NCBI RefSeq assembly: GCF_036014195.1
Contig: NZ_CP107918.1
Coordinates: 3,534,001 to 3,598,000, forward strand
Length of the DNA stretch: 64,000 bases
DNA from: Streptomyces sp. NBC_00442
GTDB lineage: Bacteria; Actinomycetota; Actinomycetes; Streptomycetales; Streptomycetaceae
Direction of reading: 5' to 3'
Shown: in pieces, positions 1-64,000 of the stretch
How the letters are laid out: every line of letters begins with the position of its first letter
Position numbering within the stretch: position 1 is the first letter of the stretch
Notes under the pieces: generated by a model
Told to the model about the DNA's origin: nothing
The model's database searches: none
The model's input: the letters and a program-made list of their open reading frames with translations, nothing else
Made by a program: the position numbers and the translations under genes

Positions 1-334
1 AGGCCAGCACCGGCAGAGCTCGCGGGCGCGTCTCCAGTTCGTCCGGGGTGTCGAAGCACAGCAAGATCCGCCGCAGCTCCGGAATGACGGCGTGGACCCC
101 ATCTTCCGCCTCCGGCTCCCCGTAGTACGGCTGGCCGGTCAGCACCTCCGGTCCGAAATGCAGCGCCCGAGCCAGAGCCAATATGAGGCTCGGCGTCGCT
201 TTCCGGGCTCCGGACTCCAGCTTCTGAATCAGGCTGGGCGACACCGCGACCCGCTGGGCAAGCTGCGCGGCGGACAGCCCTCGCGTCTTACGTGCCACCC
301 GGAGCCGGTCTCCCAGCATCAAGCTCTCACCCAT
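1..334 (-). CDS. XRE-family helix-turn-helix regulator, 3' end beyond the window
   Basis: The minus strand reads from an ATG at 332-334 with a GAGGGG ribosome-binding site just upstream and stays open to the window edge, so only about 111 residues are visible. Residues 8 to 65 form a Cro/C1-type HTH: LGDRLRVARKTRGLSAAQLA, then VSPSLIQKLESGARKATPSL, the usual recognition helix and closing Glu-Ser-Gly turn. After this comes a linker with Tyr-Tyr-Gly-Glu-Pro, then a helical region, as in the larger Streptomyces XRE regulators that carry a C-terminal sensory or TPR-like part. It probably binds DNA as a dimer; target unknown. It lies in the presumed tRNA-Ser(GGA) element and is divergent from the CoiA-like gene. 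The family is sure; the role is not. Confidence 0.75.
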   Translation of the reverse strand, partial: MGESLMLGDRLRVARKTRGLSAAQLAQRVAVSPSLIQKLESGARKATPSLILALARALHFGPEVLTGQPYYGEPEAEDGVHAVIPELRRILLCFDTPDELETRPRALPVLA

Positions 335-850
335 GTCGAGATCCCCTCGCTGATCGGAGCATTGGGGCCAGCGTACGGACTGCGACCAAGCTCCAGAAGG
401 GCCGTCGCTAAGAGTTAACGGGCCGGCCGTTCTACTCACGCGCCGTGCTCTGCTGCTTGGGGCTAAGCGCCCAACCCGCCGCCAGTGGCACCTGTCAGTC
501 GACGACGCGGCGGAACAGCTTTTCCAAAGTGAGGTGAACCAGTCTGCCGGACCGGAGCCGAGCTGTTCCAAGGCTCGTCCAGTCCCGCTACTCGCATCGT
601 ATGACCGGAGGCTACTGTCCACAGCAAACGTCAACTCTCCAGGCAATCGCTTCAGCCGCTCACGTCAACTCCAGGATCCCGTTCCACACACTTGCTGCCG
701 TACACAATGACTTGACGACCAGACGACCACGCCCCAGGCGCCGACCGAGCAGACCGCCGCCCACGGCCGTCAACCGCAATCCATAAGGTCATGGCACAAG
801 TCACCCCGTGAATCCGGAATTGTCAGTGACCGCACCTACGGTCCCGCGCC
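335..850. other. Intergenic region between divergent genes
   Basis: No convincing gene is visible in these 516 bases. Short open frames on both strands lack ribosome-binding sites and give arginine- and proline-rich, family-free peptides. Local GC is a little lower around 500-700 than in the flanks, in keeping with promoters for the XRE gene on the left and the CoiA-like gene on the right. I could not identify a specific promoter or operator. Confidence 0.4.
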
Positions 851-2155
851 ATGGCCAATGGAATCTGGCACGCCGAATACGGCATCGCCATCAACCTGAC
901 TCGCTCCGACCTCGGACTGAACGAGTACCAGGGCTGCTTGCCAGCCGACCTCACACCAGAAAAGCTTCTGGAGGACATCACTCGCCCCCTCCAGGACCGA
1001 GAGCGCGAACGCCTGCAATGCCTCGACCACCACGAGCACGGAGTATGCAAAGCCGAGCGCGAGGGACGGTCACCGTGGATGACCGTCCGGCGGTGCCGAC
1101 GAGGGACCGAACTACTGCTCATTGCAGCCCATCTACCGGCGCGGAGTGCGCCTACGCCGCCAGAGAGCCTGCGGCACCAGGCCCTCAAAGAACGAATCGT
1201 CCGAGCCGCCGAGCGCCATAGCTGTCTGACAGCCGACGCAGAAATGACAGCACAGGGCAGCAGACGGAAAATCCGTAGTGACGTACGGGTTTCCGGTCCG
1301 GGCCGAACCGTCGGCTGGGAAGCCCAGTACTCTCCGATCACCGCGCCCACCGTCCGCAGACGCTCACAGATTGCCGTGGAGGCAGGCATCACCCCCCTAT
1401 GGGTCACCGACAGCGACCGAGCGGCTTTGATTAACAGGGCTCCCTGGGCGAGGGTGGATGATGTGCCCTGGCAGGACATCGCATCACGCGCGCGGATGCT
1501 AATCCGTGGCGGTGTCCGCTACCTTCAGGAATGGAAGTGCACAGCGGGTGCCGAGCGCCAATGCCCGGCGAAAACAGCAAGTATGTTCGGCTGCGGTGAC
1601 TTCCACACCATCTTTGAGGTTCCTGCGCTGTGTCTGCCCGCGAAGCGCCACACTGAGGTCGACGAACTCGTCGTAGCCAGCGCCGACGGCTCCTTCGTCC
1701 CCCTCCAAGTCCCTATGCCGTCGGATCCTCGGCAGGCATCTCGCATGTGGGTGCCCGCCCAGGACCACGAACGCTGGCTCAGCATCGTCGGACACGAACC
1801 AACCCCACTCTGCGAGGAAGACCCGCCCGACAGCGAACTGACTTTCCACGAGGAGGAGTTGGACGCCAAGTGCCGTTTCGGCGAGGAGAGCTCTGTACGC
1901 AACGATCCCCGTCCCATCCGTGAGCGAGGCGACGACCGCGGCCTGAGAACCTTCACCCAGTTGCCACCGCGTATCCCCCGCCAAGCACCCGGACGGTCCA
2001 TTAGCGATGCGGAACGCCAAGAGAGAGCAGAGCAATATGGATGCCGCGTCTGGGAAATCGGCGCATGCCCTGGATGCGGCCAGCCGATGCACCGCTACGG
2101 GCGGGGTGCCGCCCATGCCTGCCGCGCCTGCCGATCCCGCTTCGTCACCCGGTAG
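851..2155 (+). CDS. Competence CoiA-like nuclease-fold protein with C-terminal zinc motif
   Basis: 434 residues. The central part (about 105-215) matches the CoiA nuclease-like pattern: a conserved H-x3-K near residues 109-113, an acidic residue in AEMT (131), R-SDVRV (Asp144), WEAQYS (Glu157, Gln159), then an Arg-rich helix and a LWV strand. This D...ExQ arrangement is the restriction-endonuclease-like core of the family. In Bacillus and Streptococcus CoiA acts in recombination of transforming DNA; the role in Streptomyces is unknown and related proteins are often on mobile elements. The C-terminus has CPGCGQP (about 411) and CRAC (about 429), a likely zinc ribbon. The start ATG lacks a good ribosome-binding site, so the true start could be slightly different. 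The gene stands alone, between an XRE regulator and a tRNA attachment site. Confidence 0.6.
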   Translation: MANGIWHAEYGIAINLTRSDLGLNEYQGCLPADLTPEKLLEDITRPLQDRERERLQCLDHHEHGVCKAEREGRSPWMTVRRCRRGTELLLIAAHLPARSAPTPPESLRHQALKERIVRAAERHSCLTADAEMTAQGSRRKIRSDVRVSGPGRTVGWEAQYSPITAPTVRRRSQIAVEAGITPLWVTDSDRAALINRAPWARVDDVPWQDIASRARMLIRGGVRYLQEWKCTAGAERQCPAKTASMFGCGDFHTIFEVPALCLPAKRHTEVDELVVASADGSFVPLQVPMPSDPRQASRMWVPAQDHERWLSIVGHEPTPLCEEDPPDSELTFHEEELDAKCRFGEESSVRNDPRPIRERGDDRGLRTFTQLPPRIPRQAPGRSISDAERQERAEQYGCRVWEIGACPGCGQPMHRYGRGAAHACRACRSRFVTR

Positions 2156-2498
2156 ACCCGATCGTCGTGGCCTTGCCGAGCGTGAGGCGGCGAGGTTGGA
2201 CATTGCGTCAGACGATGCGACCAGGACTGCCGGCGGGTGAGGGAGAGCGGTCCAAACCGCGTACCAGAGCCGTTGCAGTCCCCGAGGCGGGCGCCTTTGC
2301 GGTGCGCCGGTCTGGCAGTGGTCGATGGCCGTCCAGATTGCTGTGGTCGGTCATGTGGAGCTCACGGATCCCACGCATGACCTCGAAGCCCTAGGGGGTT
2401 CTGCATGAGGGTCGGCAAACGCAGCTCCCCGCCAGCCGGGAAGCTAGATGCCAGCAGGATCTGCCCGCCAATCCACCCAGCCGACCCCTCTGATCGCT
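2156..2498. other. Intergenic stretch at the element end
   Basis: No supported gene. Open frames here are short, lack ribosome-binding sites and show no family motifs. The stretch leads into the paired GGTCTCATT repeats and the tRNA-Ser 3' fragment, so it is best read as the terminal non-coding part of an integrated element. Confidence 0.4.
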
Positions 2499-2519
2499 GG
2501 TCTCATTTTCGGTCTCATT
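2499..2519 (+). repeat. Paired GGTCTCATT repeats, candidate integrase arm-type sites
   Basis: GGTCTCATT occurs at 2499-2507 and again at 2511-2519, a 12 bp period, about 95 bp inside the tRNA-Ser 3' fragment. Short direct repeats at this distance from a tRNA-derived core are typical of arm sites for tyrosine integrases. A similar pair (CCGTCTCAGTT, also period 12) sits beside the tRNA-Ser(CGA) gene at 20445. The function is inferred. Confidence 0.45.
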
Positions 2520-2613
2520 CGTCCACGTTCAGGACCGTTCGCAAGCCCGTGGTCTAACGCCTGCGACGCAGGTCAGGACGCCCGCGACCACCCCCGGATC
2601 CCCAGACGAACAT

Positions 2614-2669
2614 TTGGAAAGCGTGTTGGGGGCAACCCCTCACGAGTTCGAATCTCGTATCCTCCGCCA
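2614..2669 (+). other. 3' fragment of tRNA-Ser(GGA): attachment site (attR/attL) remnant
   Basis: The segment reads TTGGAAAGC (anticodon loop with GGA), a variable arm with GTTGGGGGCAACC, a T arm with GTTCGAATC, and an acceptor end TCCTCCG followed by CCA, as in a serine tRNA. Bases to the left do not make the 5' half, the D arm or the matching acceptor strand. A 3' tRNA half without its 5' half is the usual mark left by an integrative element. The host-like terminator just to the right suggests that the element lies to the left, towards and beyond position 1. Confidence 0.8.
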
Positions 2670-2687
2670 TTGCTCTCACCGGGCAAT

Positions 2688-2729
2688 ACGTCGAAGGGCC
2701 CCACCGCTTGCGGTGGGGCCCTTCGACGT
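2688..2729 (+). terminator. Strong terminator after the tRNA-Ser fragment
   Basis: A perfect 19 bp stem (2688-2706 with 2711-2729) closes on a CTTG loop. It begins 18 bases after the tRNA 3' end and is probably the original terminator of the tRNA-Ser gene. Confidence 0.85.
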
Positions 2730-2899
2730 TACGTGGTCCCAGTTCGCCGGATGGGCCGTCGTGGACCGAGGTCTGCCCCAACCGCCTCGGCCACGCAGGG
2801 GCCCGTGCGAGCCTGTCGTCCGCACGCCCCAACCCGAACTCTCATGGCAGCGTCGTACTGCGGAGCCGCCCAACTGTGGGCCTTGCGAACCCCAAAGCG

Positions 2900-3714
2900 A
2901 TGTCGGGGAGGGTTACCTTGGCGACCGGCCTGTTGCACCTTGACGAGGCGGGCGAGTGGTCAGGCCTCTGGTGGCTGCCCGACGACCCTGGCCAGCCGCT
3001 ACCCCGTGTCCTCCGCTACTCACCGGACGATGGCCTCGCGCTTTCGCTGATCGGTGCGTTCGAGGACCGCATCATGTCTGTGCCTCCCGGCCTCACCGTC
3101 TTCCACTAGGGGAGCCGGAACTGGGACGCCATCCAGGGCGTCGCCGAGCCGAGCGGCGTGCAGCCGGTGCAGACGCGATCGGTCCTAGTGGACGGGACCG
3201 CGTTCCGCCTGGAGCACCAGCACACGCTCCCGTTCTTCGACCGGAGCAGAGGCGGCACCGTCGGTCACATGCGCGAGACGGCGTTCGAGCGCGTGGTCCC
3301 GGCCACCCCGTTCCGGGCGGGCACGGGAGGCGGCCGCCCTGGTGCAGGACCTGATCTCACTTGCGACCCATCGAGCCGTCGGCATGATCTGGCTCCGGCT
3401 TGAAACAGCGGACAGCGAGTCCCCACCAGTGTCCGGCGGCCGCCTCGCGCCAAGGCGGGGCGCCATGCGCTCTAGCACCGGCCCGCTATGTGGAGGCCAG
3501 CCTCCTGACGGCAGAGGGAGCGGCCGAGGTGCTGCACCGGCGGCCTCCGCATCGACGAGAAGCCGCTTCCCCCTGCGGCTTTCGAGGCGATGCGCACCGC
3601 CATGCTCGCCCAGGTGCCCGAGATCCACCGGCGGAGGTTCAAGGGAGCCATCCGCGACGACCTGACGCTCCGGGACCGGCTATACGCCCTCGCTGCGCGT
3701 CCCGACCAGAACCG
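2900..3714 (+). pseudogene. Broken ApeA-like (HEPN) anti-phage gene
   Basis: From the ATG at 2900 the frame encodes a start resembling ApeA N-terminal domain proteins: SGLWWLPDDPGQ, LRYSPDDGLALSLIGAFEDR. It stops at TAG 3107. The same frame continues beyond the stop with GSRNWDAIQGVAE, a probable internal deletion, then VDGTAFRLEHQHTLPFFDR. Further pieces lie in other frames: LVQDLISLATHRAVGMIWLRLE (about 3339-3407), ARYVEASLLTAEGAAEVLHR (about 3480-3539) and, in another frame, DEKPLPPAAFEAMR, VPEIHRRRFKGAIRDDLTL and LYALAARPD (about 3556-3708), which look like the HEPN part. I count one stop, at least two frameshifts and at least two deletions. The break at about 3708-3715 runs straight into antitoxin sequence. 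ApeA proteins are described as HEPN RNases acting in abortive infection; this copy cannot be functional. The family call is from memory. Confidence 0.6.
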
Positions 3715-3906
3715 GCCTATGTGGCTGAAGCACTACGACTCAAGCGCGATCGGGACCGGCTGCTGGAGCTGGTCGACTGGCTCCAGGAGGAACACGGGCC
3801 GGTCACCAAGAACGAGCGAGCGGCAGCCCTCGCGGAACTGGACGATCTCGACGGCGAGCACAATCGCCGCACGGCCGGTGGACGCGATGCCGGAGAAGCG
3901 GCGTGA
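3715..3906 (+). pseudogene. Headless antitoxin paired with the PIN toxin
   Basis: The frame ending at TGA 3904-3906 codes AYVAEALRLKRDRDRLLELV, then DWLQEEHGPVTKNERAAALAEL and an acidic tail. This looks like the C-terminal half of a VapB-type or ribbon-helix-helix antitoxin; its DNA-binding N-terminus is missing and is replaced by the ApeA-like remnant. Its stop overlaps the toxin start (GTGA), the tight coupling usual for antitoxin-toxin pairs. No start codon with a ribosome-binding site is visible for the fragment, though a fusion read from upstream in the same frame is possible. The toxin-neutralising region of such antitoxins is often C-terminal, so a product might still neutralise; that is inference. 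Confidence 0.55.
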
Positions 3907-4328
3907 AGAAGCGCCCCAGTGAACAGAGGCAGCGGCCGCTGCGTGTCTTCGTACTCGACTGCGAAGCCCTGTCTCCGACCGTGCGCGGCGACCGGAAGAT
4001 GATCGCCTGGCTCGACCTGGCAGCTCAAGGTGAGGCCGAGGTGGTGACTTCTCCCATGGCGTTGGTCGAGGCGTACGAAGGCAGAACCACCGAGCAGCGC
4101 TGGGACCGGGTGCTCTCCCGGCTCCAAGTCGCCGATGTCGGCAAGGACGAGGCCCGCCAGGCTCGCCGCCTCCTGGCGGACGCCAAACTGCATGGACACG
4201 AGTACGCGATCGACGCCGTACCCGCCGTCATCGCTCGCCGGCAGAAAGGGCAGGTCACGGTCTTCTTCTCGGACGTCGACGACCTGGAGAAACTCGTCCC
4301 GGACGCGATCGTGGTCAAGGCGGTCTGA
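3903..4328 (+). CDS. PIN-domain toxin (VapC-like ribonuclease)
   Basis: 141 residues from a GTG at 3903 that overlaps the antitoxin stop by four bases. The PIN pattern is visible: VFVLDCEALS (first Asp, about residue 19), MALVEAYEG (Glu about 55) and YAIDAVPAVIA followed by VTVFFSDVDDLEKL (later acidic residues). PIN toxins of type II systems are magnesium-dependent RNases that cleave tRNA or other RNAs and are held inactive by the antitoxin encoded just upstream. Here the antitoxin has lost its N-terminus, so autoregulation has probably been lost. The toxin itself looks full length. Some Streptomyces PIN proteins of this class are poorly characterised, and toxicity cannot be read from the sequence. 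Confidence 0.7.
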   Translation: MKKRPSEQRQRPLRVFVLDCEALSPTVRGDRKMIAWLDLAAQGEAEVVTSPMALVEAYEGRTTEQRWDRVLSRLQVADVGKDEARQARRLLADAKLHGHEYAIDAVPAVIARRQKGQVTVFFSDVDDLEKLVPDAIVVKAV

Positions 4329-4959
4329 CCCAACCCTGCGACCGGTCCGGGTTTCCGGGGCGGGCGGGGTCGCTCGTGCCGAGCGTCAGCCTCCGGCGTG
4401 CTTCAGCTCCCGGACGGCGGATGCCTCAGCGACACATCGGCGAAGCCGGAGCAAGCCCCTCAACGTGTGCATTGAGGCGACCTTTACCCACGATCCGCAT
4501 GCGAGCCCATCCGCTCGATCACGAGCCCCTTCCCTGTAGTGGGCCGTCTCCTGTCCCTGCCGCTTCACCCAGGTGGTGACAGTTGGGCGGGCGACTCCTG
4601 CCTGCCCAACGAAGCCCGCACGAGTGGTGAAGGGATCCCGCCGGTCCAAGCTCATCGCATGGTGCTCCTTCGTTCGTGCCTCCGCCAAGGTCTTGAACGC
4701 CGGCTCGAGCAGCTCCTGTACGGCCGCTGCGCATGGCGCAGTGTCAGTACGGGAAGCGCCATGGCGCGCTGCTCGGCTTCGAACCCACGTACGTGCCCGA
4801 TGTGGGAGCAAGGATGGAGAAAAAGAGCCATTCTCGGTCAATCATTGCCGCATTTCGATCAGTTGGCCTCACGGTTAACCCTCGTCTGTGATGCTCCACG
4901 ACAGGGCAGCTCGGCTTCGGTCGGCTGACGCTCCTTTGGGACCCGGGGGGATTCCGTCC
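4329..4959. other. Intergenic region with a possible decayed minus-strand gene
   Basis: 631 bases without a convincing gene. On the minus strand around 4540-4640 a stretch reads QAGVARPTVTTWVKRQGQ, which resembles the helix-turn-helix start of small mobile-element DNA-binding proteins, but the surrounding frame has no recognisable continuation. I take it as debris of the same accessory region. The ribosome-binding site of the ParB-like gene (GGGGGG at 4945-4950) closes the stretch. Confidence 0.35.
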
Positions 4960-5874
4960 ATGCGCACCGAGACGATGACAATCACGCCTGACATCTGCAC
5001 CAAATGGATGCAGAACAGGGTCTGCAACCGCGTGCCTCTGCGTGGCTACAACGTCGAGAAGTTCCGGGAGATCCTGCAGAGCGGACAGTTCCGGACCACC
5101 CACCAAGGGTTCGCGCTGGACCTGCACGGTTGCCTTATTGACGGACAGCATCGAGCCCAGGCAATCATCGACACAGGAATCTCCGTGACCGCACAGGTCA
5201 CTTATGACCTCGAGCCGGACGCCTTCGCCGCCATCGACGGGGGCCGTGTGCGGACTTCGGGCGATCACGTCGCCAAGGCGTCCGGCATGGCGCAGAACAG
5301 CGCCAACTACTACGGCGCGGCCTTGAAGATCCTGCGTAACCGAGCCGAGGGGCTGCACTGGACCCGTTGGTCCACGGGCAAACTCACGGCTGACGAGATT
5401 CCTGCACTCATGGCCACCTGGCCCATTCCGGAATCCCGGATCAACTACATGCTCGTGAAGGGTCGCCAGTGCCATGCGAGCGGCACGGGACTGCTCATCA
5501 GCCACCAGATCATCCTGGAGAAGTGGCCCGAGCACGTCGCCGACCTCTTCTTCGGGGGCATCGGTGATGCGAGTCGCGAGTATGTCGGCAAGGATCCCCG
5601 GGCCGTCTACACGAACACCATGCTCAACGTGAACAAGGGCGTCATCAGCAGGGACAGCGTCCAACAGTCGGCACAAGCAATCAAGGCCTTCAATGCGCTC
5701 ATTGCAGGGGAGACCATCGGCACCCTGAAGAAGATGAAAATGGCGGGCGTCAAAGTGGTTCGCGACCGCGCGACTGGCGAGGAGATGGAGCAGCAGTACC
5801 TCGCGGATCGCTACCCCGGTGTCATCGACGTACAGCCTGCCAGCCCGAACTGGCCACACGTCACGGATCACTAG
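4960..5874 (+). CDS. ParB/Srx-fold protein of the phage/mobile-element type
   Basis: 304 residues from the ATG at 4960, preceded by a run of G that serves as ribosome-binding site; an upstream ATG at 4888 has none. Residues about 30-90 carry the ParB-like core: YNVEKFREILQSGQFR, then ALDLHGCLIDGQHRAQAI, the D-G-x-H-R box that in ParB-fold proteins binds a nucleotide, then a strand with AAIDGGRVR. The rest is helical without a clear HTH and with few prolines. Similar proteins occur in actinobacterial phages and islands, where they may be regulators, CTP/ATP-binding switches or nucleases. There is no ParA partner here. It lies alone at the end of the accessory region, before core genes begin. 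Function unknown; fold call moderately sure. Confidence 0.6.
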   Translation: MRTETMTITPDICTKWMQNRVCNRVPLRGYNVEKFREILQSGQFRTTHQGFALDLHGCLIDGQHRAQAIIDTGISVTAQVTYDLEPDAFAAIDGGRVRTSGDHVAKASGMAQNSANYYGAALKILRNRAEGLHWTRWSTGKLTADEIPALMATWPIPESRINYMLVKGRQCHASGTGLLISHQIILEKWPEHVADLFFGGIGDASREYVGKDPRAVYTNTMLNVNKGVISRDSVQQSAQAIKAFNALIAGETIGTLKKMKMAGVKVVRDRATGEEMEQQYLADRYPGVIDVQPASPNWPHVTDH

Positions 5875-5914
5875 CCGACGGCACCGTTCGGGCAACGCTG
5901 CAGAGGACCCGGAC

Positions 5915-6352
5915 TCACGGCTCCCGGAAGGTCAAGGTCAGGTGGGGTCGCACGGGGCCCGGGGGTGCCGCGCCCGGAGGTGCCGGGCCCGGGGCGTGGT
6001 CGGCGTCCGAGAGGCCGGGCGGGAGGCGGTCCCGGAGGACGAAGGCGAATTCGAGGCCGGCGAAGTGGAACAGCCGCATCACGCCGGGCGCTCCGCGGAC
6101 CACGCGCAGGGTGCCGCCCCGCGCGGTTACGCCGTCCTGGACGGCGGACAACAGCCGCAGGCCGCCCGGATCGAGGAAGGTGACGGGGCGCAGGTCGACC
6201 ACGACCTGCGGCGCTTCCCGGTCGATGAGCTTCTCGACGGTGGGTCCGAGGGCCGTCCGGGCCTCGATGTCGATCTCTCCGTACAGATCGAGCACGGTGG
6301 CCGCCTCCACCGCTCGGTCCCACAGGCCGAACCCGGATGTGCCGGCGCGCAT
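5915..6352 (-). CDS. STAS-domain anti-sigma factor antagonist
   Basis: 145 residues if started at the ATG at 6350-6352, which has GGGGG seven bases upstream; a longer GTG start at 6394 is possible. The STAS fold is clear: VEAATVLDLYGEIDIEAR, VVVDLRPVTFLDPGGLRLL and the closing strand LRVVRGAPGVMRLFHFAGL. In this family the conserved Ser or Thr of the D-S/T-S/T-G box is phosphorylated by an anti-sigma kinase. Here the box reads FLDPGG, with Pro in place of the usual Ser, so classical phospho-switching may not apply. The C-terminus (about 120-145) is proline-rich. It lies downstream of a response-regulator gene on the same strand, 126 bases away, suggesting a shared stress pathway. Confidence 0.8.
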   Translation of the reverse strand: MRAGTSGFGLWDRAVEAATVLDLYGEIDIEARTALGPTVEKLIDREAPQVVVDLRPVTFLDPGGLRLLSAVQDGVTARGGTLRVVRGAPGVMRLFHFAGLEFAFVLRDRLPPGLSDADHAPGPAPPGAAPPGPVRPHLTLTFREP

Positions 6353-6478
6353 GAGGAAACCCCCACGATCCTTTCCGAAGTGCCACAACGGCACGCGGAC
6401 CGGTCGACCGCTTCCTGGCGCCGGAGCACAGCGGCACCCCCAGGGTTCGAGGCGGCGACGCTCATGGTGCGTTCACCA

Positions 6479-7099
6479 TCATGCCCGGTCGTCGCCCGGC
6501 GGCCCCGGCGCCGGGCTGAGTCGGGCCGGGTCGGGCGGAGTCGGTCGCATCCGATCAGAGGGGCGGCTCTCGGGGTTGTCGGGCCACCGGGACACCCGCG
6601 CCGCCGTGTCCGAAGGGCGCGACTGGCGCTGCCCGGACCGGAGTTGGGCAGCGAGTTGGTCGGGGTCGGCCGGGTGGGTGCGCGGGCCGCGCCGGCGGGG
6701 CGGGGCGAGGGCCAGCAGGGCGCTCGCGCGGTACAGGTACTGGACCTTGATGCGCAGGGCCCACGGGTCGAGCGGCTTGATCAGGTAGTCGGCGACGCCC
6801 AGGCGCAGCGCCTCGTCGGCGGTCGCGGCGTCGTGGCCCATTCCGGTCACCAGGACGACGGGGATCAGCTGGGTCTGCGTCAGGCGGCCCAGATAGCGGG
6901 CCACGTCGAGCCCGCTGACGCCCGGCATCACCACATCGAGGACCGCCACCGCTATCCCGCCGTGCAGGGCGGCCTTGAGCGCGCCGTCCCCGCTGGTCGC
7001 GAGCTCCAGCGGGTAGCCGAGCGGCGCGAGGATGCTCTCCATGGCGAACAGGTTGTCCTCGTGGTCGTCGACCAGTAGCACCTTCATGTCCGCGGACAT
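6479..7099 (-). CDS. Single-domain response regulator with disordered tail
   Basis: 206 residues from ATG 7097-7099 with GGTGATGGGG upstream; another Met four residues later is possible. The receiver domain spans about 5-125: acidic pair DD at 11-12, phospho-acceptor Asp55 in VLDVVMPG, the T of LVTGMG, and Lys108 in YLIKPL. There is no DNA-binding domain; after the receiver comes a basic, proline-rich tail of roughly 80 residues. Such stand-alone receivers often act by protein contact, and the STAS gene downstream makes a sigma-factor partner-switch plausible (inference). Confidence 0.85.
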   Translation of the reverse strand: MSADMKVLLVDDHEDNLFAMESILAPLGYPLELATSGDGALKAALHGGIAVAVLDVVMPGVSGLDVARYLGRLTQTQLIPVVLVTGMGHDAATADEALRLGVADYLIKPLDPWALRIKVQYLYRASALLALAPPRRRGPRTHPADPDQLAAQLRSGQRQSRPSDTAARVSRWPDNPESRPSDRMRPTPPDPARLSPAPGPPGDDRA

Positions 7100-7587
7100 G
7101 GCCCCATCACCTTCACTCGGGAGCGCCGGATAGGCATATGCCCGCTCGCGGCCACTCGTACGCAGTCGGGGGAGCACCACTGTGGTGTGCATGTGGGGAA
7201 CGCACATGGTGTGTGCATGTGCCGGTGGTTCCGGCACATGTGGATCCGGAACCGTGGACCCGTGCCCGTGCCGTCCGGCTCGGGTGGACCGAATTCTTGC
7301 ACCGGGCGTCCTCGAACATCAGGGTGCCGACGGAGCCGGTTGCCCTTCGCGCGGGCCGGCCGGTGGCACGCAGTGCCCATGCGCACATGCCACTGGCTCA
7401 TGTCCCGTCCCCATGACACCTATGGGTGAATTGCCGCCCCGCTGCCGACGGGGTCGACATGTGCGGAACGGCCACCCCCGTGACGGTTCCGCAGGTCAAG
7501 CCCTCGTGCCTCATTGGTCTGAACCACCGTGTGCCGTACGGCACTTGATCCGTCCAGCGCCCAGAATGACCGGATGAGGATCCCGTC
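7100..7587. promoter_or_regulatory. Divergent intergenic region rich in CATGTG/CACATG inverted repeats
   Basis: Between the response regulator (leftward) and a membrane protein gene (rightward). It holds a perfect 10 bp hairpin, CATGTGCCGG (7216-7225) with CCGGCACATG (7231-7240), loop of five, and other CATGTG or CACATG hexamers near 7190, 7204 and 7384. A smaller dyad, CACCACTGTGGTG, lies at about 7176-7188. These could be operator half-sites or RNA hairpins in the leader of the response-regulator transcript. No gene is supported here. Confidence 0.45.
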
Positions 7588-8925
7588 ATGCCCCGTCGAG
7601 CGGTGCGCGGCCCCGAGTGGCGAGCGATGAAGGCAGCCCCGGCCACCCCCCGCGACCCGTCCGCCCGGCCCGCCTCCCTTTCCGCCTCCCCCGGTTCCGC
7701 CTCCCCCGGTTCCGCCTCCCCCGGTTCCGCCTCCGCGGCGTTCGGCACAGCGCTCGCCCTCACGGCGCTCGGCGTCGCGCTGCTGCTCGCCGCAGGCTGG
7801 CTGCTGCTCGCCACCGTGCCCGGCGCGCTCGACGCGGAACGGGCGTTCACCGCGGCCGCCGACTGTCCGGCCGTCCGGGCCTCGGCGGAGTGCAGACATG
7901 CCGTCACGGCCGCGGTGACCTCCGTAGCGGCCGATCACAAGCACCGCTCGACGGACTACTGGCTGGGGCTCGGCCACGCGCGGGAAGTGCCCGAAGCGCT
8001 GCCGGGCCGCCTCAAGACCGGGCCGCTGAACCCCGGCCGCGCGGACCGCCCCGGCGCGGCCGGGCGGGCCGTCGCGGTGCCGCCGCGCCTCAGGATGGAC
8101 GGCCGCGTCCCGGTGTTCGCCGCCGTACGTCCCGGCTCGGTGCTCCATCTCACGTACTGGCGCGGGGAGATCAGATACGTCGACTACCAGGGCCTGCGCC
8201 AGTACACCGCGGCGGATCCGCGGGGCGGCTACCGGCTGCCGTTCGCCGCGGCGCTCGTCCTGCTCTCGGTCGGCGGGGCCTGTCTGCGCACCGCGTACGG
8301 CCGGGCCCGGCGACGGACCGCGGAGCCGCCCGCGCACGAGCCCCTGCGGCTCGCCGTGCCGCTGGCCTCCGTGCTGCTGATCTCCTGCTTCGCCTTCACC
8401 ACGCCCTGGGTCACCGGCGGCGTACCGACCGCGCTGCTGCTCATGGCGGCCGGCGCCGCGCCGGTCCTCGCCGGTGCGGCCTGGCTGACGCGACGACACC
8501 GCAGGCGCATCCCCGACACGATCCGGGTGGCGCCCCTGGCCCCGCGCGCCGACGAGTGCTTCCCGGGGCGCGTGCTCGGCGAAGTCCCGTACAGCCACGA
8601 GGGGTTCGGATATCTGGTGGCGGGCCCCGGGCTGCTCGCCGCCACCCCCGACCCGGCCGGCCGCATCGCCCGGCGCCCCGTGCCCCGCACGCTCACGGCC
8701 GTACGGGTCCGGCTGCCCTACTGGACCGACCCCGGCCCCCGCCCCGCGCCGGGATCGCAGGTGGTGGAGTGCCGGGACGGGGCGACCCCGGTGTACGTGG
8801 TGACCCAACCCGCCTATGTGTCAAGGGTGTTGGGCGCACTGGACCGGGTCACTCCGTGCGCCTGCGCGCCTCCAGCCACTGCGCGAACCCGATGGTCCCC
8901 CGTACGTCGGGGGAGGCGTCCGTGA
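7588..8925 (+). CDS. Multi-pass membrane protein, function unknown
   Basis: 445 residues; start chosen at ATG 7588 because GAGGA lies eight bases upstream. Predicted membrane segments by hydrophobicity: about 52-76 (LALTALGVALLLAAGWLLLA), 215-235 (AAALVLLSVGGACL), 258-275 and 280-298. Between the first and second is a large loop of about 140 residues with SVLHLTYWRGEIRYVDYQGL, possibly extracellular. The N-terminus contains three copies of SASPG made by a perfect 15 bp tandem repeat (7681-7725). The last 77 bases overlap the end of the convergent SDR gene, and the final ~25 residues (Arg-rich) may be a read-through extension of an older, shorter protein. I do not recognise a family. Confidence 0.75.
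   Translation: MPRRAVRGPEWRAMKAAPATPRDPSARPASLSASPGSASPGSASPGSASAAFGTALALTALGVALLLAAGWLLLATVPGALDAERAFTAAADCPAVRASAECRHAVTAAVTSVAADHKHRSTDYWLGLGHAREVPEALPGRLKTGPLNPGRADRPGAAGRAVAVPPRLRMDGRVPVFAAVRPGSVLHLTYWRGEIRYVDYQGLRQYTAADPRGGYRLPFAAALVLLSVGGACLRTAYGRARRRTAEPPAHEPLRLAVPLASVLLISCFAFTTPWVTGGVPTALLLMAAGAAPVLAGAAWLTRRHRRRIPDTIRVAPLAPRADECFPGRVLGEVPYSHEGFGYLVAGPGLLAATPDPAGRIARRPVPRTLTAVRVRLPYWTDPGPRPAPGSQVVECRDGATPVYVVTQPAYVSRVLGALDRVTPCACAPPATARTRWSPVRRGRRP
7681..7725 (+). repeat. 15 bp tandem repeat, three copies, in coding sequence
   Basis: TCCGCCTCCCCCGGT repeats at 7681, 7696 and 7711 and codes SASPG each time. It is in frame, so copy-number change would lengthen or shorten the cytoplasmic N-terminus without a frameshift. 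Confidence 0.85.
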
Positions 8926-9676
8926 GGTGGCCGGCGCGCAGCGCCCGGCCGAGGCGGCCCGGGATCGGGACGGGCAGGAGGACGGCCCTGCGTGCCGTGG
9001 TGGTGCGCCAGGTCGCGGCCAGGGCCCGCAGATCGGTGCGGTCCGGGCCCGCCACCTCGATGCGGCCGTTGCGGGGTGCGGCACCGGCCGCGTCCGCGAC
9101 GGCGCGGGCGGCCTCGGCGGCGGCGACGGGCTGGACCGGCACGCTCGTCGAGGCGGGCAGGAAGCGGACGCGGGCCGTCGCGGTGAACAGGCTCGCGGCC
9201 AGCTCGTGGAACTGGGTGGCCCGCACGATCGTCCACGGCACCCGGCCCGCCGCCACCAGAGCCTCCTGGTCCGTCTTGACCTTGTAGTACGGCATCGGGA
9301 CGCGGTCGCAGCCCACGATCGACACACATACGTGGTGGCCCACGCCCGCCGCGCGCTCCGCGTCCAGGAGGCGCCGCGTACCGTCCACGAGCGTGGCGCG
9401 CATGGTGCGTGGGGAGGTCGAGTTGGCCGCGTCGACCACCACGTCGCAGCCCGCGAGCGCCTCGGCCAGGCCGGCGCCCGTGGACAGATCGACCGGGTAC
9501 CGGTCCGACCCGCGGCTCAGCACCCGCACCCGGTGGCCGCGGGCCCGGAGCTCCTCGACGACGTGGCGGCCGAGGGTGCCGGTTCCGCCGGCCACGGCGA
9601 TGTCCAGCGCGGCCGTGCCGGAGCTGTCGCTTTCGTTCACGTTGTTCGTCTCCGCTGTGTTGGCGTTCATGGTCAA
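8849..9676 (-). CDS. NmrA-like / atypical SDR NAD(P)-binding protein
   Basis: 275 residues. The N-terminal Rossmann motif IAVAGGTGTLGRHVVEEL (about 26-43) fits the GxxGxxG pattern of atypical short-chain dehydrogenases (SDR_a5/NmrA group). It is followed by RVRVLSRGSD, CDVVVDAAN, VSIVGCD and a YYKVKTDQE segment (YxxxK), then the TIVRATQFHELA signature common in this group. Such proteins act as NAD(P)H-dependent reductases or redox sensors. The start could be either Met1 or Met3; neither has a strong ribosome-binding site. It converges with the membrane-protein gene on the left (overlap of 77 bases). Substrate unknown. Confidence 0.85.
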   Translation of the reverse strand: MTMNANTAETNNVNESDSSGTAALDIAVAGGTGTLGRHVVEELRARGHRVRVLSRGSDRYPVDLSTGAGLAEALAGCDVVVDAANSTSPRTMRATLVDGTRRLLDAERAAGVGHHVCVSIVGCDRVPMPYYKVKTDQEALVAAGRVPWTIVRATQFHELAASLFTATARVRFLPASTSVPVQPVAAAEAARAVADAAGAAPRNGRIEVAGPDRTDLRALAATWRTTTARRAVLLPVPIPGRLGRALRAGHLTDASPDVRGTIGFAQWLEARRRTE

Positions 9677-9724
9677 GGGACGGGACAGCGTCGCGATCTG
9701 TGACAGCGGGCCTCGCGGCAGCGC

Positions 9725-9811
9725 GGGTCAGAGGGTCAGAGGGTCAGGGGGTCAGGGGGTCAGGGGGGCAGGGGGGCAGAGGGTCAGGGGGCAGAGGGTC
9801 AGCGGGTCAGC
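9725..9811. repeat. GGGTCAG-type heptad/octad repeat array
   Basis: About eleven imperfect copies of GGGTCAG or GGGGGCAG run in tandem and end at the stop codon of the CDF gene. Runs of four or more G every seven to eight bases could form G-quadruplexes on the plus strand. Confidence 0.8.
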
Positions 9812-10763
9812 GGTGGAGGGAGGCCGCGGCCTCGCTGTGGCCTTCGGGTTCCAGCTGGATCGTGGAGTGGGCGACGTCGAAGTGGTCCCCCACGCAAGCC
9901 TGGAGCCGGGTGAGCAGCGCCCCGTACCCGCCGTCCAGCACGGCCTCCCGCACCACCACATGTGCGGTGAGCACAGGCATTCCCGACGTCACCGTCCAGC
10001 CGTGCAGATCATGTACGTCGACCACACCCGGCTCGGCGAGGAGGTGGCGGCGTACCTCGGCGAGGTCCATGTCCTGCGGGGTCGCCTCCATCAGGACGTG
10101 CAGGGCGTCGCGCAGCAGCCCGTACGTTCTCGGCACGATCAGCAGCCCGATCACGATGGAGGCGATCGGGTCCGCGGCCTGCCAGCCGGTGAACAGGATG
10201 ACGAGGCCGCCGACGATCACGGCGACCGAGCCGAGGGCGTCGCCCAGGACCTCCAGATAGGCGCCGCGCAGGTTGAGGCTCTTGTCCTTGGCGTCCTTCA
10301 GGAGCCACAGGCCCACCAGGTTCGCGACGAGCCCGCCCACCGCGACCACGAACATCAGGCCGCCCTTGACCTCGACGGGCTCGCTGAACCTGCGGACCGC
10401 CGACCACAGCACCCAGACGAAGATCGCGGCGAGCAGCAGGGCGTTCAGGACCGCCGAGAAGATCTCCACCCGGTAGAAACCGAAGGTGCGGCGCGGGGTC
10501 GGGGCGCGCTGGGCGAGTGTGATCGCGCCGAGTGCGAGGGAGACGCCCACCGCGTCGGTGAGGCTGTGCGCGGCATCGGCGAGCAGCGCGAGACTCCCCG
10601 AAAGCAGCGCGCCGACCACCTGGATGAGGGTGATCGACGCGCTGATGCCGATGGTCCACAGGAGCCGCTTGCGGTAGGTGCCGCTGAGCGTGCCGGATGC
10701 GGCGGAGCTGGTGGCGGCGGAGGCACCGGAGGCGGCGGAGGGCGCGCCGTGGTCGTGTCCCAT
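9807..10763 (-). CDS. CDF-family cation efflux transporter (CzcD/ZitB type)
   Basis: 318 residues from ATG 10761-10763 with AGGAGG upstream. A short His-containing N-terminus (MGHDHG) is followed by six membrane segments starting near residue 36. Metal site A is in LADAAHSLTD (residues 61-70, H-x3-D). The equivalent second motif in TM5 reads LEVLGDALGS, with Glu where zinc transporters usually have His; this may change metal choice. The C-terminal cytoplasmic domain (about 225-318) has VDVHDLHGWTVTSGMPVLTAHV, the conserved CDF dimer domain with its metal-binding His residues. Function: proton-driven export of Zn2+, Co2+ or a similar divalent cation. It is transcribed away from geosmin synthase's 3' end, 45 bases downstream of it on the same strand; no metal regulator is adjacent. 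Confidence 0.9.
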   Translation of the reverse strand: MGHDHGAPSAASGASAATSSAASGTLSGTYRKRLLWTIGISASITLIQVVGALLSGSLALLADAAHSLTDAVGVSLALGAITLAQRAPTPRRTFGFYRVEIFSAVLNALLLAAIFVWVLWSAVRRFSEPVEVKGGLMFVVAVGGLVANLVGLWLLKDAKDKSLNLRGAYLEVLGDALGSVAVIVGGLVILFTGWQAADPIASIVIGLLIVPRTYGLLRDALHVLMEATPQDMDLAEVRRHLLAEPGVVDVHDLHGWTVTSGMPVLTAHVVVREAVLDGGYGALLTRLQACVGDHFDVAHSTIQLEPEGHSEAAASLHR

Positions 10764-10808
10764 GCGCGCCTCCTCGTGCCGGGTGTGGCCCCCGCACACA
10801 TCAGAGGA

Positions 10809-13780
<2,972 letters not shown>

Positions 13781-14362
13781 ATGACCACAACCCTTCGGCT
13801 CGCCCAGCAGCCCGAGGCCGACGCGCTGCTCAGCCGCAGCCCGCTGGCCGCGCTCGTCGGCATGCTGCTCGACCAGCAGGTCCCCATGGAGTGGGCGTTC
13901 TCCGGCCCGTACACGATCGCTCGGCGCATGCGGGTGGACGATCTCGACGCGGGGGCGATCGCGGCGTACGACCCGGAGGCGTTCGCCGAACTCCTCAAGG
14001 AGAAGCCGGCCGTGCACCGCTACCCGGGGTCGATGGCGAAGCGGATCCAGCAGCTGTGCCAGTTCCTCGTCGAGGAGTACGGGGGCGACGCGGCCGGGGT
14101 GTGGGAGGGCGCGGGGTCCGGGGCGGAGCTGCTGGGCCGGCTCCAGGCGCTGCCCGGGTTCGGGGAGCAGAAGGCGAAGATCTTCCTCGCGCTCCTCGGG
14201 AAGCAGCTCGGTGTCCGGCCCCGGGGGTGGCGCGAGGCGGCCGGGGCGTATGGGGAGGCGGGGTGTTTTCGCTCGGTCGCGGACATTACGGGGCCGGAGT
14301 CGTTGACGAAGGTGCGGGTGGCCAAGCAGGAGGCGAAGGCTGCGGCCAAGCGGGGCAAGTGA
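13781..14362 (+). CDS. HhH-GPD-type base-excision DNA repair-like protein
   Basis: 193 residues. The protein has LLDQQVPMEWAFSGPYTI near residue 30, typical of this actinobacterial HhH-GPD subfamily, and the helix-hairpin-helix LQALPGFGEQKAKIFLALLG (about 125-144), which contacts DNA backbone in endonuclease III/AlkA-type glycosylases. I do not see the iron-sulfur cysteines of EndoIII. The conserved Asp expected after the hairpin is not obvious (the region reads RPRGWREAAG), so glycosylase activity is not certain. The start ATG is 18 bases after a minisatellite and lacks a clear ribosome-binding site. C-terminal Lys-rich tail. Confidence 0.8.
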   Translation: MTTTLRLAQQPEADALLSRSPLAALVGMLLDQQVPMEWAFSGPYTIARRMRVDDLDAGAIAAYDPEAFAELLKEKPAVHRYPGSMAKRIQQLCQFLVEEYGGDAAGVWEGAGSGAELLGRLQALPGFGEQKAKIFLALLGKQLGVRPRGWREAAGAYGEAGCFRSVADITGPESLTKVRVAKQEAKAAAKRGK

Positions 14363-14868
14363 ACGGAGCCGAGGGTGCCGACCCCGCCGGGATCGGGCCC
14401 AGCTCCCTGGGGCTGCGCCCCGGACCCCGTTCGCGCGTTTTCCCACCCACCCGCCCGTGCGGCAACTCTGAAGGTGCGGCCCCCTGGGGCTCCGCCCCAG
14501 ACCCCGTATCGCGCCTTAAGGGCGCTCGTCCTCAATCTCCCCCAAGGCCTTAAGGGCCAGGGGGGACCCCCATGACGGGCTGAGGATGCCTCTACCGAGC
14601 CCCGCCAGGGGCGCGGGGAACTGCGCGGCCAGCCGTCCACAGCCCGCGGACGAAAGCGGGTTCCAGGGGCGCGGGGAACTGCGCGGCCAGCCGTCCACAG
14701 CCCGCGGACGAAAGCGGGTTCCAGGGGCGCGGGGAACTGCGGCCAGCCGTCCACAGCCCGCGGACGAAAGCGGGTTTCAGGGGCGCGGGGAACTGCGCGA
14801 ACGGCCCCTGCGGCCCCCGCCGGCCCGCACCCGAAAGCGGACCGGATCGCACCCCTCCCCAGCCCCCC
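14363..14868. repeat. Dispersed Streptomyces intergenic repeats plus 58 bp tandem array
   Basis: No gene. The stretch begins with CTCCCTGGGGCTGCGCCCC-type palindromic units and GGGCGCTCGTCCTCAA, elements that recur at 29000-29150 and 34130-34250 in this window. From 14606 a unit starting CAGGGGCGCGGGGAACTGCG repeats at 14606, 14664, 14722 and 14778 (58, 58 and 56 bp apart). Such units are scattered between genes of many Streptomyces chromosomes; their function is unknown. Confidence 0.75.
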
Positions 14869-16683
14869 CTACCTCCTCCGCGTCCCAAAGATCGACCGCG
14901 AGATCTCCCTCCCCAGCTGCGTCCCCACGGACCGCGCCAGCGAGCGGAAGATGCCGCTCCCCACCACCTGCTCCGCCAGCGACTCGTCCTGCTTCTCGGT
15001 GCGGGCGGTGCGGGCGGTGCGGGCGGGGCGGCCCCCTGTGGGGGACGGCGGGTTGAGGGCGGACGTCACCGCCGCTGCCTCCCTCGCCCGCTCCGCCGCC
15101 GACAGCTTCTCGAACGCCGACTCGCGATCCACCGGCTCCGCGTAACGCCCGTACAGGGAAGAGGACTTGACGGCCCCGTCGAGCGCGGCCGCGTCGACCG
15201 GGCCCATCAGGGACTGCGGCGCCCGCAGCCGCGTCGCCGCGACCGGCGTCGGCGCGCCCCGCTCGCTCAGGACGGTGATGACGGCCTCTCCCGTGCCGAG
15301 CCCGGTCAGCAGCTCCTCCAGGTCGTACGGCGACTTCGGGAAGGTCCGTACCGTCGCCTTCAGCGCCTTCGCGTCGTCCGGGGTGAAGGCGCGCAGCGCG
15401 TGCTGTACGCGGTTGCCGAGCTGGGCCAGGACGTCGCCGGGCACGTCCTTCGGGGTCTGGGTCACGAAGAAGATGCCCACGCCCTTGGAGCGGATCAGCC
15501 GCACCGTCTGCGTGATCGACTCCAGGAACGCCTTCGACGCCCCGGTGAAGAGGAGGTGCGCTTCGTCGAAGAAGAACACCAGCTTGGGCCGGTCCACGTC
15601 GCCGACCTCGGGGAGTTTCTGGAAGAGATCGGCCAGCAGCCACATCAGGAAGGTGGAGAAGAGCTGGGGTTTGTCCTGGACCGCGGGGAGTTCGAGGACC
15701 GACACCAGGCCCCTGCCGCTGCCGTCCGGCGCCAGTCGCAGCAGCTCGCTCGTGTCGAACTCCGGCTCGCCGAAGAACGACGCGGCCCCCTGCTGCTCGA
15801 ACGCCGTCAGAGCCCGCAGGATCACCCCGGCGGTCGCGGTGGACAGCCCGCCGATCCCCTTCAGCTCCGTCTTGCCGACGTCCGACACCAGGAACCCGAC
15901 GACCGCCCTCAGGTCCTTCAGGTCGTACAGCTCGAGTCCCTTGGAGTCGGCGTAGTGGAAGATCAGGCCGAGCGACTGCTCCTGCGTCTGGTTGAGCTGC
16001 AGCACCTTCGACAGGAGTACGGGGCCGAAGCTCGTGACCGTGGCGCGCAGCGGGATGCCGGGGCCGATGCCGCCGAGCCCGTAGAACTCGCAGGGGAAGC
16101 CCGCCGCCTCCCAGTCCTGGCCGACCTGCGCGGACCGCTCGGTCACCTTGTCGTTCGGCGTGCCGGGCGCCGAGATGCCCGACACGTCGCCCTTCACGTC
16201 GGCGAGGAACACCGGCACGCCGTTGGCGGAGAGCTGCTCGGCGATGAGCTGGAGCGTCTTGGTCTTGCCGGTGCCGGTGGCCCCCGCAACCAGGCCGTGC
16301 CGGTTGAGGGTGGCGAGGGGGATGCGGACGGGCGCGTCCGGCAGACACGCCCCGTCCCAGAGGAGCGCGCCCAGTTCGAGCGCGGGGCCCGTGAAGCCGT
16401 ACCCGGCGGCGATCTCCGTGGCTTCCGGCGGCAGCGGGGCGGCGGACGTGCCGGCCGGCCGGGTGGTCGGCGCGGGCGTAGGTCCGGGCTTCGGGGCGGT
16501 GGGCACAGCCGGAGGACCGGGCGGTGGCGCGGGCGCGTCCGGGGCCGCGGGGGGCGCGGCGTTCGAGTCGGGGGGCGCGGATTCCGGGGCGGGCGCTGGG
16601 GCGGTATCCCGCGCTCCGGTTTCGTCCGGCCGCTCGTCGCCGATGGGCGGGGGCACGGGCGCCGTCCGGTCGCTGTCGGTCAT
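14869..16683 (-). CDS. HerA-like helicase/ATPase (DUF853 family)
   Basis: 604 residues from ATG 16681-16683, with a run of G upstream. Residues 1-85 are a disordered Pro/Ala-rich leader. The ATPase core has Walker A GATGTGKT (134-141), a conserved LIAEQLSANGVPVFLADVKGD segment, Walker B LVFFFDEAHLLF around residue 375, and an arginine-finger-like region near LGNRVQHALRAFTPDD. The C-terminus keeps the family end SLARSVGTQLGREISRSIFG, with an insert of TAR repeats (TARTARTE) just before. Family members are hexameric DNA-translocating ATPases of the HerA/FtsK clade; in Streptomyces the role is unproven. It stands alone, divergent from the small ParB-motif gene 96 bases away. Confidence 0.9.
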   Translation of the reverse strand: MTDSDRTAPVPPPIGDERPDETGARDTAPAPAPESAPPDSNAAPPAAPDAPAPPPGPPAVPTAPKPGPTPAPTTRPAGTSAAPLPPEATEIAAGYGFTGPALELGALLWDGACLPDAPVRIPLATLNRHGLVAGATGTGKTKTLQLIAEQLSANGVPVFLADVKGDVSGISAPGTPNDKVTERSAQVGQDWEAAGFPCEFYGLGGIGPGIPLRATVTSFGPVLLSKVLQLNQTQEQSLGLIFHYADSKGLELYDLKDLRAVVGFLVSDVGKTELKGIGGLSTATAGVILRALTAFEQQGAASFFGEPEFDTSELLRLAPDGSGRGLVSVLELPAVQDKPQLFSTFLMWLLADLFQKLPEVGDVDRPKLVFFFDEAHLLFTGASKAFLESITQTVRLIRSKGVGIFFVTQTPKDVPGDVLAQLGNRVQHALRAFTPDDAKALKATVRTFPKSPYDLEELLTGLGTGEAVITVLSERGAPTPVAATRLRAPQSLMGPVDAAALDGAVKSSSLYGRYAEPVDRESAFEKLSAAERAREAAAVTSALNPPSPTGGRPARTARTARTEKQDESLAEQVVGSGIFRSLARSVGTQLGREISRSIFGTRRR

Positions 16684-16779
16684 GACGAGCCCCCTGCGTC
16701 TGGTTTCCGGCGTTTTGCCCAGGATTGCACTCGCCCTCCATGGCTGCGCCCGGAGCCGCTCGCCCGGTAGGCTTTCCGT

Positions 16780-17076
16780 GTGATCTTCAAGCGCATCGGA
16801 AGCGGGCGGCCGTACCCGGACCACGGCCGGGAAAGCACCCGGCAGTGGGCGGATGTCGCGCCGCGCCCGGTCCGGCTCGATCAGCTCGTGACGACCAAGG
16901 GCCAGCTCGACCTGGAGACCCTCCTCGCCGAGGACTCCACGTTCTACGGCGACCTCTTCGCGCACGTCGTGAAGTGGCAGGGCGACCTCTACCTGGAGGA
17001 CGGGCTGCACCGGGCGGTGCGGGCGGCGCTCCAGCAGCGCCAGGTTCTGCACGCACGCGTACTCGAAATGGACTGA
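16780..17076 (+). CDS. Small conserved actinobacterial protein with ParB-like DGxHR motif
   Basis: 98 residues from GTG 16780. The sequence RLDQLVTTKGQLDLETLL, then YGDLFAHVVKWQGDLYLEDG and LHRAVRAALQQRQVLHARVL is compact and highly conserved-looking. DGLHRA resembles the D-G-x-H-R box of ParB/Srx-fold proteins, and the arrangement (R-L-D-x-L ... DGLHR-x-RAA) fits a minimal ParB-like fold. No HTH or membrane segment. The function is unknown. It is followed 113 bases later by a LytR_C protein on the same strand. Confidence 0.8.
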   Translation: MIFKRIGSGRPYPDHGRESTRQWADVAPRPVRLDQLVTTKGQLDLETLLAEDSTFYGDLFAHVVKWQGDLYLEDGLHRAVRAALQQRQVLHARVLEMD

Positions 17077-17189
17077 GCCCGCCAGCCGGGTGAGCCTTTC
17101 GGACCCTTTGCGGCGCATACGGGCGCATACGGGCGCCAACCGTTGATCATTTAGTAGGCATCGCCACGGGTCGGCACTACCCTGCGCCT

Positions 17190-17822
17190 ATGAGCATGCT
17201 CACTCCCCCCGGCATGGGCGGAAAGTACCGCATCAAGGGTGACGCGTACCCACGGATGCGGCGTCCCCGAAAGCGCGGCCGGCTGGTCCTCGCGCTCGTC
17301 GGCGCCATCGTGGCCCTCGGCCTGATCGGCTGGGGAACAGTCCAGCTCATCGACGTCTTCGGGGGCGGCGGCAAGGCCAAGGCCGCCGCGCACAAGAAGG
17401 GCTGCCCCGCGCCCGCCGCGTCGGCCCCCGCTGTCGCCGCCGCCAAGGCCCTGCCGAAGCCCGGCCAGATCACCGTCAACGTCTACAACGCGACCCCGCG
17501 CGGCGGTCTCGCCAAGTCGGTCGCCGACGAGCTGAAGAAGCGCGGCTTCGCGATCGGCAAGGTCGGCAACGCGCCCGAGGAGTACGACAAGAAGGTCCCC
17601 GGCAACGGGGTGCTGCTCGGCGCGCCCACGGCGACCCGCGGCCCCTTCTCCGTCCTCGGTACACAGCTCAAGGGCGCGGCGCAGAAGACCGACACGCGCG
17701 AGACGCAGGACGTCGACCTGATCATCGGGACGACGTTCGCCGCGCTGAACACGCCGAAGGACGCGGACACGGCCCTGGCCGCCCTGGCCAAGCCCGCACC
17801 CGCGCCCGCCGGGAAGTGCTGA
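17190..17822 (+). CDS. LytR C-terminal domain membrane-anchored protein
   Basis: 210 residues. A basic N-terminus (PRMRRPRKRGR) precedes one membrane segment at about 32-52 (LVLALVGAIVALGLIGWGTV), placing the rest outside the cell. Residues about 95-190 form the LytR_C domain: ITVNVYNATPRGGLAKSVAD, LKKRGFAIGKVGNAP, and DVDLIIGTTFAAL. LytR_C domains occur at the end of LCP cell-wall ligases and in stand-alone actinobacterial proteins; the stand-alone role is unclear but probably concerns the envelope. A C-terminal Cys is present. The 3' end runs into the repeats shared with upp. Confidence 0.85.
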   Translation: MSMLTPPGMGGKYRIKGDAYPRMRRPRKRGRLVLALVGAIVALGLIGWGTVQLIDVFGGGGKAKAAAHKKGCPAPAASAPAVAAAKALPKPGQITVNVYNATPRGGLAKSVADELKKRGFAIGKVGNAPEEYDKKVPGNGVLLGAPTATRGPFSVLGTQLKGAAQKTDTRETQDVDLIIGTTFAALNTPKDADTALAALAKPAPAPAGKC

Positions 17823-17879
17823 CAGCGCCCCGCACCGGGCGCCGGGAACCCCGGGATCCGTCCTGGTCGGCGCTCTCGG

Positions 17880-18062
17880 GCGTCCGGGATCCGTCCTGGC
17901 CGGCCGCCTCGTAGGAGTCCGGGCGCCGTCCTGGTCCGTCGTCCCGTACGTCCGGTCGCCGTCCCAGCCGGCGGTCCCGTACGTCCGGTCGCCGTCCCAG
18001 CCGGCGGTCCCGTAGGAGTCCGGGCGCCGTCCTAGTCGGCGGTCCCGTACATCCGGTCACCG
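17880..18062. repeat. 33 bp degenerate repeats derived from the upp 3' end
   Basis: A 33 bp unit (GTCCCGTACGTCCGGTCGCC...) is perfect at 17941-17973 and 17974-18006. Related units occur at 18007-18041 and at 18042 onward, the last being the upp coding end for RMYGTAD. Weaker copies reach back to about 17880. The pattern suggests stepwise duplication of the upp terminus into the space before the LytR_C gene. Confidence 0.75.
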
Positions 18063-18667
18063 GCGTCGCCGAGGCCCGGCACGATGTAGCCGTGCTCGTT
18101 CAGGCGCTCGTCGACCGAGGCGGTCACCACGGTCACCGGCGTGCCCGCGAGCTCGCGCTCCATGACCTCGACGCCCTCGGGCGCGGCCAGCAGCACCACG
18201 GCCGTCACGTCGTCGGCGCCGCGCTTGATCAGCTCGCGGATCGCCGCGACGAGCGTGCCGCCGGTCGCCAGCATCGGGTCGAGCACATACACCTGACGCC
18301 CGGAGAGGTCCTCGGGCATCCGGGACGCGTACGTGGAGGCCTCCAGGGTCTCCTCGTTGCGGATCATGCCGAGGAAGCCCACCTCGGCGGTGGGGAGCAG
18401 GCGCACCATGCCGTCGAGCATGCCGAGTCCGGCCCGCAGGATCGGCACCACCAGCGGACGCGGGTACGAGAGCTTCACGCCCGTCGTCGGCGTCACCGGG
18501 GTCTCGATGTCCACCTGCTCGGTGCGCACGTCCCGGGTGGCCTCGTAGGCGAGCAGGGTGACCAGCTCGTCGGCGAGCCGCCGGAAGGTCGGGGAGTCGG
18601 TGCGCTTGTCGCGCAGCGTGGTGAGCTTGTGTGCCACGAGAGGGTGGTCGACGACATGGATCCGCAT
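18032..18667 (-). CDS. upp: Uracil phosphoribosyltransferase
   Basis: 211 residues from ATG 18665-18667 (start [20 protein letters not shown], the usual actinobacterial start). It converts uracil and PRPP to UMP in pyrimidine salvage. Recognisable parts: [20 protein letters not shown], the PRPP-binding loop [12 protein letters not shown] (about 128-139), and the uracil-binding end [19 protein letters not shown]. The length is standard. It is convergent with the LytR_C gene and divergent from the small acidic/basic ORF at 18792. Confidence 0.97.
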
Positions 18668-18791
18668 GGCGTCCACAGTAGCCGGGGCACAAGGGCACCG
18701 CGTCCCATCCGTCGGCGGTTCGAGCTGGCGTCAATCGGCCGAACGGGGGGAAGGTGGGAAGGCAGGAACCGAACCCGGGCGGTGTGACCCA

Positions 18792-18989
18792 ATGCCGGAC
18801 GAGCACGACCCCCAGCAACGACGCGAGCGTCAGCCACAACCGGAGAGCGACGCGGAGCGCAGGCGGCGACGCGCCCAGTTCCTGCGCGAACTGCACGAGG
18901 CGAAGGCGCTGCGCGACCGGGTCCAGCCCCGCCGCGCCCGCGCGGCCCGTATGCGCCAGGCGATGCGCATGCGAACCTTCCGCTGGTGA
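18792..18989 (+). CDS. Small basic conserved Streptomyces protein
   Basis: 65 residues, beginning MPDEHDPQQRRERQ and almost entirely charged; Arg makes up about a quarter. A helix-rich middle reads RRAQFLRELHEAKALRDRVQ. It has no known domain and might bind nucleic acid. It lies between upp and the tadA pair, as often seen in Streptomyces. The start ATG has no strong ribosome-binding site, so support comes mainly from position and composition. Confidence 0.55.
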   Translation: MPDEHDPQQRRERQPQPESDAERRRRRAQFLRELHEAKALRDRVQPRRARAARMRQAMRMRTFRW

Positions 18990-19218
18990 CCCGCGATACC
19001 GGCGCTTCCGGCGGCCCGCGAGCACGGCCACCGGGAGCCCCGGGCGGGGTGGCCGGAACCCGTGATCACGACGCGTCGGGACCCGTGATCGCGGCGACCG
19101 GGAAAACCCAACCGCGGAAGAACTCTCGCAACCGCGGTGTTTTCTGCCACGATTCCGAAGGAAGCCACAGCCGGGGGGACCCCCAACCGGCATGCCTATG
19201 ACCAGTGGGAGAGTCACG

Positions 19219-19779
19219 GTGTACTTCGCCGCACTGCTCGCGCGCACCGAAGACGGGTGGGAAGCGAGCGACACAGAGCTCGACGATGTGGAGACGCTGT
19301 CGGACCTGGCCGACCTGGCCCGGGAAGCAGCAGCCGACGGGGCCGACGACACGGTGCTCGTCTTCATCGAGCAGGAGGACGCCTGGTTCGGCGTCGTCCG
19401 CGTCGACGGTGAGGAGGACCCTCGTGTCTTCGTCTCCAACGCCGCCGTCGCCGCCCGCTCCTCGTACGGGGCCATGCTCACCGACGAACTGCTCGGCCAC
19501 GACCAGGACGACGAGGAGGACGAGCTGGACACCCTTGACCTCGACGGCACGGAGGACGGATACGAGGACGACGCGGCCGAAGCGGCCGAGGCCGTGGACG
19601 AGCCGGACGGCGGTGACGGCCCGTCGGACGGCGCCACCCCGGCCGGCCCGCTCGGCGAGAGCGCGATCCTCGCCGACCTCGGCGTGAGCGAGGGCCGCCT
19701 CCTCGCGCTCGACGGCGACGCCCTCGTGACGATCGCGGACGCGCTCGGCGCGGCCGAGGTCCTGGAGGCCGTCCGCTAG
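19219..19779 (+). CDS. tRNA adenosine deaminase-associated protein
   Basis: 186 residues from GTG 19219, chosen because GGGAGAG lies upstream and the family start is YFAALLARTEDGW. The N-terminal half (about 1-95) is a compact domain with VLVFIEQEDAWFGVVRVDG; the middle is a strongly acidic linker (DEEDELDTLDLDGTEDGYED); the end has ILADLGVSEGRLLALDGDAL. The family is found next to tadA in actinobacteria and is presumed to help tRNA editing, though the mechanism is unknown. Its stop overlaps the tadA start by one base (TAGTG), indicating translational coupling. Confidence 0.9.
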   Translation: MYFAALLARTEDGWEASDTELDDVETLSDLADLAREAAADGADDTVLVFIEQEDAWFGVVRVDGEEDPRVFVSNAAVAARSSYGAMLTDELLGHDQDDEEDELDTLDLDGTEDGYEDDAAEAAEAVDEPDGGDGPSDGATPAGPLGESAILADLGVSEGRLLALDGDALVTIADALGAAEVLEAVR

Positions 19780-20252
19780 TGCCCGACCCGCACGACCCCG
19801 TACGCGAACGGTGGGCGGAGCCGATGCGCTCCGCCCTGGCCGGGGCAGCACAGGCCGAGTCGGCCGGCGACGTGCCGGTCGGCGCGGTCGTGCTCGCGCC
19901 GGACGGCTCGTTCCTGGCGTCCGGGTACAACGAACGCGAGGCGACGGGCGATCCGACCGCGCACGCCGAAGTCCTCGCCATCCGGCGCGCGGCACTCAGG
20001 ACCGGCGAGTGGCGGCTGACCGGCTGCACGCTCGTCGTCACCCTGGAGCCGTGCGTGATGTGCGCGGGCGCCATCGTGCAGTCCCGGCTCGACCGGGTCG
20101 TGTACGGCGCCCGCGACGAGAAGGCGGGCGCGGCCGGCTCCCTGTGGGACCTCGTACGCGACCAACGCCTCAACCACCGCCCCGAGGTGGTCGCCGGCGT
20201 CCTCGAAGCGGAGTGCTCGGCCCAGCTGACGGCGTTCTTCCGGGAGCGGTGA
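19779..20252 (+). CDS. tadA: tRNA(adenine34) deaminase
   Basis: 157 residues from GTG 19779. The zinc cytidine/deoxycytidylate deaminase core is intact: TAHAEVLAIR (His-Ala-Glu, catalytic Glu), and the paired cysteines in LEPCVMCAGAI. It converts adenosine-34 of tRNA-Arg(ACG) to inosine so that CGU, CGC and CGA can be read. The substrate tRNA gene is itself in this window, at 59516-59588. Coupled to the associated-protein gene upstream; followed by tRNA-Ser(CGA). Confidence 0.96.
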   Translation: MPDPHDPVRERWAEPMRSALAGAAQAESAGDVPVGAVVLAPDGSFLASGYNEREATGDPTAHAEVLAIRRAALRTGEWRLTGCTLVVTLEPCVMCAGAIVQSRLDRVVYGARDEKAGAAGSLWDLVRDQRLNHRPEVVAGVLEAECSAQLTAFFRER

Positions 20253-20310
20253 CCCACCTCTCCCCCCACCGATTTCAAACCACGGCCCACCTTGGGCTAA
20301 GCTCTCTCTC

Positions 20311-20395
20311 GGTAGCGTGTCCGAGCGGCCGAAGGAGCTCGCCTCGAAAGCGAGTGTGGGGAAACTCACCGAGGGTTCAAATCCCTCCGCTACCG
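20311..20395 (+). tRNA. tRNA-Ser (anticodon CGA)
   Basis: 85 bases with a seven-base acceptor stem (GGTAGCG/CGCTACC), long variable arm (GTGTGGGGAAACTCAC), T loop TTCAAAT and anticodon CGA in the loop CTCGAAA. It reads UCG codons. No CCA is encoded. Confidence 0.97.
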
Positions 20396-20403
20396 CAGGT
20401 AGA

Positions 20404-20437
20404 CGAAGGGCCCGGTTCAGATGAACCGGGCCCTTCG
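20404..20437 (+). terminator. Terminator of tRNA-Ser(CGA)
   Basis: A perfect 16 bp stem (20404-20419 with 20422-20437) begins nine bases after the tRNA end. Confidence 0.88.
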
Positions 20438-20439
20438 TG

Positions 20440-20931
20440 CTGCTCCGTCTCAGTTTCCGTCTCAGTTGGCGCTCAGCCGACCGGCACGGGAGCCCCGGCG
20501 GCCCCGTTGTCACCATCGTCCAGGCCGTCCCCGCTCGGGGGCAGTACCCGGCCCTACGCCCGCACGTGTCGCCGCACCCGTGGGCGTACAGGCCTTACCC
20601 GGCTTCCGGACGGTCTTGGCGTCACGTTGCTTTTCCAGTTCCCTTACCGCGTAGGTGACTTCGGCCCGCGTCTTGCGTTCGACGTGGCGGCGGTCGGGCC
20701 GGCCGTCGCCACGGATGCCGACCGTGACGCGCCCGTGTTCCGCTACCTGCCCAGCAGTCGGCCTGCGACAAGCGCCTGAACGCCGCTGGGCCGCTGGGCC
20801 GCTGACCAGCCAGGTGATCGAAGCCCTGGCCCGGCAGGTCCCGACCTGGCAGGACGGCTGCGGTTGACCGACTCCACACCGTTTAGGCTCTGGTCGTCAC
20901 ACGGCGGCAGCCACGGAGGGACTCGCCGACG
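20440..20931. other. Probable integration scar next to tRNA-Ser(CGA)
   Basis: No supported gene in these 492 bases. At 20445-20455 and 20457-20467 CCGTCTCAGTT is repeated with a 12 bp period, like the GGTCTCATT pair near the tRNA-Ser(GGA) fragment at 2499. Open frames on both strands (for example the Arg-rich ones at 20560-20870) show no family. I read it as the remnant of an element once inserted at this tRNA. Confidence 0.4.
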
Positions 20932-21636
20932 ATGTTCGGTAAGCGCAAGCCGCAGGAACCGGTGCCTCCGGTGGAAGCCGTCGACTGGAGGGGCGTACGC
21001 CGCTTCACCATCGGAAGGACCGAGCGATCGGTCGTCCATGGAAAGAAACCGCAGATCGGGCGTCTTGCCGTGCGGGTCCCCCGGCAGGCGAAGGACGTCC
21101 GCACCTTTGCGCCGTGTGCGTATTTCCGGACCGATCTGCCGGGGAACCCCGTGCGTGAGCCCATCCTCTACGAGGACGAAACCACCCAGCGGGTTCTGTG
21201 CGCCGTGGACGGCCCCGTGGACGTCGGCAAGGAGGCCCACCGTTCCATTCGGGACGGTGCGGGCCAGGTGATCGGTACGATCCGCCGTATTCCCTCCACG
21301 AACAAACTGGTTCACCACACTTGGCGCATCGACCAGCCGGACCACCCCGAGATCTCGGGCCACAGCAAGTGGTCCCTCACGAACAACAGCCCCAAGGTTC
21401 TGGCTCTGCGCGGCCTCGAATCGGCACTCAATGTGTTTCTGGAGGCGGCGGCGGACGGCGACGTCCCGCCTTCGCAGGGCCGCACCCTCGAATGGAAATG
21501 CACGGACGAGCTGGTGATGGTCTCCAAGGGGCTTCCGACGATCGACAGCAGCATCGATTTCTCCATCAGGGCGGGGTGGTTGGACCGCCGCCTGGCTTTC
21601 GCCTTCGCAATGATCGCGGACTTCCCCGAGAAGTAG
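20932..21636 (+). CDS. Hypothetical protein in tRNA-linked islet
   Basis: 234 residues from ATG 20932, with GGAGGG about 15 bases upstream. Codon use is normal and the sequence is balanced (KSKW, IPSTNKLVHHTW, FLEAAADGDV), so it is probably expressed. It has no signal peptide or membrane segment. The C-terminal half suggests an alpha/beta fold with TIDSSIDFSIRAGWLDRRLA. I recognise no family. It lies alone between the tRNA-Ser(CGA) scar and a broken HTH fragment, in keeping with an accessory origin. Confidence 0.65.
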   Translation: MFGKRKPQEPVPPVEAVDWRGVRRFTIGRTERSVVHGKKPQIGRLAVRVPRQAKDVRTFAPCAYFRTDLPGNPVREPILYEDETTQRVLCAVDGPVDVGKEAHRSIRDGAGQVIGTIRRIPSTNKLVHHTWRIDQPDHPEISGHSKWSLTNNSPKVLALRGLESALNVFLEAAADGDVPPSQGRTLEWKCTDELVMVSKGLPTIDSSIDFSIRAGWLDRRLAFAFAMIADFPEK

Positions 21637-21679
21637 GACAGCCGACCGCGCATCCTTCAGACGTTCGGACGCAATCATC

Positions 21680-21993
21680 CAGTCGTTGACGGGTGGTTCG
21701 GGGGCGTGGTCGCGGTGGACGTAGCGGGCTTTGGTGCCCTCCCCGACGCGTACCGCGGTGCCGCCCTCGGTCCACGCCTTGAGCCAGCCCACGACCGTCC
21801 GCCGGGTCGTGCCGTACTCGTCTGCGAGCGCGCGAGCGATGGCGGAGGCCCCGGTGCCGTCCGGCCCGGCGGCGAGCAGAGCGGCGAGCGCGGCCCGCTG
21901 TGCGGGACTGTCCTGCTCGGCCTCACCCCGCAGCGCGGACAGATTCAGCCCGTCACCCTGCCTGCTCGACGCGGCCGCAGCGTCGGACGGCAT
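21680..21993 (-). pseudogene. Fragment of a mobile-element HTH protein
   Basis: Reading leftward from 21993 the frame gives RAALAALLAAGPDGTGASAI, ARALADEYGTTRRTVVGWL and AVRVGEGTKARYVHRDH. This is a winged-helix/HTH module of the kind found at the C-terminus of plasmid-transfer or replication proteins in Streptomyces elements. There is no proper start or upstream domain, and the frame then runs antisense through the neighbouring gene. It is best taken as a remnant. Confidence is low because short Ala-rich frames can mislead. Confidence 0.4.
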
Positions 21994-22050
21994 CCCGGTG
22001 TCGGCGGGCAGGGGGGACTTCCCCGGGAGTTCCCGAGGGCCTTCAGGGAC

Positions 22051-22407
22051 CTAGGAGGCGTCCGGGGTCCACGCCGCGACCAGGTTCAGGAGGCCGGGGA
22101 AGCGGTGGTTGAGGTCGTCGACGCGTACGTGGCTGCGGCGTTCGAGCCCGTACTGGCGCTGCCGGGTGATGCCCGCCTCGCGCAGCGCCTTGAAGTGGTG
22201 GGTGAGCGAGGACTTGGGGCGGTCGAGGCCGAACCAGCCGCAGGAGTGGTCGAAGTCCTCGGACTCCAGGAGCAGTTTGCGCACGATACCCAGACGCAGG
22301 GGGTCGCTCAGCGCCCCGAGCACGGTCTCCAACCGCAGGTCGTCGACGGCCGGTTCGGGCAGCGGCGCGGGCAGCCCGTCGGGCTCCGCGGCGACCTTGA
22401 TCGTCAT
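22051..22407 (-). CDS. ArsR-family transcriptional regulator
   Basis: 118 residues from ATG 22405-22407; AAGGAG lies seven bases upstream. The winged HTH is clear: LETVLGALSDPLRLGIVRKL, then PKSSLTHHFKALREAGITRQ (recognition helix) and the wing RQYGLERRSHVRV. The classical metal-binding ELCVCD motif is absent, but C-G-W (DHSCGWFGL) precedes the recognition helix; this subgroup usually responds to small molecules or redox. It is divergent from an MFS exporter, and a perfect 15 bp inverted repeat lies between them, so it very likely represses both. Confidence 0.9.
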   Translation of the reverse strand: MTIKVAAEPDGLPAPLPEPAVDDLRLETVLGALSDPLRLGIVRKLLLESEDFDHSCGWFGLDRPKSSLTHHFKALREAGITRQRQYGLERRSHVRVDDLNHRFPGLLNLVAAWTPDAS

Positions 22408-22455
22408 GACCATCTCCTTGGCTCCCCGTTTCCGATGCTCATCGCCTCGATCGCT

Positions 22456-22501
22456 GTACGAGTTGAATCGTACTGCATGCTAAGTTCGATTCAACTCGTA
22501 C
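22456..22501. promoter_or_regulatory. Perfect 15 bp inverted repeat: likely ArsR operator
   Basis: GTACGAGTTGAATCG (22456-22470) and its exact reverse complement (22487-22501) are separated by 16 bases, midway between divergent arsR-type and MFS genes. The right arm ends 24 bases before the MFS start, where a bound repressor would block transcription. Confidence 0.8.
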
Positions 22502-22524
22502 AAGAGCCTTCGGAGGGGACAGCC

Positions 22525-23805
22525 ATGCCCGAGAGTCGAACCCTGCCCGCTGCCACGGCGTCGCCCTCCAGGAGCCTGCGGGTCCCCAAGGACGGTGAAG
22601 CCCCCGGGGTTCCCGTTCCCGGCCGGTGGATCTGGCTCGCCGCCTGGCCGGTGACGGCCGTGTTCGTACTGTCGAACGCGGCGACACCCCTGTACATGCT
22701 GTGGCAGCGCGACATCGGGTTCTCCCGGGGCACCCTGACCGTGATCTTCGCGTTCTACATCGTCGGTCTGCTCGGCTCGCTGCTGGTCTCGGGCGTCGCC
22801 TCCGACCGGCTCGGCCGCAAGCCCGTCCTGCTGCCCGCGCTCGCCCTCGCGCTCGCCGCCTGCGCGATCTTCGCGACCGCGTCGTCCGTGGCCGCCCTGA
22901 TCGTGGCCCGGCTGTTCACCGGGATCGCGGTCGGAGCCGTCGTCTCGGCCGGCATGGCCGCGGTCACCGACGTCGCGGGCCCGGCACGCAAGCGCCGTGC
23001 CGCCCTGCTCGCCTCCTGCGCGATGGTCTTCGGTGCGGGCCTCGGCCCGTTCCTGGCCGGCGTCCTGTCCGAGACGCTGCCCGCGCCGACCGTCACCGTC
23101 TTCGCCGTCGAGGCGGCGCTGCTGCTCACCGCCGTCGTCGCGGTGGTACGGATGCCGGTGCCCCGACCCGTCGCACCCGCCCTGGGCCGCTGGGTGCGCG
23201 TCCCCGGAGTCCCGCGCGGCACCGGCATCCAACTCGCCCTGGGAACAGCCGTGTTCGCCCCGGGCATCACGGCGACCTCCTTCGTCCTGTCCCTGGGACC
23301 CTCGCTGCTCGCCGGGCTCCTCGACACCACCAGCCGCGTGGTCGCCGGCGCCATGGCCTTCGCCATGTTCCTCACGGCCACCGGAGTGCAGTTCGCGGTC
23401 CAGGCCCTGCCCCGCCGCACGATCCTGACCGCCGGAGCGGTGAGCACCGCACTCGGCATGGCCGTGCTCGTCGCGGCGGTGCACACCTCGTCGGCTCCGG
23501 CGCTCATCGCCTCTGCCCTCCTGGCGGGCGCGGGCCAGGGCCTGGGCCAGCTGGGCGGTCTGTCCCTGCTCAACTCCGCCGTACCGCCGCGCCGTCTCGC
23601 CGAGGCCAACGCGGCCCTCAACGTCGGGGGGTACGTGATGGCCGGGCTGCTGCCCGTGTCGGCTGGTTACCTCAGCGACGCGGTGGGCCTGACCCGGGGA
23701 ACCACCGTCTTCGCCGTGGCCCTGCTGGCGCTCGCGGCCATCGGCGCACTGGTCGTGGTCCGCAACCGGCACCGGACCGCCGAGCCGGCCGCCGAGCCGG
23801 CCTGA
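22525..23805 (+). CDS. MFS transporter, 12-helix drug/metabolite exporter type
   Basis: 426 residues from ATG 22525 with GGAGGGG upstream. About twelve hydrophobic segments begin near residue 35. The MFS A motif between TM2 and TM3 reads VASDRLGRKPVLL (about 92-104). LFTGIAVGAVVSAGMAAVTD is motif B/C-like and points to an exporter. The first ~30 residues are a soluble leader. Substrate unknown; control by the adjacent ArsR-type regulator through the perfect palindrome is likely. It is followed by a terminator hairpin. Confidence 0.88.
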   Translation: MPESRTLPAATASPSRSLRVPKDGEAPGVPVPGRWIWLAAWPVTAVFVLSNAATPLYMLWQRDIGFSRGTLTVIFAFYIVGLLGSLLVSGVASDRLGRKPVLLPALALALAACAIFATASSVAALIVARLFTGIAVGAVVSAGMAAVTDVAGPARKRRAALLASCAMVFGAGLGPFLAGVLSETLPAPTVTVFAVEAALLLTAVVAVVRMPVPRPVAPALGRWVRVPGVPRGTGIQLALGTAVFAPGITATSFVLSLGPSLLAGLLDTTSRVVAGAMAFAMFLTATGVQFAVQALPRRTILTAGAVSTALGMAVLVAAVHTSSAPALIASALLAGAGQGLGQLGGLSLLNSAVPPRRLAEANAALNVGGYVMAGLLPVSAGYLSDAVGLTRGTTVFAVALLALAAIGALVVVRNRHRTAEPAAEPA

Positions 23806-23834
23806 GCCCGCCCGAGCCGGGCCACGACGCGCGA

Positions 23835-23862
23835 AAGCCCCGGCCGCGAACGACCGGGGCTT
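23835..23862 (+). terminator. Terminator after the MFS gene
   Basis: A 9 bp stem, AAGCCCCGG with CCGGGGCTT, encloses a ten-base loop 29 bases after the MFS stop codon. Confidence 0.75.
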
Positions 23863-23882
23863 CGACGTCTGGACGTCTGGAC

Positions 23883-23998
23883 GGGGGGAGCGGCATCGGG
23901 GGGACAAGCCGCTCCCCCCGACGAGAACAGGACCTGCAAGCCCGCGCCGCAGTCAGGGGGGAAGCTTGCGGCGTGGACCCCGCAGTGAGGTCCTGTTC
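23883..23998 (+). ncRNA. Highly structured intergenic region, candidate small RNA or regulatory leader
   Basis: Two perfect stems follow each other: GGGGGGAGCGGC (23883-23894) with GCCGCTCCCCCC (23908-23919), and GAACAGGACCT (23925-23935) with AGGTCCTGTTC (23988-23998). The second encloses 52 bases with GCAAGC/GCTTGC and alternative CGCCGC/GCGGCG pairings. The second structure does not end in a U-run and lies about 190 bases before the next gene, so it is more than a simple terminator. No known RNA family is recognised. Confidence 0.4.
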
Positions 23999-24188
23999 CT
24001 CGCCCACCGCATTCCTGCCAGATGGGGTGGGCTCACGAACCATCCTGCTCTCCCGTCACGTCCCTACCGTCGGGCGAAGGGCCCCGATCGCGGGGTCCTT
24101 GGTCCTTAAAGGCCGGGTGAGTACGGGCGGAGCTCCAGTTAGACTCACCCGACCGCACAGGGGCGGCGCCGGGGAGGGGCTGGGCACA

Positions 24189-24350
24189 GTGGACATCAAG
24201 AAGGTCCTGCTCTACATAGCCGTGGTCTTCGTGCTCTACACGATCATCACGTCGCCGGTGCAGGCCGCCGGGATGGTCCAGACCGGGTTCGAAGGCATTT
24301 CGAGCGCGGCCAAGGGCGTCGGCGAGTTCATGACGAACCTGATCCGCTGA
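24189..24350 (+). CDS. 53-residue membrane peptide
   Basis: GTG 24189 with GGGGAGGGG about 10-18 bases upstream opens a short gene: VDIKKVLLYIAVVFVLYTII, then TSPVQAAGMVQTGFEGISSA and AKGVGEFMTNLIR. There is one N-terminal membrane helix (about 6-22) and an amphipathic C-terminal half. It looks like the small conserved Streptomyces membrane proteins of this chromosomal neighbourhood. Function unknown. It is preceded by the structured region at 23883-23998. Confidence 0.75.
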   Translation: MDIKKVLLYIAVVFVLYTIITSPVQAAGMVQTGFEGISSAAKGVGEFMTNLIR

Positions 24351-24475
24351 GGCGTCGGCCCGCCGAGCCACCGCGCCGGCGGAGCCCCTGGACGGTGGTG
24401 GTCCGTCGTGGCCGCAGGCCACCCAACCCGTGCCGTACGGCGTGCGCCGTATGCCCTGAAACGTAGGAGATTCCC

Positions 24476-24769
24476 ATGATCCGCCACCTGGTCCTGTTCA
24501 AGCTCAACGAAGGCGTGGAGCGCGACGACGAGCGTGTGGTCGCCGGCGTGAAGGCCTTCCAGGAGCTCGACGGGCTCGTTCCCGAGATCGAGTTCTGGGA
24601 GTGCGCCTGGAACATCACCGACCGGCCGATCGCGTACGACTTCGCGATCAACTCCGCCGTCGCGGACGCGGACGCCCTCAAGCGCTACATCGAGCACCCG
24701 GCGCACCAGGCCGCGGCCGGCCAGTGGCGCGAGTTCGCCACCTGGGTGATCGCCGACTACCCGTTCTGA
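24476..24769 (+). CDS. Dabb-family stress-responsive alpha/beta-barrel protein
   Basis: 97 residues with GTAGGAG ahead of the ATG. MIRHLVLFKLNEGVERDDER and the closing YIEHPAHQAAAGQWREFATW are typical of the Dabb (dimeric ferredoxin-like) fold. Family members range from plant stress proteins to polyketide-cyclase-like enzymes; a small-molecule binding or housekeeping role is likely. It stands alone and ends 30 bases before a convergent VOC gene. Confidence 0.88.
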   Translation: MIRHLVLFKLNEGVERDDERVVAGVKAFQELDGLVPEIEFWECAWNITDRPIAYDFAINSAVADADALKRYIEHPAHQAAAGQWREFATWVIADYPF

Positions 24770-24799
24770 TCCGCCGGCGGCGTTCTTGAGCCAGTCCCG

Positions 24800-25567
24800 T
24801 CACCGGGGCTTGCCCACCCGGAACTCGTTGCCGTCGGGGTCGAGCAGCAGGGCCCGTCCGCCCTCGCTCGCGGCCGCACCCCCGCCACCGCCACCGCCAC
24901 CACTCTCGCCCCCGCCCGTGTGCGTCGCACCGAGTGAGACGAGGCGTTCGACCTCCCTGTCCCAGGCGGCCGCATCGGCCCACGCGGGGAGTGCCAACTC
25001 GAAGTACAGCCGGTTCGGGCCCGTCTTCGGCGCCACCGGCGGGCCGCCCCACGTGATCTTCGTACCGCCGTGCGGTGACTGGATCGCGGTCTCCTGATCC
25101 TGGTCCCACACCAGCGGCCACCCCAGCGCCTCGCTCCAGAAACAGCCGACCTCCCGCGTGCCGTCGCAGGCCAGGGCCCCGACGAAGCCGGTGTCCGCGA
25201 GGAAGCGGTTGCCGGCCTCGATGACGCAGAACTCGTTGCCGTCCGGGTCTGCGAGCACCACGTGCCCCTCTTCCGGCAGTTGCCCGACGTCGATGTGGCG
25301 CGCGCCCGACGCCAGCGCCCCGGCCACCGTCCGGCGCTGGTCCTCCGCCGAGGTGCTCGTCAGGTCGAAGTGGGCGCGGTTGGGGCCGGTCTTCGGCTCA
25401 TGGCCCGGCAGGAAGCGGAGACGGAACCCGGCGCCGTCAGGGGGCAGGACCGTGACGCCGCCGTCCGGTTCCTCGTGCGCCTCCCGGTCGAGGAGCCCGG
25501 CCCAGAACCGGGCCAGGTTCGACGGCTCCGCCGTGCGGAAACAGATCGCGAGCAGCTCGCTGGGCAT
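24800..25567 (-). CDS. VOC-superfamily (glyoxalase-like) two-domain protein
   Basis: 255 residues. Two vicinal-oxygen-chelate modules are visible: FRTAEPSNLARFWAGLLDRE with VLADPDGNEFCVIEAG, and ACDGTREVGCFWSEALGWPL with ALLLDPDGNEFRVGKPR. The DPDGNEF ends contribute the metal-binding Glu of this fold. The second module contains a Gly-rich insert (GGGESGGGGGGGG, about 219-231) created by repetitive DNA, not usual in the family. Possible roles are dioxygenase, lyase or antibiotic-binding protein; no neighbour narrows it. Confidence 0.88.
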   Translation of the reverse strand: MPSELLAICFRTAEPSNLARFWAGLLDREAHEEPDGGVTVLPPDGAGFRLRFLPGHEPKTGPNRAHFDLTSTSAEDQRRTVAGALASGARHIDVGQLPEEGHVVLADPDGNEFCVIEAGNRFLADTGFVGALACDGTREVGCFWSEALGWPLVWDQDQETAIQSPHGGTKITWGGPPVAPKTGPNRLYFELALPAWADAAAWDREVERLVSLGATHTGGGESGGGGGGGGAAASEGGRALLLDPDGNEFRVGKPR

Positions 25568-26071
25568 GGTCGTTCATCTCCGGTCCATGGCGGGCGGCGG
25601 TCGGTCGGGCGAGCAGGCCGTCGGGCGAGCGAACAGGCCGTCGGGCGAGCGAGCAGGCGGTCGGTCGGCCGGTCGATACGGCGGTACGCCCCGGCGCAGC
25701 CCCACTCCCGTCGGCACAACCCGGTACAACCCGGTACAACCCGGTACAGCCCGGCACCGCTGGCACCGCCTGGCAGCGCCCGGCAGCGCCCGGCACCGCC
25801 CGGCACCCGTCGGCGCGTGCGCAGCATAGAGCGGCCATGCGTCACCCGGCACCCGAGTTTCAGCCGGACGAGGGGCGGACGGAGAGCGAACGGTCGTACC
25901 CGTACGGGGACTGGGCCGTCACCCTCCAGGCGGGGCCATCTGCCCCAACTTGCCCCCAACACGTGCTTATACGGTGCTTGCACACAGTGGACATGTCTTG
26001 TGATGCTATGACCGCTTTTGACGGATGAGTTGACCAAGGACCAAGACCAAGGACTAAGGGGTGGCGTGACC
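25568..26071. promoter_or_regulatory. sigF-like upstream region with tandem repeats
   Basis: The first part (25600-25680) has CGGGCGAGC-type repeats, and ACAACCCGGT is repeated at 25716, 25726 and 25736. Open frames here are artefacts of the repeats. The last ~120 bases, lower in GC, are the likely promoter: TTGCACACAG (about 25978) and TGTGATGCTATGAC (about 26000), with the motif GACATGT at 25990-25996 that also recurs upstream of the next sigma gene. Confidence 0.45.
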
Positions 26072-26947
26072 GTGCCGGCCAGTACTACGCCTCAAGTGCC
26101 GCCCCAGAACGAGCCGCAGGACGCCCCCGACGTGCCCGCCCAGGACTCGGAGGGCCCCCGGGGCCCCGTCAGAACACCCTCCACCAGGGGCGCGGACACC
26201 CGCGCCCTCACCCAGGTGCTGTTCGGCCAGCTGAAGAACCTCGAACCGGGCACGCCCGAGCACGGCCGGGTGCGCGGGGCGCTGATCGAGGCGAACCTGC
26301 CGCTCGTGCGGTACGCCGCCGCCAGGTTCCGCTCGCGCAACGAGCCCATGGAGGACGTCGTCCAGGTGGGCACGATCGGCCTGATCAACGCGATCGACCG
26401 CTTCGACCCGGACCGCGGCGTGCAGTTCCCCACCTTCGCGATGCCCACCGTCGTCGGCGAGATCAAGCGGTACTTCCGCGACAACGTCCGCACCGTGCAC
26501 GTACCGCGCCGGCTGCACGAGCTCTGGGTGCAGGTGAACGGCGCCACCGAGGACCTGACGACCCTGCACGGCCGCTCACCGACGACGGGCGAGATCGCCG
26601 AGCGGCTCAGGATCGGCGAGGACGAGGTGCTCGCCTGCATCGAGGCGGGCCGCTCGTACCACGCGACCTCCCTGGAGGCCGCCCAGGAGGGCGACGGACT
26701 GCCCGGCCTGCTCGACCGGCTCGGCTACGAGGACCCCGCGCTCGCCGGCGTCGAACACCGCGACCTGGTCCGCCATCTGCTCGTGCAGCTGCCCGAACGC
26801 GAACAGCGGATCCTGATGCTCCGCTACTACAGCAACCTCACGCAGTCCCAGATCAGTCAGGAACTGGGAGTGTCGCAGATGCATGTGTCAAGGCTTCTGG
26901 CCAGGAGCTTCGCCCGACTGCGATCCGCAAATCGAATCGAAGCGTGA
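26072..26947 (+). CDS. sigF: RNA polymerase sigma factor of the SigB/SigF group
   Basis: 291 residues from GTG 26072; the AAGGGGTGG just upstream and the start PASTTPQ match my memory of S. coelicolor SigF. Regions: 2 ([20 protein letters not shown], then [20 protein letters not shown]), 3 ([12 protein letters not shown]), and 4 with the [23 protein letters not shown]. It directs RNA polymerase to stress or sporulation promoters; S. coelicolor SigF acts late in spore maturation. An acidic, Pro-rich N-terminal extension of about 45 residues is typical. No anti-sigma gene is adjacent. The identity with sigF rests on remembered sequence and gene order. Confidence 0.82.
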
Positions 26948-27192
26948 CCGGATCGAGTGATCGGGGCTTCTGACGCCCCCAAAGAAAAATCTTCGTCAGG
27001 AAAGTGCCGCACCCCCTGCATGCTGCGGGTACTCCGGACTGTCTTGTCGACATGTCACTACAGCGTGTTGCCGACATGTGACATTCTGCTGAAACCGCGT
27101 TTGCCGCAGCCCCCCGTCCGGTATTCAGGTGGAGGCTGCTTCCTCCGATGGTCGTGGCCCAACGCGACCGTCCGCGACCTCAAGGGGGTGGC
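26948..27192. promoter_or_regulatory. Intergenic region between the two sigma genes with GACATGT repeats
   Basis: Two copies of CGACATGTsAC (27048-27058 and 27072-27082), 24 bases apart, lie 110-145 bases before the second sigma gene; GACATGT also occurs before the first. The 24 bp spacing places both on the same DNA face at a little over two helical turns. A short GC stem (GGGGC/GCCCC near 26963-26979) could be a weak terminator of the first gene. Confidence 0.45.
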
Positions 27193-28044
27193 ATGTCCGC
27201 AGAACAGGGCAGCTCGAAGGTGCTCACGCTCACCAAGAGCGCACCAGCACCCGTCGTGCACCGACACGCCGCAAGCACCGCAGCCATCGACACCCGCACG
27301 CTGTCCCGCTCCCTGTTCCTGCGCCTGGCCACGCTGGACACCGACAGTCCGGAGCGGACCTACGTACGCGACACCCTCATCGAGCTCAACCTGCCGCTCG
27401 TGCGGTACGCGGCCGCCAGGTTCCGCTCGCGCAACGAGCCGATGGAGGACATCGTCCAGGTCGGCACCATCGGCCTGATCAAGGCGATCGACCGCTTCGA
27501 CTGCGAACGCGGCGTGGAGTTCCCCACGTTCGCGATGCCCACGGTCGTCGGCGAGATCAAGCGGTTCTTCCGCGACACCTCGTGGTCGGTGCGGGTGCCG
27601 CGCCGCCTCCAGGAGCTGCGGCTCGCCCTCACCAAGGCGAGCGACGAACTCGCCCAGAAACTCGACCGCTCGCCCACCGTGCCCGAACTGGCCGCGGTTC
27701 TCGGGGTGTCCGAGGAGGACGTGGTCGACGGGCTTGCGGTCGGCAACGCCTACACCGCCTCCTCGCTCGACTCCCCGGCCACCGAGGACGACGGCGGCGA
27801 AGGCTCGCTCGCGGACCGGCTCGGCTACGAGGACACGGCGCTCGAAGGCGTCGAGTACCGGGAGTCGCTCAAGCCGCTGCTCGCCAAACTCCCGCCCAGG
27901 GAACGGCAGATCATCATGCTCCGCTTCTTCGCGAACATGACGCAGTCGCAGATCGGCGAGGAGGTCGGCATCTCCCAGATGCACGTCTCCCGCCTCCTGA
28001 CCCGCACGCTCGCCCAGCTCCGCGAGGGCCTGATCTCCGACTGA
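27193..28044 (+). CDS. sigN: Second SigB/SigF-group sigma factor, SigN-like
   Basis: 283 residues from ATG 27193 (AAGGGGG upstream). It is about half identical by eye to the preceding factor: the same [20 protein letters not shown] and [20 protein letters not shown] blocks, and the [23 protein letters not shown]. In S. coelicolor the neighbour of sigF is sigN, active in a subapical hyphal compartment during development; the gene order upp, tadA, sigF, sigN here agrees with that. The symbol is therefore a positional and similarity inference. The tandem pair probably arose by duplication. Confidence 0.7.
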
Positions 28045-28086
28045 CGCCCCGGCGCGCCCTTCAACCCCGGCCGCGCCCTGGTTAAT

Positions 28087-28099
28087 TGACGCATCGTCA
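28087..28099. promoter_or_regulatory. TGACGCATCGTCA dyad before the lipoprotein gene
   Basis: A 5-3-5 inverted repeat (TGACG-CAT-CGTCA) lies 14 bases before the lipoprotein start, where it would overlap a leader or promoter. Its binding factor is unknown. Confidence 0.5.
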
Positions 28100-28113
28100 G
28101 ACACACTGGCGCG

Positions 28114-28941
28114 ATGCGACGACGTGCTGTGCTGATCGGCGTCCCGGCCACGGTGGTACTGGGCCTCGGCGGCACGCTTGCCGCCTGCGCGGGCGGCGGA
28201 TCCGGGACGGGGTACGTGGCGGTGGGCGCGGCCGGCACCGGCCCCTCGGCCCCGGGTCACGCGGTGCCGCCACGCGGCAAGGTGACGCTCGTTCCGCTGG
28301 ACGGAGCGGGGGGTTCCGACGGCGGTCCAGGCCTCCCGGGTACGCCCGGGGTACCCGGCACCCCGGGCCCGCCGCCCGGGACGGCGAGCACATCGGACTC
28401 GTCCGGCGCGTCCGATGCGTCCAGTACATCCGGCTCGTCCGGCAGGTCCGGTACGTCGAATGCATCCGGTACGCCGTCGAATGGAGCGGGGCCGGGTGCC
28501 CCTGGGACCCCGGGTAGCCCGGGTAGCCCGGATAGCCCCCCTTCGTCCCCCGGGGGTCCGCCCTCCGCCGGCCATACGCCAGGAGGCACCCCCTCCACCC
28601 CTGCCGAGCCCGTCCCGCCCTCGCCGCCCGCCGGGCCCGCCGTGCTCAGCGTCGGGGCGCCGAGCCGCTCGGCGGGGGATCACCGGTGGTGCGAGAACGT
28701 CACGGTGCGGTTCCACAACACCGGGGGTACGGCGGTGAAATCGGGCGAGGTTGTGTTTGCGACGCACATCATCGGGCTGCTCGGGGTGGACTGGGCAACC
28801 ATCACGTCCCGTCAGGCACTGCCGGCCCCGATTGCGGCGGGGGAGGTGGTGTCGCGGACGTACGGGGTGTGTGTGGAGGCGTGGCGGGTGCCGATGGGGA
28901 TGCGGGTGGAGACGCGCGCGGCAACGGCCACCTGGACGTAG
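28114..28941 (+). CDS. Lipoprotein with collagen-like Gly/Pro/Ser linker
   Basis: 275 residues. The signal peptide MRRRAVLIGVPATVVLGLGG ends in the lipobox LAAC (Cys about residue 25), so it should be lipidated and anchored outside the membrane. Residues about 65-170 are low-complexity: PGLPGTPGVPGTPGPPPG and several other G-x-P blocks followed by SSGASDASSTSGSSG. The C-terminal ~95 residues are an ordered domain: HRWCENVTVRFHNTGGTAV, VVFATHIIGLLGVDWATI, RTYGVCVEAWRVP with two Cys that could pair. The tail domain resembles a beta-sandwich. Downstream of sigN, but not obviously co-transcribed. Function unknown. Confidence 0.85.
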   Translation: MRRRAVLIGVPATVVLGLGGTLAACAGGGSGTGYVAVGAAGTGPSAPGHAVPPRGKVTLVPLDGAGGSDGGPGLPGTPGVPGTPGPPPGTASTSDSSGASDASSTSGSSGRSGTSNASGTPSNGAGPGAPGTPGSPGSPDSPPSSPGGPPSAGHTPGGTPSTPAEPVPPSPPAGPAVLSVGAPSRSAGDHRWCENVTVRFHNTGGTAVKSGEVVFATHIIGLLGVDWATITSRQALPAPIAAGEVVSRTYGVCVEAWRVPMGMRVETRAATATWT

Positions 28942-29393
28942 CCGCACCCCCCACCCGGGCTTGCCCGACCCGGCTCCCCGGGGCTCCGCCCCAGACCCCG
29001 GGGGGTCTTCCCACCCACCCGCCCGTGCGGCGGGTTGAAGGGTGCAGCTCCCTGGGGCTCCGCCCCAGACCCCGTTCGCGCCTTAAGGGCGCTCGTCCTC
29101 AAACGCCGGACGGGCTGAAGATGCCCATACCGCCCGGCACCAAGCAGCTAAGGGGCGCGGGGAACTGCGCGAGAAGCGGGCACGGTCCGCAGCCGAAAAG
29201 GGGGTTGAGGGGCGCGGGGAACTGCGCGAGAAGCGGGCACGGTCCGCAGACGAAAGCGAGATCAGGGGCGCAGGGCCGTGTCATTGCGCGGCCCCGCCGC
29301 GGTGGGCGCGGGGAACTGCGCGCACGGCCACCCACGGCCCGCACCCGGGGTCGCGCCCCACACCCCGCACGCCCTCCAGAACGTGGCGGATCG
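28942..29393. repeat. Dispersed intergenic repeats (second cluster)
   Basis: No gene. CCCTGGGGCTCCGCCCCAGA palindromes and GGGCGCTCGTCCTCAA are followed by GGGGCGCGGGGAACTGCGCG units at about 29154, 29212 and 29302, the same families as at 14363-14868. Confidence 0.75.
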
Positions 29394-29612
29394 TCAGCTC
29401 AGCGCCAGCCACCCCACCACCGCGAGGATCGCGATCACGGCCACCACGCCGACGATCAGGCCGACCCGCGGCCCCGCGGGAGCCGCCGCCGGGGTGGCCG
29501 GCTGCCGGCCCTGGGGCGCGCCCTCGTCGACGAAGGCGCGGAACATCTGCGTGGAGCCCGCGGGGTCGTAGTTGCCCTCGGGACCCTGGGGTGCGTGGGG
29601 GTTGTGTGCCAT
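29394..29612 (-). CDS. Small C-terminally anchored membrane protein
   Basis: 72 residues from ATG 29610-29612. The N-terminus MAHNPHAPQGPEGNYDPAGS and TQMFRAFVDEGAPQGR are soluble; the last 22 residues (RVGLIVGVVAVIAILAVVGW) form one tail-anchor helix. It has the look of a conserved Streptomyces small protein. Function unknown. It is divergent from the MarR gene, sharing the AT-rich promoter zone only at a distance. Confidence 0.7.
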   Translation of the reverse strand: MAHNPHAPQGPEGNYDPAGSTQMFRAFVDEGAPQGRQPATPAAAPAGPRVGLIVGVVAVIAILAVVGWLALS

Positions 29613-29961
29613 GGGGCGAGACCCTAGCGAAGTTGAGGGTCCGGCCCAAGCCCCGCCCCCGCGCGAACGCCCTCGCGAGGCGGCTCCGGCGCCCCGAAGG
29701 CGCACTCTCCACAAGACACCCGCTCCGCCATCACCACTCACCGCCACTCACCGCCACTCACCGCCACTCATCACCACCTACCGCCACCCCCCGCCCCTTC
29801 CCGACACCCCGCAACGGCACCCGCAAGCACCCGACCTGCGTCTTGGGTTTTCATATGCGAAGCCTTTGCGTTTCCTTTGCTTCAAACGTCTCGATTTAGT
29901 TTGCCTTCGGCAACCAACAATCTTATGGTTGCCCGAAGCAACAAGATTTCGGGAGGTGTCC
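29613..29961. promoter_or_regulatory. Promoter region with near-perfect MarR operator
   Basis: Between divergent genes. TTGCCTTCGGCAACCA (29901-29916) and TGGTTGCCCGAAGCAA (29926-29941) form a 16 bp inverted repeat with two mismatches and a 9-base centre, ending 20 bases before the MarR start. The AT-rich stretch 29846-29900 is the only markedly low-GC DNA nearby and likely holds the promoter. Further left, CCGCCACTCA is repeated about three times (29741-29773). Confidence 0.75.
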
Positions 29962-30459
29962 ATGGCCGCGCAGAGCCTTTACGAGGAGCTGGGCCGACAG
30001 CTGAGTGCGATCGGCGCGGTCAAGCGCGGGCTCGCGCGGATTCTGCCGCCCGAGTGCCCCGCCGGCTCGGCCGCCGTGCTGACCCTCCTGGAGCGCCACG
30101 GCGAGATGCGGATCAGCAAGCTCGCCGAACTCCTCGCCGTGGACATGTCGGTGACGAGTCGTCACGTCGCGCACGTCGCCCGGCGCGGCTGGATCGAGCG
30201 GTCCGCCGACCCCGCCGACAAGCGCTCGCGGATCCTGCGGCTCACCCCCGCGGGTCAGGCCATGATCGACGATCTCGGGCTGCGCACCACGGAGATGTTC
30301 GCGCACACGCTGGGCGACTGGACCGACGACGAGGTCGGCCAGCTCAACGCCATGCTCGCCCGCCTGCGCGACTCCTTCGGGGACTGCCGGGCCCCCCACG
30401 TCCGGACGCCGCACGTCCAGGGCCCCGAGACCCGCCCACCGACCCGTACACCCGCTTAA
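29962..30459 (+). CDS. MarR-family transcriptional regulator
   Basis: 165 residues from ATG 29962, with GGGAGG upstream. The winged HTH is clear: MRISKLAELLAVDMSVTSRH (recognition helix), then the wing DPADKRSRILRLTPAGQAMI. The C-terminal 25 residues are Pro/Arg-rich and disordered. It lies 41 bases before an MFS exporter gene; a palindrome just upstream of its own start is a probable autoregulatory operator controlling both genes. MarR proteins usually release DNA on binding the transported compound. Confidence 0.9.
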   Translation: MAAQSLYEELGRQLSAIGAVKRGLARILPPECPAGSAAVLTLLERHGEMRISKLAELLAVDMSVTSRHVAHVARRGWIERSADPADKRSRILRLTPAGQAMIDDLGLRTTEMFAHTLGDWTDDEVGQLNAMLARLRDSFGDCRAPHVRTPHVQGPETRPPTRTPA

Positions 30460-30500
30460 CCCGTACACCCGCCCAACAGACCTACAGGACAAGGAATTTC

Positions 30501-32987
30501 ATGGCTACGACCACACCAGCCGGTGTGCGGGGCGGCCACGCCAAGCACGGAGGGCACGCGCCGTCCGAGAGTGGCGCGCCGATGACACACCGGCAGATCA
30601 TGGAGGCGCTGTCCGGACTGCTCCTCGGCATGTTCGTCGCGATCCTGTCGTCGACGATCGTCTCCAACGCACTGCCGCACATCATCAACGACCTGGGCGG
30701 CGGCCAGTCCGCGTACACCTGGGTCGTGACGGCCTCGCTGCTCGCGATGACCGCGACCACCCCGCTGTGGGGCAAGCTCTCGGACCTGTTCAGCAAGAAG
30801 CTGCTCGTTCAGATAGCCCTGGTCATCTACGTGTCCGGCTCGATCGTGGCCGGTCTGTCGCAGAGCTCGGGCATGCTCATCGCCTGCCGCGTGTTCCAGG
30901 GCATCGGCGTCGGCGGTCTCTCCGCGCTCGCCCAGATCATCATGGCCGCCATGATCTCGCCGCGTGAGCGCGGCCGTTACAGCGGCTACCTCGGCGCCAC
31001 GTTCGCGGTCGCGACGGTCGGCGGACCCCTTCTCGGCGGCCTGATCACCGACACCAGCTGGCTCGGCTGGCGCTGGTGCTTCTACGTCGGTGTGCCGTTC
31101 GCGGTCATCGCCCTCGTCGTGCTGCAGAAGACCCTGAAGCTCCCCGTCGTGAAGCGGGACGTCAAGGTCGACTGGACCGGCGCGTTCCTGATCAGCGCGG
31201 CCGTCTCGCTGCTCCTGGTCTGGGTGACCTTCGCGGGCAACAAGTACGACTGGATCTCGGGACAGACGTACGCGATGGTCGGCGGCTCGATCCTGCTCGG
31301 CGCGCTGTTCGTGTTCACCGAGTCGAAGGCCAGCGAGCCGATCATCCCGCTGCGCCTCTTCCGCAACCGCACCATCACCCTCGCCTCGCTCGCCTCGCTC
31401 TTCGTGGGTGTCGCGATGTTCGCCGGCACGGTCTTCTTCTCGCAGTACTTCCAGCTGGCGCGCGGCAAGACGCCGACGATGTCCGGTGTCATGACGATCC
31501 CGATGATCGGCGGACTCTTCATCGCGTCCACCGTCTCGGGACAGGTCATCACCAAGACGGGCAAGTGGAAGGCGTGGCTGGTCAGCGGCGGTGTGCTGGT
31601 GACGGCGGGCCTCGGTCTGCTCGGCACGATGCGCTACGACACCCCGTACTGGCACCTCGCGATCTACATGGCGCTGATGGGCCTCGGCATCGGCATGATG
31701 ATGCAGAACCTGGTCCTGTGCACCCAGAACCAGGTCTCCCCCGCCGACCTCGGCTCCGCCTCCTCCGTCGTCGTCTTCTTCCGCTCCCTCGGTGGTGCGG
31801 TCGGCGTCTCGGCGCTCGGCGCGGTCATGGCCAACCGGGTCACCCACTACGTCACCGACGGCCTCACCGCGCTCGGCCCGCAGGGCGCCGCGGCGGCCAA
31901 GAGCGGCAGCGGCGGATCCGGGGCCATCCCGGACCTGGCCACGCTGCCCGCCCCGATCCGTACCGTCATCGAGAGCGCGTACGGACACGGAGTCGGCGAC
32001 GTGTTCCTGTACGCGGCGCCGTGCGCGCTGCTCGCCTTCCTGATCACCCTCTTCATCAAGGAGATCCCGTTGCGTACCCGTGCGGTGGGCGGCGCCGACT
32101 CCGAGGGGGCGCCCGGCGCCGCCCCGGCCCCGGCAGCCACCCCGGTTCCCGCCCAGGCGGCGGCGGTCGAGGCCCCCGTGGCCCGGACGGTGGCCGCCCC
32201 GGTCGCCGCGGGCACCTTCGACGGCGTCCCGGTGCGCGGCACGGTCCGCGGTGCCGAGGGAGCGCCCGTCGCCTCCGCGGCCGTCACACTGATCTCGCTC
32301 GGCGGCAGCCAGCTCGGCCGCGCCGTGGCGGGCCCCGACGGCGGGTACCTGCTCGCCGCGCCGGGCGCCGGCAGCTACGTCCTGATCGCCGCGGCCGACG
32401 GTTTCCAGCCGCAGGCCTCGACCATCGTCGTGGGCACCGAGGCGCTCGCGTACGACATCCTCCTGTCCGGCACGAGCGGCCTGACCGGCGCGGTGAAGGC
32501 GGCCGAGGGCGGAGCGCCCGTCGAGGGCGCGATGGTCATCGTGACCGATGTGCGCGGCGACCTGCTCGCCACCGGGAAGTCGGGCGCCGCGGGCGAGTTC
32601 ACCTTCGGGGAGCTCGTTCCCGGGCAGGTCACCGTCGCGGTCAACGCGGACGGCTTCCGCCCGCTCGCGCTGCCGGTGGAGATCTCCGGACACGGCGTGA
32701 CCCGCATCGAGGCCGCGCTCCAGTCCGGCGCGCTGGTCCAGGGCACGGTACGCGGCGGCGCGGACCGGCGGCCGCTGGCCGACGCCCGGGTCACCCTGCT
32801 CGACGCCGCGGGCAACGTGGTCGCCGGCGCGACGACGGGCGACGACGGCGCGTACGCCTTCGCCGACCTGAACTCCGGCGAGTACACGCTGATCGCGACC
32901 GGCTACCCGCCGGTGGCCGGTTCCCTGACCGTGGCCGGCCGCGGAGTCGACGGCCACGACATCGAACTCGCCCACCCGGGCGAGTAG
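30501..32987 (+). CDS. DHA2 (EmrB/QacA) MFS exporter fused to carboxypeptidase-regulatory-like domains
   Basis: 828 residues with AAGGA ahead of ATG 30501. Residues about 35-535 are a 14-helix DHA2 transporter: LSSTIVSNALPHIINDLGGG (motif D-like), LWGKLSDLFSKKLLVQIALV (motif A) and VFQGIGVGGLSALAQIIMAA (motif B/C). After an Ala/Pro linker, about 575-828 hold three similar beta-sandwich repeats of the CarboxypepD_reg type: VPVRGTVRGAEGAPVASAAV ... GGYLLAAPGAGSYVLIAAAD; LTGAVKAAEGGAPVEGAMV ... GEFTFGELVPGQVTVAVNAD; and LVQGTVRGGADRRPLADARV ... GAYAFADLNSGEYTLIATGY. With 14 helices the tail is on the cytoplasmic side, which is unexpected for this domain. The next gene carries a similar domain. 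Substrate unknown. Confidence 0.9.
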   Translation: MATTTPAGVRGGHAKHGGHAPSESGAPMTHRQIMEALSGLLLGMFVAILSSTIVSNALPHIINDLGGGQSAYTWVVTASLLAMTATTPLWGKLSDLFSKKLLVQIALVIYVSGSIVAGLSQSSGMLIACRVFQGIGVGGLSALAQIIMAAMISPRERGRYSGYLGATFAVATVGGPLLGGLITDTSWLGWRWCFYVGVPFAVIALVVLQKTLKLPVVKRDVKVDWTGAFLISAAVSLLLVWVTFAGNKYDWISGQTYAMVGGSILLGALFVFTESKASEPIIPLRLFRNRTITLASLASLFVGVAMFAGTVFFSQYFQLARGKTPTMSGVMTIPMIGGLFIASTVSGQVITKTGKWKAWLVSGGVLVTAGLGLLGTMRYDTPYWHLAIYMALMGLGIGMMMQNLVLCTQNQVSPADLGSASSVVVFFRSLGGAVGVSALGAVMANRVTHYVTDGLTALGPQGAAAAKSGSGGSGAIPDLATLPAPIRTVIESAYGHGVGDVFLYAAPCALLAFLITLFIKEIPLRTRAVGGADSEGAPGAAPAPAATPVPAQAAAVEAPVARTVAAPVAAGTFDGVPVRGTVRGAEGAPVASAAVTLISLGGSQLGRAVAGPDGGYLLAAPGAGSYVLIAAADGFQPQASTIVVGTEALAYDILLSGTSGLTGAVKAAEGGAPVEGAMVIVTDVRGDLLATGKSGAAGEFTFGELVPGQVTVAVNADGFRPLALPVEISGHGVTRIEAALQSGALVQGTVRGGADRRPLADARVTLLDAAGNVVAGATTGDDGAYAFADLNSGEYTLIATGYPPVAGSLTVAGRGVDGHDIELAHPGE

Positions 32988-33058
32988 TCGGGGCACCCCC
33001 GAACCCCCGGGCGCGGCCCCGCTTCGAGCGGAGGCGGGATCGCGCCCGGCGTGGAAAT

Positions 33059-33126
33059 GGGCCCCGGGGAAGGGGCGGCGGGCAGGGGACGGCCTGCCGT
33101 CCCGCCCCCGGGGCCCGGCCTTTTGC
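33059..33126 (+). terminator. GC-rich stem region before the YceI gene
   Basis: GGGCCCCGGGG near 33060 can pair with CCCCGGGGCCC near 33106, with inner stems between, followed by TTTTGC. Two CTTTTGCACTTG-like repeats follow (33119-33147). It may end the MFS transcript or act as an attenuating leader. Confidence 0.5.
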
Positions 33127-33162
33127 ACTTGGCCTTTTTTGCACTTGAGGAGAGAAAACGGG

Positions 33163-33981
33163 ATGGGACTGCGGGCACAGGTACGCACGCGCGACGGCTG
33201 GGCGATCTCGCACGCCGTGGTGACGATGACCGACATGACGGGCACGCAGGTGCTGCGCGCCACCGCGGCGGAGGACGGTTCGGTGTCGGCGGACGTGGCC
33301 CTCACGCCCGGTCCGTACACGGTGATCGTGACGGCCGTCGGCTACGCGCCGGCCGCCTCCACGGCGCTGGTGACGGCGAGCGGGCGGGCCGCGGTCGGCA
33401 CGGTGGTGCTGGCCCGGCAGGGCGGCGTGGAGCTGCCGCCGCCGGGGCCCTGGACGATCGACCCGGCGCATTCGTCGGTCGGCGCGGTGGCCCAGCACCT
33501 GGGGATTTCCAGTGTGCACGGGCGGTTCGGGGAGTTCGGCGGGCGCATCGAGATCGCGGAGGACCTGGAGAAGTCGCGGGTCGAGGCGGTCATCGGGGCG
33601 GCGTCCATCGACACGGGCAACGCGATGCGGGACGGGCACTTGAAGTCCGCGGACTTCCTCGACGTCGAGCGGTTCCCGCAGATCACCTACCGCAGCACCG
33701 GGCTGGCCCCGGCCGGGCCGGACCGCTGGACGGTACGGGGTGAGCTGTCGCTGCACGGCGTGGTCCGCGAGGTCGACCTCGACCTGTCGTACCTCGGTAC
33801 GGGCCCGGATCCGTGGGGCGGGGTGCGGGCGGCGTACCGGGCCACGGCGGAGCTTCGCCGTGAGGACTTCGCGATGAACTACAACCAGGTGGTGCAGGCG
33901 GGGATCTCGGCGATCGGCACGACGCTGCGGGTCGAGCTGGACATCCAGACCGTCCAGGGCGAAGCCCTCCCCCAGCCCTGA
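33163..33981 (+). CDS. YceI-family lipid-binding protein with N-terminal carboxypeptidase-regulatory-like domain
   Basis: 272 residues from ATG 33163 (GAGGAGA upstream). Residues 1-90 are a beta-sandwich like those at the end of the preceding MFS protein (ISHAVVTMTDMTGTQVLRAT, then TPGPYTVIVTAVGYAPAAST). Residues about 97-272 are the YceI lipocalin-like fold: GPWTIDPAHSSVGAVAQHLG, VEAVIGAASIDTGNAMRDGH, LKSADFLDVERFPQITYRST and LSLHGVVREVDLDLSYLG. YceI proteins bind polyisoprenoid or amide lipids. There is no signal peptide, so it should be cytoplasmic. The shared domain and order suggest a joint role with the MFS exporter (inference). Confidence 0.9.
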   Translation: MGLRAQVRTRDGWAISHAVVTMTDMTGTQVLRATAAEDGSVSADVALTPGPYTVIVTAVGYAPAASTALVTASGRAAVGTVVLARQGGVELPPPGPWTIDPAHSSVGAVAQHLGISSVHGRFGEFGGRIEIAEDLEKSRVEAVIGAASIDTGNAMRDGHLKSADFLDVERFPQITYRSTGLAPAGPDRWTVRGELSLHGVVREVDLDLSYLGTGPDPWGGVRAAYRATAELRREDFAMNYNQVVQAGISAIGTTLRVELDIQTVQGEALPQP

Positions 33982-34248
33982 CCCCGGGGGCCGGGGCCCC
34001 GCCCTCGTGCACGGCCCGTGCGCGCTTGCCCGCGCGGTTCCCCGCGCCCCTGAAACCCGCTTTCGTGTGCGGACCGTGCCCGCGTCCCGCGCAGTTCCCC
34101 GCGCCCCTTGGCTACTCGGTGCCGGCCGGCATGGACATCCTCAGCCCGTCATGGGGGTCCCCCCTGGCCCTTGAGGCTTGGGGGAGTTTGAGGGCGAGCG
34201 CCCTCAAGGCGCGATACGGGGCCCGGGGCGGAGCCCCAGGAGGGCGGG
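33982..34248. repeat. Dispersed intergenic repeats (third cluster)
   Basis: GCGCAGTTCCCCGCGCCCCT units, a TCCTCAGCCCGTCATGGGGG block and GGGGCGGAGCCCCAGG are the reverse-orientation counterparts of the repeats at 14363 and 28942. No gene is present. Confidence 0.75.
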
Positions 34249-35025
34249 TCAGGGGGTGCTCAGGGATTCGATGCCGGCGATCAGCAAGGACAGCGCGAAA
34301 TCGAAGTCCCGCTGCCTCATGTCCTGCACCGTCTCCCCACCCCGCGCCTCCATCAACGACGCCGCGTCCGCGAACTGGTCCCGGTACTCCGGCTGAGCGG
34401 CCAACGCCCCCATCGCCTCCGCGAAGAACTCGTCCTGCGTACGCCCCGCATCCGCACACCGCTTCACGAACGTCCCCTCGATCGTGCCGAACCCGTACAC
34501 GAACTGGAACACGGCCGCGAGCCCGCCCATCTGCCCGTGCGCGGGCAGCCCCGTGCGGGACACGATGCGCTGGGCCGTGCGCGAGAACGCCATCGAGTGC
34601 GGGCCGATGTTGAGGTAGCGGCCGATCAGCGCCGACGCCCAGGAATGCCGGACGAAGATCGCTCGGTAGCCCACCACCACCGTGCGAAGCTGATCGCGCC
34701 AGTCGGCCGACTCGTCGTCCATGGCGGGCAGTTCGATCTCCGCGAACACCGCGTCGAGGGCGAGTTCGAGGAGGTCGTCCTTGTTGTCGACGTACCAGTA
34801 CAGGGACATCGCGGTGACCCCGAGCTCGGCCGCCAGGCGTCGCATGGAGAACTTGACGGCGCCCTCGGCGTCGAGCAGCCGTACGGCCTCGGCGGTGATC
34901 CGGTCCCGGTCGAGCGCGGGCCCGCCCTCGGCCGTCTCCGCACGCCGTACCCGGCGGCCCGCCTTGCTGCCGAGCCACACGCTGGTACGCGCCGCGTCCT
35001 TCGTACGGTCCGCCGCCGACACCAT
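34249..35025 (-). CDS. TetR/AcrR-family regulator
   Basis: 258 residues from ATG 35023-35025 with GAGGAGG upstream. The HTH lies at about 42-88: RITAEAVRLLDAEGAVKFSM, RRLAAELGVTAMSLYWYVDN. The C-terminal domain is of the TetR_C class with HSWASALIGRYLNIGPHSMA. A basic N-terminal extension of about 35 residues is present. It is downstream of, and on the same strand as, a DHA2 exporter gene 90 bases away and probably represses it; repeated TACGGYGTA motifs lie in the exporter's promoter. Confidence 0.9.
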   Translation of the reverse strand: MVSAADRTKDAARTSVWLGSKAGRRVRRAETAEGGPALDRDRITAEAVRLLDAEGAVKFSMRRLAAELGVTAMSLYWYVDNKDDLLELALDAVFAEIELPAMDDESADWRDQLRTVVVGYRAIFVRHSWASALIGRYLNIGPHSMAFSRTAQRIVSRTGLPAHGQMGGLAAVFQFVYGFGTIEGTFVKRCADAGRTQDEFFAEAMGALAAQPEYRDQFADAASLMEARGGETVQDMRQRDFDFALSLLIAGIESLSTP

Positions 35026-35115
35026 CGCTGCCCTCCTCGGTCCTCGGGTCCCGCCGGCCCACCGGCCGGCCTCTCAGGTCATGTCCGGAATCCGGGGCTC
35101 CCACCCCTGACGATG

Positions 35116-36630
35116 CTATGCCGCGGGAGCCGCCCCGGCGGGCGCGGGCACGGATCGTTCCGCCCGGTGCAGCAGGACCGCCGCGAGCAGTCCGCCCGCG
35201 AGCACCGCGACCGCGCCGACCAACTGGCTGGTCTCCAGTCCTGAGGCGAACGCGTCGGCGATCCGGCCCCGCTCGGCGTCGCCTCCCGCGGCGGCCAGGG
35301 CCGCGGGCAGCGAAGCCGCGGCGACCGGCACCAGCGCCGCGAACCGCGCGTTGAGCACTGCGCCGAGGACCGCGACGCCGAGCCCGTTGCCGAACTCCCC
35401 GAGCGTTCCGTTGACGCCCGCGCCGACGCCCGCCTTCTCCGGCGGGATCGCGCTCATGATGGCGTTGGCCATGGCCGGCATGGACAGGGCGATGCCCGCG
35501 CCCATCACGACGAGGCCGAGCAGCGTGCCGCCGTAGCTGTGCCCGCCGAGCAGCGCGATCGCGGCGAGCCCGGCCGCGACGGCGGTCATGCCGATCGCGA
35601 TGGCGCGCGGGGTGCCGGCCTTGGTGACCAGCTTGGCGCCGACGCCCACCATGTTGAGCACGATCACGCTGAGCGCGAGCGGCGCCGTACGAAGACCCGC
35701 CTCCAACGGACCGTATCCGAGGACGAATTGGAGGTGCTGGGTGAGCAGGAAGAGCGAACCGCCCATGCCGAAGGCCACCAGGATCGACCCGGCGACCGCG
35801 CCGACGAACTTCTGGTCGCGGAAGAAGTGCATGTCCAGCATCGGATGCTCGACGGTCAGCTCCCAGCGCGCGAACGCCGCGAGGAAGACGAGGCCGACGG
35901 CGGCCGGGACGAGCACCTGGCCCGAGAGCCAGCCGTGGCCCGGTCCGGAGATGATCGCGTAGACGACGCCGGTCATGCCGATGGTGGAGAGCAGCGCGCC
36001 CAGCAGGTCGGGCCGGTCTCCCTGCGGGTTCTTGGATTCCGGTACGAGGGTGACCACGGCGATCAGGCCGAGCACCGCCACCGGGATGTTGACCAGGAAG
36101 ATGGCGCCCCACCAGAAGTGGTCGAGCATGACGCCGCCGATGAGGGGACCGGCCGCGAAGCCGAGCGAGTTGACGGTGGCCCAGATGCCGATGGCCTTCA
36201 CGCGGGACTCGGCGTCGAAGATCTGCACGACGACGGCGAGCGTGGTGGTCATGAGCAGCGCCCCGCCGATGCCCATGCCCGCGCGGGCCGCGATGAGCTG
36301 TCCCGCGTTCTGCGCGAAGCCGGCGGCCAGCGAGCCGATCCCGAAGAGCGCGAGTCCCACTGCGAGCATCTTCTTGCGTCCGTAGCGGTCGGACGCGCTG
36401 CCCGCGGTGAGCAGAAGGCCGGACTGGACCAGCGAGTACGCGTTGATCATCCACTGGATGTCCGCGGTGGACGCGCCGAGCGAGGTGGTGAGCGAGGGGA
36501 TGGCGACGTTGAGGACGGTGTTGTCGAGCAGGACGGTGAGCTGGGCCAGGCAGATGACGCCGAGGATCAGCCAGCGCTGGGGATGCTGCCCGGTGGGTGC
36601 GGTCGGTTTCTCGGCTGTCGATGCGGTCAT
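35116..36630 (-). CDS. DHA2 (EmrB/QacA) MFS drug exporter
   Basis: 504 residues, about 14 membrane segments. LLDNTVLNVAIPSLTTSLGA (about 34-53), SASDRYGRKKMLAVGLALFG (motif A, about 78-97) and ARAGMGIGGALLMTTTLAVV (motif B/C) place it among proton-driven multidrug exporters. It keeps a standard length, unlike the tailed DHA2 protein at 30501. The TetR gene follows on the same strand, so the two may form an operon under autorepression. Confidence 0.93.
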   Translation of the reverse strand: MTASTAEKPTAPTGQHPQRWLILGVICLAQLTVLLDNTVLNVAIPSLTTSLGASTADIQWMINAYSLVQSGLLLTAGSASDRYGRKKMLAVGLALFGIGSLAAGFAQNAGQLIAARAGMGIGGALLMTTTLAVVVQIFDAESRVKAIGIWATVNSLGFAAGPLIGGVMLDHFWWGAIFLVNIPVAVLGLIAVVTLVPESKNPQGDRPDLLGALLSTIGMTGVVYAIISGPGHGWLSGQVLVPAAVGLVFLAAFARWELTVEHPMLDMHFFRDQKFVGAVAGSILVAFGMGGSLFLLTQHLQFVLGYGPLEAGLRTAPLALSVIVLNMVGVGAKLVTKAGTPRAIAIGMTAVAAGLAAIALLGGHSYGGTLLGLVVMGAGIALSMPAMANAIMSAIPPEKAGVGAGVNGTLGEFGNGLGVAVLGAVLNARFAALVPVAAASLPAALAAAGGDAERGRIADAFASGLETSQLVGAVAVLAGGLLAAVLLHRAERSVPAPAGAAPAA

Positions 36631-36663
36631 GGTGGTCCCCCGGCTTCCTGAACGGAGCTTCCT

Positions 36664-36740
36664 ATACGGCGTATGGCGTTGATGCCGCTGTACACCGTAA
36701 GGCAGCTCTTCTACGCCGTAAAGTCCATTACGGTGACCAG
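36664..36740. promoter_or_regulatory. Repeated TACGGYGTA motifs: likely TetR operators
   Basis: TACGGCGTA at 36665-36673 and, in the opposite orientation, TACACCGTA at 36690-36698 and TACGCCGTA at 36712-36720 lie between the exporter start and the divergent EEP gene; TTACGGTGA follows at 36728-36736. Three or four near-palindromic copies so placed suggest a repressor array for the TetR protein. Confidence 0.6.
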
Positions 36741-36771
36741 CGCGGACAGGCGCCGAGTGAAGGGGACGCGC

Positions 36772-37665
36772 ATGGCGAGGCTTTCAAGGCTCCACGGTCA
36801 TATGACTCAACTCACCCTTGCAACCGCTTTGTTGGGTCTCGCGTTCGCGCCGGCCGCACACGCCGCCCCGAACGCACCGAGCCCCGGCAACGCGTCGAGC
36901 GCCGCGAGCGCCCCGTACCGGGTACCGCTGCGCGTGGCGACGTACAACATCCACGCGGGCGCCGGGATGGACGACGTCTTCGACCTGGACCGCCAGGCCG
37001 CGGCGCTGCGCGCCCTGCATGCCGACGTGATCGGACTCGAAGAGGTCGACGTGCACTGGGGGGCGCGCAGCCAGAACCGGGACGTGGCGACGGAGCTCGC
37101 GGCGCGGCTCGGCATGCACGTCTCGTTCGCGCCGATATACAGCCTCGACCCCGCTCAACCGGGCGGCCCCCGGCGCGAGTTCGGGGTGGCGGTGCTGTCC
37201 CGGTACGCGATCCTGGGCTCCGGGAACCACGAGATCACCCGGCTCTCCACCCAGGTGCCGGACCCCGTGCCGGCTCCCGCGCCCGGCTTCGGCGAGGTGC
37301 GGCTGCGGGTGCGCGGGGTGCCGGTCCACGTGTACGTCACCCACCTCGACTACCGGGGCGACCCTTCGGTGCGGGTGGCGCAGGTCGCCGACACCCGCCG
37401 GATCATGAACGCCGACCGGGGCGCCCGCACGATCCTGCTCGGCGACTTCAATGCCGTACCGACCGCCCCTGAACTGGCCCCACTGTGGCGGGAGTTGAGC
37501 GACGCCGATTCTGGGTCCAACAGTTTCCCGGCCGATGTGCCGGACCGTCGGATCGACTACGTGGCCGTGGAGAGGGGCGCGGTGTCGGTGCGCGACGCGG
37601 CGGTGGCCGAGACGCTCGCCTCGGACCACCGCCCCGTGGTCGCCGACCTGCTGCTGCGCCGGTGA
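36772..37665 (+). CDS. Secreted endonuclease/exonuclease/phosphatase-family protein
   Basis: 297 residues from ATG 36772 (AAGGGGA upstream). The signal peptide (about 1-32, LATALLGLAFAPAAHA|AP) marks export. The EEP core is intact: VATYNIHAG (53-61, Asn metal ligand), IGLEEVDVHWG (Glu), VYVTHLDYRGD, ILLGDFNAVP (Asp-x-Asn) and ASDHRPVVADL (catalytic Asp-His). Substrates could be sphingomyelin, nucleic acid or an inositol phosphate; the SDHRPV end is generic. It is divergent from the exporter and convergent with the glycosyltransferase gene. Confidence 0.88.
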   Translation: MARLSRLHGHMTQLTLATALLGLAFAPAAHAAPNAPSPGNASSAASAPYRVPLRVATYNIHAGAGMDDVFDLDRQAAALRALHADVIGLEEVDVHWGARSQNRDVATELAARLGMHVSFAPIYSLDPAQPGGPRREFGVAVLSRYAILGSGNHEITRLSTQVPDPVPAPAPGFGEVRLRVRGVPVHVYVTHLDYRGDPSVRVAQVADTRRIMNADRGARTILLGDFNAVPTAPELAPLWRELSDADSGSNSFPADVPDRRIDYVAVERGAVSVRDAAVAETLASDHRPVVADLLLRR

Positions 37666-37702
37666 GGGCCGCGGGCTCGAACGCCGCGCGGACCGGCGGC
37701 GG

Positions 37703-39928
37703 TCAGCCGACGGGTGAGGTCAGGTCGTAGAAGGTGGCGGTGCCCACCGTCACCTTCTTGAAGGCCGACTCCACCCAGCTGCTGATGGCGCTGCCGCCGG
37801 ACCGTCCCCCGCCGCCCATCAGGCCCCCGCCGCTCGCGACGAAGTAGTGGATCCTCCCGTCGGCGACGTACTTCTTGAACTGGGCCAGGGTCGGCGAGGG
37901 ATCGCTGCCGTTGAAGCCGCCGATCGCCATCACCGGTTTCTGGGTGGCGAGTTGGTAGCTCGCGGCGTTCTGCGAGCCGATGGCGGCCGCGGCCCAGGTG
38001 TACCGGTCCGCGTCGTCCTTCAGAAGTGCCTGGGCCTGCGCGCCGACCTTGGCGCCGTCGAGCAGCCCGCCCATGCCGCCGCCCGCGGCCCCCGTGCCGC
38101 CGCGCCCACCGGCGCCCGTGCCGGGACCGCCCTGCGTTCCGCCGGCGGCCCGGCCGGGGACACCCGGGGGCTGCCCCGTACCGCCACCTGGCACGCCCTG
38201 CCCCTGGCCCTGACCTTGTCCCTGGCCCGTCCCGCGCCCGGTCTGCCCGCCGGCTTGCCCCGTGCCCGGAGCGCCGCCGAACCGCATGCCGCCGCCTGCG
38301 CCACGGCCGCCGCCGGGACCTCCCCCGGGGCCGCCACCCATGCTCGCGCCCGCGGGTCCCGCCGTGACGATCGAGCCGGTGTGGCCGCTGTCCAGCGTGC
38401 TCACCGTGTACGCGGCGGGGCCCGCGAGGGACGCGACGAGCCCGGCCCCCGCGACGCCGAGCGCCACCCCGCGGTTCAGCCGGCCCGCGAGCGCGAGGCC
38501 CACCGCCGCCACCAGGCCGCACACCAGGACCGCCCAGCGCAGCCAGGGCACGTAGTCCGGGGTGCGCGCGAGCAGCACGTACGACCACAGGGACGTGGCC
38601 GCGACGGTCGCCGCGAGCCCGAGCGCCGCCCCCACGCGCGACCGCTCCTCCCACAGGACCGTCACGCCCATGCCGACGAGCGCCGCGATGTAGGGGGCCA
38701 GGGCCACCGTGTAGTACTGGTGGAAGATCCCCGCCATGAAGCTGAAGATCGCGCACGTCATCAGGAGCGCCCCGCCCCAGGCGAGGAACGCGGCCCGCGC
38801 GGTGTCGGTGCGCCGGGCCTTCCAGGTGACGACGAGGCCCGCGACCAGCAGGAGCAGGGCCGCGGGGAGCAGCCAGGAGATCTGGGCGCCGATCTCCGAG
38901 TCGAACATGCGGCCAATGCCGGTCGCGCCCCATCCGCCACCGCCCCCGCCGCCCCCCGGGCGCATGCCCGCCGGCAGGTCCGCACCCGCGGGGAGGCCCA
39001 TGCCGCCGGGCCGTGCGGCTCCGCCGCCGACACTGCCGGTCTCGTCGCCGCTGAGGCGGCCCAGACCGTTGTAGCCGAAGGTGAGTTCCAGGAAGGAGTT
39101 GTGCTGCGAGCCGCCGATGTAGGGGCGCGACGAGGCGGGCCACAGCTCGACGGCGGCCACCCACCATCCGCCGGATACCACCAACACGCCTGTTGCCAGG
39201 GCGAGTTGACCGATGCGGCGACGTACGGAGGTGGGGGCGCACACCCCGTAGAGGAGAGCGAGCGGCGGCAGGATCAGGAAGGCCTGGAGGGTCTTGGTCA
39301 GGAACGCGAAACCGATCGCGACCCCGGCCCACACCAGCCACTTGGTCCGGGCACCCTCCAGGGCGCGCAGCACGCAGTAGACGGTGACCGTCATCAGGAG
39401 CGCGAGCAGCGCGTCCGGGTTGTTGAAGCGGAACATCAGCGCCGCCACCGGGGTCAGGGCCAGCACCGCGCCGGAGATCAGCCCGGCGGCCGGGCTGAAC
39501 CGGCGCCGCACCGCCGCGTACAGGACGGCGACCGTGCCCACCCCCATCAGGACCTCGGGCAGCAGGATCTGCCAGGAGCCGAGGCCGAAGAGGCGTACCG
39601 ACAGGGCCATCGGCCACAGCGCGGCCGGGGGCTTGTCCACGGTGATCGCGTTGGCGGCGTCGAGCGAGCCGAAGAAGAACGCCTTCCAGCTCTGGCTGCC
39701 CGCCTGAACGGCCGCCGAGTAGAAGGAGTTGGCGTATCCGGAGGCGCTCAGGTTCCACAGGTAGGCGGCGAGGGCGACGGCGAGCAGCGCGAACAGTGCG
39801 GGCCGCGCCCAGGCGGGGTCCTCGGGGCGGCCGCGCCACAGCCGGCCCGGCACGGACCGGTGCTGCCCGGCGCCGTCGGCCCCCTCGTGCGGGTCGGCCT
39901 GGCCGGCCTGGGAGGTGGTCGTGGTCAT
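37703..39928 (-). CDS. Membrane glycosyltransferase of the ArnT/PMT (GT39/GT83) type
   Basis: 741 residues from ATG 39926-39928, overlapping the stop of the gene upstream by four bases. About 11-13 membrane segments. The first extracytoplasmic loop holds SFYSAAVQAGSQSWKAFFFG and ITVDKPPAALWPMAL, where the acidic residue with DKPP is the catalytic signature of the family in actinobacteria. Two Gly-rich inserts are present (GGAARPGGMGLPAG near 300-325 and GGGPGGGPGGGRGAGGG with GQGQGQGQG near 525-580). The extracellular C-terminal domain (about 620-741) has VMAIGGFNGSDPSPTLAQFK and SWVESAFKKVTVGTATFYDL. It likely transfers a sugar from a polyprenyl carrier, made by the coupled GT2 protein, to the cell surface. 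Confidence 0.88.
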   Translation of the reverse strand: MTTTTSQAGQADPHEGADGAGQHRSVPGRLWRGRPEDPAWARPALFALLAVALAAYLWNLSASGYANSFYSAAVQAGSQSWKAFFFGSLDAANAITVDKPPAALWPMALSVRLFGLGSWQILLPEVLMGVGTVAVLYAAVRRRFSPAAGLISGAVLALTPVAALMFRFNNPDALLALLMTVTVYCVLRALEGARTKWLVWAGVAIGFAFLTKTLQAFLILPPLALLYGVCAPTSVRRRIGQLALATGVLVVSGGWWVAAVELWPASSRPYIGGSQHNSFLELTFGYNGLGRLSGDETGSVGGGAARPGGMGLPAGADLPAGMRPGGGGGGGGWGATGIGRMFDSEIGAQISWLLPAALLLLVAGLVVTWKARRTDTARAAFLAWGGALLMTCAIFSFMAGIFHQYYTVALAPYIAALVGMGVTVLWEERSRVGAALGLAATVAATSLWSYVLLARTPDYVPWLRWAVLVCGLVAAVGLALAGRLNRGVALGVAGAGLVASLAGPAAYTVSTLDSGHTGSIVTAGPAGASMGGGPGGGPGGGRGAGGGMRFGGAPGTGQAGGQTGRGTGQGQGQGQGQGVPGGGTGQPPGVPGRAAGGTQGGPGTGAGGRGGTGAAGGGMGGLLDGAKVGAQAQALLKDDADRYTWAAAAIGSQNAASYQLATQKPVMAIGGFNGSDPSPTLAQFKKYVADGRIHYFVASGGGLMGGGGRSGGSAISSWVESAFKKVTVGTATFYDLTSPVG

Positions 39929-41247
39929 CGTGCGTCGCCCTTCGGTTCGGCGGGGTGGATCGGGGTGCGGTCGGGGAAGACCCAGGCGCGGAACAGCAGG
40001 AAGCGCAGGACGGTCGCCGCGAGGTTCGCCGCGACGAGGACGGCCACCTCGGTGGAGTGCGCGGCGCCGGCGTGGGCCGCGCCGAGGGCCGCGAGCGAGC
40101 CGCTGGTCAGCGCGAGCCCGATGGCGAACACCGCGAGTCCCTGCGCCTGGTGACGCACGGCACGGTCGCGGCCCCGCACCCCGAACGTGAGCCGCCGGTT
40201 GGCCGCGGTGTTCGCCACCGTCGACACCAACAGAGCCGAAGCGTTGGCGAGTTGGGGCCCGGCCACGGTGCGCGAGAGCGCGTACAGGGCGAGGTAGAGG
40301 AGGGTGGAGAGCGCCCCCACCACACAGAACCCCACGAGCTGGCGGGCCAGGCCGCCCGGCACGCCGGGGAGCTGGCGGTCGCGGGGGTCGTCGCCGAACG
40401 GCCGGGAGAGCCGGTCCAGCGGCAGTGCCCCCACCGCGAGCGCCCGCCCGACCCGCCACACCCCCAAGAAGTCGTCCTTGGCGGTGCTGACGATGTGCAC
40501 GGTGCTCGCGGGATCGTCGACCCAGTCCACCGGCACCTCGTGGATGCGAAGCCCCGCCCGCTCGGCCAGCACCAGCATCTCGGTGTCGAAGAACCACCCG
40601 GTGTCCTCGACCATCGGCAGCAGCCGCTGGGCGACGTCGCGCCGGATCGCCTTGAACCCGCACTGCGCGTCGGAGAACCGCGCCGAGAGCGAACCGCGCA
40701 GGATCAGGTTGTACGCGCGCGAGATGAACTCCCGCTTGGCGCCGCGCACCACCCGCGACGAGCGGGCGAGCCGGGAGCCGATGGCGAGGTCCGAATGACC
40801 GGAGATGAGCGGCGCGACCAGCGGGAGCAGGGCGTTGAGGTCGGTCGACAGATCCACGTCCATGTAGGCGAGCACCGGCGCGTCGGACGCCGACCACACC
40901 GTGCGCAGCGCCCGCCCGCGCCCCTTCTCCTCCAGCCGGAAGGCCCGCACCTCGGGGATCTCGCGCGCAAGTCTCGCCGAAATCAAGGGAGTCGAGTCGG
41001 TGCTCGCGTTGTCCGCCACGGTGATCCGGAACCCGTACGGGAAGGTCCCCGCGAGGTGCTCGTGCAGCCGCCGCACACACCGCTCCAGGTCCTGCTCCTC
41101 GTTGTGGACGGGCACCGTCACGTCGAGCACGGGCGTGCCGGCCGGCTGGACGGGCAGGTGGCGGCGGGCCGGGAGGGTCATCGGATGCGCCGGGCTCACC
41201 GCATGCGGCGCGGTCGTGGCGCTCGTGGCAGAAGGGTCGGTTCGCAT
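39925..41247 (-). CDS. GT2 polyprenyl-phosphate glycosyltransferase with GtrA-like C-terminus
   Basis: 440 residues. The N-terminal GT-A domain has VTVPVHNEEQDLERCVRRLH, then ADNASTDST, YMDVDLSTDL (the D-x-D, about 128-130), SDAQCGFKAIRRDVAQRLLP and WFFDTEMLVLAERAGLRIHE, as in dolichol/undecaprenyl-phosphate sugar synthases. The C-terminal ~130 residues form four membrane helices of the GtrA type (RQLVGFCVVGALSTLLYLAL; LTFGVRGRDRA; LFRAWVFPD), thought to flip or hold the lipid-linked sugar. ATGA overlap with the membrane glycosyltransferase gene indicates coupling: this enzyme makes the donor, the next uses it. Confidence 0.92.
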   Translation of the reverse strand: MRTDPSATSATTAPHAVSPAHPMTLPARRHLPVQPAGTPVLDVTVPVHNEEQDLERCVRRLHEHLAGTFPYGFRITVADNASTDSTPLISARLAREIPEVRAFRLEEKGRGRALRTVWSASDAPVLAYMDVDLSTDLNALLPLVAPLISGHSDLAIGSRLARSSRVVRGAKREFISRAYNLILRGSLSARFSDAQCGFKAIRRDVAQRLLPMVEDTGWFFDTEMLVLAERAGLRIHEVPVDWVDDPASTVHIVSTAKDDFLGVWRVGRALAVGALPLDRLSRPFGDDPRDRQLPGVPGGLARQLVGFCVVGALSTLLYLALYALSRTVAGPQLANASALLVSTVANTAANRRLTFGVRGRDRAVRHQAQGLAVFAIGLALTSGSLAALGAAHAGAAHSTEVAVLVAANLAATVLRFLLFRAWVFPDRTPIHPAEPKGDAR

Positions 41248-41312
41248 ACGACGACCCTCGCGAGGGCCGCTGTCACACCTGTGTGGTCAGCCTGTGCCGG
41301 GGCTGTGAGATG

Positions 41313-43184
41313 TCACTTGGCCAGGGGGAGCGGGGCCGGCTCGGGGAGTGCACCGTGCGCGGGGAGGGGGCCGGTGGGAGCGGCGGTAGCGGAGGAGGTG
41401 GCGGCCGCGGTGGTGGTGGTCGTGGCGGCTGCGGTGGTGGTGGTCGTGGCGGCCGCGGTGGTGGTGGTCGTGGCGGCCGCGGTGGTGGTGGTCGTGGCGG
41501 CCGCGGTGGTGGTGGTCGTGGCGGCCGCGGTGGTGGTGGTCGTGGCGGCCGCGGTGGTGGTGGCGGCCGCGGTGGTGGTGGCGGCCGCGGTGGTGGTGGC
41601 GGCCGCGGTGGTGGCGGTGACGACGGCCGGCAGGAGGACGGCGAACACCGTCCGTCCGGGGGCGCTGCGCACGCTCACCCGGCCGCCGTGCGCGGCGACG
41701 ACGGCCTGCACGATGGCGAGCCCGAGCCCGGTGGAGCCGGCGTTGCGGGAGCGGGACGCGTCACCGCGCGCGAACCGTTCGAAGACGTGCGGAAGGAGTC
41801 CGTCCGGGATCCCGGGCCCGGTGTCCTCGATCTCGACGAGGACCCACCTTCCGCGCGGCTCGACCCGGGCGGTCACCGTCGTACCGGGCGGGGTGTGCGT
41901 ACGGGCATTGGCGAGCAGATTGACGAACACCTGCTGGAGCCGCTCGTGGTCGCCGCGCACCGCGACGGGCTCCGACGGCAGTTCGAGCCGCCAGGTATGG
42001 CCCTGACCCGCGGCATGCGCGTCGCCGACCACATCCACGACGAGCGAGGAGAGATCGGTGCTCTGGTACGAGAGCGGGCGTCCGGCGTCGAGGCGGGCGA
42101 GCAGCAGCAGGTCCTCGACGAGACCCGTCATACGGGCCGCCTCCGACTCGATGCGGCCCAGCGAATGCCGGGTATCGGGCCCGATGTCCTCGCGGCCGCG
42201 CCGGGTCAGCTCGGCGTAGCCGCGGATGGAGGCGAGCGGCGTCCTGAGCTCGTGGCTGGCGTCGGCGACGAACTGCCGCACCCGCGTCTCGCTCTCCTGC
42301 CGCGCGCTGAGCGCCTCGTGCACATGGTCGAGCATCCGGTTGAGCGCGGCGCCCACCTGCCCGACCTCGGTCCGTGCGTCCGCCTCGGCGCCCGGCACGC
42401 GCTCGTACAGCGTCACCTCGCCGCTGTGCAGGGGGAGTTCGGAGACCCGGGTGGCGGTCGACGCGACCCGGCGCAACGGGCGCAGGGCCACCCCGACGAT
42501 CGCCGCGCCGGCGATCCCCGCGGCCACGAGCCCGGCGGCGGTCACACAGATCACCACGATGATCAGGGTGCTCACGGTGGAGTCCACGGCGTCGGTGGGG
42601 AAGCCGAGGACGAAGCCGCCGTCCTGGTCCCACACCGCCCGGTAGTCACCGAGACCGGGCACCGAAACGGAGTGCACTCGGCCGTCCTTGGCCACGCCGG
42701 CCAAGGCCCGGGTCTGCGCGGCGGAGAGCGCGGCGCTGCGGGCCTCGTTCTGGCGCTCGGGACGCACGGCCTGCGCGCCGGTGATCCGCCCGTCGGCGCC
42801 CGGCCCGGCCGCCACGGCGTGCAGCGGCTGGCCGGGCCGGGACACGACGAAGTCGATGCGGCCGGCGGTGGGGCCGGAGCCGGAGCCGGAGCCGTTGAGG
42901 ACGCCGTTGCCGCCGAGGGTGCCGTTGCCGCCGTTGCCGCCGTTGCCGCCGAGGGTGCCGAGGGTGCCGTTTCCGGCGGCGGGGTCGGCGCCGGGCGATG
43001 CGTGACCGCCCATCCGCCCGGGTACGAGGGCGCCGGTCAGCTGGGCGTCCAGCTGACTCTGGAGGTTGGCGCCCATCGCGAGCACGGTCACCGTGCCGAT
43101 GACGGCGCCCACCACCGCGAGCAGCGCCACCGCCGACACGACGAGCCGGGTGCGCAGCGACCAGGGCCGACGGAATCTCCCCAC
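41313..43184 (-). CDS. HAMP sensor histidine kinase with a Thr/Ala repeat tail
   Basis: 623 residues from GTG 43182-43184. TM1 is at about 13-37 and TM2 at about 204-232; the loop between is external and has a GGNG-repeat insert (about 72-100). HAMP follows (about 233-285), then HisKA with ASHELRTP (His311), N box VNLLANARTHTPPG, and G boxes EIEDTGPGIP and GSTGLGLAIVQAVVAAHGG. The receptor-kinase core is complete. The C-terminal ~110 residues are made of TAAATTTT and TAAATT units, coded by 24 bp and 18 bp tandem repeats, unlike any usual kinase. Its response regulator gene lies seven bases upstream; the glycosyltransferase pair follows 65 bases downstream and may be a target. Confidence 0.93.
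   Translation of the reverse strand: MGRFRRPWSLRTRLVVSAVALLAVVGAVIGTVTVLAMGANLQSQLDAQLTGALVPGRMGGHASPGADPAAGNGTLGTLGGNGGNGGNGTLGGNGVLNGSGSGSGPTAGRIDFVVSRPGQPLHAVAAGPGADGRITGAQAVRPERQNEARSAALSAAQTRALAGVAKDGRVHSVSVPGLGDYRAVWDQDGGFVLGFPTDAVDSTVSTLIIVVICVTAAGLVAAGIAGAAIVGVALRPLRRVASTATRVSELPLHSGEVTLYERVPGAEADARTEVGQVGAALNRMLDHVHEALSARQESETRVRQFVADASHELRTPLASIRGYAELTRRGREDIGPDTRHSLGRIESEAARMTGLVEDLLLLARLDAGRPLSYQSTDLSSLVVDVVGDAHAAGQGHTWRLELPSEPVAVRGDHERLQQVFVNLLANARTHTPPGTTVTARVEPRGRWVLVEIEDTGPGIPDGLLPHVFERFARGDASRSRNAGSTGLGLAIVQAVVAAHGGRVSVRSAPGRTVFAVLLPAVVTATTAAATTTAAATTTAAATTTAAATTTTTAAATTTTTAAATTTTTAAATTTTTAAATTTTTAAATTTTTAAATSSATAAPTGPLPAHGALPEPAPLPLAK
41399..41618. repeat. 24 bp and 18 bp tandem repeats in the kinase C-terminus
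   Basis: About six copies of a 24 bp unit (GGCGGCCGCGGTGGTGGTGG plus TCGT) are followed by four copies of an 18 bp unit lacking six bases. Both periods are multiples of three, so gain or loss keeps the frame. Confidence 0.88.
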
Positions 43185-43191
43185 CTCGCCC

Positions 43192-43932
43192 CTACTCGCC
43201 CGGCTTGATCAGGTACCCCGCGCCGCGGCGCGTGTGGATCATCGGCGAGCGCCCGGCGTCGATCTTGCGCCGCAGATACGAGATATAGAGCTCCACCACA
43301 TTGGCCTGGCCGCCGAAGTCGTAGGACCACACACGGTCGAGGATCTGCGCCTTGCTGAGCACCCGGCGCGGGTTGCGCATGAGGAAGCGGAGCAGTTCGA
43401 ACTCGGTCGCGGTGAGGTGGATGTTGACCCCGCCCCGCGCGACGTCGTGGCTGTCCTCGTCGAGGGTGAGGTCGCCTACGGCCAGCACCGACTCGCTGCG
43501 CAGGGCGGCCGTGCCCGAGCGCCGTATCAGGCCGCGCAGCCGGGCCACGACCTCCTCCAGGCTGAACGGCTTGGTGACGTAGTCGTCGCCGCCCGCCGTG
43601 AGCCCGGCGATCCGGTCCTCGACGGAGTCCTTGGCGGTGAGGAACAGCACGGGCACGTCGGGGAGTTCGCGGCGCAGCCGGCCGAGCACGGCGAGCCCGT
43701 CCATGTCGGGCAGCATGATGTCGAGGACCACGGCGTCGGGCCGGAACTCGCGGGCGTCACGCACCGCTGCGGCCCCGTCGCCGGCGCTGCGCACCTCCCA
43801 GCCTTCGTAGCGCAGCGCCATGGAGAGGAGCTCGCTGAGCGGCGCCTCGTCGTCCACGACGAGCACGCGGACGGGGCTCCCGTCCGGCCTGAGCATTTCG
43901 GTCCGCCCCTGGGGCGAGGAGGTAACGGTCAT
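43192..43932 (-). CDS. OmpR-family response regulator
   Basis: 246 residues from ATG 43930-43932 (GGGTGAGG upstream). Receiver: VDDEAP (27-32), phospho-acceptor Asp71 in VVLDIMLPD, Thr in LFLTAKD, Lys121 in YVTKPFS. DNA-binding winged helix (about 155-245): LTATEFELLRFLMRNPRRVL, ILDRVWSYDFGGQANVVELY, ISYLRRKID and IHTRRGAGYLIKP. It is paired with the histidine kinase seven bases downstream. Length and domains are standard. Targets may include the adjacent glycosyltransferase genes (inference). Confidence 0.95.
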   Translation of the reverse strand: MTVTSSPQGRTEMLRPDGSPVRVLVVDDEAPLSELLSMALRYEGWEVRSAGDGAAAVRDAREFRPDAVVLDIMLPDMDGLAVLGRLRRELPDVPVLFLTAKDSVEDRIAGLTAGGDDYVTKPFSLEEVVARLRGLIRRSGTAALRSESVLAVGDLTLDEDSHDVARGGVNIHLTATEFELLRFLMRNPRRVLSKAQILDRVWSYDFGGQANVVELYISYLRRKIDAGRSPMIHTRRGAGYLIKPGE

Positions 43933-44040
43933 GGGCCTCACCCTGTGAGGGGGCCGTGAGAACAGCCTTGCCCGTTCCTGTGATTTCCCTGAGAAAGTCC
44001 CCGCTGGGCCCGGGGGGCGGGCTTCGGCCGGGGCCGGGCC

Positions 44041-44979
44041 TCAGCTGGGACCGGGCCCGCGTCCGCGTCCGGGTCCGGTCCCGGCCAGGGCGAAGAGCCG
44101 GGCCGCGTTGTCGTGACAGACGGCCCGCAGCCAGTCGTCGCCGAGGCCCAGCCCTTCCAGGGCGTCCAGCTGATGAACGTACGGGTACGGGATGTTCGGG
44201 AAATCCGTGCCCAGCAGAATCCGGTCACCCAGATCCAGCAGTCGGCCCCGCTCCCGCACGGGAAACGGCGCGCTCCGCTCGCTGAAGTCCGTGAAGGCCA
44301 TCGTCGTGTCGAACATGAGGGAGCGGTACGTCCCCGCGAGGTCGAGGAAGTCGGCGTACTCCGGCATCCCCATGTGCGCGACGATCAGCCGCAGCCGGGG
44401 GTGGCGGGCGAGCACCCGGCCGACCGGGCCGGGCCCGGTGTACTTTCCGGGCGCGGGCCCGGACCCGCAGTGGATGACGACGGGCGTGCCGGACTCCGCG
44501 AGGACGCCCCAGACGGGATCGAGCAGCGGGTCGGCCGGATCGTAACCACCCACCTGCACATGGGACTTGAACACACGTGCTCCCGCGCCGAGGGCCTCGC
44601 GCACATGGCTCTCGACACCGGGCTCGGGAAAGAACGTGGCGGTGTGCAGACAGTCCGGGGTCCGGGCGGCGAACCCCACGGCCCACTCGTTGAGCCACCG
44701 CGCCATGCCGGCCTTGTGCGGATAGAGCATCGAGGTGAACGCGCGCACCCCGAACTCCTCCCGCAGCAGCCGCACCCGTTCCGCCTCGTCCTCGCGATAG
44801 GTGATGGGCCACTCGACCCCGCCCACCAGCTCACCGGCGGAGTCGAAGTACTCCCACACCTTCTTGAGCACCCGCTCGGGCATGAAATGCGTATGCACAT
44901 CGACGAGTCCGGGCAGCCCGAGCCGCCCCCAGAAGGCGCGGACGCGGGCGCTGTTGAGGGAGCCGAGAGGATCCTCCAC
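44041..44979 (-). CDS. Amidohydrolase (metal-dependent hydrolase) family protein
   Basis: 312 residues from GTG 44977-44979, one base after the stop of the gene upstream (TGACGTG). The TIM-barrel metal sites are visible: LVDVHTHFMP (H-x-H, about 27-34), FKSHVQVGGY (His), VIHCGSGPAPGKY, LIVAHMGMPEY (His) and LGTDFPNIPYPY (catalytic Asp). This looks like the Amidohydro_2/ACMSD-like class acting on small organic acids or related compounds. Translational coupling to the monooxygenase-fold gene hints at a shared catabolic step. The C-terminal tail GRGRGPGPS is Gly/Arg-rich. Confidence 0.88.
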   Translation of the reverse strand: MEDPLGSLNSARVRAFWGRLGLPGLVDVHTHFMPERVLKKVWEYFDSAGELVGGVEWPITYREDEAERVRLLREEFGVRAFTSMLYPHKAGMARWLNEWAVGFAARTPDCLHTATFFPEPGVESHVREALGAGARVFKSHVQVGGYDPADPLLDPVWGVLAESGTPVVIHCGSGPAPGKYTGPGPVGRVLARHPRLRLIVAHMGMPEYADFLDLAGTYRSLMFDTTMAFTDFSERSAPFPVRERGRLLDLGDRILLGTDFPNIPYPYVHQLDALEGLGLGDDWLRAVCHDNAARLFALAGTGPGRGRGPGPS

Positions 44980-44980
44980 G

Positions 44981-45325
44981 TCAGCCGCGCTCAAAGCCGT
45001 AACTGCGTTCGACCTTGGCGACATGGACGCTGTAGCTCTCGTACCACTGCTCCCGGCCACGCCGCTGGGCCTGCCGGTGGGCGGTGCGTCCGCGCCAGTC
45101 ATTGATGGCTTCCACGTCCCGGAAGTACCCGACCGTGATGCCGAGGCCGCCCGGGTTGCGGGCGCTCTCGTGCCCGAGGTACCCCGGAATGTCCCGCACC
45201 AGCTCGTCCATCTCGTCGGCGGCCTCCCCGTATCCGCGGTCGCCCTCGGTGCGCAGGGAGGTGAAGACCACGGCGTAGTAAGGCGGTTCGAGCCCCGAGA
45301 TCGGCCCCTGTACGTGATCGCTCAT
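44981..45325 (-). CDS. Antibiotic biosynthesis monooxygenase (ABM)-fold protein
   Basis: 114 residues from ATG 45323-45325. PPYYAVVFTSLRTEGDRGYG, MDELVRDIPGYLGHESARN and ITVGYFRDVEAINDWRGRTA with HRQAQRRGREQWYESYSVHV are the usual ABM dimer-fold elements (ferredoxin-like). Members can be cofactor-free oxygenases or heme-degrading enzymes, and many are of unknown role. It is the first gene of a tight two-gene unit with the amidohydrolase. Confidence 0.88.
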   Translation of the reverse strand: MSDHVQGPISGLEPPYYAVVFTSLRTEGDRGYGEAADEMDELVRDIPGYLGHESARNPGGLGITVGYFRDVEAINDWRGRTAHRQAQRRGREQWYESYSVHVAKVERSYGFERG

Positions 45326-45494
45326 CCCCCCACCCTCGTGCGCGACCGTCCGCACTGTCCAGATCATTTACCGGAAGGGATCGGGAGGGGTGGGGGCCTG
45401 GGGAGCGCCCGGGTGGCGGTCAGGGGTGGCCGGGTGGCGGTCAGGGGTGGTGGCCGGGGTGATGGTCGGGGGTGGCGCCCCGGGGTGGGGCCGG

Positions 45495-46409
45495 TCAGAA
45501 CAACTGGTCCTGAACCCCGCCCGGCCGAGGCACCGCGCGCACGGGAACGGTCACCCCAAGACCCGCGCCGCTCCCCTCACTGCCCTCACCGCCCTCGCTC
45601 CCCTCGCTCCCCAGACCCGCGCCGACCGCCGTGAGACCCCATCCGGTCATGAGCCGGGTGTCGAGCACCACGATCCCCGCGCCGGCCACCTCCAGGTGCA
45701 GATCGGGCCCGGCGGCCGCGACCACCCGGCCCCCGACCACCCCGCCGTCCACCAGCTCCACGACGACGCCGGAGGCCGGCACGAGCCGGGCGAGCCCGAA
45801 CGCCTCCGCGTGGTCCACGACTTCGCCGTCCAGCCGCTCCAGCGACTCGGGCCATCCGGGCAGGGCGACGGCCCGCGCATGCAGCTCCGCCACCCCGGCC
45901 GCGCGCTCGGCCATGCCGGGGAGCGCGGCCCGCACCGCCCGCTTCTCGGCGTACGCGATTCGGTCGGGCACCCCGAGCGCGGCCCTGAGCAGCTCCTCGC
46001 AGCGCCGGGCCGCCATCAACGGCCCGCGCCCGAGCCAGCCGAAGGCCACCGCCCCCTGTTCGAGCAGCCGGGCCGAGCCCCGCTCCTCCGCGGTGATCCC
46101 GACCTTGACCATGCCGCTCCCGAACCAGGCCAGGTAGACGCGGTAGGTACGCGGATCGTCCAGGTGGGTGTCGGCGGCCACGGAGTGCGCCCGGTCGAGC
46201 CGCGCGCACTCCCCGCACCGCGCCTGCGTGCTGCGCCCGGACACCGGCGCGGCCACCGGACAGGGATTCCCCCGGGCCCCCACACACCGCCGCGGCCCCA
46301 CGACCCGGAACGCGATACCCCGCCCGAACCCCAGCGCGCTCTCCCGGCCCTCCCCCCACCCGAGCCGAGCCCCGCCCGCTCCCCACCGAACCCCGGAACA
46401 CCGCCACAC
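45495..46409 (-). CDS. DUF2797-family protein with four-cysteine motif
   Basis: About 304 residues if started at GTG 46407-46409; a GTG nine bases earlier is possible. RYVYLAWFGSG-like sequence (YLAWFGSGMVKVGITAEERG) followed by LLEQGAVAFGWLGRGPLMAA and RRCEELLRAALGVPDRIAYA is the DUF2797 signature, which resembles a GIY-YIG-like nuclease fold. Earlier, CVGARGNPC and CGEC form a probable zinc site. The C-terminus contains GSEGSEGGEGSEGSG. Function unknown. It is the last core gene before the integrated elements. Confidence 0.8.
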   Translation of the reverse strand: MWRCSGVRWGAGGARLGWGEGRESALGFGRGIAFRVVGPRRCVGARGNPCPVAAPVSGRSTQARCGECARLDRAHSVAADTHLDDPRTYRVYLAWFGSGMVKVGITAEERGSARLLEQGAVAFGWLGRGPLMAARRCEELLRAALGVPDRIAYAEKRAVRAALPGMAERAAGVAELHARAVALPGWPESLERLDGEVVDHAEAFGLARLVPASGVVVELVDGGVVGGRVVAAAGPDLHLEVAGAGIVVLDTRLMTGWGLTAVGAGLGSEGSEGGEGSEGSGAGLGVTVPVRAVPRPGGVQDQLF

Positions 46410-46574
46410 TCCAGCCACACCCCCGAAGCTACCGGTCCCCACTGACAGCGCCGCGGCTCCCGTGACCGCGATCGCCCACCACGGCGGCGCCTGTCGTGGG
46501 TCACAGCCGTTCGTCCGGGCGCTGCGGCCGCAGCCGCAGCCGCTCCCGTGCGTCCGCTCCGGCGATCCAACGCG

Positions 46575-46607
46575 AAAAGGCCCGGGATGATTTCCCGGGC
46601 CCTTTGA
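46575..46607 (-). terminator. Original terminator of tRNA-Arg, displaced by the elements
   Basis: An inverted repeat of about 13 bp with one mismatch (AAAAGGCCCGGGA / TCCCGGGCCCTTT) sits seven bases left of the leftmost tRNA-Arg 3' copy. The tRNA is read leftward, so before integration this hairpin would have directly followed it. Confidence 0.8.
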
Positions 46608-46613
46608 GCGGCC

Positions 46614-46647
46614 GTGCACTCGGCAGGATTCGAACCTGCAACCTTCT
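46614..46647. repeat. tRNA-Arg 3' end copy A (outer-left attachment site)
   Basis: 34 bases identical to the 3' end of the intact tRNA-Arg gene at 59516, including the T arm (GATTCGAACCTGC on this strand). Identity ends at ...CCTTCT, inside the anticodon arm. It borders core DNA and the original terminator on its left. Confidence 0.92.
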
Positions 46648-46790
46648 AGAAGTGCACTGGCCGGCGCCTCACTCGCCAGTATCGCAGCAATTCCTCATGA
46701 TGGCAGGCCGCCCTGCTCCCACAATCAAGCGTGAGTGCCCCCACTTGGGCACACGTAGCCTCTTGGATTCTGAGCGGCGAACCCCCGAGC

Positions 46791-47684
46791 TCAAATCGGA
46801 AATTCTTCCTGATACGTCGCCGAGGTTTGCTGATGCTGATCTGGTTGCCGAGGGATCTCAGCCGCTGCCGCTGTAGAAAATTGCAAGACATCGGTAGCTG
46901 CGGACCCCGGAAGAGTCCAGTAGCCGTGATGCACGCACTCCCTCAGCGCGAACCAGATCCGAACTTTCTCAACACTCGTGTCCAACAACATCCGGAACTG
47001 CCGGGTACCGCCATCCGCCCCCAAGTAATCGGCACCAAAACTCTTGGCGACTTTCTTACCTCTCTGCGCCTTGGAAAAAATTTCCGGTCGCGTTTGGGAC
47101 ACCAGGGATGAACTGAGAAGCATCCAGGGGATTTCTTCGAGGCTGTACGTAATAAACGCACCTGCCCTGCTGGCCCTCAGCACGACAATTCTTTCGTAAT
47201 CCGAGAGACGGGGGATGACCAATTCGCGCACGTTGCGGGCACAATCTTCAGCCGTCAAACTATCCCTAATCCAAAGGGCCTCAGTAAATTTCTCCACCTT
47301 CACTTGATTCTTACTCATAGAATCGCCAGTTTCCGTCTTCAAGGACCACGTGTAACCACCTCCCTCTACATCAAATTTCGCCTGCTTCTGGTTTGGGTTA
47401 AGCCTTGCATCGGCGTCTCCGGAAGCGATCAGGCATTGCTTGAATATATACTCAAAGTTCTCCTTGTTCAGAGCCCGTTCATGTAGTGCGTGATGAGCTA
47501 CCAGAAAGAGAGCCATCTCTTCGCGGAATGCATCGCCTACGAGCTCGGTGGTGTTTCCGGGTCGAAAATCGACCTTTCGATGCATGTTGCGAACGACAGA
47601 TTCAACGGCTGCAAGTTGGCGCGCCTCCAAGCCATCAAGTCTCGAAATGATGCGGTTCCGAATTGCCTTAAGATCAACGCCCAT
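46791..47684 (-). CDS. SmaI-like type II restriction endonuclease, no methyltransferase nearby
   Basis: 297 residues from ATG 47682-47684. From memory of SmaI, several blocks align in order: FLVAHHALHERALNKENFEY with SmaI's HH...AL.K..FE; WSLKTETGDSMSKNQVKVEK with its ALKTE...SK...V.K; LSDYERIVVLRASR with its L.NYERI..LR; SLEEIPWMLLSSS with its EIP..LL; and CVHHGYWTLP with its HG.W. The FDVE...SLKTE stretch (about 108-121) may give the PD-(D/E)xK catalytic residues. GC content is visibly far below its neighbours, nearer 50%, so it came from elsewhere. SmaI cuts CCCGGG, a common sequence here; without a methyltransferase an active enzyme would be lethal, so either protection lies elsewhere, specificity differs, or it is inactive. 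Confidence 0.55.
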   Translation of the reverse strand: MGVDLKAIRNRIISRLDGLEARQLAAVESVVRNMHRKVDFRPGNTTELVGDAFREEMALFLVAHHALHERALNKENFEYIFKQCLIASGDADARLNPNQKQAKFDVEGGGYTWSLKTETGDSMSKNQVKVEKFTEALWIRDSLTAEDCARNVRELVIPRLSDYERIVVLRASRAGAFITYSLEEIPWMLLSSSLVSQTRPEIFSKAQRGKKVAKSFGADYLGADGGTRQFRMLLDTSVEKVRIWFALRECVHHGYWTLPGSAATDVLQFSTAAAAEIPRQPDQHQQTSATYQEEFPI

Positions 47685-47697
47685 AGCGAGATGTTAC

Positions 47698-48165
47698 TGA
47701 AGCGGAGTAACACCGAGGACTCCGACGACTTCTTGCCCCTGCCCGCACTCTGCTTGAAGGCGCTGCGGAGGCGTCGCGCTCAGCAGGCCGGCGACCGCAG
47801 GGCCATCGGGGACGGGTGCGTGGCAGGACGATCGCGGATTGATCTTCACGACGACGTACGGAACGCCGATTGAACCGGGGAACCTCACCCGGGCGTTCGC
47901 CCTGCGGGCTCGGCGCGCCGGCCTCCGTACGACCCCGCTCCGGAACACCCGGCACGCGTGCAGCTCGCTCCTGGTCGCGCTCAAGGTGCACCCGAAGGTC
48001 GCGCAACGCATCCTGCGGCATTCGCGGATCGCCGTGACGATCGAGGTCTACGCGGAAGCGAGCGAGGCGGACGTCCGCAAGGCGCTCGGCAAGCTCTCCG
48101 CCGCGACGCGACGGGCAGTGTGGGCCGACAGCAGTGCGGGCGGTTGCTGTACTTCACTGCTGTAC
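47698..48165 (+). pseudogene. 3' remnant of a tyrosine integrase (element 1)
   Basis: The piece starts abruptly with EDSDDFLPLPALCLKALRRR and then shifts frame near 47815 to WQDDRGLIFTTTYGTPIEPG, NLTRAFALRARRAG, RNTRHACSSLLVALKVHPKV and RILRHSRIAVTIEVYAEA. R-x-x-R-H, the later His and the catalytic Tyr of the C-terminal domain are recognisable. The N-terminal arm-binding and core-binding domains are absent; the endonuclease gene lies where they should be. The frame has no proper stop before the att site. It cannot be active. Confidence 0.82.
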
Positions 48166-48176
48166 GACCCAACGCA

Positions 48177-48207
48177 AGAGGCCCCGGACGCGATGTCCGG
48201 GGCCTCT
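48177..48207 (+). terminator. Terminator at the right end of element 1
   Basis: A perfect 13 bp stem (48177-48189 with 48195-48207) ends two bases before att copy B, mirroring the arrangement at 59473-59509. Confidence 0.85.
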
Positions 48208-48208
48208 C

Positions 48209-48257
48209 ACCTGTGTGCACTCGGCAGGATTCGAACCTGCAACCTTCTGATCCGTAG
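48209..48257. repeat. tRNA-Arg 3' end copy B (junction of the two elements)
   Basis: 49 bases identical to 59509-59557, ending ...GATCCGTAG in the anticodon loop and extending a few bases outside the tRNA. It is longer than the match with copy A (34 bases). Confidence 0.92.
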
Positions 48258-48362
48258 GCGCGTGCGCCCCCGTCGAGAGCCAGTTGCACGCCGGGCGGAG
48301 ACCGGGTTGAGAGGCTTGCTCAAGCCATGCCGTATTCGTGGATGTCTCCCGGTGTACGCCCA

Positions 48363-48386
48363 CGTTGATGTCAGCCGTTGATGTCA
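48363..48386 (+). repeat. Left arm-type repeats of the AICE
   Basis: CGTTGATGTCA at 48363-48373 and 48376-48386, 13 bp period. The same pair with the same spacing is at 59452 and 59465 near the other end. The right copy of the left pair overlaps the end of the GNAT gene by three bases. Confidence 0.75.
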
Positions 48387-48953
48387 CACAGCGATAATTG
48401 GTGTCGGCGCCAAAGTCGCGTCGTCCAGCCCGTGACCTGCGTCGACTCGTGCTGGCCGCTGTGCAAGCCACCCCGAGACGCGCGGCCCGCCATTCACCGC
48501 CCCGCCCTCCGTGACCGTGCGAACGTGCTCGAATCCGTGGTTGAGGTAGTAGCGCTGGAGCGGCTCGTTCGTGGTCCAGGCATCCAAGCGGAGCCATGCG
48601 GCGCCGGACCGGTACGCCCGGTCACCTGCCCAGTCGAGCAAACGCCCGCCGAGATCCTGTCCGGCATGCGTCCGTGCCACCGTCAGTTTGTTCACGAACA
48701 TCGACGGCTCGGATAGTTCCGCGTCCGACCAGAGGCCGTCTTCCGCATCCGGGGTCAGCGTTATGGTCGCGGCCGTGGCTTCCCCGTCGCGAACCATGAA
48801 GACCACACCGGCCTCGATCGTGGCAAGCAATCGGTCCGCCGGGTACGGGCGGCGCCACTGGTCTGTGCCTAGCTCACCGAGCCAAGCCGCCGCCTCCTCT
48901 CGGAAGGCGAGCAGCTTGGGCAGATCGGCCGGCACGGCGTTGGCGATTCTCAC
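48384..48953 (-). CDS. GNAT-family N-acetyltransferase
   Basis: 189 residues from GTG 48951-48953, overlapping the GntR stop by four bases. MFVNKLTVARTHAGQDLGGR (the acetyl-CoA loop, V.R..G.DLGG) and AWLRLDAWTTNEPLQRYYLN, HGFEHVRT fit the GNAT fold. Its target is unknown; it could modify a small molecule, a drug or a protein. It is translationally coupled to the element's regulator gene, so it is probably expressed under GntR control, and may be cargo giving a benefit to the host. Confidence 0.88.
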   Translation of the reverse strand: MRIANAVPADLPKLLAFREEAAAWLGELGTDQWRRPYPADRLLATIEAGVVFMVRDGEATAATITLTPDAEDGLWSDAELSEPSMFVNKLTVARTHAGQDLGGRLLDWAGDRAYRSGAAWLRLDAWTTNEPLQRYYLNHGFEHVRTVTEGGAVNGGPRVSGWLAQRPARVDAGHGLDDATLAPTPIIAV

Positions 48954-49723
48954 TGAGGCTCGTTCTCACTCCGGGCGGACAGGTCGCCGATCTCGTAGTT
49001 CATCCGGTTCAGGTCGCCCCGGAAGGTCGTGACAGTGCACCGGATCGGACGTTCATTGGAGTACCCAGTGCGTGTCCACAGAAGCACCGGGACCCCCGCG
49101 CCGATCTCCAGAAGACGAGCCTCTTCGGGCGTCGGCATACGAGCGGCGATTTCGTCGAAGTAGCCGATCTGCTCGACTCCCAGACTCGCCAGGTAGCGCG
49201 TCGTGCCCTCCGCGATGTCCCCGGGGTCGGTCAGTCGCGGCCCCTGCTCGACGAGCCACTCCGGGTAATGGGTGGCCTGTGTCGACCACGGAACGTCATC
49301 TACGAACCGGTGGCAGAACCTCAGTACGGCCGTGGAACCCTCCTCAACCTTCAAGCGCTCAGCCACGTATCCCGGGGCGGGAGTCAGCTCGACTCGGAAG
49401 GTTTGGTGCGGTCGGCGCCCCGCGTTCGTGACGTCCGTGCTGTACGCGTCGCCGTTCTGCGGGAACTCCAGGTTCTCGAAGCGTGAGGCGTTCAGCTCGA
49501 ACACCTCGTGCTTGGCGACCTCGTATCCAAGTCCCTGGCTGGACGAGATGAGCCCCTGCGTCACAAGGAGACTCAGACCGTTGCGGACGGTGTTGCGAGA
49601 CGCGTCGAAGCGGGCGGAAAGCTCGCTCTCTGAGGGCAGCCGTGATCCCGGCGGGTACGTGCCGTTGTCGATCTCTCGGCGGAGTGCATCGGCCACCTGC
49701 CGGTACTTCGGCTGCTTGTTCAT
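48950..49723 (-). CDS. GntR/HutC-type regulator of the AICE (KorSA/TraR-like)
   Basis: 257 residues from ATG 49721-49723 with GATGAGGG upstream. The GntR winged HTH is at about 1-70: KYRQVADALRREIDNGTYPP, GSRLPSESELSARFDASRNT, VRNGLSLLVTQGLI. The UTRA ligand-binding domain occupies about 95-250. In AICEs such as pSAM2 a GntR protein (KorSA) represses genes for excision and transfer. Two CTTGT-N4-ACAAG-like operators lie just upstream, suggesting autoregulation. It is divergent from the transfer operon. Confidence 0.92.
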   Translation of the reverse strand: MNKQPKYRQVADALRREIDNGTYPPGSRLPSESELSARFDASRNTVRNGLSLLVTQGLISSSQGLGYEVAKHEVFELNASRFENLEFPQNGDAYSTDVTNAGRRPHQTFRVELTPAPGYVAERLKVEEGSTAVLRFCHRFVDDVPWSTQATHYPEWLVEQGPRLTDPGDIAEGTTRYLASLGVEQIGYFDEIAARMPTPEEARLLEIGAGVPVLLWTRTGYSNERPIRCTVTTFRGDLNRMNYEIGDLSARSENEPQ

Positions 49724-49749
49724 GCCCTCATCATGACGCACTCGCGCAA

Positions 49750-49832
49750 CTTGTTGGTACATGTAGGCCTCAATCCCTTGACGACTCACTGTCCGTGGGT
49801 GCAGCATCACTGCATCAGCTTGTACCAACAAG
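49750..49832. promoter_or_regulatory. Two GntR operator-like sites
   Basis: CTTGTTGGTACA (49750-49761) and its exact reverse complement TGTACCAACAAG (49821-49832) flank the gntR promoter. Each is itself a CTTGT-N4-AC(A)-type dyad as bound by HutC-class GntR proteins. The pair lies 27-110 bases upstream of gntR and could allow looping. Confidence 0.75.
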
Positions 49833-50192
49833 CTGAGCAAGCGGTTCAATTCCTTCGAGTTGCTCCGGTTGCGCTGAACTTGCATGGCCAGGGGCCCGGG
49901 ACAGAGCGGGCCGAGGTTTCCCGGCGCCTTGTCAGCCGGAGGGCTTGAGACCGAAAGGTCACGTCCCCATACGCCTTCAACGGGAGCTCCGCTCCCAAAG
50001 GGGACTCGTACAGCTCAGCTATTCGCCGCTTCTGCGGCGGCCGGTTGCCTCCTCTGCCCGTCCGGCCCGTGGGGTCGTACGGACGGGGTTGAGGGGAGCC
50101 GGATTGACCGACTTCAACGGCGCGCGGCCCCGGTGCGGGAACACCGGGGCCGCTGTTCGAGCCGCACCCACCTACTAGGGAGACCACGACTC
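49833..50192. promoter_or_regulatory. Leader of the transfer operon
   Basis: 360 bases without a convincing gene. A perfect 12 bp hairpin GCGGCCCCGGTG (50124-50135) with CACCGGGGCCGC (50142-50153) lies 40 bases before the DUF6284 start. It may be an attenuator or an RNA-processing element. The AGGGAG ribosome-binding site is at 50177-50182. Confidence 0.5.
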
Positions 50193-50462
50193 ATGAAGAA
50201 CATCGCTGCACTTCAGACGGCCGTTACCGGCACCCTGCCGGACATCGAGCCGACGCCAGCCGAACTGGACGCCATCGACATCGAGATGCCGCTGATCCTG
50301 GCGCGCGTCGAGCTGCTGGACGCACAGATCATCACGCTCGACCGCACCCCGAACGAGCTGGACGCGCGCCGTGTCCGCCGGGCCCGGCGCAACGTCCTCA
50401 GGGCCCGTCGGGCGCTCACCAATCAGTCGGCCGCCCTGGGGACGTCGGGGGTGGGCGCGTGA
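50193..50462 (+). CDS. DUF6284-type small AICE protein
   Basis: 89 residues: MKNIAALQTAVTGTLPDIEP, PAELDAIDIEMPLILARVEL, LDAQIITLDRTPNELDARRV, RRARRNVL. Mainly helical, with a basic C-terminal part. Small proteins of this kind open many Streptomyces AICE transfer operons; the role is unknown. The stop overlaps the next start by GTGA. Confidence 0.72.
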   Translation: MKNIAALQTAVTGTLPDIEPTPAELDAIDIEMPLILARVELLDAQIITLDRTPNELDARRVRRARRNVLRARRALTNQSAALGTSGVGA

Positions 50463-50902
50463 ATGCCAACGACTCCCTCAACTCCGCCCACGCCGAGGTG
50501 AAGGCGGAGATCTCCCGGACCGACACCAAGGTCAGTCTGCTGCTGGCGTTCGTCGGCGCACTGCTGGCCGGCGCGGGGTCGGTAGCTAAGGACATGGCGC
50601 CCGGCGTGAGTGTCTGCGTCGTGGGCGGTCTCGGCATGGCGGCGCTGATCGTGGCGGCCGGGCTGCTGCTGCGGTCGGCCCGCCCGAACCTGCGGGGCCG
50701 TCACGGCTTCCCCCTGTGGGCGACCCTGACGGCCGCCGAGATCACCAACGCCGTGGCGACGGACCGGGCAGCTGACATCGCGGGTCTGTCCCGGATCGCG
50801 GTAGCCAAGTTCACCGCCCTGCGCCGCGCGGTCGACCTCACGATGGTCGGCGGCGGTCTGCTGGTCGCCGCGCTCCTTCTGCATGTCGGTGGTGCGGCAT
50901 GA
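50459..50902 (+). CDS. PycTM-like (Pycsar effector-type) membrane protein in the transfer operon
   Basis: 147 residues from GTG 50459. An N-terminal helix (DSLNSAHAEVKAEISRTDTK) leads to two membrane hairpins: VSLLLAFVGALLAGAGSVAK and CVVGGLGMAALIVAAGLLLR, then a soluble helix with AAEITNAVATDRAADIAGLS, and AVDLTMVGGGLLVAALLLHV at the end. This order, D-T-K start and closing R-A-V-D-L-T match what I remember of PycTM, the effector of Pycsar cyclic-UMP/CMP defence. No uridylate/cytidylate cyclase is nearby, and similar proteins recur in AICE transfer operons, so a role in transfer or mating-pore formation is as likely. Confidence 0.55.
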   Translation: MNANDSLNSAHAEVKAEISRTDTKVSLLLAFVGALLAGAGSVAKDMAPGVSVCVVGGLGMAALIVAAGLLLRSARPNLRGRHGFPLWATLTAAEITNAVATDRAADIAGLSRIAVAKFTALRRAVDLTMVGGGLLVAALLLHVGGAA

Positions 50903-51756
50903 ACCGCAAGCCCAAGACCCTGCTGGTGGTCGCGCTGGTGGCCGTGGTCGGCATGGCGTTCCGGGTGTCGTGGAACGCGTTGCGGGACGTGGCCCGAGCG
51001 ATCGGCGCCGACCACACCGCAGCCACGCTGTACCCGTTCGTCGTCGACGGGCTGATGGCGCTTGCACTGGTCGCCACGCTCGTGCTGACCGCTGAGGCCC
51101 GGCGGTTCGCGCTGCGGGTGCTGGGCACCTACACCGCCGCCTCCCTCGTCCTCAACTACGTCCACGGTCTGGTTCCGGCGCTGCACGGCGCGTCGGTCGA
51201 CTGGGGACGGCTTGCCGACTGGGACCCCGCGAACTGGGCGCTCGTGCTGCTCGCGACATCGCTTCCGGTCGGCTCGATCTACTTCGGGTCCGATCTGGTC
51301 GCCAAGGTCCTCCACCACCAACCGGACCCGATCACGAATGCGGAGAAAATGACCGAGAGCGTGAACAATCGGTCGATGGCTGACCAGGGCGAACCCTCCC
51401 CGATCCCGGTCGCCGTGAACCCGGTGCCGATCCCCCGGGCGGTCCAGGTCGGGTTCCTGAAGTCCACCGTGGCGCTCAAGCCGCTCCCCGCGATCGAGCC
51501 CGTACCGGTCCGCCCCGTGTCGACGGTGGCGGCCGACTCGACACGGCCCCGCCGGGCGACCGGTCGGGTCCCCGACAGTGCTCGGTCGGCTCGACCCAAG
51601 CGCACCCCGGACGAACTCTTGGCGCAGGCGCGGGCCGCATCGGTGGACTGGCCCGACGCCTATCTGACGGCCGACCGGATCCGTAAGACGGTTCACACGT
51701 CGGCGGAGAAGGCGCGGGGGCTGCGGGACACGCTGCTCGCTGAGCGGGCCGCGTGA
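50899..51756 (+). CDS. DUF2637 (SpdB-like) membrane protein
   Basis: 285 residues, ATGA overlap with the preceding gene. Four membrane segments in the first 130 residues: LLVVALVAVVGMAFRVSWNA, LYPFVVDGLMALALVATLVL, YTAASLVLNYVHGLVPALHG and WALVLLATSLPVGSIYFGSD. This is the DUF2637 pattern of Streptomyces plasmid spread proteins. The long C-terminus is Pro/Arg-rich and ends in a helical module, AQARAASVDWPDAYLTADRI. Spread proteins help plasmids move through septa after the first transfer. Confidence 0.85.
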   Translation: MNRKPKTLLVVALVAVVGMAFRVSWNALRDVARAIGADHTAATLYPFVVDGLMALALVATLVLTAEARRFALRVLGTYTAASLVLNYVHGLVPALHGASVDWGRLADWDPANWALVLLATSLPVGSIYFGSDLVAKVLHHQPDPITNAEKMTESVNNRSMADQGEPSPIPVAVNPVPIPRAVQVGFLKSTVALKPLPAIEPVPVRPVSTVAADSTRPRRATGRVPDSARSARPKRTPDELLAQARAASVDWPDAYLTADRIRKTVHTSAEKARGLRDTLLAERAA

Positions 51757-52097
51757 TGGCCACGCTTCCGGTCTACCGGTGGCGTCTGGCCCCGGATGGC
51801 TTCGCCACGCGTCGCCAGCTCCGGGCACGGGGCTTGCGGCCCGGTGGTCAGGACGTGGCCGCGCAGCTCGAACGGCCCCGGCGACGGCGGGGTCCACTGG
51901 TCGCCTACCTGTACCGCGTCGAACTCGCCAAGCCGGTGCGCCCGATGACGCCGGCGCGGTGGGCGGCGCTGGCCAAAGCGAACACCGCCCGCCGCTGGTG
52001 CCCTTCCTGCCGCCGGGACGCCGGATACGTCATGCCGCTCTCGCTCGGCACCTGCGTGCCCTGCGATTCCCGTTCCACCTCTCCTAGGAGTGCGTGA
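51756..52097 (+). CDS. RRQ-motif zinc-binding AICE protein
   Basis: 113 residues from ATG 51756 (TGATG with the stop before). WRLAPDGFATRRQLRARGLR carries the RRQ-L motif usual for this small family, followed by QLERPRRRRGPLVAYLYRVE. Two Cys pairs, CPSC (about residue 86) and CVPC (about 103), form a zinc ribbon. It is a regular member of Streptomyces AICE transfer operons; perhaps DNA- or protein-binding. Confidence 0.8.
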   Translation: MATLPVYRWRLAPDGFATRRQLRARGLRPGGQDVAAQLERPRRRRGPLVAYLYRVELAKPVRPMTPARWAALAKANTARRWCPSCRRDAGYVMPLSLGTCVPCDSRSTSPRSA

Positions 52098-52414
52098 TGG
52101 GCAAGCCCGACACCCGGCGTCTCGACCGGGAGATCCAGAACAACGAACGCAAGCTGGAAGCGGTCCAGAACCGCGAGCTGTGGCCGCTCAACGGCCGGGA
52201 GCGCCGGGCCGTGCTCGGCGGGGTCGTGTCGACCGCGCGGGGCATGCACCGGGGCACCGGCACCGCTCACGGAGACCGCCGCATCGACACCGCATGGCAG
52301 AGCGCAGAAACCCGGCTGGTCGCGGAGATCGCTGCGCTGCGGACCGAACGACAGCGCGTCGTCACCGACGCCGCCCGCGCCAAGGCCGCCAAGAAGTCCT
52401 CCGGCTGGTGGTGA
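52097..52414 (+). CDS. Small helical AICE protein
   Basis: 105 residues from ATG 52097 (AGGAG upstream, TGATG coupling). RRLDREIQNNERKLEAVQNR and ETRLVAEIAALRTERQRVVT are predicted coiled coils with heptad spacing; the end is Lys-rich with SSGWW. No known domain. It precedes traSA by 67 bases and may support transfer. Confidence 0.7.
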   Translation: MGKPDTRRLDREIQNNERKLEAVQNRELWPLNGRERRAVLGGVVSTARGMHRGTGTAHGDRRIDTAWQSAETRLVAEIAALRTERQRVVTDAARAKAAKKSSGWW

Positions 52415-52481
52415 ACAGCGTGCCCGCCCGCCTCTCCTCTCCCCTTCACCTCGAACACGGGACAGTCAGGAGTCAACTCCC

Positions 52482-54599
52482 ATGGATTCCAACGTAGTTC
52501 GCCTCACCAAAAGCACCACTCCCGCCCCGCAGGGCGCCTCTGGGGCATCGGTCGCTGCTGTAGCAGCGCCGGGCGCTGAAAAGCCGTCTGTGCCCCTGTG
52601 GGTGCGCTCCGGGCGGGCCGTGCACGGCATCGTCGCCCACGAACACACCCGCACCGCCGCCCGGTTGACGGTCCGCCACGGCATGTACGTGGTCGGCGGC
52701 ACCCGCATCGTCGCCAAGCGCACGTGGGAGGGCCGCACCGCCACCCGCTACGAACGCATGCTCCGTGCCGCCGAAGCCGCCGGGAACTACGAGGTCGCAG
52801 CCGAGTGGGAAGAGCGCGGCCAGCGCTTCCGCGACGCCCGCCACCGCCGCCGCATGGACCTCCTCCACTCACCACTCGACGCCGCCAAAGGCGTAGCCGT
52901 GAGCGCCGGCATGGGCGTCGGGTCGCTCGTCGCGCTCGGGGTCGTCATGGCGATCGCGACCAAGGACGTCACGCAGGTCGTCACGCCGCTCATGGCGACG
53001 GTGGAGTTCATCAACCTCCTGATCACGGTGGCGACGGTGGTGTGGGGTCCGGCCGTCACGATGGGCCCGTTCCTCGCGCTGCTCGCCCTGTGGGGCGTCG
53101 GCCGCCACCAGCAAGCCGCCCCCAACTGGGCACTCCCCGCAGCGGTCCGCAACGGTGAGGGCGAGCCGATCACCCCGTCCATCGTCGTCAAGGCCCTGCG
53201 CGACCTCGGCGTGCCCGCACTGGGGCGGGCCATCAAGGAGATGGGCGACGCCGGCGCGGCGATGCTCGGACCGATCCGGATCGCCGGATGCGGCGTGGAA
53301 GTCGACGTGACCTTGCCTTCTGGGGTGTCGACGAACGAGGTGCAGAACCGTCGGCGCAAGCTTGCCGAGAACCTGTCCCGGCATGAGCACGAAGTGTTCA
53401 TCACCATCCCGCAAGCCGCCCGCACCGTCCGCCTGTGGGTGGCCGACTCCGGGGCGCTGGATGAGCCGATCGGCCCGTCCCCTCTGGTCACGGACGAGAC
53501 GATGACCGCCGACTACGGCAAGGGTCGCGCCCCCTGGGGCCAGGACCTGCGCGGGGATGCGGCGGCCATCAGCCTCTACCAGCGCCACCTGTTGATCACG
53601 GGCCTGTCGAACCAGGGCAAGACCGTGGCGCTGCGGTCGCTGGCTCTGTGGCTGGCGCTGGACAAGTCGGTGCAGTTCCTGATGGGTGACCTCAAGGGCG
53701 TGGGCGACTGGGCCATGTTCGACGGGCTGGCGAAGACGCTGATTCAGGGCCCGACGGACGATCACGTCATCCAGGTCACGGAGATGGTTGAGGGTGCGGT
53801 GGATGAGATGAACCGCCGCATCCAGGCACCGCAGGGGACCGCGTTCCCGCCGCTCATCGTGCTCGTAGATGAGGCGCAGGTGGCGTTCATGTGCCCGGCC
53901 AAGGACGACGAGAAGCGCCCCTACGGCGGCTCGAAAGCCAACTCCCGCTACTTCATGGCCGTCCGCAAGATCCACAACCAGGGTCGGGCCGTGAACGTCC
54001 TGATGTGGCAGGGCACCCAGGACCCGACCAACGAGAACCTGCCCAAGCTCGTGCGCGAAGGCGCCCACACCCGAGCATCGCTCGCGCTCGGCACCGAGTC
54101 CCAGGCCCGCATGGCGCTGGGGGACAAGGCCGTTGACGGCGGCGCCGCCCCGAACCTGCTCCGCCCGGGGCTGGACCGGGGAACGCTGGTCGTCGCGTCC
54201 GACGGCATCGCCATTCCCGCGGGACAGGCCTCCATCACGGTCCGCACGCACTACGTCGACGACGACGCGGCCAAGGCCATCACCGAGCGGGCCAAGGCCC
54301 TGCGCGACGGCGTCACCACCCTGACCGTCATCGAGAAGGGCGAGCAGCGTGACCCGCTCGCCGACATCGCCTCTGTGGTCGGCACCGCAGAGCGGGTCCG
54401 CACGAAGGATGTCCTTGCCCGGCTCGCGTCGCTCAACGCCGGCGCCTACGGCAAGTGGTCCTTCCTCGACCTCAAGCGCGTCCTGGACGGCACCGGGGCC
54501 GAGCCCTACAAGTCTGATGGCGTGATGGTCGTCGGCCGCGACCGCGTCTCCCGGGCACTCGCCAACCGCGACGCAGACGGTTCCGCTTCCGCCGCGTAG
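52482..54599 (+). CDS. traSA: FtsK/SpoIIIE-type conjugative DNA translocase
   Basis: 705 residues from ATG 52482. Two or three membrane segments at about 145-210 (VAVSAGMGVGSLVALGVVMA; MATVEFINLLITVATVVWGP). The motor domain has Walker A GLSNQGKT (about 371-378) and Walker B LIVLVDEAQ (about 458-466), then the R-x-H-A/T-R-A-S-like segment (VREGAHTRASLALGTESQAR) seen in TraB/TraSA. The C-terminal winged helix (about 630-695, RTKDVLARLASLNAG...LDLKRVLDGTG) is like the FtsK gamma domain that reads short DNA repeats. It pumps double-stranded DNA into the recipient. Candidate recognition repeats begin right after its stop. Confidence 0.9.
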   Translation: MDSNVVRLTKSTTPAPQGASGASVAAVAAPGAEKPSVPLWVRSGRAVHGIVAHEHTRTAARLTVRHGMYVVGGTRIVAKRTWEGRTATRYERMLRAAEAAGNYEVAAEWEERGQRFRDARHRRRMDLLHSPLDAAKGVAVSAGMGVGSLVALGVVMAIATKDVTQVVTPLMATVEFINLLITVATVVWGPAVTMGPFLALLALWGVGRHQQAAPNWALPAAVRNGEGEPITPSIVVKALRDLGVPALGRAIKEMGDAGAAMLGPIRIAGCGVEVDVTLPSGVSTNEVQNRRRKLAENLSRHEHEVFITIPQAARTVRLWVADSGALDEPIGPSPLVTDETMTADYGKGRAPWGQDLRGDAAAISLYQRHLLITGLSNQGKTVALRSLALWLALDKSVQFLMGDLKGVGDWAMFDGLAKTLIQGPTDDHVIQVTEMVEGAVDEMNRRIQAPQGTAFPPLIVLVDEAQVAFMCPAKDDEKRPYGGSKANSRYFMAVRKIHNQGRAVNVLMWQGTQDPTNENLPKLVREGAHTRASLALGTESQARMALGDKAVDGGAAPNLLRPGLDRGTLVVASDGIAIPAGQASITVRTHYVDDDAAKAITERAKALRDGVTTLTVIEKGEQRDPLADIASVVGTAERVRTKDVLARLASLNAGAYGKWSFLDLKRVLDGTGAEPYKSDGVMVVGRDRVSRALANRDADGSASAA

Positions 54600-54600
54600 A

Positions 54601-54782
54601 TCAGGGAGCGAACCCCCGGCGGGTCAGGGAGGCAGGGAGAACTCCCTAACCCCCTCCCTGACCCGCCTCCCTGGCTCCCACCTGCGCAAATGATCTGCCA
54701 GGGAGTCAGGGAGGCCCGCAGGTCAGCACCCCCGAAACCCCCTCTACAGCGCACCCGGCAGGGGGTGCCTCCGCCTCCCTGC
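54601..54782. repeat. TCAGGGAG repeat cluster after traSA: candidate clt (TRS) locus
   Basis: Nine close copies of YCAGGGAG in either orientation: 54601, 54624, 54632, 54642 (partial), 54654, 54667, 54698, 54706 and 54775. TraB-type translocases bind 8-base repeats (TRS) in a clt locus normally next to the tra gene. A perfect inverted pair at 54618-54632 and about 54652-54666 also makes a strong hairpin. Confidence 0.65.
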
Positions 54783-54804
54783 CTCACTCCGGAAGGGATT
54801 CCGC

Positions 54805-55260
54805 ATGTTCCCCGAACACCCCCGGCACGTCCCCGCTGAACGGGCCGTCGAAGTCCACCACCCCACCCCGATACCGCCCATCCCGGCGCCGCTCGTACCG
54901 ATGCAACCGAGCACCGTGCCGACCGTGGCGAGCATCGTCCTGCCCAACGGCCAGATCGTCACCGGCTACGCCATCGAGCCCGCCAAGCCCGAACCGCTCG
55001 CCGCCAAACCGGCCGTGTCCCGCACCGCCGTGAACGTCGCACTCGGCGGCATCGGCTTCGCCGCTGTGTGCGGCGGGCTACTCGTCCTAACGACGTTCAT
55101 CGCCGCCATGGCCGCCCTGATCCACCAGCTCATCATTCTCGCCGCCGTGATCTTCGGTGGCTGGATCGCCGTACAGGTCCTCGGACCCCGCCCCGGGGAC
55201 GGCGGCACCGTCGTCAACATCCGCAAAGCGATCTTCAAGCGCAACCACTTCCACGGCTAG
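54805..55260 (+). CDS. SpdD-like AICE membrane protein
   Basis: 151 residues. A Pro-rich N-terminus (HHPTPIPPIPAPLVPMQPST) is followed by IVLPNGQIVTGYAIEP, two membrane segments at about 75-97 (VALGGIGFAAVCGGLLVLTT) and 103-125 (ALIHQLIILAAVIFGGWIAV), and a short basic tail (IRKAIFKRNHFHG). Position, length and architecture are like SpdD or related spread proteins between tra and rep in AICEs. The assignment is by architecture only. Confidence 0.6.
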   Translation: MFPEHPRHVPAERAVEVHHPTPIPPIPAPLVPMQPSTVPTVASIVLPNGQIVTGYAIEPAKPEPLAAKPAVSRTAVNVALGGIGFAAVCGGLLVLTTFIAAMAALIHQLIILAAVIFGGWIAVQVLGPRPGDGGTVVNIRKAIFKRNHFHG

Positions 55261-55345
55261 CTACGCCAAGGGCGGCCCCCGTCTCGCCAAAGTCCGGGGC
55301 CGCCCTTGCCTGCCAGCACTCATCACAGAACTGGAGACACCCAGC

Positions 55346-56263
55346 ATGACCCAACACGACCCCGACGTGAAGCGAGCCTTACTCGATACGGCTCTCACGG
55401 CTGCCGAATGCGGCTGGCACGTCTTCCCGCTGCGTCCCGGCACCAAGCGCCCGGCCCTGCACGGCGAAGCCTCATGCTCCGCCACGGGCCCGTGCGCCAG
55501 CGGGCACCGCAAGTGGGAGCAGCGCGCCACCACCGACCTCGACCGCATCCGAGCGACGTGGGAGCGGACACCGTTCAACATCGGTATCGCCACCGGCCCT
55601 TCCGGGCTGGTCGTCGTCGACCTGGACGTGCCCAAGCAGAACGACAACAGCAATGCGGACACGCCTTGCGGCGTGACGACCTTTAAGGCGCTCTGCGAGC
55701 GCACCGGCCACGCCGTCCCCGACACCTACCGGGTGCGGACTGCGAGCGGCGGACAGCACCTCTACTTCACCGCACCGACAGGTGTCCGGTTAGCCAACAC
55801 GGCGGGCTCACTGGCCCCGTTGGTCGACACACGGGCATGGGGCGGGTACGTCGTCGCCCCGGGCAGCATCACGCCGACCGGCGCTTACGAGACGGCGAGC
55901 GATACGCCGGTAGCTCCCCTGCCCGCATGGCTGGTGCGGCTACTCCAACCGGCGCCCGCGCGCCCGGCCAGGCCGTTGCGGCTGCCCGCAGTGAGTGGGA
56001 GCCGTGCGGCGCGGGCCGCGCTGGCTGCGGAGTGCGCCGTGGTCACCGCGTCGCCGGACAAGCAGCGCAACATCACGCTCAACCGGTGCGCGTTCAAGGT
56101 GGGGCGGTTCGTCGCGTGGGGCGACATCCCCCGGCACGTGGTGGAAGAGGCCTTCCAAGCGGCGGGGGAGGCGCGGGGACTCACCGCTGCGGAGTGCCGC
56201 TCCACCATCGCGAGCGCCCTCAACAGCTCCCTGCGCAAAGCCCGTTCCCGGGATGCGGCATGA
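55346..56263 (+). CDS. Prim-Pol-type bifunctional DNA primase/polymerase
   Basis: 305 residues from ATG 55346. The Prim-Pol domain is at about 10-210: GWHVFPLRPGTKRPALHGEA, NIGIATGPSGLVVVDLDVPK (metal Asp-x-Asp), VRTASGGQHLYFTAPTGV (catalytic His) and RAWGGYVVAPGSI. The C-terminal ~85 residues are helical with AGEARGLTAAECRSTIASAL, as in the usual C-terminal part. AICEs with this gene replicate through a Prim-Pol plus helicase unit. ATGA overlap with the next gene. Confidence 0.9.
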   Translation: MTQHDPDVKRALLDTALTAAECGWHVFPLRPGTKRPALHGEASCSATGPCASGHRKWEQRATTDLDRIRATWERTPFNIGIATGPSGLVVVDLDVPKQNDNSNADTPCGVTTFKALCERTGHAVPDTYRVRTASGGQHLYFTAPTGVRLANTAGSLAPLVDTRAWGGYVVAPGSITPTGAYETASDTPVAPLPAWLVRLLQPAPARPARPLRLPAVSGSRAARAALAAECAVVTASPDKQRNITLNRCAFKVGRFVAWGDIPRHVVEEAFQAAGEARGLTAAECRSTIASALNSSLRKARSRDAA

Positions 56264-56616
56264 GCCCGCGACTGCCTTCCGCCTTGGAAGGCCAACCCGC
56301 CGCCACCGGCCCGCACGCCGCCGAATCCGCCCCGCCCCGGCCGGTCGTGGGCGCCCCGAAAGGCGTCGCCCGAAGGGCGTCCGCTTCATCGGTTCGCTGT
56401 GGCCGGCACAACTACGACGACGGCCGCCGCCCCGTGGCCTGGCTCCACATCTGCGCGCCGCGTGGCGCCGTGCCCACGGCGACCTCGAAGTGCTTGTGCG
56501 GCCGGGACCGCAGCGCCGTTGGCCACCGCCGGGTGCTCGCGCTCATCGACGACCACACCGCCCACCTTGACCGCTGCCCGCTCTGCGCTCCCCGGGAAGG
56601 CAGGACCGCCGCATGA
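56260..56616 (+). CDS. Small Cys-rich AICE protein between Prim-Pol and helicase
   Basis: 118 residues from ATG 56260, overlapping its neighbours by ATGA on both sides. The C-terminal half carries VRCGRHNYDDGRRPVAWLHI, C-A-P-R, KCLCGRDRSAVGHRRVLALI and DRCPLC, arranged as two probable zinc knuckles. The N-terminus is Pro/Ala-rich. No family recognised; position suggests a replication accessory role. Confidence 0.65.
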   Translation: MSPRLPSALEGQPAATGPHAAESAPPRPVVGAPKGVARRASASSVRCGRHNYDDGRRPVAWLHICAPRGAVPTATSKCLCGRDRSAVGHRRVLALIDDHTAHLDRCPLCAPREGRTAA

Positions 56617-57776
56617 CCACCACCCCGCCCCCGCCGTCCATCGACGGCGCCGCACTCCTCGATGACGTCGAAGCGTTCCACCGCCGCTTCAACATCTTCC
56701 CCAGTGAAGCCGCCTACGTCGCCGTCGCGTTGTGGGACGCACACGCCCACCTGCTCGACTGCTTCGACTCCACCCCGCGTCTGGCGTTCCTGTCCCCGGA
56801 GCCGGGATCAGGCAAGTCGCGGGCGCTGGAAATCGTGGAAACCCTCGTGCCACGCCCCATGGTCGCGGTGAACGCGTCCGCCGCCGCGCTCTTCCGCGCG
56901 GTGTCCGGTGCCGAGGGTCGGCCCACGATCCTGTTCGACGAGATCGACACCGTCTTCGGTCCAAAGGCCGGGGACAACGAGGAACTGCGCGGGTTCCTCA
57001 ACGCCGGACACCGCCGCACCGGGGTCACCTACCGGTGCGTGGGCGACAGCCAGACCGTCACCCCGTTCCCGTCCTACGCCGCCGTCGCGGTCGCAGGTCT
57101 CGGCTCCCTGCCCGACACGATCCTGACCCGCGCCGTCATCATCCGTATGCGCCGCCGGGCCCGCAACGAGAAGGTGGAACCCTTCCGCGCCCGCCTGCAC
57201 GAGAAGGAAGGCCACGCCCTGCGGGACCGCCTTGCCGAGTGGGCTGAGCAGGCACGCGGCTGGGTCATGGGCGCGTGGCCCGAGATGCCCGAAGGGGTCA
57301 GCGACCGGCCCGCCGACGTGTGGGAAGGACTCCTGTCCATCGCGGACGCGGCCGGGGGCGACTGGCCCAAGCGCGCCCGCCAAGCCTGCCTGACGCTCGT
57401 GGAAGCCTCCCGCGCCAACGACAAAGGCAGTCTCGGCATCCGCCTCCTGACCGACCTACGCGACCACGTCCTGATCGGCATCGACCGCCTGCCCACCGTC
57501 GCCATCCTGGACCGGCTCAACGCACTTGATGACGCCCCGTGGGCCGACCTCAACGGCCGGCCGCTCGACAACCGGCGCCTGTCCAAGATGCTCAGCGACT
57601 ACGTGACCGCCGACGGCGACCCCATCGCCTCCCGCAACATCCGCACGAGCGGCGGAATCCTCAAGGGATTCTTCGCCGAAGACCTCACCGACGCGTGGGC
57701 CCGCTACTGCCCGTCTCCCACGTCCGCTACAAGCGCTACGCCGCTACATCCCAGCTCAGAGCCCCTGCCCCTGTAG
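56613..57776 (+). CDS. DUF3631 ATPase (replicative helicase of the AICE)
   Basis: 387 residues. Walker A PEPGSGKSRALEI (about 62-74), Walker B TILFDEIDTVFG (about 104-115), sensor-like LNAGHRRTGVTYRC and an arginine finger candidate in TILTRAVIIRMRRRARNEKV. The DUF3631 region (about 190-365) follows, with LLSIADAAGGDWPKRARQAC and SKMLSDYVTADGD. It should unwind DNA for the Prim-Pol protein. Its last ~18 codons (SPTSATSATPLHPSSEPLPL) run through the first iterons of the repeat array, so the 3' end and the candidate origin overlap. Confidence 0.87.
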   Translation: MTTTPPPPSIDGAALLDDVEAFHRRFNIFPSEAAYVAVALWDAHAHLLDCFDSTPRLAFLSPEPGSGKSRALEIVETLVPRPMVAVNASAAALFRAVSGAEGRPTILFDEIDTVFGPKAGDNEELRGFLNAGHRRTGVTYRCVGDSQTVTPFPSYAAVAVAGLGSLPDTILTRAVIIRMRRRARNEKVEPFRARLHEKEGHALRDRLAEWAEQARGWVMGAWPEMPEGVSDRPADVWEGLLSIADAAGGDWPKRARQACLTLVEASRANDKGSLGIRLLTDLRDHVLIGIDRLPTVAILDRLNALDDAPWADLNGRPLDNRRLSKMLSDYVTADGDPIASRNIRTSGGILKGFFAEDLTDAWARYCPSPTSATSATPLHPSSEPLPL

Positions 57777-57902
57777 CGGCAAACCCAGATGTAGCGGCTA
57801 CGGCCCCCACCCCCCGAAACGGCCGTAGCCGCTACATCCCACCCCTCCGCTACAAAAATTATGCCGCTGACCTGCGATGTAGCGGCGTAGCGGATGTAGC
57901 GG
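57724..57902. repeat. Eight TGTAGCGG iterons in mirror-symmetric array: candidate AICE origin
   Basis: Perfect 8-mers lie at 57724, 57741, 57829 and 57847 (CCGCTACA) and at 57772, 57790, 57878 and 57895 (TGTAGCGG). Start-to-start distances are 17, 31, 18, 39, 18, 31 and 17, a palindromic series, and orientations also mirror (two reverse, two forward, two reverse, two forward). The array sits between the helicase gene and xis. Confidence 0.85.
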
Positions 57903-57954
57903 ACCCCAGAGAAGGGGCCCGACCCCTCCCCCTCGCAGACACGAGGAGACACCC

Positions 57955-58152
57955 GTGAGCACCGCGCTGCCTGCCTCACACGACGTCGTCACCGTCCCCG
58001 AGGCGATGACGGCCCTGCGGCTGAGCCGCAGCAAGATCTACGACCTCATCCGTTCGGGAGTGCTGCGCAGCTACACCGAAGGCCGTGCACGCCGCATCCC
58101 GACAGAGGCACTTCAGACCTACATCCACAACAAGCTTGAGGAGGCTGCCTGA
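57955..58152 (+). CDS. xis: Excisionase-type HTH protein
   Basis: 65 residues from GTG 57955 (GAGGAG upstream). VVTVPEAMTALRLSRSKIYD, LIRSGVLRSYTEGRARRIPT, EALQTYIHNKLEEAA is the MerR-like/excisionase HTH that directs the integrase to cut the element out. It is coupled to int by TGATG. Confidence 0.9.
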   Translation: MSTALPASHDVVTVPEAMTALRLSRSKIYDLIRSGVLRSYTEGRARRIPTEALQTYIHNKLEEAA

Positions 58153-59435
58153 TGGCCAAGCGCCGCGCCAACGGTGAAGGAACGATCACCAAGCGGAAGG
58201 ACGGTCGCTATCACGCGGCGGCCTACGTCTACCGCCCGGACGGCACCCGGGTCCGGAAGTTCGTCTACGGCAAGAACCGCGACGAAGTTGCGGGCAAGCT
58301 CACCGAGATCCAGGAGAAGACTCGGCAGGGCATCCCGGCCGCCACGTCCGCCATGGCGTTCGGGGACTACTTGACGTACTGGCTGGCGGCCGTGGCGCCG
58401 GCACGGCTGAAGCCCGCAACCCTCAACAGCTACGAAGGGCTGACCCGCCTCTACATTCGTCCCGCGCTCGGCAAGAAGAAGCTGAACCGCCTCTCCCCCG
58501 CCGATGTGCAGCTGTTCCTGCTGGAGTTCAAGTCCGGCTGTCTGTGCTGCCTGCGGGGCGTCGACGCCGGACGCCCCGAGGGTGAGCGAACTTGCTGCGC
58601 GGTCCGGCAGTGCTGCAAGCGGCGGCCGTCTGCCCGCACGGTCCAGTACACGCACGCCGTATTGCGCTCTGCGCTCCAACAGGCGGTCCGGGAGGAGCTG
58701 ATCGCGCGCAACGTCGCCCGGATCGTCGAAACGCCCAGCGTCGAACGCCAGGAGGTACACCCCTTGGACGCAGGAGAAGCCCGTCTGCTCCTCAAGACCA
58801 CCCGGCCGCACCGCCTGTACGCCCTGTGGCTACTGCTGATCAGTACGGGGCTGCGACGCGGTGAGGCGCTGGCCCTCACGTGGTCGGACATCGACCTTGA
58901 GAACGGACAGCTCCGCGTCCGGCGGAACCTTCAGCGGATCAAGCGGGAGCTGCTGTTCGGCACGCCCAAGACCGCACGGTCCATCCGTACGGTCTCCCTG
59001 CCCAAGCACTGTGTGGCTGCTTTGCGTGCCCATGCAGAACAGCAGACGCGGGAGCGAGCGGTGGCCGGCGAGAAGTGGAAGCCCCCGGCAGAGCAGCCCA
59101 ACGGCCTGGTGTTCACCACGGCCACCGGCCGGGCCACGGACCCCCGCAGCCTGAACCGGATGCTCACGATCCTGTGCCGGGACGCCAAGGTGCGGCGGGT
59201 GCGGGTGCACGATCTTCGGCACACGTGCGCGTCGCTGCTCCTGGCTCAGGGGGTCGACGCGCGCACGATCATGGAGACGCTCGGTCACAGCACCATCACC
59301 ATGACGCTGGATACCTACGCTCACGTGATGCAGACGACCTTGCGCGCGGCTGCTGACCGTATGGACGACGCGTTGGGTCTGGCCGAAGAGAAAGAGGCGG
59401 ACGGGGATGAAACGGAGCCCGACGCCGCAGCCTGA
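58152..59435 (+). CDS. int: Tyrosine site-specific integrase
   Basis: 427 residues. Arm-binding N-terminus (NGEGTITKRKDGRYHAAAYV), SAM-like core-binding domain (about 65-190) with a Cys-rich insert (SGCLCCLRG...CCAVRQCCK, about 128-156) seen in Streptomyces AICE integrases, and a complete catalytic domain: Arg235 (STGLRRGEAL), Lys273, His353-x-x-Arg356 (HDLRHT), His379 (LGHST) and the nucleophile Tyr389. It recombines the element with the 3' end of tRNA-Arg(ACG). Followed by arm repeats, a terminator and the att site. Confidence 0.95.
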   Translation: MAKRRANGEGTITKRKDGRYHAAAYVYRPDGTRVRKFVYGKNRDEVAGKLTEIQEKTRQGIPAATSAMAFGDYLTYWLAAVAPARLKPATLNSYEGLTRLYIRPALGKKKLNRLSPADVQLFLLEFKSGCLCCLRGVDAGRPEGERTCCAVRQCCKRRPSARTVQYTHAVLRSALQQAVREELIARNVARIVETPSVERQEVHPLDAGEARLLLKTTRPHRLYALWLLLISTGLRRGEALALTWSDIDLENGQLRVRRNLQRIKRELLFGTPKTARSIRTVSLPKHCVAALRAHAEQQTRERAVAGEKWKPPAEQPNGLVFTTATGRATDPRSLNRMLTILCRDAKVRRVRVHDLRHTCASLLLAQGVDARTIMETLGHSTITMTLDTYAHVMQTTLRAAADRMDDALGLAEEKEADGDETEPDAAA

Positions 59436-59451
59436 GTCCGCCCGACGGGGA

Positions 59452-59475
59452 CGTTGATGTCACCCGTTGATGTCA
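59452..59475 (+). repeat. Right arm-type repeats of the AICE
   Basis: CGTTGATGTCA at 59452-59462 and 59465-59475, identical in sequence and spacing to the pair at 48363-48386, and 34 bases from the att core. Confidence 0.78.
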
Positions 59476-59509
59476 AAGGCCCCCTGGACGATGTCCAGGG
59501 GGCCTTTGA
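59473..59509. terminator. Bidirectional terminator between int and tRNA-Arg
   Basis: A perfect 17 bp stem (59473-59489 with 59493-59509), with A-rich and T-rich feet, closes on GAT. It would end int transcripts from the left and tRNA-Arg transcripts from the right, replacing the host terminator lost at integration. Confidence 0.9.
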
Positions 59510-59557
59510 CCTGTGTGCACTCGGCAGGATTCGAACCTGCAACCTTCTGATCCGTAG
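59509..59557. repeat. Attachment site copy C within intact tRNA-Arg
   Basis: 49 bases identical to copy B (48209-48257); the first seven bases lie outside the tRNA and come from the element. Copy C is joined to the 5' half of the tRNA and thus keeps a working gene. Confidence 0.92.
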
Positions 59558-59588
59558 TCAGATGCTCTATCCGTTAAGCTACGAGTGC
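59516..59588 (-). tRNA. tRNA-Arg (anticodon ACG), integration target
   Basis: 73 bases. Acceptor stem GCACTCG/CGAGTGC with discriminator A, D arm with AGCTTAACGGATAGAGCA-like sequence, anticodon loop CTACGGA (ACG), T loop TTCGAAT. A34 is the substrate of TadA (gene at 19779). The 3' half has been re-supplied by the element. Confidence 0.97.
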
Positions 59589-59792
59589 TTGTGCTTCCGG
59601 GGTTTTTTCTGCCCCGTCGGCGTTGCGAGAACAACATTACATGACCTGCGCCGTGACGCGAAATCCATTCCCCTCACCGCCTCTGACCTGCGCAAATGCC
59701 TCTGTGTGAGCAGACGCGTCGGGTGCGGTTCCCCCGGACGGGTGCGTGGGGCGGGGCGAAAACCGGCCGGGGTGGGCGGGGCCCGGAACGGC

Positions 59793-59822
59793 CGAAGCCC
59801 CGGCCGTGGGGCCGGGGCTTCG
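59793..59822 (-). terminator. Terminator of tRNA-Ser(GCT)
   Basis: A perfect 13 bp stem (59793-59805 with 59810-59822) lies 11 bases downstream of the leftward tRNA. Confidence 0.88.
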
Positions 59823-59833
59823 GGTGGTGCTGG

Positions 59834-59924
59834 CGGAGGCGGAGGGATTTGAACCCTCGATGGGCTTTAAGACCCAAACCGCATTAGCAGTGCGGCGCCA
59901 TAGACCGGACTAGGCGACGCCTCC
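59834..59924 (-). tRNA. tRNA-Ser (anticodon GCT)
   Basis: 91 bases. Acceptor stem GGAGGCG/CGCCTCC, long variable arm, T loop TTCAAAT and anticodon loop CTGCTAA. It reads AGC and AGU codons. No CCA encoded. Confidence 0.97.
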
Positions 59925-60165
59925 AGCACACCGTCGCTCGCGCGAGTGGTGCGTGCAGATGATGACACAGCCTTGCGGGCCGTCACCAATCGGATCCCAC
60001 GGTACTAGGCAGATGGGCACCAGAGCAAAGGCGTTCGCCGCGCGCCGCAACGCCCGGCGCCGACGCGCGTTAGACCCCGGGAGACCCACGGGGGCGGGCC
60101 CGCGGAACCGGGGCCGGGGACCCGATCGCTGAACGCCCGTCCACACGCCTGGAGATACGAGACCC

Positions 60166-60603
60166 ATGCTGCGCCGCCTCGCCCTCACCGCCGCCGCCTC
60201 GCTCACCGCGCTGGCCGCCGCCCCCGCCGCCTCCGCCGGCCCCCTGCCCGTTCCGCTGCCTCTGCTCGGCGGCGGACAGACCGAGGACCGCCTCACCGTC
60301 ACCATCACGGACAACCCCGGCACTGAAGGGACGTACACCCTCGAATGCCACCCGGCGGGCGGCACCCATCCGCGTGCCCAGCAGGCCTGCGACAAGCTGG
60401 ACTCGGTCACGACCTGGGGGAAGGACACGTTCGCACCGGTGCCCGCGGGCCAGATGTGCACGTTCGTCTACGGCGGTCCCGCCACCGCCCACATCACCGG
60501 CACCTGGGCCGGGAGGCCCGTCGACGCCACGTACAACCGTTCCAATGGGTGCGAGATCTCGCGGTGGGACAAGTTGGTTCCGGTGCTGCCGAGCGCCAGG
60601 TAG
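60166..60603 (+). CDS. SSI-type (subtilisin inhibitor-like) secreted protease inhibitor
   Basis: 145 residues with a signal peptide of about 24 residues (LALTAAASLTALAAAPAASA). Four cysteines at the family positions: TLECHPAGG, QQACDKL, QMCTFVYGG and SNGCEIS, giving two disulfides. In classical Streptomyces subtilisin inhibitors the reactive site reads Met-Cys-Pro-Met/Val-Tyr. Here it is Met-Cys-Thr-Phe/Val-Tyr, so P1 would be Phe, and the following Asp-Pro is Gly-Gly. It should inhibit subtilisin- or chymotrypsin-like proteases outside the cell. GGAGA precedes the start ATG by about 12 bases. Confidence 0.92.
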   Translation: MLRRLALTAAASLTALAAAPAASAGPLPVPLPLLGGGQTEDRLTVTITDNPGTEGTYTLECHPAGGTHPRAQQACDKLDSVTTWGKDTFAPVPAGQMCTFVYGGPATAHITGTWAGRPVDATYNRSNGCEISRWDKLVPVLPSAR

Positions 60604-60764
60604 AAGACCCCGTACGCCCCCCGGCGCCCGCCGCGCGTACGCCGTAGTCACACAACCTTGGTGAGAGCTCCCCCTCATCCGCCGTCGCTCCCCCACCCTC
60701 AGCCTTTAGACTCCCTTCCAGTGACAGGCCGCAAGGTGCAGTGGTTCAGGGAGGAAGCGTCGTC

Positions 60765-63700
60765 GTGAGCAGCAGGCCATCCCGAGGCGCTGCTCGCCTC
60801 GCAGCCATACTTGACGCCCTTCCGGACGGGCTCCTCCTCGTCAACTGCAACGGCACGGTCGTCAACGCCAACACCGTCGCGCTGGAAATGCTGGAGGCGC
60901 CGGGCACGGGCCTGGTGGGGCGGGGAGTTCTCGATCTGCTGCCCTCCTTCGACTCGCGCCTCATCCCCGGCTCCATGCGCCGGCCCGAGAGCGAGGACGA
61001 CCAGGGCCGCACCAAGCCGACCCGGATGGCCGCGCGCCGCACCGACGGCACCGAGTTCCCCGTCGAGGTGACCAGCGCCAACCTGGAGGACGGGCGGGAC
61101 GCGTACGCCTCCTACGGAAGCGGCGGCGGCCCCGGCTCGTACTCGGGCGACGAACTCCTCATGCTGGTCGTACGGGACCTTTCCGGCACGGTCGACACCG
61201 AGGCGGAGCTGGCCCGTTCGCAGCGCCAGACCGAGATGATCCTGCGCGCGGCGGCCGAGGGCGTGGTCGGCACCGACACCGACGGCCGGGTCGTGCTGGT
61301 CAATCCGGCGGCCGCGCAGATCCTCGGCTACCGCGCCAGCGACCTCGGCGGCAAGGAACTCCACCCCCTGGTGCTGCACTCGCGCGAGGACGGCGAACCG
61401 TTCCCGTACGAGGGCAGCCCGCTCGCCGACACCCTCAAGTCCGGGCGCAAGCACCGCGTGCGCGGGCAGGTCATCTGGACGAAGTCCGGCGCGAAGGTGC
61501 CGGTCGACCTGACGACCGCGCCGGTGCGCGACGGCGATCTGCTCGTCGGCGCCGTGATGACGTTCACCGACCGCCGCCCCTACGAGGAGCAGGCCGCCAA
61601 GCACGCCGAAGTCCTCGAACGCGAGACCAAGCGCTACGACGCGCTCGCCGCCCGGCACCAGCAGCTGCTCTCCGTGCTCGGCGGTTCGCTGCGCGGACCG
61701 ATCGACGAGCTGCGCCAGGAACTCGCGGCCCTCGCCGCCGACGACGCGGGCCAGTTGTGGCCCGAGGCCAACCAGGTCCTGCACCACCTCGCCGCCGGCT
61801 ACTCCCGCATCACCACGCTCGTCGACAACGTCCTCGGGTACCAGCGGCTCGACGCGGGCGGCGAGGAGCTCAAGAAGACCACGGTGCTCGTCGATTCGGT
61901 CGTCGGCGCGGGTGTCGACGGCGCCGTCGAACTCATCGGGCCCGGCCGCGCCCAGTTCGCCGTGCACACCCCGCCGATCGAGGCCGAGGTGGACGCCCCG
62001 CGGCTTTCCACCGCTCTCGCCCACCTCATCGCGGACGTGGCGGGCGTCGACGCCACCGGCAAGGCGCCGATCGCCGCCGGCGGCTACATGGACTCCACCG
62101 TCGTCGTCGCGGCGGCCGTGCGCGGCGAGGTCGTACGCATCGAGGTACGCGGCCCCTACGCGGGCGGCGACCCGGTCCACGGGCCCATCGTGCGCGGCAT
62201 CGTGCGGGCACACGGCGGCGTCCTGCAGACCGTGGACGTGCCGGGCATGAGCGGCTCCGCGTACGTACTCGAAGTCCCGCTCGGCGCCGGCCGGGGGACC
62301 GTCGAGGCGCCCGTGGCCCCGCAGCCCGACGAGGCGCTGCTGCCCGCGCAGCAGGACGGCGGCGGCCGCAGGCGTGGCCGCCGGGCCTCCATGGACGCGT
62401 TCCTGGAGAGCCCGGTCGCCGAGGAGAAGTCCCCGACCGGGCGCCGCCGGGCGCGTGCCGAGTCCGGTGCGGGCGCCGGTACCGGTGCCGGGGAGGGCGA
62501 CGGCGGCCCGGACGGTGACCGAGCCCGGATTCCGGCCCAGCAGAACACCGGTGACGGCGAAAGCGGCGGAACTCCGGGGAGCGGGGGCGCAATCGCGGGA
62601 AGCGGGGGCGGCGCCGACGCTCCCGCTGTCGGCGGCGCCGCGTCCGGTTCCGGGCGGCGCCGCGGCCGGCCAAGCCCCGCCGAACAGGCCACCGGGCAGG
62701 GGCCTGGGCAGGCGCTTGGGCAGGGGCCTGGGCAGGCCGTGGGGCGTGCCTCCGAGGGGTCCGTGGTCACGGGTGCGGAGAGCGCCCGCGAGTCCTCCGG
62801 CATGGGCAGGGCCGCGCTGGGCGAGACGGTGCCGCCGCAGGGCGTGCCGACCGAGGCCACCGGCCGCCGTGCCCGCCGCGCGCTGCCCGCGCCGGGCGGC
62901 GGCGACGACGCGGCTTCCGCCTCCGCTCCCGGCGACGGCGTGGTCGAGCCGACCGGGCGACGGGCCAGGCGCGCCCTCGGTTCCGCCCCGTCCGGCGCGG
63001 CCGCGGGAAGCTCCGCGTCGGGTCAGGAGGGCGGCTCGGTGCGGACGGCGTTCGCGCTGCCGCCCGCCGACGCCGACCGCGCCCCGCACCCGGGACAGCA
63101 CATCGGTCCGCACGCAGGTCCATACGAGGGTCCGCAGGCAGGCCCGTACGCAGGCCCGCACGCAGGCCGGCCCATGGATGCGGTCGACCGTCGCGGGGCG
63201 GGGTCCGTGGGTACGGAACCCATGAGTGCCGAACCCATGGGGGCTGGACCCATGGGAGCTGGACCCATGGGGGCTGGATCTGCAGGGGCTGGACCTGCGG
63301 GCGCTCGGGCCATGGGGACGGGGCGCGTGGGCCCGGGGTCGGAGGAGGCCCGACAGCCGCGCACCGGCGCTGGCGATGCGGGCACTGTGGGCGCCGGCAC
63401 TGTGGGCGCCGGCACTGTGGGGGCCCGGCCTACGGGCGTCGGAACCACGGGGGCTGACCCGATGGTCACGGGACCTGTTGACATCGAGCCCATGAGTGTC
63501 GGCCCAACGGGCCCCGGTCCCATGGGAGTTGAACCCACCGGTACAGCGCGGCCCATGGGCGCTCAGCCCACCGGCCCCGTGTCGATGGGCAAGGCGCCCG
63601 CCGACTCCACCCCGGGCAACCCTCCGCACCCGTCCGCCGCGCCCAACCCCGTCGGCCGTACCCCCGTCGGCTCAGGCCCCTCGGGCGCCGGGCCGGTGGG

Positions 63701-64000
63701 CGCCAACCCCATGGGCGCCGGCCGCCCGGCGGGGCCGGGCCCGATGGGGACCGGCCCCGACACGGCGGGGACTGACTCGACGGGGGCCGGCCCCGCCGGA
63801 GCGAACCCCGGTTCCGCACCCACACGTTCCGCATCCGTTTCCGCATCCGCAGGTCCGGCGCCCGCCGCCCCCGCCTCCACGGGTCCCGCCCCTGCGGGTT
63901 CCTCGCACACAGGTGGCGCCCACACGGGCGGCGCGCCCATAGTCGCCCCCGCACCTGCGGGTTCGCCATCCATGGGCGCCGGCTACATGGGTCCCGACCC
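60765..64000 (+). CDS. PAS-domain sensor with degenerate histidine-kinase core and very long low-complexity tail; 3' end beyond the window
   Basis: About 1,078 residues visible from GTG 60765 (AGGGAGG upstream; an in-frame GTG at 60741 is also possible). Two PAS modules: AAILDALPDGLLLVNCNGTV (about 10-130) and MILRAAAEGVVGTDTDGRVV (about 155-275). The dimerisation region reads HQQLLSVLGGSLRGPIDELR (about 298-317), where the S-H-E-L phospho-acceptor is missing. The ATPase-like part has ALAHLIADVAGVDATG without the N-box Asn and poor G boxes, though the final GIVRAHGGVLQTVDVPGMSG is kinase-like. From about 525 on it is disordered: GRRRAR/TGRRARRAL motifs four times, then long GP-, MGAG- and TVGAG-type repeats. 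It may act as a signal-binding scaffold. What follows beyond 64000 is unknown. Confidence 0.82.
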   Translation, partial: MSSRPSRGAARLAAILDALPDGLLLVNCNGTVVNANTVALEMLEAPGTGLVGRGVLDLLPSFDSRLIPGSMRRPESEDDQGRTKPTRMAARRTDGTEFPVEVTSANLEDGRDAYASYGSGGGPGSYSGDELLMLVVRDLSGTVDTEAELARSQRQTEMILRAAAEGVVGTDTDGRVVLVNPAAAQILGYRASDLGGKELHPLVLHSREDGEPFPYEGSPLADTLKSGRKHRVRGQVIWTKSGAKVPVDLTTAPVRDGDLLVGAVMTFTDRRPYEEQAAKHAEVLERETKRYDALAARHQQLLSVLGGSLRGPIDELRQELAALAADDAGQLWPEANQVLHHLAAGYSRITTLVDNVLGYQRLDAGGEELKKTTVLVDSVVGAGVDGAVELIGPGRAQFAVHTPPIEAEVDAPRLSTALAHLIADVAGVDATGKAPIAAGGYMDSTVVVAAAVRGEVVRIEVRGPYAGGDPVHGPIVRGIVRAHGGVLQTVDVPGMSGSAYVLEVPLGAGRGTVEAPVAPQPDEALLPAQQDGGGRRRGRRASMDAFLESPVAEEKSPTGRRRARAESGAGAGTGAGEGDGGPDGDRARIPAQQNTGDGESGGTPGSGGAIAGSGGGADAPAVGGAASGSGRRRGRPSPAEQATGQGPGQALGQGPGQAVGRASEGSVVTGAESARESSGMGRAALGETVPPQGVPTEATGRRARRALPAPGGGDDAASASAPGDGVVEPTGRRARRALGSAPSGAAAGSSASGQEGGSVRTAFALPPADADRAPHPGQHIGPHAGPYEGPQAGPYAGPHAGRPMDAVDRRGAGSVGTEPMSAEPMGAGPMGAGPMGAGSAGAGPAGARAMGTGRVGPGSEEARQPRTGAGDAGTVGAGTVGAGTVGARPTGVGTTGADPMVTGPVDIEPMSVGPTGPGPMGVEPTGTARPMGAQPTGPVSMGKAPADSTPGNPPHPSAAPNPVGRTPVGSGPSGAGPVGANPMGAGRPAGPGPMGTGPDTAGTDSTGAGPAGANPGSAPTRSASVSASAGPAPAAPASTGPAPAGSSHTGGAHTGGAPIVAPAPAGSPSMGAGYMGPD

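Follow-up and report, generated by a model that had tools for sequence, protein, structure and literature searches.

Between the replication genes and the xis gene of an integrative element of Streptomyces sp. NBC_00442 lies a mirror-symmetric array of short repeats, and the question raised by this locus is which function such an array might serve. An earlier note on the window, the whole stretch of 64,000 nucleotides that was analysed, had proposed it as a candidate origin of replication, with binding by Xis as the alternative. The surrounding element showed the gene order FtsK/TraB-like gene, orf, Prim-Pol, small Cys-containing protein, repAM, array, xis and int (Table 1). As is characteristic of AICEs, int and xis were located beside att repeats at a tRNA gene (49-bp repeats, tRNA-Arg), and an FtsK/SpoIIIE-type Tra protein (PF01580, E 5e-8) was encoded together with a Rep module (PF12307, Prim-Pol). 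As is characteristic of iteron origins, multiple short repeats were found beside an initiator gene. This gene had been called a helicase in the earlier note, a label that we correct here: its product belongs to DUF3631, which the available part of PMC3218068 gives as the RepAM initiator family of AICEs. RepAM contained a Walker A (PEPGSGKS) and a Walker B motif (LFDEID), both recognized by eye, and residues G67, K68, D109 and E110 were invariant in the family alignment. The element also encoded for a Pycsar effector transmembrane domain protein (PF18967, E 2.3e-13; 50459-50902). A partial third copy of the att/tRNA-Arg 3' sequence (34 bp identical, 46614-46647), located approximately 1.6 kb left of the left repeat, may be left over from a further element arranged in tandem.

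Table 1. Features of the element and of the box array (positions refer to the window)
Feature	Positions	Strand	Evidence
Whole element, 11.3 kb, between 49-bp identical att-like repeats 48209-48257 and 59509-59557 (3' end of tRNA-Arg)	48209..59557	.	
Prim-Pol (bifunctional primase/polymerase) gene	55346..56263	+	phrog_5852, E 5.1e-32
Small Cys-containing protein, between prim-pol and repAM	56260..56616	+	
repAM, DUF3631 (PF12307) initiator	56613..57776	+	E 7.9e-62
RepAM C-terminal domain (~residues 290-367), proposed box-reading, predicted winged-helix-type	57480..57713	+	profile similarity
Residue 344 codon (Arg in this element)	57642..57644	+	
Whole mirror-symmetric box array, candidate replication origin of the AICE; TGTAGCGG starts and strands 57724-, 57741-, 57772+, 57790+, 57829-, 57847-, 57878+, 57895+	57724..57902	.	
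Left outer tandem boxes: exact 57724-57731 and 57741-57748, degenerate copy in between	57724..57748	-	
Motif M, left copy (CAGCTCAG; other-strand consensus CTGA[CG]C[TA]G)	57752..57759	-	
Left inner box pair 57772-57779 and 57790-57797, 18 bp apart; holds the repAM stop codon	57772..57797	+	
Central palindrome round the two innermost boxes; arms 57788-57803 and 57823-57838	57788..57838	.	
Right inner box pair 57829-57836 and 57847-57854	57829..57854	-	
Short A+T-rich tract AAAAATTAT adjoining the right inner pair	57854..57862	+	
Motif M, right copy (CTGACCTG)	57867..57874	+	
Right outer tandem boxes: 57878-57885, degenerate ~57886-57893, 57895-57902	57878..57902	+	
xis (excisionase), swapped between relatives	57955..58152	+	TIGR01764, 1.2e-10
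int (tyrosine integrase), swapped between relatives	58152..59435	+	PF00589, 9e-26

By count, the box TGTAGCGG occurred eight times within 179 bp in the orientation <<>><<>> and with the spacing 17-31-18-39-18-31-17, exactly the mirror-symmetric arrangement that had been described. The window contained 10 copies, eight of them inside the array, versus 1.2 expected and a largest count of 5 in 100 shuffles. The two remaining words, at 11363 and 12470, were isolated and near the chance number. Exactly palindromic spacing was obtained in 4 of 2,000,000 random placements in which the six inner sites were moved and the end sites fixed, orientation not being counted. When compared without gaps to its own reverse complement, the array was equal at 122 of 179 bases (2000 shuffles: mean 45.8, maximum 80), and folded as a single DNA strand it formed one long hairpin (-64.3 kcal/mol, z = -12.2). 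The pair CCGCTACA-N20..27-TGTAGCGG was found at only two places in the 7.7-Mb host genome, both within the array. The overlap of the array with the last codons of the upstream gene proved real, as the repAM tail codons (SATSAT) overlie the left boxes and the third box includes the stop codon TAG (57774-57776). Degenerate mirror copies, claimed at 57733 and 57886, also exist, and the resulting outer triples recurred among TGTAGCGG-type relatives. The stretch 57600-58300 showed no pattern resembling a sigma-70 promoter or a terminator. Rfam matches on the array (Scr3202 with 25.5 bits at a gathering cut-off of 52, MIR8622 with 44.6 bits at 197, and three weaker ones) were all below their cut-offs and were rejected; they probably reflect the palindrome of the array.

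A genome scan with the RepAM protein yielded 276 relatives; the 80 best of them were retained. Iterons of conserved spacing had been suggested as the feature to seek at the same place in other elements, and absence of the array from close relatives that keep the replication genes as the finding that would speak against an origin. We observed the opposite of such an absence: all 80 of these best relatives showed at least six NGTAGCGG boxes within 330 bp past RepAM residue 366. The boxes were of the TGTAGCGG-type (T-type) in 42 and of the GGTAGCGG-type (G-type) in 38 relatives. The full T-type form was <<< >> << >>> with spacings 9,8,31,18,37-41,18,31,8,9, and one relative with both outer triples complete (L059) had 9,8,31,18,38,18,31,8,9. 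Among the 42 T-type relatives the mirrored core (31-18-centre-18-31) was kept in 29; the left outer triple was full in 29, the right in 24 and both in 17. In some relatives the T-type central spacer measured 61, 71 or 72. G-type arrays shared with these the outer tandems and the right-hand '< 31 >>>' half. Their left side usually held one inner box plus several extra boxes and formed no mirror image, with both inverted 31-33-bp pairs kept in only 4 of 35 non-redundant GGTAGCGG-type arrays. Because of this 4 of 35, and of the 29 of 42 T-type relatives with the full core, strict mirror symmetry, exact as it is in the window, is not essential. The spacer between outer and inner boxes contained motif M, which was mirrored in T-type arrays.

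We also searched for RepAM in 246, 394, 391 and 393 genomes of the class or order, in overlapping draws and with three queries besides that of the window. Matches were obtained in 30, 51, 207 and 54 genomes, respectively; the 207 were relatives at E 0.001 or better in genomes drawn from the order, which makes RepAM-type genes common, and a few of the matches behind the 54 cover the query tail only. At least six xGNNNCGG boxes of one core were present in the 420 bp past the RepAM domain in 157 of 202 assessed locus segments, which include some repeat fetches of the same place. A mononucleotide-shuffle yardstick, noisy in C-rich segments, was exceeded by 148 of the 202. The other 45 segments, with RepAM at most 67% identical to that of the window, had at most five such boxes, other words or none, and some of them showed no visible array. 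Reduced to loci below 95% RepAM identity, the 157 box-bearing segments gave a non-redundant set of 106 loci, with the boxes TGTAGCGG (38), GGTAGCGG (35), TGTGGCGG (13), TGGGACGG (7), TGTTGCGG (7) and others (6). More distant RepAM genes carried other boxes, namely TGTGGCGG, TGTTGCGG, TGGGACGG and TGGTACGG, in some cases with the same half-site spacing. Loci L100 and L102 showed the spacing 9-31-18-13-17-32-9 despite a different box sequence, L102 having TGGGACGG boxes, a RepAM 41% identical and motif M in both spacers. Locus L219, from a viral contig that was found by box pattern alone, had TGTAGCGG boxes, a RepAM 52% identical and the spacing 9-9-32-18-13-18-42-9, in which the 42 spans a degenerate box.

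In the 106 loci the paired arrangement of boxes was more frequent than with random positions: the pair '< 31-33 >' was present in 98 loci (35.7 with random positions), '< 17-19 <' in 102 (38.3), '> 17-19 >' in 88 (18.5) and both inverted pairs in 52 (7.4). Motif M was found in 129 of the 151 '< 31-33 >' spacers of this set. Among the relatives were two plasmid records that are closed circles (13.5 and 14.3 kb) and hold 11 and 10 GGTAGCGG boxes, respectively. Both contain int, repAM, Prim-Pol, an HTH (xis-like) gene and an FtsK/TraB gene; such elements therefore exist free of the chromosome. A BLAST search of the array against plasmids returned one related record and one short chance-like match.

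The relatives further allowed the question of which protein tracks the box to be addressed. Nearest neighbours at less than 97% identity had the same box type in 79 of 81 cases for RepAM, versus 40 of 73 for Prim-Pol and 24 of 55 for TraB, the latter two being about chance, and TraBs 96% identical to each other carried T-type versus G-type arrays (L039/L033, L016/L048). Prim-Pol was rejected as box reader. The small Cys-containing protein, of which two clearly different types are shuffled between elements, was rejected too, because both types occur with both boxes. For Int, 7 of the best 80 relatives gave no detectable match to that of the window, 56 were below 35% identity, 9 at 35-60% and 8 at 60% or more; a Xis match was not found in 38 of the 80, and the array was present nonetheless. 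Since int and xis are swapped or undetected in relatives that keep the array, binding by Xis is disfavoured, and similar int and xis classes occurred with T and G arrays alike. Although the array adjoins xis, we therefore consider it extremely improbable that it consists of Xis or Int arm-type binding sites. Its end approximately 50 bp before xis and its overlap with the end of repAM would also suit an operator through which RepAM or a regulator represses xis/int and its own operon. However, most relatives have exchanged the downstream genes (int in 63 of 80 and xis in 38 of 80 fell below 35% or gave no match), and a fixed geometry across 180 bp exceeds the needs of an operator. This is very unlikely to be the main function of the array, but it could be a secondary one. 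The candidate-origin proposal, on the other hand, gained support from the comparison, as the array follows repAM in all 80 relatives and its box type changes along with RepAM but independently of Prim-Pol and TraB.

Within RepAM, the association was centred on residue 344. In the window and the best 80 relatives this residue was Arg in 43/43 T-type and Lys in 38/38 G-type elements. In the 106 non-redundant loci Lys occurred with G-first boxes (35/35) and Arg with T-first (67/67) and C-first boxes (4/4; T/C together 71/71). Among the scored RepAM columns in these loci, residue 344 was the best for the first box base and residue 348 the next. For the fourth box base the best column was 349, where phylogeny is a stronger confounder, and for box bases 3 and 5 the best columns were scattered over the entire protein and are therefore attributed to phylogeny. 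A tree from RepAM residues 1-311, which leaves out the reading region and in which a few long branches are unsure, required seven changes of box type, at least five of them forced by well-supported branches. The third positions of codons 318-366 except 344 and 348 reached an MI of at most 0.58, versus 1.00 for residue 344. Linkage partly confounds this result: only 80 bp separate the residue-344 codon from the array, and cassette exchange of codon and array together explains part of the covariation. The same switch was also observed on another core, with five boxes each in L089 (Lys, GGTTCCG) and L091 (Arg, TGTTCCGG). Statistically, these data identify RepAM as the partner of the box, and residue 344 appears to read its first letter.

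The innermost boxes form the heart of a palindrome whose flanking bases vary between elements yet tend to stay complementary. In T-type flanks (32 distinct loci fitting the search) none of 2000 shuffles equalled the pairing at -3, -2 and +12, and in G-type flanks (43 distinct) none of 2000 equalled it at -3 and -2 while five reached it at +7; these shuffles ignore relatedness, and shared ancestry inflates such counts. Most remaining flank positions showed no excess of pairing. The co-variation is compatible with hairpin extrusion or with a symmetric protein complex; an alternative cause could be copy-correction of palindromes. No strong A+T-rich unwinding element was present in the array, which offers only the 9-bp tract AAAAATTAT and, instead, the central palindrome; an A-rich tract recurred at the place of AAAAATTAT in an alignment of 26 T-type loci. 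The co-varying pairs of the central hairpin might also suggest a nick hairpin (dso) of a rolling-circle initiator, and the available part of PMC3218068, citing a review, predicts rolling-circle replication for RepAM with pC194-like nick sites. But the hairpin loop was not conserved, no match to a Rep or relaxase family was obtained for RepAM in Pfam/NCBIfam, and the Walker motifs and the many oriented, iteron-like boxes disfavour this view, which makes RepAM highly unlikely to be a rolling-circle initiator.

From these comparisons we consider it probable that replication of this RepAM/Prim-Pol AICE starts at the array, which would work like an iteron origin, built as two facing half-origins and served by the putative AAA+ initiator RepAM, with its C-terminal domain on the boxes and residue 344 on their first base. 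In each half-origin, an outer set of two or three tandem boxes would be followed by a 31/32-bp spacer that holds motif M (CTGACCTG) and then by an inner pair of boxes spaced 18 bp. RepAM, encoded just upstream, would bind each 8-bp box by a C-terminal domain of winged-helix type, in which residue 344 might read the first base (Arg for T, Lys for G). Because the halves face each other, two RepAM assemblies would load head to head; the central palindrome may then be opened or extruded by them, leaving exposed single strands that would be primed by Prim-Pol. The facing halves suggest bidirectional copying of the excised circle. We infer these steps, from RepAM binding and melting to initiation, priming and bidirectionality, and with them the role of motif M. 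This reading names a likely origin, its likely binding protein and a base-reading residue, and makes the question of rolling-circle versus iteron/theta replication directly testable. It would also provide a natural example of an origin and an initiator that change specificity repeatedly and in step.

The C-terminal domain of RepAM has distant counterparts. In hhalign comparisons, whose E-values apply to single comparisons, the profile of its C-terminal ~75 residues matched the C-termini of phage FtsK/SpoIIIE-like proteins (phrog_1358) with 92.5% probability over 58 columns, and these matched AICE TraB C-termini with 97.5%. Directly, RepAM and TraB C-termini reached 19-32%, and non-C-terminal segments of RepAM and TraB and segments of Prim-Pol at most 2.4%. 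Comparison of the RepAM profile with the sequences of solved structures gave no match at E 0.01. The phage proteins were encountered next to arrays in viral contigs that had been picked out by box pattern. Scans for this pattern gave 66 viral stretches, 27 of them with at least five boxes in 260 bp. RepAM was found in four of the 66 (L219, L221, L249 and L269, the last two being the contigs of L115 and L114) and was not found in 23 of the 27 box-rich stretches. At the position matching residue 344, phage FtsK-like proteins had Lys with G-boxes in L235 and L243 and in L273 (87% to L243), and Arg with T-boxes in L228; L287, with Arg and C/T boxes, and L276, with Arg and mixed boxes, were not clear cases, and L285, with His and four G-boxes, was a misfit. 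At least five GTAGCGG boxes lay near the FtsK-like gene in 6 of 17 rows (L235, L272, L273, L276, L280 and L287; L272 is the contig of L243, and L280 that of L228). Since 10 of the 17 rows showed no comparable array, including L274, L275, L278 and L281 with Lys and L277, L282 and L284 with Arg, few cases support the code on the phage side.

A six-box GTAGCGG array that agreed in orientation and in the pattern of first bases, read forward or in reverse, was shared by L204, L205, L206, L207, L213, L216, L225, L226, L230 and L231, and no RepAM-like protein was found in the viral contigs of this group. Arrays of TGTAGCGG in two clusters were present in the phage contigs L208 (6520-6777), L229 (3096-3353) and L210 (190-435), the last adjoining an ORF with weak matches to DUF927 and DNA-primase families.

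Phage contigs with GTAGCGG arrays beside FtsK-like genes, together with the distant similarity of the TraB C-terminus to that of RepAM, direct or more strongly via the phage proteins, would also accord with a clt transfer locus bound by the FtsK-like TraB of the element, and the TraB of pSVH1 recognizes 8-bp repeats by means of a winged helix (available part of PMC3583192). However, TraB failed to track the box (24 of 55, and the 96% identical TraBs with both box types), and 12 of the 80 relatives keep the array with only a TraB-like match below 35%; at 24 of the 80 loci there was no TraB match, in some because the fetched flank ended. We therefore judge a clt to be a very improbable identity of the array. 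Tentatively, and with somewhat more doubt than confidence, we suggest that one mobile domain reading 8-bp boxes serves RepAM initiators, TraB translocases and phage FtsK-like motors, with a one-position code (Arg-T, Lys-G) in RepAM and a few phage FtsK-like proteins, and that half-origins and protein specificity diverge together. If true, their joint divergence could give rise to compatible replicon lineages in the same hosts.

In the origins of SaPI rep and of theta plasmids, the C-terminal domain of the initiator, as proposed here for RepAM, reads short iterons, arranged in two sets beside its own gene. The array described here differs from them in the protein family, the mirror spacing and the Prim-Pol partner. 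The gene beside the array shares its Pfam family with the RepAM (DUF3631) initiators of pMEA300-type AICEs. In the available part of PMC3218068, RepAM is at times paired with Prim-Pol and is predicted as a rolling-circle initiator, with no iteron array or box specificity given, whereas here a box array is found. No mapped origin or binding site for RepAM-type genes was met in the literature searched, although pMEA300 replicon papers outside it could describe part, and the box letters as a literature query gave no title on the subject among the matches listed. The closest worked example in this literature is the repAB/iteron locus of the Streptomyces plasmid pWTY27, for which the available part of PMC3583192 describes a Prim-Pol gene, an initiator gene and adjacent 8-bp and 7-bp repeats in an inverted repeat of ~105 bp bound by RepA, with bidirectional replication and a separate clt. 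It shares Prim-Pol, initiator and adjacent repeats with the present locus, but its repeats (GTGGGAAC and TTCCCAC) differ from our boxes. A RepAM search of the plasmid collection, outside which pWTY27 may lie, gave three records, none named pWTY27. For pSAM2 no clt is described in the available part of PMC9513070. In the Streptomyces TRS/clt system, 8-bp repeats are read by the C-terminal winged-helix domain of TraB (available part of PMC3583192), to which the C-terminal domain of RepAM is distantly similar; unlike in TRS/clt, the box type of the present array follows RepAM and not TraB.
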